This document shows, piece by piece, positions 1 through 21,451 of a DNA stretch of 21,451 nucleotides. Source of the stretch: a virus; IMG/VR virus record IMGVR_UViG_3300044641_005578, positions 1 through 21,451 of that record, one strand, 5' to 3'. The position numbers and the translations under genes are program-made. Position 1 is the stretch's first letter, and each line of letters opens with the position of its first letter. The notes beneath the pieces were generated by a model. It was not told the origin of the DNA. It was given only the letters and a program-made list of their open reading frames with translations, and made no database searches.

Positions 1-1
1 T

Positions 2-148
2 GACCCTAAGACTCTTCACAAAGAAGTGGACCGTCGTATGGATGCAAAGAGCGTTCCTGCTACCGTTCAAGAGGATTCAGGAAGCCGTCTACAGACATTT
101 CATAACAGCATTGCAAAAGCTTCGCGTTTCTTAGGATTGACTGAATAA
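2..148 (+). CDS. C-terminal end of a truncated unknown protein
   Basis: An open frame enters from the left edge and ends at a TAA at 146-148, giving the last 48 residues of a protein whose start lies outside the window. The visible part is polar and charged, starts near DPKTLHKEVDRRMD and ends FLGLTE. I recognise no motif. The stop overlaps the next start by one base (TAATG), the same coupling seen through the following genes, which supports it being a real translated gene of the same operon. Function is unknown. Confidence 0.6.
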   Translation, partial: DPKTLHKEVDRRMDAKSVPATVQEDSGSRLQTFHNSIAKASRFLGLTE

Positions 149-501
149 TGGGAACACGAAGCGATGGTGGAGTTAAAGCCAGTCATTTAAAAGCTAATTA
201 CCATCCAGATGCTATTGAGTACATGCTAAAGAAGCACGGTGGGACTGTAACTGCTGAACAAGCAGAGGCTGCTGACCAAGAGTGGGCCGCTAATCGTACT
301 AAAGAGTTTGTCCGCGGTCAGGGTCGAATTAACGAACAGAGTGCTGAAGCCATCATGCAAGAGCCGCCATTAAACGCGGGTATCCCTAGTAAGCGTACTC
401 CGCAGTTTGAGTACATAGAGGCTAACGTCGGTAATGAAGGAATGGCTGTTGCTGAATCACAAGCTGAAGGACCAGCAGCAAGAGGACCAATCAGAAAATG
501 A
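148..501 (+). CDS. hypothetical phage protein, 117 aa
   Basis: A soluble, polar protein of 117 residues that I do not recognise. It has no signal peptide or membrane segment. The N-terminal half is likely helical (residues 20-60, Ala/Glu-rich), while the C-terminal 25 residues are Ala/Gly/Pro-rich and probably disordered. Its ATG overlaps the upstream TAA by one base, and its own TGA overlaps the next ATG (ATGA), so translation is probably coupled on both sides. It sits in a row of small genes with no packaging or tail signature, so an early or accessory role is as likely as a virion role. Confidence 0.7.
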   Translation: MGTRSDGGVKASHLKANYHPDAIEYMLKKHGGTVTAEQAEAADQEWAANRTKEFVRGQGRINEQSAEAIMQEPPLNAGIPSKRTPQFEYIEANVGNEGMAVAESQAEGPAARGPIRK

Positions 502-737
502 ATCCAGATAAAGGACAGTTTCCAAGTTGTGATTCCTGCGGAAAACCAATCGCAGGAAAAGTAAACGAAGTAAAGACTAGAGGTGCAAGAGGAAGCAATG
601 TCTTCCACAGCACACCTGAAGAATGTGCGGCTGCAAATCCAGCACCAACTGACCGTCGACGTCCAAAAGGAAACCCACTAGCAAATAAAATTACTGGAAT
701 TAAAGACGCCGAACCAGAGGATAAAATCTATGATTAA
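498..737 (+). CDS. small Cys-knuckle protein, 79 aa
   Basis: A 79-residue protein with CDSC at residues 11-14, followed by H37 and C43 (C-x2-C-x22-H-x5-C). This is a plausible single zinc site. The C-terminal half is basic and Pro/Asn-rich and looks unstructured. The start ATG overlaps the previous stop by four bases, and the end overlaps the next gene by eight. I do not recognise the family. Zinc binding is inferred from cysteine and histidine spacing only. It is one of several tiny proteins in the window that share this kind of Cys pair. Confidence 0.65.
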   Translation: MNPDKGQFPSCDSCGKPIAGKVNEVKTRGARGSNVFHSTPEECAAANPAPTDRRRPKGNPLANKITGIKDAEPEDKIYD

Positions 738-939
738 AGACCCAGCACTAGGACCTACTCGCGCAGAAAATGCTTTAGGCAAAGACGGTGTACGTACAGA
801 ATCGGCCCGTTTGAAAGAATTTCGTATGACAAATGTAGGACAGTTTAGTGGGCCACGCCCATCGTATGGACAGTATTCTGTTTCACCTAACGCATCTGAT
901 GTGCTTAACAAGTCAAAGAGAAACAAAGGAGAACGCTAA
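730..939 (+). CDS. hypothetical phage protein, 69 aa
   Basis: A 69-residue basic, polar protein with no hydrophobic segment and no recognised motif. Its ATG lies eight bases inside the previous gene, and its TAA overlaps the following ATG by one base. The tight packing and same-strand context support a real gene. The sequence is rich in Gly, Pro, Ser and Arg/Lys and may be largely disordered. No function can be assigned. Confidence 0.6.
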   Translation: MIKDPALGPTRAENALGKDGVRTESARLKEFRMTNVGQFSGPRPSYGQYSVSPNASDVLNKSKRNKGER

Positions 940-1223
940 TGATTCCTCTGATTATTGGTGCGGTTGCACGTATTGCTGGAAGCGCCGCTATTCGTGGAGG
1001 CGCAGCTAGTGCTGTAGAAGGTGGAGTGGCACGTTCTGCTGCCTCTGGAGTAACAAAGGCTGCGGTAAACCCTGCAAGTACTGCTACTAGTCGCGGAACC
1101 TCGTTTATGCGTGGTCTTAACACTGCGTCAAACATTTCAGCAGCCATGCCTCAAACAAACCCAAGGTCAACTCCTACAACAACTTCAAATCCAGGAGCAA
1201 TGACAAATATTAGTGAGAGCTAA
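939..1223 (+). CDS. small Ala/Gly/Ser-rich protein with hydrophobic N-terminus, 94 aa
   Basis: A 94-residue protein beginning MIPLIIGAVARIAG, followed by a long Ala/Gly/Ser/Val-rich stretch to about residue 60 and a Thr/Asn/Pro-rich tail. The first 20 residues are hydrophobic but short for a confident membrane helix. Small proteins of this composition occur as minor virion or ejected proteins in tailed phages, but nothing specific identifies it here. The ATG overlaps the previous stop by one base, and the next start is two bases after its stop. Function unknown. Confidence 0.6.
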   Translation: MIPLIIGAVARIAGSAAIRGGAASAVEGGVARSAASGVTKAAVNPASTATSRGTSFMRGLNTASNISAAMPQTNPRSTPTTTSNPGAMTNISES

Positions 1224-1225
1224 TA

Positions 1226-1354
1226 ATGACTCTTTTTTGCGAGACGTTAACTATGAAAACACTTCACTGTAAAAAGTGCACGCACGAAATGGATTACACT
1301 GTTTGCGTGGATGACGCTTGCAAATGTATCTGTACTACCTCTGGAGGAGAATAA
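1226..1354 (+). CDS. 42-aa Cys-rich small protein
   Basis: A very short gene of 42 codons lies exactly between its neighbours: it starts two bases after the previous stop and its TAA overlaps the next ATG. The product carries HCKKC near residues 14-18 and a second cluster CVDDACKCIC at residues 27-36, a ribbon-like arrangement suggesting one or two metal sites. A second possible start, ATG at 1253, would begin just before the first Cys pair. The precise fit into the gap and the Cys pattern are the reasons to accept it. Function is unknown. Confidence 0.6.
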   Translation: MTLFCETLTMKTLHCKKCTHEMDYTVCVDDACKCICTTSGGE

Positions 1355-1617
1355 TGGCTAAAACACCAGCTTGGCAACGTAAAGAGGGACAAAACAAAGA
1401 AGGCGGACTAAATGCAAAAGGTCGTGCTTCTGCCAAAAAAGAAGGCCACAACCTAAAGCCTCCTGTATCAAAAGAACAGGCAAAGAAGTCACCTAAGTCT
1501 GCAGCACGTCGCAAGTCTTACTGTGCACGTTCTGCTGGACAAGCAAAAGATTTTCCTAAAGCAGCCGCAGACCCAAATAGCCGTTTAAATAAAGCGCGTA
1601 GAAAATGGGATTGCTAA
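1354..1617 (+). CDS. DUF6321-like basic protein, 87 aa
   Basis: The protein starts MAKTPAWQRKEGQN and contains GGLNAKGRASAKKEG, LKPPVSKEQAKKSP, AARRKSYCARSAG and ends LNKARRKWDC. This Lys/Arg-rich pattern, with conserved Asn-Gly turns and the RKSYCAR and KARRKW blocks, matches from memory the DUF6321 family of small phage and bacterial proteins, whose function is not known. I chose the ATG at 1354 because it overlaps the preceding TAA and gives the conserved N-terminus; an in-frame start at 1318 would add 12 unlike residues. Its high charge suggests nucleic-acid contact, which is inference. Confidence 0.8.
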   Translation: MAKTPAWQRKEGQNKEGGLNAKGRASAKKEGHNLKPPVSKEQAKKSPKSAARRKSYCARSAGQAKDFPKAAADPNSRLNKARRKWDC

Positions 1618-1913
1618 TGGCTGAGACAAAGAAGTTTGGGCCTTATAAAGGCTCTGACGCTAATGGCGGACGCCCTATCTATGTCTACAAGACTAAGGGT
1701 AAAGATGGTAAGTGGCACACTACCTCTAAGAACAAGGCCCGTGCCGATTACGAGTCTAAGAACGGCAAGATTAAGTCTAAGGACACTACTGTGGACCACA
1801 AAGACAATAATCACAACAATGATTCAAAGGGAAACCTTCGCGCTATTTCTCGTAGTAAGAACACTGCTAAAGAAAACAAGCGTCGCGCAGGAAAGAAAGA
1901 AAACGAGAAGTGA
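1617..1913 (+). CDS. HNH endonuclease, 98 aa
   Basis: A small basic protein with an HNH signature in its C-terminal half: D60-H61 (VDHKDNN), N73 in GNLR and N82 in SRSKNTAKEN. The D/H...N...N spacing and the NLR motif are those of single-domain HNH nucleases in phages (HNH_3-like), which cut DNA with a metal-bound His. The N-terminal half is Gly/Lys-rich and probably contacts DNA. The start at 1617 overlaps the previous TAA; a start at 1605 is possible but untidy. It may be a free-standing homing nuclease or a packaging-associated nuclease. It sits about 10 kb from terminase, so the homing or accessory role is slightly favoured. Confidence 0.85.
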   Translation: MAETKKFGPYKGSDANGGRPIYVYKTKGKDGKWHTTSKNKARADYESKNGKIKSKDTTVDHKDNNHNNDSKGNLRAISRSKNTAKENKRRAGKKENEK

Positions 1914-2113
1914 TTTCTTCGTCTGACCAGTTTGATGAGTACAGACTTCCTGGAGATGAAAAACAAAAAGAACCTAAGTGGGAACGCGAGCACCCTGACG
2001 ATACTGTTCATTTAAGGCGTCGTAACCAGCAAGCCACAAGTGCACCTTACGACCCATATCACGACTCAGGCCCTTATCAATACGGTAAGCGACCAAAGGG
2101 TTGGAAGAAATAA
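1910..2113 (+). CDS. hypothetical phage protein, 67 aa
   Basis: A 67-residue protein starting at a GTG that overlaps the nuclease stop by four bases (GTGA). It is very hydrophilic, with many Arg, Lys, Asp, Pro and Tyr residues, and ends in a YGKRPKGWKK tail. There is no membrane segment and no metal site. It closes the packed run of small genes; the promoter region of the heat-shock gene follows directly. I do not recognise it. Confidence 0.6.
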   Translation: MISSSDQFDEYRLPGDEKQKEPKWEREHPDDTVHLRRRNQQATSAPYDPYHDSGPYQYGKRPKGWKK

Positions 2114-2131
2114 TTTTTATCTTTTTGATGT

Positions 2132-2137
2132 TATAAT
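2132..2137 (+). promoter_or_regulatory. -10 box of the sHsp gene promoter
   Basis: A perfect TATAAT lies in an A+T-rich stretch between the last small gene and the heat-shock gene, about 56 bases upstream of its ATG. No convincing -35 box is seen at 16-18 bases upstream. Transcription from here would give a leader of roughly 50 bases that contains two hairpins. Confidence 0.5.
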
Positions 2138-2143
2138 TGGATA

Positions 2144-2191
2144 GAGCCGCCGATTGGGGCTCAACTAACTTATATCGTCTAAGGAGATATA
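2144..2191 (+). promoter_or_regulatory. structured leader with RBS-masking hairpin (candidate RNA thermometer)
   Basis: Two inverted repeats lie between the -10 box and the heat-shock start codon. The first is GAGCC (2144-2148) with GGCTC (2158-2162). The second is TATATC (2171-2176) with GATATA (2186-2191). The loop of the second contains AAGGA of the ribosome binding site AAGGAG (2181-2186), and the G at 2186 is already in the stem. The start codon follows three bases later. The second stem has five A-U pairs out of six, so it is weak and could open on warming. Heat-shock mRNAs with RBS-masking hairpins (ROSE, fourU types) are known; this one is inferred from the sequence only. Confidence 0.4.
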
Positions 2192-2193
2192 TT

Positions 2194-2688
2194 ATGGCAT
2201 CAGGCCACCCACATTCAATAAAATGGGAAGAGTCTTTCCCAAAGCAACCTCAAATAGCAACAATCAAAACAGTTATCCCATCTTTGGAACAAATTTTTGC
2301 TGACCAGTTTTTCTTGGGATTCCACGACCAGATTACACGTTGGAAGCATCTAACTGATGTAAAGAAAACAACGTCTTTCCCTCCTTATAATATTATTAAG
2401 GTTGATGATGACAACTACAGTGTTGAGCTAGCTGTAGCTGGATATTCAAAAAATGACATTGACATCACCGTTGACAACGACTTGTTAATTGTAAAAAGCA
2501 ATAAAGTTGAAAAGGGCAAAGAGGAATTTGTCCACCAAGGTATCGCTGAACGCACCTGGGAACAACAGTTTGTTCTTGGCGAATACATGAAAATCGCAAA
2601 CGCATCGCTAAAAGATGGACTACTTGTAATCACAGTTGAGCGTGAACTTCCTGAGGAATTAAAGCCTAAGAAAATCACAATCCTGTAG
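2194..2688 (+). CDS. small heat-shock protein, Hsp20/alpha-crystallin family
   Basis: The 164-residue product has an alpha-crystallin domain at about residues 61-151. This includes YSVELAVAGYSKNDIDI, a following LLIVKS strand and the family's hallmark A-x-L-K-D-G-L-L block (NASLKDGLLVITV, residues 136-148). A C-terminal I-x-I motif (I161-T-I163) serves oligomer assembly in this family. Such proteins bind unfolding proteins without ATP. Several marine cyanophages also carry an hsp20, where a role in virion protein folding has been proposed. The ATG at 2194 is chosen for its RBS AAGGAG; the upstream TTG at 2137 overlaps the -10 box. It has its own promoter and leader, so it may be controlled separately. 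Confidence 0.93.
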   Translation: MASGHPHSIKWEESFPKQPQIATIKTVIPSLEQIFADQFFLGFHDQITRWKHLTDVKKTTSFPPYNIIKVDDDNYSVELAVAGYSKNDIDITVDNDLLIVKSNKVEKGKEEFVHQGIAERTWEQQFVLGEYMKIANASLKDGLLVITVERELPEELKPKKITIL

Positions 2689-2743
2689 TACGCTTATGAA
2701 CCTGAGCAAGTTCTCAAACTGCTCACCAAACAGAGGAGAGGCA

Positions 2744-2944
2744 ATGACAGAGACACAAGAAGTAATTTCAAGAGAACCGCTTACTTTAAATGACCGTTGC
2801 GACTCCTGCAGTGCTGCAGCAAAAGTTGTGTTTACATTTTTAAACGGCGAATTAATGTTCTGTGGACATCACGCAAAAGATAAGCACAGTGCGCTGTCTC
2901 TCAAGTCAATTTCCGTTTGGGACCCTGAATCTGCTTTGATTTAG
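2744..2944 (+). CDS. DUF7455-like zinc-ribbon protein, 66 aa
   Basis: The product contains [16 protein letters not shown] and [11 protein letters not shown]: a Cys pair at residues 19 and 22 and a C-x-H-H cluster about 25 residues later. This arrangement, followed by a short polar tail, resembles DUF7455, a small family widespread in Actinobacteria and their phages, with no known function. The ATG at 2744 is preceded by AGAGGAGAGG; an in-frame start at 2696 lacks an RBS and the family likeness. The gene is the best single clue in the window to an actinobacterial host. A metal-binding role is inferred from the Cys/His pattern. Confidence 0.8.
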
Positions 2945-2950
2945 TATAAT
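2945..2950 (+). promoter_or_regulatory. -10 box, near-leaderless promoter
   Basis: TATAAT ends ten bases before the ATG at 2961 of the large secreted protein, overlapping the end of the preceding gene region. A transcript starting 6-8 bases after the box would begin two to four bases before the ATG. No Shine-Dalgarno sequence is present in that interval. Leaderless mRNAs are common in Actinobacteria. No -35 box is evident. Confidence 0.5.
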
Positions 2951-2960
2951 TTATGTAATA

Positions 2961-5117
2961 ATGAAACGCTTGCGCTTATTCGCAGCACTATCCGTTTTAA
3001 CATCCGCAGCCTTCTTTCCTTTACTATTCCAAACACCTGCCTACGCCTTAGGCACATGGACGGGAACAAATGCCAATATCAATGGCAACACAGTCCAGTT
3101 TGATTATCGCGGTGGTTCAGCCACTTATGTAGATACTGTTCCTGATGGCTCGACCGTCTCAGTAACAATTAATAATACGATTGCAAACTGTATTGGAAGT
3201 TGCACCCCTATTGCTGATACTTGGGATGTTTCAATTAATGGTCAAAGTTTTAGTGGTAATACAATAGAACAAACAAGCGTTGGTGCCACAGTCTCAGGGC
3301 AAGTAACAATTACTGCTTCAGGTATTGATAGAGGATTTTGGGGCGGTTGGTACGGGCCAATCTTTACTGTTTCTATAAGTTCTCCTACTCCAACCCCTTC
3401 GCCATCAAGTACGCCAGAACCAACAGCATCGCCAACCCCAACACAAACTTCAACACCTCAGCCTTCACCGACTTCATCGCCTACTCCCGAACCATCAGTT
3501 TCGACCGAGCCAAGTCCAACGCCATCTCCAACTCCGACACCCGTAGCTCCAGAGCCTTCACCTTCTCCAACGCCAGAGCCAACTCCTGTACCTTCCCCAG
3601 AGCCTTCTGTGCAGCCGAGTCCAACGCCTCAGCCGTCTCCTGAGCCATCCCCAAATCCTGAGCCATCGCCTACTCCTATTCCTAATCCAGAACCACAGCC
3701 TACACCACCGGCTGTTCCTGCTGGAGCATTAGTTATTACAGAAGGCTCAAGTGCATCTATAACAGCACCAACAGGAAAGCGCGTTGCTTCTGTTTTTGGT
3801 TTTTACGGTGACCCAGAAAACGGGTCTAGAGGCGTAGACGTTTCATCTACATTAACTTCAATGTTTACTGGAACAACTTCTTTTACAGTTGAATCCTCTA
3901 ATGAATTTGGAGACCCTGCTCCAGGAACAGTAAAAGTTTTAATTTTGCTAGTTACTTTTGAAGACGTACCTAATCCTGTTCCTGTCGAACCAACACCCAT
4001 ACCAACAGTCCCACCAGCAGTGGAACCAGAACCAATACCAACTCCAACACCTACAACTCCACCAGTGGACCCGGTCCCCACAAATCCAACTCCGTCACCT
4101 GAGCCAGCACCCGAACCTCAGCCAGAGCCTTCACCACAGCCTGAGCCTTCACCAGAGCCAACCCCAGAGCCTGAACCTGTTCCCGAGCCTGTTCCTGAAC
4201 CAAGTCCTGAGCCTTCTCCAGAGCCCGGACCTGAGCCCGAGCCTGTTCCAGAGCCAACTCCAGAGCCTTCGCCTGAGCCTGGTCCAGAGCCATCTACCGA
4301 CCCTGCCACTGGTACAGAAACGCCATCAGAACCCACAGAAGAGCTACCACCAGCGGTAGAAGTCGAAGAGCCACCCGTAGTAACCGAGGAGCCTCCTTTG
4401 GAAGTCGAACCACCCGTGGAAGAAGAAACACCACCAGTGTTACCAGAGCCAGAGCCAGAAAATCCGATAGAAGAATCATTCCCAGAGGTTACCATAACTG
4501 AAGAGGAAGCCGCCACTGCTGCGGTAGAAGATGCTCTATCTGACGGCAACCTTTCTGCTGCCGATGCTGATGCTGTTCTAGAAGCTTTGAACGCAGACGG
4601 AGAAGTTACCGCTGAAGAAGTGTCCGCCCTATCTGAGGCTCTATCTGAAGACGGCAAATTAACTAACGCTGAAAAAGAACTAGTTGCAGAAGCTTTGATT
4701 GAATCTGTAGCTCCTGGAGAAACTCTTACAAAAGAGCAGATTCAAGATGCTGGTATTGAGTATAAGGACCTTCCCGAAGAGACTCCTGTCGAGGTTAGGC
4801 AGGATGAAGAGGGTAACGAAGTTATAATTACAGCAGACGTAGCTGCGGCTCTAGTTCTTCTAGAGAACCCATCAGAATTAATTGGCGCAATATTTAGCGA
4901 CCCAGGTGAGGCACTACAAGCATTTGCAAGTATTGGTGCGGACATGTCCACTGAAGAGCGCGAAGAATCAACAAAAGCTGTTGTTGCAACAGTTATTGCA
5001 GCAGGTGCTGCAATAAACGCTGTTGGTGCTGCTGCAGGTGCTGCGAGTGGTTCAACGGGAGGAAGTACTGGAGGCGGAGGCGTCTCTGGACAATCAGGAT
5101 ATAGGAGAAAACCGTGA
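2961..5117 (+). CDS. secreted 718-aa protein with Pro-Glu/Pro-Ser repeats
   Basis: Residues 1-29 form a typical signal peptide ([11 protein letters not shown]..., ending TPAYA). A beta-rich domain follows at about 30-138, with two cysteines (NCIGSC) that could form a disulphide. Next come a Pro/Ser/Thr-rich linker (about 141-253), a second small beta-rich domain (about 254-336) and a Pro-Glu repeat region (about 336-507). Then comes an acidic helical region with two repeat-like units ([18 protein letters not shown] and [19 protein letters not shown]). A hydrophobic Ala-rich segment at about 672-690 and a Gly/Ser tail ending YRRKP close the protein. The shape is that of an exported or surface-anchored protein rather than an ordinary virion part. 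It precedes the lysis-type genes and overlaps the next start (GTGA). Possible roles are host-surface modification, adhesion or a receptor-binding spike; none can be chosen. Confidence 0.85.
3381..3720 (+). repeat. Pro/Ser/Thr codon repeats
   Basis: Low-complexity DNA made of short imperfect units such as CCTTCACC, CCAACGCC and GAGCC. It encodes a Pro-Ser-Thr-Pro linker (residues about 141-253) of the secreted 718-aa protein. The reverse strand reads open here because stops are rare in this composition. Confidence 0.7.
3964..4480 (+). repeat. Pro-Glu codon repeats
   Basis: Imperfect hexamer and 12-mer units (CCAGAGCCT, CCTGAGCCC, CCCGAGCCTGTT) encode PEP, PEPSPEP and VPEP repeats of the secreted protein. 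Recombination between units could change its length between relatives. Confidence 0.7.
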
Positions 5118-5284
5118 GAGTACTAAGAGATATGGTTGACCAACTATGGACGCTACTAGGCATGTTTATTGCCTGGGTTGTACTAGACGGCTCAGCTAAG
5201 ACAATTGTGGGGTACGCAATTATGGGAACATTATTTGCGTGGGCAGTTACATACCCACTTCGTAACCCAAAGGATGACGAATGA
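5114..5284 (+). CDS. 56-aa membrane protein, holin candidate
   Basis: A GTG overlapping the previous stop by four bases opens a 56-codon gene whose TGA overlaps the next ATG by four bases. The product has two hydrophobic segments, about residues 10-24 ([14 protein letters not shown]) and 31-46 ([15 protein letters not shown]), separated by a short DGSAKT turn. A charged tail (RNPKDDE) follows. Two short helices in a tiny protein next to a lipoprotein and a peptidoglycan hydrolase fit a holin or similar lysis membrane protein, but there is no family motif to prove this. The exact fit between neighbours supports the gene. Confidence 0.65.
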
Positions 5285-5487
5285 AAAAAGTTGGATGTGC
5301 GTTAGCCGCTTTACTACTGGCTATATCGCTAAGTAGTTGTGGGTATGACGGACACTTTAGATACCCATGTCAAGACCCAAAAAACTGGGAAACTGAAGAT
5401 TGTAAGCCGCCTATTTGTACTGCTACACAGACTTGTCCTGTAGACTTAGTAAAGACCCCTCAACCAGAAGGAACACCAAATGCTTAA
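5281..5487 (+). CDS. phage lipoprotein, 68 aa
   Basis: The N-terminus is a lipoprotein signal: two Lys, a hydrophobic core ALAALLLAIS and a lipobox LSSC with the acylated cysteine at about residue 20. The short mature part begins CGYDGHFRYPCQDPKNWE and contains further cysteines in PPICTATQTC, probably paired as disulphides outside the membrane. From memory, similar small lipoproteins with the GYDG...RYPCQDP pattern occur in many marine and freshwater phages near lysis genes. Their role is not established. A spanin-like or superinfection-blocking role is conceivable. It overlaps both neighbours. Confidence 0.75.
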   Translation: MKKVGCALAALLLAISLSSCGYDGHFRYPCQDPKNWETEDCKPPICTATQTCPVDLVKTPQPEGTPNA

Positions 5488-5890
5488 AGAAAAACTAACG
5501 CCACAAGATTTAGATGCTAGATTAAAGTTTATTCTAGGCATCACGCTAGGAACAATCCTCTTGTGCACATCCCTAGGCATCTTGTACGGCCTTCTATTTG
5601 TAACACAGCCTATTGGAGCACAGTCAGAGAATGACAAGATGTTCTTCAACGTTTTGGGCAGTATTGCTACTTTTATTACAGGAACTCTTGCAGGTATTCT
5701 TATTGGTTCATCTGGAGCTAAAGACATTATGTCAGCTCAGCTACAAAACAAAGAGATGGACGCCAAAAACACACAGGCTGACAAGAAGCTTGAAGCAGAA
5801 ATTGACGCAACCGCTGCTCGTTTAGCGGCAAAGCCAGATGGTGCAATGCCAGAGGCGCAACCAGTTGACACAGATTGGGATAAAGAATAA
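5480..5890 (+). CDS. two-helix membrane protein, holin candidate, 136 aa
   Basis: The protein has a short charged N-terminus, two membrane helices (about residues 16-42 and 55-77) and a charged, Ala-rich C-terminal region (80-136). The 80-115 part of that tail is probably a coiled coil. This topology, and its position directly before the CHAP hydrolase with a one-base overlap, fit a class II holin or a membrane partner of the hydrolase. No conserved holin signature is visible, so the call rests on topology and context. The start lies eight bases inside the lipoprotein gene. Confidence 0.7.
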   Translation: MLKEKLTPQDLDARLKFILGITLGTILLCTSLGILYGLLFVTQPIGAQSENDKMFFNVLGSIATFITGTLAGILIGSSGAKDIMSAQLQNKEMDAKNTQADKKLEAEIDATAARLAAKPDGAMPEAQPVDTDWDKE

Positions 5891-6447
5891 TGGCAGACCA
5901 AGGAACAGCAGCTCGTCTTATTGAAGTTGCTACAGCAGAGCTAGGTACTATCGAAGGTCCTAAGGACAACGAAACAAAGTACGGTGCTTATACAAAGGCT
6001 AACTTCCAACCATGGTGCGGAAGTTTCGTCAACTGGTGTGGAAACGAAGCTGGCGTAAAAATCCCTAACACTGTTTACACTCCAGGTGGAGCGCAAGCGT
6101 TTAAAAAAGCTGGTGCTTGGATTGATGGAGACCTTGCAGACCCAGAACCAGGAGATATCGCGTATTTTGATTTCCCCTCAGACGGTGTAGATAGAATTTC
6201 TCACGTTGGAATTGTCATTAAAGACAACGAAGACGGAACCGTTTGGTGCATCGAAGGAAACACTAGCCCAGATAAAAAGGGAAGCCAGCGAAATGGCGGA
6301 CAAGTTTCCAAGAAACTTCGTGCGTTTAAGAAGAACAAGGCTGGCGAGCAAATTTCAATCGTCGGCTTTGGTCGCCCAAAGTTTAAAGCAGCGGGGGCAG
6401 CTAAACCTGCTACAGCAGCAGCTAAGTGCCCAACCTGCGGTAAGTAG
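5890..6447 (+). CDS. CHAP-domain peptidoglycan hydrolase (endolysin)
   Basis: Residues about 1-165 form a CHAP (NlpC/P60-like) domain: catalytic C43 in QPWCGSFVNW, H105 in ISHVGIVI, and E122/N124 in CIEGNTS as the third residue. Enzymes of this fold cleave peptide or amide bonds in peptidoglycan. There is no signal peptide, so release would depend on a holin, consistent with the membrane proteins just upstream. The C-terminus carries a Lys/Ala-rich linker and ends CPTCGK, a Cys-x2-Cys knuckle that may help wall binding or bind metal; that is inference. It could also be a virion-associated lysin used at entry. Confidence 0.88.
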   Translation: MADQGTAARLIEVATAELGTIEGPKDNETKYGAYTKANFQPWCGSFVNWCGNEAGVKIPNTVYTPGGAQAFKKAGAWIDGDLADPEPGDIAYFDFPSDGVDRISHVGIVIKDNEDGTVWCIEGNTSPDKKGSQRNGGQVSKKLRAFKKNKAGEQISIVGFGRPKFKAAGAAKPATAAAKCPTCGK

Positions 6448-6569
6448 TGGACGATGCTGAACGCATAAAGCGCTATACCTGCGCTTTATGCAATAAGCGT
6501 TACGTTGTTCCTGATTTAGCACGTATGTGCGAGAAAAAACATCTAGAATCAGACTATGGCTTACGCTGA
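6447..6569 (+). CDS. 40-aa zinc-finger-like protein
   Basis: A GTG whose first base is the last base of the CHAP stop codon opens a 40-codon gene. The product has C12-x2-C15 and C28-x3-H32 (YTCALCNKRY ... MCEKKH), which is the spacing of a classical one-finger C2H2/C2HC zinc finger. It is short but complete. The overlap with its neighbour and the finger pattern together support it. A DNA- or protein-binding role is possible. An internal ATG at 6456 exists but would remove little. Confidence 0.6.
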   Translation: MDDAERIKRYTCALCNKRYVVPDLARMCEKKHLESDYGLR

Positions 6570-6663
6570 CGGAACATGTGACAGAGAACCAGTATTTAGC
6601 TGGGAAGATTTTGTTGACCCAATTAGCGGAGATTTTCGTCCAAGTTTAGACAGACTTTCCTAA
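6556..6663 (+). CDS. possible 35-aa protein
   Basis: A short frame starts at an ATG fourteen bases inside the zinc-finger gene and ends at a TAA. The product is acidic and polar (MAYADGTCDREP ... PSLDRLS). It fills the otherwise empty space before the next gene, but at this length there is little to distinguish it from chance. No function is suggested. Confidence 0.35.
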   Translation: MAYADGTCDREPVFSWEDFVDPISGDFRPSLDRLS

Positions 6664-6709
6664 GTAGAACAGGAACAATATTAATATGCCATCATACCCG
6701 GAGGGAAGC

Positions 6710-7360
6710 ATGAACCTTAATTCAGGTGTAGGCGATAACGCTGCTGGAAGATACTTTGGCGGTAGCCGTCGCGGCGGTATGGGTGGCATGAGTAGCCGTC
6801 AAATGCGCCAGTACATGCAGATGCGTCGTGATGAAATGTCTCACGGTGCTTGGCTTCAAAATCAAAATAGCGCTTTAGATTTTGGTCGTCAGCAAACAGG
6901 CGAAGTAGATAAGTTTAATCGTGAGTCAAGCCGTATTGACGCTACTGTGCAACAGCAAGACTGGAGTCGTGGACGTGCCTCTGAACATTTAACAGGTTTT
7001 GGTAAAGCTAACCCACACGCTGAATCTGCTGACCTTGACAACGCAAAAGCCTCTTGGAACCCTGCGTTTGCTCCACCACCACCAAAGCGTGGTGGGTCTT
7101 CAGGTCCTCGCATGACAGTTAAGAAAATTCAAGCAATGGTTGACTCAGGAGAGTTAAGCCAAGCAGAAGCAGCTGGACGACATGCAAATTATGCGGCTCG
7201 CGTTGGTCGTGACCGTGCTGATGATAATGCTGGAAAAACTCCTGCACCTATCCGTCAAGGCGTTGAGTACGTGGCTGGTGTTGGTTCTCCAGGTCAATTT
7301 GGTGGCGGTGGCGGTGGAGGCGCATCTGGTGGTGGCGGCGTTGGAACCCCAATTAAATAA
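6710..7360 (+). CDS. Gly-rich hypothetical protein, 216 aa
   Basis: A basic, polar protein with a Gly/Arg/Met-rich start (GGSRRGGMGGMSSRQMRQ), a helical Gln/Arg-rich middle (residues about 30-90), a Pro patch before KRGG and a Gly-rich tail near residues 195-212. No membrane helix or known domain is seen. The ATG at 6710 has an ideal RBS (GGAGG five bases upstream). An ATG at 6686 would add eight residues with a poorer site. The composition suggests a disordered or assembly-type protein, possibly a minor virion component. I do not recognise it. Confidence 0.7.
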   Translation: MNLNSGVGDNAAGRYFGGSRRGGMGGMSSRQMRQYMQMRRDEMSHGAWLQNQNSALDFGRQQTGEVDKFNRESSRIDATVQQQDWSRGRASEHLTGFGKANPHAESADLDNAKASWNPAFAPPPPKRGGSSGPRMTVKKIQAMVDSGELSQAEAAGRHANYAARVGRDRADDNAGKTPAPIRQGVEYVAGVGSPGQFGGGGGGGASGGGGVGTPIK

Positions 7361-7478
7361 ATCTAATCAAGTAGACAAACCTAGCGACCGAGATTTTCGG
7401 GACGCGCTTACTAGAGCTGATGGCGCTATTAAAGGTAAAGATACAGAGGCCCTTCAATGGAATCGGTGGTCTCCTTGA
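7329..7478 (+). CDS. 49-aa small hypothetical protein
   Basis: Just before the previous gene ends, a GTG (7329) with GGAGG eight bases upstream opens a frame that continues past that gene's stop. The likely real part reads EPQLNKSNQVDKPSDRDFRDAL and ends ALQWNRWSP. The sequence after 7360 has normal coding character and is polar and helical. A TTG at 7341 is an alternative start. Function unknown. Confidence 0.5.
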   Translation: MVAALEPQLNKSNQVDKPSDRDFRDALTRADGAIKGKDTEALQWNRWSP

Positions 7479-7636
7479 GAAAAAAGACATTTGAAAATGA
7501 TGCAAAGTTTAAACCTGTCACGATTAAAGACAGTAGATTTGGCATACGCAAAATATATTTAACTAAAAATGAAACACCGAGTATTGGAACCTATAGTCGT
7601 CCAGGTAAAGGTCCTAACGGAGAGTCTTCGAATTAA
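7457..7636 (+). CDS. 59-aa basic hypothetical protein
   Basis: A frame from the ATG at 7457 (22 bases inside the previous gene) or from the TTG at 7475 (overlapping its stop as TTGA) runs to a TAA at 7634-7636. The product is Lys-rich (LRKKTFENDAKFKPV), with a beta-like middle (FGIRKIYLTKN) and a Gly/Ser tail. It fills what would otherwise be a 370-base gap after the Gly-rich gene. I do not recognise it. Confidence 0.5.
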   Translation: MESVVSLRKKTFENDAKFKPVTIKDSRFGIRKIYLTKNETPSIGTYSRPGKGPNGESSN

Positions 7637-7699
7637 GCCTGACAACCTCTGTATTTCCGTTGGACAATAGCCTTTGCGCCTCTGATATCAGGCGTTAAT
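7632..7699 (+). promoter_or_regulatory. structured leader upstream of the PASTA gene
   Basis: ATTAAGCCTGA (7632-7642) can pair with TCAGGCGTTAAT (7688-7699): eleven base pairs with one bulged G, closing a loop of 45 bases. Within it a small CAAC/GTTG hairpin (7643-7646 with 7659-7662) is possible. The right arm also carries the palindrome CTGATATCAG (7682-7691). The structure lies between two genes, 27 bases before the next ATG. It may be a leader element, a terminator without U-tract or an mRNA-processing site; I cannot tell which. Confidence 0.35.
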
Positions 7700-7726
7700 A
7701 CCACTCTAGAGAAAAAAAGGTAAATA

Positions 7727-8791
7727 ATGTCAAGTTACAACGAACCGCTACCGGTGGGTGCGGACCAGGCTACGGGCGCTTACGCCATTGCTATTGGTAA
7801 CACCACAGCTGGAACTAATAACGTCGGTAACCGTACCGACTCTGCAGGCAATGTAGCTCCTGATTTTGTATGGGGTAACTTCCCTATGCAGCCAAATGAT
7901 GAGCGCACAGATGGAACTGCTGTTGTAGCAGTTGCAAACGATTACACTCAAAATTATGATTGGTCTGGTTACACAACCTACCCAAGCGCACGTCTAACAG
8001 CTGCAACTAGCAACAACCACACAGTTGCAGAAGCCGAATGGAGCAACTACCCATCATTTACACCAGGCGTAGGTAGCTACATGATTACAGCAGCTACAGG
8101 TAACGGCACAACTGTTACATACACATCACAGAACAATCTTGCAGTAGGAGACACTGTAAACATCACAGGTCTTACAGCTTCAGCTTACAACCTATCAGCA
8201 GCAACAGTTGCTACAGCAGATAAGCTAAAGTTCACAGTAACTAACGCAGCTAACGCTGGTGAAATTACAGGACAGTGGTACGGCAAGGTTGAATCAACAA
8301 CAGCTCTTACAGCTTATGATGGCGCTGGAATTGGCTTTATCAACGTACCTTCAGTTGTTGGACAGACAACAGCTCTTGCACTTGATGCTCTTAAGGATGC
8401 TGGTTACGAAGCAGCTTCAATCACAACAGCTACAGCAGCTACAAACGCAGCCATTTCAGTAACTGCAGCAGCTCGCACAGCTGGTTCAACAACTGCAACT
8501 CTTACAGCAACTGGTGCAGGCGCAGCCTTCCCAGTCGGCACAAAGATTACAGTTGCATCTCTTGCTGACACTGGTGCTCCACTTAACGGAACATACACAG
8601 TTACAGCAGTTGCTACCAACACAGTTTCATTTGTTTCATCTGCTTCAACAGTACTTGCCCTCACAGGCTTGTCTGCTGGAACAATCGTTGGTGTTGCTGG
8701 AACAATCAAGTCTCAGTCAGTCGCAGCTGGAACAGCTTCAGTTGCTTCAACAGCTACAATCTCAATCACACCTTACGCAACAGCTTCATAA
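7727..8791 (+). CDS. PASTA-type structural protein with inserted beta modules, 354 aa
   Basis: Residues 207-235 (VPSVVGQTTALALDALKDAGYE) are a clear first half of a PASTA domain, and residues about 320-350 (GTIKSQSVAAGTASVAST) are its second half. Between them, at about 240-318, is an extra Thr/Ala/Val-rich beta module with VGTKITVASL and NGTYTVTAV. A related module sits at about 118-180 (TVTYTS, VGDTVNITGL, FTV). PASTA domains bind peptidoglycan fragments in bacterial kinases and also decorate actinophage proteins. Residues 1-115 are Asn/Tyr/Gly-rich. There is no signal peptide, so a virion surface or tail role is likely. It has no coupled neighbours and ends at a strong terminator. Confidence 0.75.
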   Translation: MSSYNEPLPVGADQATGAYAIAIGNTTAGTNNVGNRTDSAGNVAPDFVWGNFPMQPNDERTDGTAVVAVANDYTQNYDWSGYTTYPSARLTAATSNNHTVAEAEWSNYPSFTPGVGSYMITAATGNGTTVTYTSQNNLAVGDTVNITGLTASAYNLSAATVATADKLKFTVTNAANAGEITGQWYGKVESTTALTAYDGAGIGFINVPSVVGQTTALALDALKDAGYEAASITTATAATNAAISVTAAARTAGSTTATLTATGAGAAFPVGTKITVASLADTGAPLNGTYTVTAVATNTVSFVSSASTVLALTGLSAGTIVGVAGTIKSQSVAAGTASVASTATISITPYATAS

Positions 8792-8804
8792 TCTCAACAC
8801 AAAC

Positions 8805-8837
8805 AAAAAGCCCCCAGCCATTGGCTGGGGGCTTTTT
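8805..8837. terminator. bidirectional rho-independent terminator
   Basis: AAAAAGCCCCCAGCC pairs perfectly over fifteen bases with GGCTGGGGGCTTTTT around an ATT loop. T-runs are present in both directions. It lies between the convergent PASTA gene (plus) and lysozyme gene (minus) and can serve both. Confidence 0.93.
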
Positions 8838-8848
8838 GGTTTAAATGA

Positions 8849-9388
8849 TTAGTGTAGTCCAGCAAACTCCTTTAAATACTGCTGGTATCTTTCTCCATTG
8901 TGCTGGCCTGGAACGATTTTCCAAGAGGACCAGTCTTTTCCACCGTTAGTCATGTAGAAGGTTATTTCTGCATTAACCACAGGGTCAAAGAGTTGAGTGT
9001 TTGATTTGAGGTTAAACTTATCTCTACGAGTCACTCCAAGGTCAGCAATCATGTTGATTTGGAATATGCCGTAAGAATTGTCACCTGTATTTTGGTCTCC
9101 ATTGTGGGCTAAGGGGCGGCCGTTAGACTCTTTTTTAGCTACTGCATAGGCGACCTTGAGAGCTGTTCCCTCAAAACCAACCGCGCTAAGCAGTCCTACT
9201 AAATCAGTGTCCGACAACTTTGTTGCTCCTTTGTACTTCTCTAGCGGGTCCACAGGAACTTGCTCTACAACTTTGACCGGCTCCTCCGCGGTTGCGTTAG
9301 CAATCGCCTGAGGAAATGTGCCAAGTACCAAGCCGTATACTGCAAGTACCGCTATCTTGTCTAGCTTATCTTTTCTGATATTAAGCAT
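8849..9388 (-). CDS. exported lysozyme/transglycosylase-like protein
   Basis: This is the only minus-strand gene. Residues about 11-34 are a signal peptide (KIAVLAVYGLVLGTF...ANATA). The domain at about 58-178 is lysozyme-like: helix AYAVAKKESNGRP with E87 as the likely catalytic acid, then TGDNSYGIFQINM (101-113), the typical SxGxxQ-type block of the goose-lysozyme/transglycosylase fold. Near the end, the segment NAEITFYM fits the family helix. Such enzymes cut the glycan strand. Export by the Sec system would let it act without a holin. Its RBS (GAGAGGAG) precedes the ATG. It may be a second endolysin, complementary to the CHAP enzyme. Confidence 0.85.
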   Translation of the reverse strand: MLNIRKDKLDKIAVLAVYGLVLGTFPQAIANATAEEPVKVVEQVPVDPLEKYKGATKLSDTDLVGLLSAVGFEGTALKVAYAVAKKESNGRPLAHNGDQNTGDNSYGIFQINMIADLGVTRRDKFNLKSNTQLFDPVVNAEITFYMTNGGKDWSSWKIVPGQHNGERYQQYLKEFAGLH

Positions 9389-9595
9389 TTCTGCTCCTCT
9401 CAGTAGGCAAAAGCCACCTTGTGAGTGGCTCTGTCATGTTCTAGGAAACACCAGAGTTACGTAGTGTGTCAAGTTGAACCAGTAATTTTTATTGATAAGT
9501 ACATCTAAATGCAAGTTTAAGCACAAATATTTAATAATATTTTAATTAAAAGCGGTATTATTATTGTTACCGTTCTATGATATACGTCACACCTA
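9389..9595. promoter_or_regulatory. divergent A+T-rich intergenic region
   Basis: These 207 bases lie between the minus-strand lysozyme and the plus-strand membrane genes and must hold both promoters. On the plus strand TATGAT (9576-9581) lies 14 bases before the TTG start at 9596. On the minus strand TTGACA (9472-9467) is seen without a good -10. A hairpin AGCCAC/GTGGCT (9412-9417 with 9425-9430), followed on the minus strand by TTTTG, sits in the lysozyme leader and could act as an attenuator. An inverted repeat AAATATT/AATATTT (9525-9542) lies in the very A+T-rich core. Confidence 0.45.
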
Positions 9596-9844
9596 TTGAA
9601 CGGATACACCTTGAACGTACAAGACTGGGCGGCTTTATCATCTACAATATTAGGCGTAGGCGCCGCAGTAATTGTAGGTCTCCGTTGGACAATTAAACAT
9701 TACTTATCAGAGCTTAAGCCAAACGGTGGCTCAAGCCTCAAAGACGCTATCAATAGAATTGCAGTGGACATGGTTGAAGTTCGTGTATCATTGTCAAGAC
9801 TTGAGGGTCGTTTCGACCAGCACGTAGAAGAAGGAGAAAAATGA
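9596..9844 (+). CDS. small membrane protein with coiled-coil tail, 82 aa
   Basis: A TTG start (9596; a second TTG at 9611 would give 77 residues) opens a protein with one membrane helix at about 12-33 and the conserved-looking block HYLSELKPNGGSSLKDAINRI. A heptad-patterned tail extends to the end (residues about 47-78). From memory, the LKPNGGSSLKD block is common in small actinophage membrane proteins near lysis genes, often labelled holin. Its stop overlaps the next start (ATGA), so the two membrane proteins are probably made together. Holin or holin-partner is the best guess. Confidence 0.7.
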   Translation: MNGYTLNVQDWAALSSTILGVGAAVIVGLRWTIKHYLSELKPNGGSSLKDAINRIAVDMVEVRVSLSRLEGRFDQHVEEGEK

Positions 9845-10131
9845 ATAAAGCAATGATTGAATCCTATGCACGTAACTTGCTTGGCCAAGTTATCGGCGCA
9901 GTAATGATTGTCATGCAAACAAGCGGAGCAGCAACGCCACTAGATTTTGGTTCAGGAGAATGGCTACTAGTAGCTAACGCTCTATGGGCATCTCTAGTCC
10001 CCGTAGCCCTTCGCTATATCAATAAGAAGGACCCAGCGTTTGGCCGAGTAGCAACTATTGGCCTTGCAGAAATTACTAAGAAACTTGCAGTAGAAGCCTC
10101 TGTGGCTAAAAAGGCTCCAAAAAAGAAATAA
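9841..10131 (+). CDS. holin-like membrane protein, 96 aa
   Basis: The protein has two membrane helices, about residues 12-31 (LLGQVIGAVMIVM) and 41-59 (WLLVANALWASLVPVAL). They are separated by a short Gly/Pro loop and followed by RYINKKDPAFGR and a Lys-rich C-terminus (KKAPKKK). Two helices plus a strongly basic tail is a classic holin layout. The ATG overlaps the preceding stop by four bases. With the partner upstream and the exported lysozyme divergent from them, this looks like a second lysis locus. A strong terminator follows. Confidence 0.7.
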   Translation: MNKAMIESYARNLLGQVIGAVMIVMQTSGAATPLDFGSGEWLLVANALWASLVPVALRYINKKDPAFGRVATIGLAEITKKLAVEASVAKKAPKKK

Positions 10132-10137
10132 ATACCT

Positions 10138-10179
10138 ACAACTAAGGGAGCAGCTATGTGCTGCTCCCTTTTTTGTTGT
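10138..10179 (+). terminator. rho-independent terminator
   Basis: AAGGGAGCAGC (10144-10154) pairs perfectly with GCTGCTCCCTT (10160-10170) around TATGT and is followed by TTTT. An outer ACAAC/GTTGT pairing is also possible. It ends the membrane-protein pair. Confidence 0.88.
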
Positions 10180-10203
10180 ACACTTAAAGAAGGAGGAATT
10201 ACT

Positions 10204-10419
10204 ATGAAATGCGTTAATTGTGATAATCATGCAATCTATACAGTAGCTGATGCTGGGGTAAACCCCGTTGACTATTGCACCCAGTGCTTGCCAAAGCACC
10301 TTCGTGAACGTGCTACTGCTGGCCACTTTCCACTAGCCTTTGTTTCAGCGGAAGATTCAACACCTAAAAAGTCTTCTAAGAAAAAGACTGAAGAAATTAT
10401 TGAAGAACCAACAGAATGA
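10204..10419 (+). CDS. small double-CxxC protein, 71 aa
   Basis: The protein begins MKCVNCDNHAIYTV and has a second pair in DYCTQCLPKHL about 22 residues later: two C-x2-C knuckles that can form one zinc ribbon. The C-terminal third is Lys/Glu-rich and probably disordered. The ATG at 10204 has the strong RBS AAGGAGGAA; an upstream in-frame ATG at 10156 lies inside the terminator hairpin and is rejected. From memory, proteins with this MKC-x2-C start are frequent in actinophage genomes, with no assigned function. The next gene overlaps by four bases. Confidence 0.75.
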   Translation: MKCVNCDNHAIYTVADAGVNPVDYCTQCLPKHLRERATAGHFPLAFVSAEDSTPKKSSKKKTEEIIEEPTE

Positions 10420-10682
10420 AGGTAACCCGCGTGAAAGCGGCTCAGGCTCACCCAATACCTTCTAGAGTTACGAGCCCTTCTGGACCGTTTCCACAAGAGT
10501 TATTTAGAGAGTCTAAAATTAATACCGAGTATGAGTCAGAAGTACCTGAAGATGGAAGTAACTTTCCTATCGGGTCAACTGCTCAAAATAACTTTAAGGG
10601 AGCTCGCATGCTAACTTGCTCAGAATGTAATGGGCGAGTTCTAGAGCATAAGACGGGCGACCACATCTGTAAGGAAGATTAA
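10416..10682 (+). CDS. small protein with C-terminal Cys/His knuckle, 88 aa
   Basis: An 88-residue protein whose first 60 residues are Pro/Ser/Glu-rich and unstructured-looking. Its end carries MLTCSECNGRVLEHKTGDHIC: C68-x2-C71 with H83 and C85, a compact metal-site pattern. The start overlaps the previous gene by four bases and the stop overlaps the next start by one. An internal ATG at residue 65 would give just the knuckle. Function is unknown. Confidence 0.65.
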   Translation: MKVTRVKAAQAHPIPSRVTSPSGPFPQELFRESKINTEYESEVPEDGSNFPIGSTAQNNFKGARMLTCSECNGRVLEHKTGDHICKED

Positions 10683-11182
10683 TGCCTCCAAGAAAAAGAG
10701 CCCAAGTACCTAGTGTTGACGTACTACTTGGCGGATACCAAATAGGTCAACCCTCTGGAACCTCTAGCCTTCCAACTCTTGATGAGTATTTATTTAACCC
10801 ATCATCAAAAGTAAAAAAAGCAGAGGTAGCCTCAAAGTATCAAGTTATAACTACGTATAACTTAAGAGCCACAAGGTCCTCTAACCCAAAACGACCAAGA
10901 ACTTTAAAAGCTGGTTACGATGCAAACACACAAACTTTAACTGTTGTTTTTTGGGACGGAACTTGGTGGAATTATTACGATGTTCCACAGTACTTGTGGG
11001 AAGGGTTTGTTCTTGCAGAATCCCCAGGTAAGTACTTAGAAGCTTCTGGGCTTAATAAATGGCCTAAAATGGGACTTGCTGACCCAGCAGGAATGCCAAG
11101 AGACCAACGAGTTCGAATGAACGAAATTAAAACATTTGACTCTTATATGTACGGAGACGGCGGAGGCTTCGCAGCAAACTAA
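10682..11182 (+). CDS. KTSC-domain protein, 166 aa
   Basis: Residues about 73-126 match the KTSC-domain pattern: AGYDANTQTLTVVFWDGTWWNYYDVPQ followed by a short helix and ESPGKYLEASGL. KTSC domains are small folds of unclear function, named after their usual Lys-Thr-Ser-Cys-type residues. The usual final residues are diverged here, so it is a variant. Residues 1-60 are basic and Pro/Ser-rich; the 130-166 tail is polar and Gly-rich at the end. In actinophages, similar proteins are often found just before the terminase, as here. No enzyme activity is implied. Confidence 0.75.
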   Translation: MPPRKRAQVPSVDVLLGGYQIGQPSGTSSLPTLDEYLFNPSSKVKKAEVASKYQVITTYNLRATRSSNPKRPRTLKAGYDANTQTLTVVFWDGTWWNYYDVPQYLWEGFVLAESPGKYLEASGLNKWPKMGLADPAGMPRDQRVRMNEIKTFDSYMYGDGGGFAAN

Positions 11183-11183
11183 T

Positions 11184-11471
11184 ATGAAATCAATTGGACC
11201 ACTATACGTAGACGTTCTTCAGTACTACCACCGTAATTTGTTACCTGTGGTAGAAAAAGGCTGGACCCAAGAAACAGAGCACCCGTTTAGACAAAGCAAA
11301 GTATGCCTAGTATTTCGTTTTCCCTTTACTAAGCCTGGGTTTGTGCTGGGATTATGGAAGCGCTCTGAAGGCTTTGTTTTTGATGAAGATGCCGATGATA
11401 TGATTGCTAAAGCATTAGGTCTTAGGGATATGGAACTTAATACGGAAGAAATAGGTGACTGGCGTGTTTAA
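11184..11471 (+). CDS. hypothetical protein upstream of terminase, 95 aa
   Basis: The ATG at 11184 begins one base after the previous stop. The product (MKSIGPLYVDVLQYYHRNLLP...) is a soluble alpha/beta protein with several aromatic residues and an acidic second half (FDEDADDMIAKALGL). I do not recognise a family, though similar genes commonly precede terminase in actinophages. An upstream ATG at 11136 lies inside the KTSC gene and is less likely. Confidence 0.65.
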   Translation: MKSIGPLYVDVLQYYHRNLLPVVEKGWTQETEHPFRQSKVCLVFRFPFTKPGFVLGLWKRSEGFVFDEDADDMIAKALGLRDMELNTEEIGDWRV

Positions 11472-11709
11472 AAAGAAAAGCCCTTGGGATAAGCCTTTTT
11501 CAGAAAAAGTAGTAAAACGCGTAAGAAAGATACATACAACAGAACTTGAGATGTGGATTGAACAGGCTACCTACGAAATAGGTCGTTGTATGAGCGTTTA
11601 CTCCAGAACCCGTGATGTTGCAGTTTTAGAAGAAGCTTTAACAGGGGCAGAGGCCCTTCACGCTGTTGTACACGAGTTGCACACTAGAACTACTGCAAAA
11701 CTCGGATAA
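11455..11709 (+). CDS. small helical protein before terminase, 84 aa
   Basis: A GTG at 11455 (or 11464) opens a small basic-then-helical protein: MTGVFKKKSPWDKP, then a long helix-rich part with LEMWIEQATYEIGRCM and LEEALTGAEALHAVVHELHTR. It overlaps the previous gene by 17 bases. Its stop is immediately followed by the palindromic promoter element that precedes terminase. Position and size fit a small terminase-associated or DNA-recognition protein, but it has no helix-turn-helix that I can see, so it is not called a small terminase. Confidence 0.6.
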   Translation: MTGVFKKKSPWDKPFSEKVVKRVRKIHTTELEMWIEQATYEIGRCMSVYSRTRDVAVLEEALTGAEALHAVVHELHTRTTAKLG

Positions 11710-11711
11710 AA

Positions 11712-11737
11712 CGACATGTCGACATTTGCGCTACAAT
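11712..11737 (+). promoter_or_regulatory. palindrome-plus-(-10) promoter, copy 1
   Basis: The perfect palindrome CGACATGTCG (11712-11721) lies ten bases before TACAAT (11732-11737). The same palindrome, at the same distance from a -10-like box and from the preceding stop codon, occurs before the portal gene. A regulator bound to the palindrome would cover the spacer and the expected -35 region. Confidence 0.6.
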
Positions 11738-11742
11738 TACCT

Positions 11743-11813
11743 TGCCTCTCTTCCTTCTCTCCCGTGTGTGGCAACGTGAACCCTGGTATACCTACCAGGG
11801 TTTCATGTTTTTT
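11743..11813 (+). ncRNA. candidate short RNA or attenuated terminase leader
   Basis: Transcription from the TACAAT box would start near 11743-11745 and meet a strong terminator at 11775-11813, giving about 70 bases. The first part is an unbroken run of 19 pyrimidines (11745-11763). Bases 11742-11750 (TTGCCTCTC) are perfectly complementary to nine bases covering the RBS and first base of the DUF7455-like gene (2736-2744), and their CCTCTC matches the GAGAGG of the portal and lysozyme RBSs. Either a separate regulatory RNA or a leader with conditional read-through would fit. This is inference from sequence. Confidence 0.35.
11775..11813 (+). terminator. rho-independent terminator in the terminase leader
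   Basis: CGTGAACCCTGGTA (11775-11788) pairs with TACCAGGGTTTCATG (11793-11807) with one bulged T, a G-T pair and a TACC loop. It is followed at once by TTTTTT (11808-11813). It lies only 18 bases before the terminase ATG, on the same strand and downstream of a promoter. Confidence 0.85.
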
Positions 11814-11830
11814 ATTAGAATAAGGAACAT

Positions 11831-13402
11831 ATGAGCGAGTTAGAATTTTTAGACGAAGAAGAACTCTTAGAAGATGAAGAAGAACTCATTGAAGAAGAGG
11901 AAGAAGAGTTAGACGAACTCTCTAAAGAATTTGTACGCAAGATGGTTGATAAAACAATCCAGTTTATGAACGCCTTAGTGGGGCACGAGCTACACGCATA
12001 TCAACTACCGCTTGCTCGTCGCATTATTGAGTCTGTAATCATTAATGACGGTGAAGAAATTACAGCGCTTGCTGCACGCCAGTCAGGAAAATCAGAAACA
12101 ATTGCTAACACAGTAGCCACGTTAATGGTGTTGCTACCTAGACTTGCAAAAATGTACCCAGATTTATTAGGTCAGTTTAAAGACGGCATCTGGATTGGAA
12201 TGTTTGCTCCAGTAGAAGGTCAGGTTGAAACTCTTTTTGGTCGTACGGTAAACCGCTTAACTTCTGAGCGTGCGTTAGAGATTTTAGGCGACCCAGAGAT
12301 TGATGATTCTCTTGGCAAAGTACCAGGTGTGACACGCCAGATTAAGCTTAAGAACTCAGGCAGTAGCCTAATGATGATGACCGCTAACCCACGCGCAAAG
12401 ATTGAATCTAAATCTTTTCACCTTATTGTTATTGACGAGTGCCAAGAAGCAGATGACTTTGTAGTTTCTAAGTCTATCTCTCCGATGCTTGCGTACTACT
12501 CAGGCACAATGGTAAAGACAGGCACGCCAACTACGCACAAGAATAACTTTTATCGCTCTATTCAACTAAACAAGCGTAGACAGACAGGCAGAGCTTCAAG
12601 ACAGAACCACTTCCAATGGGACTACAAAGATGTAGCTAAGGTAAACCTTAACTACGGTAAGTTCATTAAAAAAGAAATGCTTCGTGTTGGCGAAGATTCT
12701 GATGAGTTCCAGATGTCATACAACTGCAAGTGGCTATTAGAACGCGGAATGTTCGTTACCTCCACAATTATGGATGAGCTTGGCGATACATCTCAAGAAA
12801 CTGTTAGGGCATGGCACAGAACTCCAGTTGTTGTTGGGATTGACCCCGCACGTAAGATGGACTCAACAGTTGTAACTGTTGTGTGGGTTGATTGGGATAG
12901 GCCAGATGAGTTTGGTTACTACGACCACCGAGTACTTAACTGGTTAGAAATTCAGGGTGATGACTGGGAAGACCAGTATTTCCAAATTGTAAACTTTCTT
13001 GGCTCTTACGATGTTTTAGCGGTAGGTGTAGATGCTAACGGAGTCGGTGATGCGGTAGCCCAACGCCTTAAGCTTTTACTTCCAGGAGCAGAGGTTCATT
13101 CGATAGGCAGTAGTCAACAAGAGCAGTCTAAACGCTGGAAGCACCTTAAGGCCTTGATTGACCGTCGCATGGTTGGTTGGCCTGCACACGCTAAGACCAG
13201 ACGCCTTAGAACTTGGAAGCGTTTTTACCAGCAGATGACCGACCTTGAGACAAAGTTCCAAGGCCCAAACTTCTTAGCTCACGCACCCGCTGAAGCTCAC
13301 GCCCACGATGACTACGCGGATAGTTTGGCCATTGCTGTCTGTTTAACTATGGATTTAACTATGCCTTCGGTAGAAGTATCTTCTTCACCTTTTTATAGAT
13401 AA
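11831..13402 (+). CDS. terL: terminase large subunit
   Basis: This 523-residue packaging motor has an N-terminal ATPase and a C-terminal nuclease. The Walker A variant is AARQSGKS (residues 81-88), Walker B is LIVIDE (198-203, with the catalytic Glu), and KTGTPTT (229-235) is the coupling motif. The RNase H-like nuclease has D338 (GIDPARKMDST), D401 (GVDANGVGDA) and D494/D497 (HDDYADS). It pumps DNA into the prohead and cuts the concatemer. The ATG has an RBS-like AAGGAA. Residues 1-30 are unusually acidic, 19 Asp/Glu in 30. No obvious small subunit lies next to it. Confidence 0.95.
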   Translation: MSELEFLDEEELLEDEEELIEEEEEELDELSKEFVRKMVDKTIQFMNALVGHELHAYQLPLARRIIESVIINDGEEITALAARQSGKSETIANTVATLMVLLPRLAKMYPDLLGQFKDGIWIGMFAPVEGQVETLFGRTVNRLTSERALEILGDPEIDDSLGKVPGVTRQIKLKNSGSSLMMMTANPRAKIESKSFHLIVIDECQEADDFVVSKSISPMLAYYSGTMVKTGTPTTHKNNFYRSIQLNKRRQTGRASRQNHFQWDYKDVAKVNLNYGKFIKKEMLRVGEDSDEFQMSYNCKWLLERGMFVTSTIMDELGDTSQETVRAWHRTPVVVGIDPARKMDSTVVTVVWVDWDRPDEFGYYDHRVLNWLEIQGDDWEDQYFQIVNFLGSYDVLAVGVDANGVGDAVAQRLKLLLPGAEVHSIGSSQQEQSKRWKHLKALIDRRMVGWPAHAKTRRLRTWKRFYQQMTDLETKFQGPNFLAHAPAEAHAHDDYADSLAIAVCLTMDLTMPSVEVSSSPFYR

Positions 13403-13482
13403 TTATTACTTTAGGCAGTATTTACCTTAAATAAGTAGCACACTTTTACCTGAGGCCTCAACCTTTACAAGGAGTTATAACT
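13403..13482 (+). other. intergenic gap with 10-bp palindrome
   Basis: The space between terminase and the next gene is A+T-rich. It contains TGAGGCCTCA (13451-13460), a perfect palindrome, and the RBS AAGGAG. No convincing promoter or U-tract hairpin is seen. Confidence 0.3.
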
Positions 13483-13881
13483 ATGACAATCTCACCAGCA
13501 CCAAGCTTCCCAGAACGTCCAGGTTCAGTTTACGACCGCAAGATGGCTGGCGCAGTGCCAGGACAGCGCGGACCACTTCGCTTTGAAGAGGGAATTGCAA
13601 CTGACACAGATGTTCCGCAAGAATTTTCAAACGGAGCTGCACAGGGCTATATCCCTGCAGCAGGCCGTACAAATCGAAATGCAGCAGTTCACACTAAGCC
13701 AGCTGAAGAAACAATGCGTGAGCGTGCTCACGTAGGTTCTGCAGCATGGGTAGAAGCGCCAAATACTCTTCAAGAGTTTGCTTCTGCTGGCTTTGGCGAT
13801 TACGGTTCAAATGTTATTGAGGAAGTATTCCGCAATGGCTCACACCAACAGCGCCTTAACCCTGCAGTAGTGCAGGACTAA
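13483..13881 (+). CDS. hypothetical protein between terminase and portal, 132 aa
   Basis: A soluble, polar, Ala/Gly/Pro-rich protein of 132 residues with no membrane helix, metal site or known domain. The ATG has a good RBS (AAGGAG). It begins MTISPAPSFPERPGS and ends NPAVVQD, with a possibly structured C-terminal part (FASAGFGDYGSNVIEEVFRNG). Its position between terminase and portal suggests a virion or head-assembly role, but that is context only. A hairpin terminator follows it. Confidence 0.7.
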   Translation: MTISPAPSFPERPGSVYDRKMAGAVPGQRGPLRFEEGIATDTDVPQEFSNGAAQGYIPAAGRTNRNAAVHTKPAEETMRERAHVGSAAWVEAPNTLQEFASAGFGDYGSNVIEEVFRNGSHQQRLNPAVVQD

Positions 13882-13894
13882 TAAAAGAAGAAGT

Positions 13895-13935
13895 AGCTCC
13901 CCACCGTCCTGGCAACGGGACTGGTGGGGCTTTTC
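13895..13935 (+). terminator. hairpin terminator
   Basis: CCCCACC (13899-13905) pairs with GGTGGGG (13923-13929). The stem extends inward by GTCC/GGAC with a bulge and outward by AGC/GCT, followed by TTTTC. It separates two small genes. The short U-run makes termination probably partial. Confidence 0.6.
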
Positions 13936-13947
13936 TAAGGATTAACT

Positions 13948-14259
13948 ATGGCACTCATTTCTGGTCGTTCCGTAACTAATGCTCCAAAGCAGTTACCTGC
14001 TAATCCACGCCTCTGGAATACAGTTACTGTTCAGGCTAAGTCACGTTTTCCTAAGTATCCTTCACCAGCCGCTGCTCACTGGGTGCACACTAAGTATGTG
14101 CAAATGGGCGGAAAATTTGTAGATTCTAAAAAAGATATTGACCCACGTAATAGAGATTACGTACAGGAAAAAAGAGACAAAGAAGAAAAAGAACAAAAAC
14201 AAAAAGTAACTAAGCCTGTTGGTCACGGAGTTATTAAGGGCGAATCCTTTAAGCGTTAA
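13948..14259 (+). CDS. small basic protein before portal, 103 aa
   Basis: The protein starts MALISGRSVTNAPKQLP and has a central block LWNTVTVQAKSRFPKYPSPAAAHWVHTKYVQMGGKFV (about residues 22-58), followed by a very Lys/Glu-rich, probably helical or disordered tail. The block, with an aromatic-rich helix pair ending in a GGKFV-type turn, weakly resembles small DUF5872-type basic modules; I rate that as tentative. The stop is followed two bases later by the second palindrome promoter element. A DNA-binding or head-assembly role is possible. Confidence 0.65.
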   Translation: MALISGRSVTNAPKQLPANPRLWNTVTVQAKSRFPKYPSPAAAHWVHTKYVQMGGKFVDSKKDIDPRNRDYVQEKRDKEEKEQKQKVTKPVGHGVIKGESFKR

Positions 14260-14261
14260 AG

Positions 14262-14287
14262 CGACATGTCGATATTAATGCTAGTAT
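14262..14287 (+). promoter_or_regulatory. palindrome-plus-(-10) promoter, copy 2
   Basis: CGACATGTCG (14262-14271) lies ten bases before TAGTAT (14282-14287). TG one base upstream makes an extended -10 (TGCTAGTAT). The arrangement and most flanking bases match the element before terminase. It would drive portal, scaffold and capsid genes. The portal GTG follows 31 bases after the -10. Confidence 0.6.
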
Positions 14288-14318
14288 TTAGTTGTGAGTT
14301 TAACGAGAGGAATTATCG

Positions 14319-16040
14319 GTGAGTGGTAGCGGTCTAGATTTCTCACCTCCATCGTATAGAGCTGCGTCTTCTGACTTAACTATTTCTATTTCTCCACTAG
14401 GTCTTGTAGAACTAGCGGATGAAGAATTTGAAGTTCACGGCCCTCGTTTAAACCGTTATTCACTTAACTGGGCCATGTATCTTGGTCATCATTATTCATA
14501 CCGCCGTCAAGTAGGCGAATCACAGATGGTTCTTAACTACTACCGTGCTTTTACAGACTTTATTCTTAACTTTACATTTGGTAAGGGCGTCCAATTCCGT
14601 AGCCCTAAGCAGACAGAGGCTATCGTTCCTGACTTGCTAGAAAGAGTTTGGGAAGTAGATAACAACAAAGCAACAGTACTTTGGGAAATGGGACAGCAGG
14701 GCGGAGTCTCAGGCGATTGCTTTATTAAAGTTGCTTACGAAGAGGCTTATCAAGACCCAGCTGGTCGAATTCACCCAGGCCGTGTTCGTATCTTGCCTCT
14801 TAACTCATCATTTGCGTTTCCAGAATTTCACCCTCACGACCGTGAACGTTTAATTCGTTTTAAGCTTAAGTATCGTTTCTGGGGCACATCGCTTGAAGGA
14901 ACACGTCAAGTTTTTACCTATACCGAAATCTTAACTGATGACTCTATTGAGGAGTACATTAACGATGAACTCATTGACTCTCGCCCTAACCCGCTTGGTG
15001 TCATTCCCATTATTCATATTCCTAATGTTCGCATTTCTGGTAGCCCTTGGGGCCTATCTGATTGCAACGACATCATTCCAATTAACCGTACGTATAATGA
15101 AACGGCTACAGATATTGCCGACATCGTTAACTACCACGCAGCGCCAGTTACGGTTATTATCGGTGCTAAAGCGTCGCAGTTAGAAAAAGGCGCTAATAAA
15201 GTATGGGGTGGATTACCTAAAGATGCTCGTGTAGAAAACCTTGAAGGTGGAGCACAAGGCCTTAAGGGCGCTATGGACTTCCTTGCAATGATGAAGAAGT
15301 CAATGCACGAAATGGTTGGTGTTCCTGAGACTGCCCTTGGTCAAGCAATGCCTGTATCTAATACCTCAGGTGTAGCACTAGCAATTATGTTCCAGCCTTT
15401 GATGAATCGTTACCATCAAAAAATCATTCAATACGCACACGGGCTAGAGCGCGTCAACGAGCTTATCCTTATCAGCCTTGCGGTTAAAGAGCCTGACAGT
15501 ATGCGGGCTAACCCAGGTACGCGTTTTGCTCCTCTTAAAGAGGGACAAGTTGAAGTCTTAGATTTGAACGACCCAATCAGCTTCCGCTCATATGTACACT
15601 TCCCGCCTCCGCTACCGCTTGACAAGCTAATTGCGCTTAACGAAGTTCAAACAATGCTTTCTCTTGGCCTAGAGTCTAAGGAAGGCGCACTTCGTTCACT
15701 AGGCGAAGAATTCCCTGATGAAAAACTTATGGAAATTCGTCAAGAACTTATTGATGACGCTAAGGCCGATGGAGCTCTTAACCTTGTTAAGGGTCAGATT
15801 CAGCAAGAAATTGCTCAATTAACTGGAATGCTTCCGGGCCCAGATGGTGCGCCACCTCAACCAATGCAAGGTCCAGAAGGTCAACCTATGCCAGGAAATC
15901 CTGGAGCGCCTAGCCCTATCCTTGACGAGGCTCAAATGTTTGCACAGATGGGCGAGCAAGGAATACGACAGCGCCTTGTAACAGAAGCTTACGGTACAAA
16001 AATCCCACAACGGCGAGTACCGGAAGAGTATGAAAAGTAA
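14319..16040 (+). CDS. portal protein
   Basis: A 573-residue protein of the size and pattern of SPP1-gp6-type portals. It is mixed alpha/beta, with LNYYRAFTDFILNFTFGKG near residue 70 and GDCFIKVAYEE near 133. NPLGVIPIIHIPN precedes the crown/stem helices, and a long helical region carries KKSMHEMVGVPETALGQAMPVSNTSGVALAI, the segment usually well kept in portals. The C-terminus is Pro/Gly/Gln/Met-rich (PGPDGAPPQPMQG). Twelve copies form the ring at the packaging vertex that docks terminase. The GTG at 14319 is chosen for its GAGAGG RBS. It stands between terminase and scaffold as expected. Confidence 0.93.
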   Translation: MSGSGLDFSPPSYRAASSDLTISISPLGLVELADEEFEVHGPRLNRYSLNWAMYLGHHYSYRRQVGESQMVLNYYRAFTDFILNFTFGKGVQFRSPKQTEAIVPDLLERVWEVDNNKATVLWEMGQQGGVSGDCFIKVAYEEAYQDPAGRIHPGRVRILPLNSSFAFPEFHPHDRERLIRFKLKYRFWGTSLEGTRQVFTYTEILTDDSIEEYINDELIDSRPNPLGVIPIIHIPNVRISGSPWGLSDCNDIIPINRTYNETATDIADIVNYHAAPVTVIIGAKASQLEKGANKVWGGLPKDARVENLEGGAQGLKGAMDFLAMMKKSMHEMVGVPETALGQAMPVSNTSGVALAIMFQPLMNRYHQKIIQYAHGLERVNELILISLAVKEPDSMRANPGTRFAPLKEGQVEVLDLNDPISFRSYVHFPPPLPLDKLIALNEVQTMLSLGLESKEGALRSLGEEFPDEKLMEIRQELIDDAKADGALNLVKGQIQQEIAQLTGMLPGPDGAPPQPMQGPEGQPMPGNPGAPSPILDEAQMFAQMGEQGIRQRLVTEAYGTKIPQRRVPEEYEK

Positions 16041-16155
16041 GTAGTTTAGCCTGACAAGTCTGCCTAAACAAGCAAAAATTGTTTACTGAAAGACAACGTT
16101 TGGTCATATGTGTTATTAAATCGGAAAACGACCCCTAGGATAAAAGGAAGTAAAA
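16041..16155 (+). other. gap before scaffold gene with small hairpin
   Basis: 115 bases without a gene. GTTTAG (16044-16049) can pair with CTAAAC (16064-16069) around an imperfect inner stem. No U-run follows directly. The RBS AAAGGAAG precedes the scaffold ATG. No convincing promoter was found. Confidence 0.3.
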
Positions 16156-16938
16156 ATGGATACTGCAGAAGTAAACGCAGAGGCTTTCGCAGCCGAAGCA
16201 GGAGTACTACCAGTTATTAACACGTCTGATGCTGATGCATCAGCAATTAATATTCAAAACACAAAATTTTATACAGAAGACGACCTTGCTAAGGTTCGCT
16301 CTCAGGAAAAAGAAAAACTTTATCCTCAGATTGAAAAGCTAAAAGAAGAAGTTGATGTATTGAAGCGCAGTCGAGAAGAAGAAGCCAGTCGAATTGCAAC
16401 TGAAGAATCAGAGCGTCAAGCTCGTATTGCTCAGGAGCTAAAGGCTAAGGAAGAGTCTGAACTAGAAGTTCGTGACCTCCTTGCTAAGAAAGAAAAAGAA
16501 TGGCAAGAACAGCTAGAGCATGAACGTCAAGAACGTGAAACCGCTTTTGCACTTCTAGAACGTGAACGCACATACGCAGAACTTCAGAACTACCGAGCAC
16601 AGAAGCTCGAAGCTGAGCGTGATAACATCATGCCAGAGCTTGTTGACTTGATTAGTGGAAACACTAAGGAAGAAGTCGATGCAAGCATAGAGAGCTTGAA
16701 AGAGCGCTCAACTAGAATTCTCGAGTCGGCGCAATCTGCAATGCAGAATGCACGTCGAGAGATGACAGGAACAAGGGCAACCTTGCCTCCTGGAGCTGGA
16801 CCCTTGGATACCAATTCGGAGCAAAAAAACTTAACGGCGCAAGATATTGCGTCAATGTCAATGGATGAATACGCTAAATATCGTGGCCGACTCTTGAGCC
16901 CTAGTGCTCAGGGGAAAACAAAGGGACTGTTCGGATGA
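16156..16938 (+). CDS. capsid scaffolding protein
   Basis: A highly charged, 260-residue protein dominated by coiled coil (residues about 45-165, rich in Glu, Lys, Gln and Arg with heptad spacing). A helical region follows (ILESAQSAMQNARREM) and then a short structured end with SMDEYAKYRGRLL before a Gly-ending tail. Scaffolding proteins of tailed phages share this composition and position between portal and major capsid protein. They guide coat assembly through a C-terminal helix and are lost before DNA packaging. There is no protease domain or catalytic signature. The C-terminal residues MDEYAKYR are the likely coat-binding segment, which is inference. Confidence 0.85.
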   Translation: MDTAEVNAEAFAAEAGVLPVINTSDADASAINIQNTKFYTEDDLAKVRSQEKEKLYPQIEKLKEEVDVLKRSREEEASRIATEESERQARIAQELKAKEESELEVRDLLAKKEKEWQEQLEHERQERETAFALLERERTYAELQNYRAQKLEAERDNIMPELVDLISGNTKEEVDASIESLKERSTRILESAQSAMQNARREMTGTRATLPPGAGPLDTNSEQKNLTAQDIASMSMDEYAKYRGRLLSPSAQGKTKGLFG

Positions 16939-16976
16939 CCCAAAAATCCAATACCGTTGACAAGGAGTCAATTTAA

Positions 16977-18047
16977 ATGGCATCAAGCATTACGGGTACC
17001 GGCAATCTTGCCGCAGCACCTACAGCGTACTCAGGTACAAATACACAGCTAACTCAAGCGATTCAGACAATTTGGTCCAAGGAAATCTTGTTCCAGGCAA
17101 TGCCTATTCTTCGCTTTGAGCAGTTTGCAGTAAAGAAGACTGAACTAGGTGTTGCACCTGGTCTTCAAATCAACTTCATGCGTTACAACAACCTCGGCTT
17201 TGCTTCAGCACTTGTCGAAGGTGTACGTATGCAGACAAACGCTCTTACAGCGCAACAGTTCTCAATCACAGTAACTGAGCATGGTTATGCTCTTGCTGTA
17301 TCTGAGCTTCTATTGAACGCTTCATTCGATGACGTAATGGCTTCAGCCTCACGTCTTCTTGGTCGTAACATGGCAATCTATCTTGACCAGTTGTCACGCG
17401 ACACACTCTATGCAGCAACATCAGTAATCTACGGTGAAGACCGCTCAGGCCAGACAGCAGTTAATGCTTGGTACGCTGACGGAACAACCGCAGCAAACCG
17501 TGCTGCTATGACAGGCACTTACTACATGACACCTCACACTGTGAAGGATGCAGTAGAGAGCCTAGCAACAAAGAACATTCCTCGCCTTGGTGAGACATAT
17601 GTTGCTTTCGTTCACCCACACCAGTCACGTAAGCTACGTGACAATCCAGAATTCATCGAAGTAACCAAGTACGCAGCACCTGGTAACTTCATGCTCGGTG
17701 AAATTGGTCGTTTGTACGACTGCGTATTCATCGAAACCACACAGGTCCTAAAGGTTGCTGGTGGTGCTGGTGCTTCATACACAACAGACACAACAGTTGC
17801 TAACCCAACAGTTACTGCTGGTGGTGGATACATCACACCTGCTACAAAGACAGGTAACGGTGGTTCAGACCGTTATGCATCTATCTTCATCGGAGATAAC
17901 GCATTCGGTCACGCAATCTCACTTCCAGTAGAACTCCGCGATGGCGGTATTCTAGACTTCGGTCGTGAGCACGCACTTGCTTGGTACTCAATCTTCGGAC
18001 TTGGTCTAATCACTGACCAGGCTGTAGTTATTGCAGAAACCAACTAA
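16977..18047 (+). CDS. major capsid protein, N4-gp56 family
   Basis: The 356-residue protein has the HK97-fold pattern of the N4-gp56 capsid family: TQAIQTIWSKEILFQAMPILRFEQFA, LGVAPGLQINFMRYN, YLDQLSRDTLYAAT, then IPRLGETYVAFVHPHQSRKLRDN, GEIGRLYDCVFIETT and a final beta-rich part. The N-terminal arm is short and there is no cleavable pro-domain, consistent with a separate scaffold. The abundant, regular codon use fits a highly expressed gene. It has a strong RBS (AAGGAG) and is followed by a stable hairpin. It forms the icosahedral shell. Confidence 0.93.
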   Translation: MASSITGTGNLAAAPTAYSGTNTQLTQAIQTIWSKEILFQAMPILRFEQFAVKKTELGVAPGLQINFMRYNNLGFASALVEGVRMQTNALTAQQFSITVTEHGYALAVSELLLNASFDDVMASASRLLGRNMAIYLDQLSRDTLYAATSVIYGEDRSGQTAVNAWYADGTTAANRAAMTGTYYMTPHTVKDAVESLATKNIPRLGETYVAFVHPHQSRKLRDNPEFIEVTKYAAPGNFMLGEIGRLYDCVFIETTQVLKVAGGAGASYTTDTTVANPTVTAGGGYITPATKTGNGGSDRYASIFIGDNAFGHAISLPVELRDGGILDFGREHALAWYSIFGLGLITDQAVVIAETN

Positions 18048-18068
18048 TCACAATTTAATAGCTTAAAT

Positions 18069-18103
18069 GTTGGGCGGGGAGCCTTGAAACTCCCCGCCTC
18101 AAC
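18069..18103 (+). terminator. stable hairpin after the capsid gene, no U-tract
   Basis: GTTGGGCGGGGAG (18069-18081) pairs with CTCCCCGCC-T-CAAC (18090-18103) with one bulged T, forming a very G+C-rich stem. No T-run follows. It could be an actinobacterial-type terminator lacking a U-tract, or an mRNA-stabilising hairpin that keeps capsid message more abundant than downstream genes. Confidence 0.6.
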
Positions 18104-18134
18104 ACAAACTCATTCACTAACCCGGAGGATACAA

Positions 18135-18500
18135 ATGGCAACAAAGAAATCACCAACAGACGTCACAGGCCGTAGCCGTGATGAGCTAGCAGACCAGTTC
18201 TCAGATGAAACAGCTAAGAGAGCTGAAGAAATGTCACTAGCAACAGCAACTGCTGCTATTCAAGCAGAAACACAAGTTATTGACGCTACCAAGCCTGACC
18301 GTCAAACAGTTATTGTTGACACAGTAGACCGGGTAGGTAAGCAAGATGACACAGTAATTATTCGTGTTGTAGAAAATATTGAAAACATGACCCTTGGAGC
18401 TGGAAACAACTTTAACTTTAAGCCAGGTCAAAAGTACGAAGTTACACGTTCAGTAGCTGAACACTTAAAAGAAAAAGGCTACTTAGCAGCCAATATTTAA
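18135..18500 (+). CDS. small structural-type protein after capsid, 121 aa
   Basis: The ATG at 18135 has the RBS CCGGAGGA; an in-frame ATG at 18084 lies in the preceding hairpin and is rejected. Residues 1-60 are polar and probably disordered. The second half is a beta domain with TVIIRVVENIENMTLGAGNNFNFKPGQKYEV, ending in a helix AEHLKEKGYL. This small beta fold plus final helix is common in proteins encoded just after the capsid gene, which act in head decoration or head completion. The exact role is not established. Confidence 0.7.
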   Translation: MATKKSPTDVTGRSRDELADQFSDETAKRAEEMSLATATAAIQAETQVIDATKPDRQTVIVDTVDRVGKQDDTVIIRVVENIENMTLGAGNNFNFKPGQKYEVTRSVAEHLKEKGYLAANI

Positions 18501-18506
18501 TTGATT

Positions 18507-18540
18507 AACGAAGCAGCGGTCTTCCCCCCGCTGTTTCGTT
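18507..18540 (+). terminator. rho-independent terminator
   Basis: AACGAAGCAGCGG pairs with CCGCTGTTTCGTT (one G-T pair) around TCTTCCCC. The pairing extends to GAT/ATC past a mismatch. A T-run (18548-18554) follows after TATCAAG. It closes the capsid transcript. Confidence 0.8.
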
Positions 18541-18566
18541 TATCAAGTTTTTTTGGCCGTAACCGC

Positions 18567-18578
18567 TACCATTAGATT
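18567..18578 (+). promoter_or_regulatory. possible -10 before connector gene
   Basis: TACCAT (18567-18572) or TAGATT (18573-18578) lies between the terminator and the connector RBS. It shares GCTAC-ATTA with the box before terminase but lacks the palindrome. Weak evidence. Confidence 0.3.
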
Positions 18579-18598
18579 AGTTACGTTAGGAGTGGTTA

Positions 18599-19657
18599 GT
18601 GGCTGTATTAGCAGACCTAGTGTCTAGAGTAAGGCTCGAGCTAGGCGACATGCCAACTCAGTTTACCTACACCGCAACAGGCGACGGAACTACTAAAGTT
18701 TTTGACTTAAAAAAGAAGCCTGTTGAAAACACAACTCTTTTAGTTACAGTAGCTGGTAGCCCAGTAGCTACCCCAGCCGGATACACGGTTCAACAAGATT
18801 TAGGCATTGTTACATTTGTAACTGCCCCAGCCAATAACGCTGCAATCTCAGTAGTCGGAACTCATTACCGATACTTTACAGACACAGATATAACCCGCTT
18901 TGTTAATACTGCGGTTGAACAGCACACTTTTGAAAGAACAGATGGCTACGGAAGCCAGATGACAATTGCCATGATTCCACCAGTTGAAGAGTACCCATTA
19001 GCAATTCTGTCAACAATTGAAGCTCTATGGGCTCTTGCTACAGACTCTGCTTTTGATATTAATATATCTTCACCTGATGGGGTTATGATTCCTCGCTCCG
19101 ATAGATACCGCCAGCTTACTCAGATGATTCAATCTAGAACTGACCAATACAAGCAGCTTTCTTCTGCGCTTAACATTGGAATTTGGCGTATTGAGATGGG
19201 AACACTTCGCCGTGTTTCTCGCCTTACTAACAAGCTCGTACCTATGTACTTGGCTCAAGAGATTGATGACTCCCGTAGACCAGAGCGCGTCTTTATTCAA
19301 AACGACCTAAAGGGCCGTAAGCCAATGCCTACTTACGCGGGTGTTTACGACATTGCTCTTTATCAAGGCGACTCATGGTCTGGCGAATTTGATTTCCCAT
19401 TTGATGTTACAGCTCTTACTTTTAAGGCTCAAGTTAGAACCTATCCAAATGCTCCTGCACTTTATGCCACATTTACAATTGATAAAGTTGACGCGGCTAA
19501 CGGCCGTATTCGTTTGACGATGCCTCCGTCGGCTACTAAGTATTTACCAGCACGAGCCTTCTGGGACCTTCAGGCCACAAGTACAACAGATGCAACCTTC
19601 GAACAGACCTATATTCGCGGGCAAGTATTTGTAACTCAACAAGTGACATTGGCTTAA
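18599..19657 (+). CDS. head-tail connector with fused beta domains, 352 aa
   Basis: Residues 1-20 (LADLVSRVRLELGD) and about 95-220 form the helical part of a head-tail adaptor, with the FVNTAVEQH helix and an Arg-rich segment. A beta module at about 21-90 (GDGTTKVFDLKKKP ... YTVQQDLGIVTF) is inserted between them. Residues about 249-351 are a second beta domain of the type seen in baseplate or tail proteins (DIALYQGDSWSGEFDFPF ... FWDLQAT ... YIRGQVFV). The GTG at 18599 has AGGAG six bases upstream. A single gene of this kind, directly after the capsid genes, suggests a compact neck. Fusion to a baseplate-type domain is unusual. Confidence 0.7.
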   Translation: MAVLADLVSRVRLELGDMPTQFTYTATGDGTTKVFDLKKKPVENTTLLVTVAGSPVATPAGYTVQQDLGIVTFVTAPANNAAISVVGTHYRYFTDTDITRFVNTAVEQHTFERTDGYGSQMTIAMIPPVEEYPLAILSTIEALWALATDSAFDINISSPDGVMIPRSDRYRQLTQMIQSRTDQYKQLSSALNIGIWRIEMGTLRRVSRLTNKLVPMYLAQEIDDSRRPERVFIQNDLKGRKPMPTYAGVYDIALYQGDSWSGEFDFPFDVTALTFKAQVRTYPNAPALYATFTIDKVDAANGRIRLTMPPSATKYLPARAFWDLQATSTTDATFEQTYIRGQVFVTQQVTLA

Positions 19658-19658
19658 T

Positions 19659-19961
19659 ATGAGCGGACTTATTCCAGTAAACAGCCCAATAGTTGTTCAG
19701 GTAACCCCACCAGCATCGCCTGCGGTCACCTTAAACCAAATTACAGTTGGGGGCATAAATCAACCCTCGGTGGCGTATCATCATACTCAGGGAACATCTT
19801 CGGCTGTGTGGGTTATAACTCACAACCTTGGTTGGTATCCAAACGTAACTGTTCAGGACTCGGGCGGGTCAATCGTTGAAGGTGAAATAGCCTACACGAG
19901 CACCATGTCCCTTACGATAACTTTCACCGGGGCATTCAGCGGCAGAGCGTACCTTTCCTAA
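19659..19961 (+). CDS. small tail-type beta protein, 100 aa
   Basis: A 100-residue protein whose second half reads VWVITHNLGWYPNVTVQDSGGSIVEGEIAY ... ITFTGAFSGRAYLS. This is a widespread phage beta domain with the conserved HNLG...P.V.V.DS.G pattern, usually found in tail fibre or receptor-side proteins. The first half is Pro/Val/Thr-rich. It starts one base after the connector stop. A similar THNLG segment ends the visible part of the next gene. It is probably a small tail or fibre-attachment protein. Confidence 0.75.
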   Translation: MSGLIPVNSPIVVQVTPPASPAVTLNQITVGGINQPSVAYHHTQGTSSAVWVITHNLGWYPNVTVQDSGGSIVEGEIAYTSTMSLTITFTGAFSGRAYLS

Positions 19962-19974
19962 GGAGAAAAGATAA

Positions 19975-21451
19975 ATGGCACGTAAATTTTTAACGTCACT
20001 TGATTTGACGAAGAACGAGCTTCAAAATGCTCGTATTCAAAATCTAGCAACAGACCCAGCAAGTCCTGTAACAGGCCAGGTTTACTACAACACCGCTTCT
20101 AATGAAATGCGTGTTTATAACGGCACTATCTGGGAAGCTGTTGGACTTAACGGCGTAACCGCAGATGCCGCAGAAATCAACATTCTTGATGGCGCAACGC
20201 TTACCACTACAGAGCTTAACTATGTAGATGGTGTAACCTCATCTATCCAGACTCAGATTGATACTAAATCTCCGTCAGCTAACCCGACTTTCACAGGCAC
20301 AGTAACCCTTGATACTGGTGTCAATCTTGTATTTGAGGGAGCAACTGCCAACTCATTTGAACTCACTCTCACCTCTGGCGACCCAACCGCAGACCGTACA
20401 GTTACTCTTCCTGACCTAACTACAACCCTTGTAGGTCAAGACACAACAGATACTCTTACAAACAAAACCATCACTTCTCCACTTGTGTCTGGGCTAGCTC
20501 TCACAGACAGCTCAATAGTATTTGAAGGCTCTGTAGATGACACTAACGAGACAACTCTTACTGTAACTAACCCAACAGTTGACCGCACAATTACTCTCCC
20601 TGACTTATCGGGTACTGTAATTCTTACAACTAACAGAGTCACAGATTTAACAGCTCCAAATGCTTCGTTCTCAATGAACAGCCAGCTAATCACAAACGTA
20701 GCAGACCCAGTAAGCGCACAAGATGCTGCAACTAAGAACTACGTAGACTCTGTTGCACAAGGCCTTGATGTCAAAGCCTCTGTTCGTGCAGCAACTACTG
20801 CCGCAGTAACTTTAGCTACAGACCTTGAAAATGGAGATACTCTTGATGGAGTAACTCTTGCTACTGGTGACCGCGTTCTTGTTAAGCATCAAGCAGATGG
20901 TTCTGAAAACGGTATCTACGTAGTTAAGGCCTCTGGAGCCCCAGACCGTGCTTTAGATGCAAACTCTGGCGCAGATGTTACTTCGGGAATGTTTACATTT
21001 GTAGAACAAGGAACTGTAAACGGAAATAGCGGATGGGTATTAACAACTGACAACCCTATTACACTAGGAACTACTGCTCTTACTTTTGCACAGTTCTCAG
21101 GTGCTGGAACTTATACAGCTTCTAACGGTGTTCTTCTTACAGGTACTAACTTCACATTTGCCCCACTTTCCACAGGTGGTTTGCAAACCGCTGCTGGTGG
21201 TGGCTCTATCAAGCTTGCTGCCAACTCAGGTGCTGCTACAGATGCTAACGGCTTTGCAATTGGTGCTGGTAACGGTATCGTCGTTGGAACCAACACCATC
21301 TCTGTTGATGCGACAGTAGTAGCTCGAAAGTACTCAACAACACTTTCTACCTCAGCTACCTCATACACAGTAACCCACAACCTAGGAACACTAGATGTTC
21401 ACGTTCAAGTGTATGAAGTGGCTACTGGAGAAGAAGTTATTGTAGATAACG
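19975..21451 (+). CDS. tail fibre protein, C-terminus cut off
   Basis: An open frame starts at the ATG at 19975 (RBS AAGGAG) and runs to the window edge with no stop, giving 492 residues. It starts ARKFLTSLDLTKNELQNARIQNLA, a common fibre N-terminus. It then shows typical fibre repeats: GQVYYNTASNEMRVYNGT, ITDGA/LNYVDG segments, and two copies of a VFEG ... DRT-TLPDL unit with TLTNKTI. AATKNYVDSVAQGLDVKASVRAA follows, then a beta-rich part with a THNLGTLDVHVQVYE end. Fibres of this type contact the host surface. The specificity domain is probably beyond the window. Confidence 0.88.
   Translation, partial: MARKFLTSLDLTKNELQNARIQNLATDPASPVTGQVYYNTASNEMRVYNGTIWEAVGLNGVTADAAEINILDGATLTTTELNYVDGVTSSIQTQIDTKSPSANPTFTGTVTLDTGVNLVFEGATANSFELTLTSGDPTADRTVTLPDLTTTLVGQDTTDTLTNKTITSPLVSGLALTDSSIVFEGSVDDTNETTLTVTNPTVDRTITLPDLSGTVILTTNRVTDLTAPNASFSMNSQLITNVADPVSAQDAATKNYVDSVAQGLDVKASVRAATTAAVTLATDLENGDTLDGVTLATGDRVLVKHQADGSENGIYVVKASGAPDRALDANSGADVTSGMFTFVEQGTVNGNSGWVLTTDNPITLGTTALTFAQFSGAGTYTASNGVLLTGTNFTFAPLSTGGLQTAAGGGSIKLAANSGAATDANGFAIGAGNGIVVGTNTISVDATVVARKYSTTLSTSATSYTVTHNLGTLDVHVQVYEVATGEEVIVDN

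Follow-up and report, generated by a model that had tools for sequence, protein, structure and literature searches.

The window analysed here, the whole stretch of 21,451 bases, is a single virus record. Because its capsid protein (~70% identical to those of the Streptomyces phages LuckySocke, Alone3 and BRock) and its terminase (55% identical to that of BRock) resemble Streptomyces phage proteins, the contig probably belongs to an actinobacterial-type phage whose host is an actinobacterium. On the plus strand, positions 2194-2688 encode a small heat-shock protein (Hsp20) of 164 aa, recognised by matches to PF00011 (E 3.4e-16) and phrog_432 (E 4.7e-36), and the closest solved structures to this protein are small heat-shock proteins, including the 'aggregation suppressing protein' 4zja. 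A small gene with PF24254 (DUF7455) lies directly 3′ of Hsp20 (2696-2944), followed at 2961-5117 by a gene whose 718-aa product begins with a signal-like N-terminus and contains long P-E/P-S/P-T repeats.

The Hsp20 leader, also on the plus strand, consists of two hairpins joined by a single-stranded linker. Hairpin 1 (2144-2162; GAGCC-G-CC-GATT-GG-GGCTC), delineated by sequence, RNA fold and covariation, is GC-rich, with a 5-bp lower stem, a bulged G (2149), a CC/GG step and a 4-nt loop, and is probably a static first hairpin. The linker AACTAACT (2163-2170), mostly similar among aligned relatives, leads into hairpin 2 (2171-2191; TATATC-G-TC-TAAG-GA-GATATA), the proposed thermosensor, which is A-U-rich and weak and was delineated by sequence, conservation and covariation; it carries a bulged G (2177) followed by TC, the loop TAAG and GA. 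The Shine-Dalgarno sequence (SD) AAGGAG (2181-2186), identified by sequence 7 nt upstream of the ATG at 2194, sits in the loop and 3′ arm of hairpin 2, where it is masked by pairing. Hairpin 2 can adopt two near-equal registers: in the main one G2177 is unpaired opposite the SD, and in the alternative it faces A2185 as a mismatch with UC paired to GG. The two hairpins are built alike, each having a lower stem, a bulged G, 2-3 bp and a short loop, so that hairpin 1 could pass for a GC-rich copy of hairpin 2.

A probable extended -10 promoter, TGTTATAAT (2129-2137, plus strand), was recognised from sequence 6 nt upstream of hairpin 1; it has no good -35 and is absent from the consensus-scan list. 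Of 55 distinct upstream sequences, 52 have a -10-like hexamer in a fixed slot ahead of hairpin 1, compared with 5.0% of random slots, and hairpin 1 therefore probably forms the 5′ end of the transcript. The position of TGTTATAAT suggests that transcription probably starts at about 2143.

Folding of the window sequence gave hairpin 1 an energy of -11.6 kcal/mol (z -3.25) and hairpin 2, in a 33-nt stretch, one of -4.6 kcal/mol (z -1.78), the latter equalled by 13 of 200 shuffles. Averaged over the SD, the unpaired probability was nearly flat from 5 to 50 °C, and since this temperature curve was uninformative, opening energies were used instead. On folding at several temperatures, as the original prediction had suggested, the computed cost of opening the SD in the window leader was 7.9 kcal/mol at 5 °C, 7.0 at 15 °C, 6.5 at 20 °C and 4.4 at 37 °C. 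However, the opening energy of ordinary gene starts likewise drops with temperature, and the falling cost is thus consistent with a thermometer without being proof of one. When the upstream part was shuffled, 79 of 500 sequences reached the cost at 20 °C; at 15 °C, opening was at least as costly for 5 of the window's 23 other gene starts as for that of Hsp20. Judged on the window sequence alone, the masking of the SD is not exceptional.

The case for an element beyond chance comes instead from comparison with relatives, namely from conservation, covariation and specificity for Hsp20. In the three nearest relatives (L001-L003) the leader is identical while the Hsp20 gene is already diverging, and in L098, whose Hsp20 is ~57% identical, hairpin 2 is preserved letter for letter, as is most of the linker, and the stem of hairpin 1 is altered on both sides. 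A scan for the 21 bases of hairpin 2 gave identical copies in 69 further viral contigs; including the window, 67 of the 70 sites precede an Hsp20 gene by phmmer and the remaining 3 are cut off by contig ends. All 25 dereplicated proteins encoded downstream match PF00011 and are 31-68% identical to the Hsp20 of the window, and a 21-base ribosome-binding stretch that is identical before such distant proteins indicates strong constraint.

Covariation was assessed for each hairpin in turn. Alignment of 49 distinct leaders from 68 sites (omitting L230, which is cut, and L246, which has no start), in which hairpin 2 is invariant by design of the search, showed that 7 of the 8 pairs of hairpin 1 have changed on both sides, and the two-hairpin structure scored 0.266 for covariation against 0.088 in shuffled alignments, a value reached by none of 500 shuffles. 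For hairpin 2, a second search pattern fixed only the core CGTCTAAGGAG and left the arms free; it recovered 36 new contigs with 32 of the sites before Hsp20 (31 by E-value, and L434 by its identical leader and first residues), and the four chance sites (L435, L437, L439 and L444) were dropped. In the resulting 14 distinct hairpin-2 sequences, the successive pairs going outward are formed in 14, 14, 14, 13, 11 and 7 sequences, corresponding to 91.3% of cells paired, and 6 of 9 pairs have changed on both sides. The covariation score of 0.354 compares with 0.106 in shuffles, none of 500 of which reached it, and falls to at most 0.058 when partners are slid by 1-3 columns, although the shuffle counts themselves ignore relatedness. 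By this comparison selection acts on the RNA structure of both hairpins, and hairpin 1, which covaries, belongs integrally to the element.

These results bear on several points of the original prediction, which had placed the ribosome-binding site in the loop and 3′ arm of a TATATC/GATATA hairpin, with a second hairpin upstream, within 2144-2194. The hairpins are present as described, and the reading of SD masking was largely right, the pairing being kept in relatives and only before Hsp20. It had also proposed a search for compensatory changes, which were found in both hairpins, and had named relatives without the pairing as evidence against the idea; the relatives examined keep it. Its caution that such a stem is easily obtained by chance was fair on folding alone, as the 79 of 500 shuffles attest, but does not hold against covariation that no shuffle matched.

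The element extends well beyond the relatives of the window. Among the matches listed in a protein-similarity search, in which the leader was not part of the query, we obtained 108 usable phage Hsp20 genes including that of the window and some near-duplicates. A bulged-G hairpin covering the SD lies directly upstream in 95 of these 108, compared with 15 of 279 other SD-bearing open reading frames (ORFs) in the same loci, for a descriptor that was written after seeing the data; a simple core pattern gave 92 of 108 against 8 of 279. Nine of the 13 genes missed by the descriptor (L281, L296, L301, L311, L319, L321, L325, L329 and L330) have the element before a small ORF of 69-75 aa immediately upstream of Hsp20, three (L290, L316 and L335) had a start wrongly called in our analysis, and in L009 the element precedes an upstream ATG. 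Two positives, L279 (wrong start) and L317 (small-ORF type), were scored on a sequence other than the true element, which was located later. In the nine small-ORF loci and L317, a ROSE-type hairpin precedes an ORF of 67-75 aa (e.g. MLHNINSAIDTFQG...) that terminates just ahead of Hsp20, an arrangement suggestive of a two-gene unit under one sensor.

Named isolates gave a similar picture. The classical ROSE core, T[CT]GC[TC] followed by an SD, was found in 24 of 25 isolates, the exception being the Hsp20 gene of Vibrio phage PWH3a-P1; this non-random sample comprises 15 of 25 'spread' rows and ten isolates taken from the best rows (HTVC008M, Melnitz-3, S-CRM01, P-SSM3, HTVC103P, Phosso, Mosig, P-SSM4, PWH3a-P1 and S-CAM8) and includes phages of Synechococcus, Prochlorococcus, Pelagibacter, Methylophilales and Sinorhizobium. 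Among the isolates L416-L476, most of those of cyanophage type have TATAAATA or TTAAATA-like sequences 58-80 nt upstream of the Hsp20 start. These lie a short way before hairpin 1, at a distance similar to that of the -10-like hexamer, and resemble a T4-type late promoter. Of 82 bacterial hsp20 ORFs from the same clade among the matches listed, 80 have an in-frame ATG preceded by a ROSE core. On these sequence comparisons, virtually every phage Hsp20 gene examined has a ROSE-like leader.

Searches with a covariance model of the phage leader (R1) addressed specificity. R1 produced a single match, the Hsp20 leader of L098, across 1.11 Mb from related phages, representing 100 of the 154 loci L032-L185 among the terminase and capsid matches listed, and each of 20 whole virus records contained one strong match. 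In one of these records, G008, a second match (17.8 bits) is weak and was set aside, as were weak matches in L203 (9117-9171, minus strand), L208 (8880-8924, minus strand) and L237 (2644-2722, plus strand). The element thus appears, across the DNA searched, to be specific to Hsp20 leaders. A phage-wide type of structured ribosome-binding site was considered and rejected, since R1 finds only the Hsp20 leader in the 1.11 Mb from 100 loci. In L325, a second R1 match (1849-1899; 25.2 bits) lies 3′ of Hsp20, ahead of an ORF of 101 aa that has an SD of its own, and folds into hairpin 1 only.

Of the known RNA thermometers, the ibpA leaders of Pseudomonas offer the closest comparison. As described in PMC3669281, their hairpin I is GC-rich and stays folded, and hairpin II, whose U(U/C)GCU is paired to the SD with a G bulged out, melts upon heating. 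The phage leader is similarly a ~60-nt leader of a small heat-shock gene with two hairpins, the first GC-rich and the second pairing the SD with an anti-SD strand that bears a bulged G. Stabilities are comparable, with 27-nt hairpin-2 stretches of the phages (29 distinct sequences) at a median of -4.0 kcal/mol (range -6.8 to -2.7) and the Pseudomonas hairpin given as -4.1 to -7.6 in the same paper (PMC3669281). In Pseudomonas, removal of the bulged G (delta-G39) locks expression off. Unlike Pseudomonas ibpA, the subfamily of the window occurs in phages, has a longer A-U lower stem and carries the core UCGUC in place of UYGCU, which moves the bulged G two bases further along the SD. The window therefore combines several ROSE features (an Hsp20 leader, a 3′-most hairpin that sequesters the SD with a bulged G opposite, and a stable upstream hairpin), whereas the U(U/C)GCU anti-SD motif is absent from it and from its subfamily. 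As UCGUC departs from the defining motif, we classify the element as a ROSE-like variant and not as a strict member of ROSE.

In Rfam scans the window gave no ROSE match. No element above threshold was found in it or in the Hsp20 leaders of relatives scanned with E-value limits, and the ROSE gathering score (43) was reached by no phage leader scanned, including those of 20 of the 25 named isolates. The family RF02523 (ROSE_3) has two hairpins in the same order and aligned over its full length to the leaders of L299, Melnitz-3 (L417) and DSL-LC03 (L469), with 26.2, 34.1 and 30.6 bits, respectively, against the gathering score of 43. R1 in turn matches, though weakly, many leaders of bacterial hsp20 genes (SAR11, Alteromonas and others), which are cellular genes, and the leaders of L413, L344 and L392 have the classical UYGCU core. 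Lambda cIII already provides an example of an RNA thermometer in a phage that governs access of the ribosome. It closes upon heating according to a section of PMC4166951, and it differs from the Hsp20 leader in using two alternative folds that close with heat, and in its gene and layout. The original prediction had invoked ROSE and fourU as known types, and the architecture, with a bulged G opposite the SD, is that of the short ROSE-like thermometers with two hairpins. FourU (RF01795), which likewise masks the SD of a heat-shock gene in a small hairpin, was rejected, because there is no UUUU opposite the SD in the 5′ arm and the window scored 12.1 bits against a gathering score of 60.

Based on these comparisons, we propose, with good confidence, that translation of the phage Hsp20 is under the control of its leader, acting as a short ROSE-like RNA thermometer with two hairpins. 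The mRNA would begin at about 2143, placing hairpin 1 at its 5′ end, where it would remain closed and aid the folding of hairpin 2. The latter would pair the SD with an anti-SD strand whose bulged G keeps the stem weak, so that ribosomes would be excluded from the SD in the cold, and upon warming hairpin 2 would open and Hsp20 would be made. We infer the transcript start, the melting of hairpin 2 and translation upon heating; by homology the leader is predicted to open with heat, and control by heat is likely.

An alternative that we regard as possible but less likely than not is autoregulation, in which the phage Hsp20 would bind its own leader and repress translation until denatured proteins titrate it away. 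Precedent is found in E. coli IbpA, which, in the portion of PMC10474464 concerned with it, binds its own leader and represses its own translation via the 5′ UTR, a self-repression that requires R93 and the aromatic position 34. Such autoregulation may also act together with heat melting. Pattern searches found the putative R93 equivalent (GIAxRxF) in 97 of 108 phage Hsp20s and an aromatic residue before PPY in 104, but the basic pair R97/K98, also needed in E. coli, in only 3, the window having EQQ. The hairpins might otherwise serve mRNA stability or general translational strength, as a 5′ stabiliser and a structured ribosome-binding site that sense nothing. A 5′-terminal hairpin can protect an mRNA, as stated in part of PMC3669281, and the predicted 5′ end carries hairpin 1; we consider this explanation improbable, however, since a general stabiliser would be expected before other genes too and the element is confined to Hsp20 leaders in the DNA searched, and covering the SD costs translation and yet is kept across Hsp20s only 31% identical. 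Similarly, the layout shared by hairpins 1 and 2 would suit an operator at which some other RNA-binding protein of phage or host binds both bulged-G hairpins and represses translation, but the lower-stem sequences are free to vary and the same layout occurs in phages of Actinobacteria, Cyanobacteria and SAR11, which makes a single shared dedicated protein unlikely and this model very improbable. That an A-U hairpin merely happens to cover the ribosome-binding site has a negligible probability, for although shuffled sequences can reach the masking of the window and folding alone could not reject it, covariation in both hairpins does so unless the alignments are wrong, and bulged-G SD hairpins are far more frequent before Hsp20 (95/108) than before other ORFs (15/279).

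Taken together, the Hsp20 leader is a real, selected RNA element that is specific to Hsp20, ROSE-like in architecture and widespread in phages. The original prediction knew of no established example in a phage-encoded small heat-shock gene, and in the open-access literature searched we likewise found no thermometer reported before a phage Hsp20; by word search, 'thermometer' is absent from the cyanophage Hsp20 papers checked. Hsp20 is a cyanophage core gene whose role is described as unsettled in a passage of PMC7674155, where host heat survival and capsid scaffolding are both suggested. That almost all phage Hsp20 genes have a sensor leader in front of them speaks for a chaperone kept in check until heat or protein damage releases it, and phages probably do restrain Hsp20 in this way. 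We suggest, with reasonable confidence, that a ROSE-like sensor leader accompanies phage Hsp20 genes almost universally, across promoter types and host phyla (Actinobacteria, Cyanobacteria, SAR11, Methylophilales and rhizobia), that phages therefore carry their own chaperone switch as a portable unit gated by heat or aggregation, and that the actinophage branch has evolved a second sensing core, UCGUCUAAGGAGA, in which the bulged G occupies a new register. According to an excerpt of PMC10474464, RNA control of this kind prevails in alpha- and gammaproteobacteria and not in Gram-positives; our findings would carry ROSE-type control over from bacteria into viruses, among them actinobacterial-type phages. 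The role of Hsp20 thereby becomes testable in culturable phages such as P-SSM4, S-RIM2 and Mosig.
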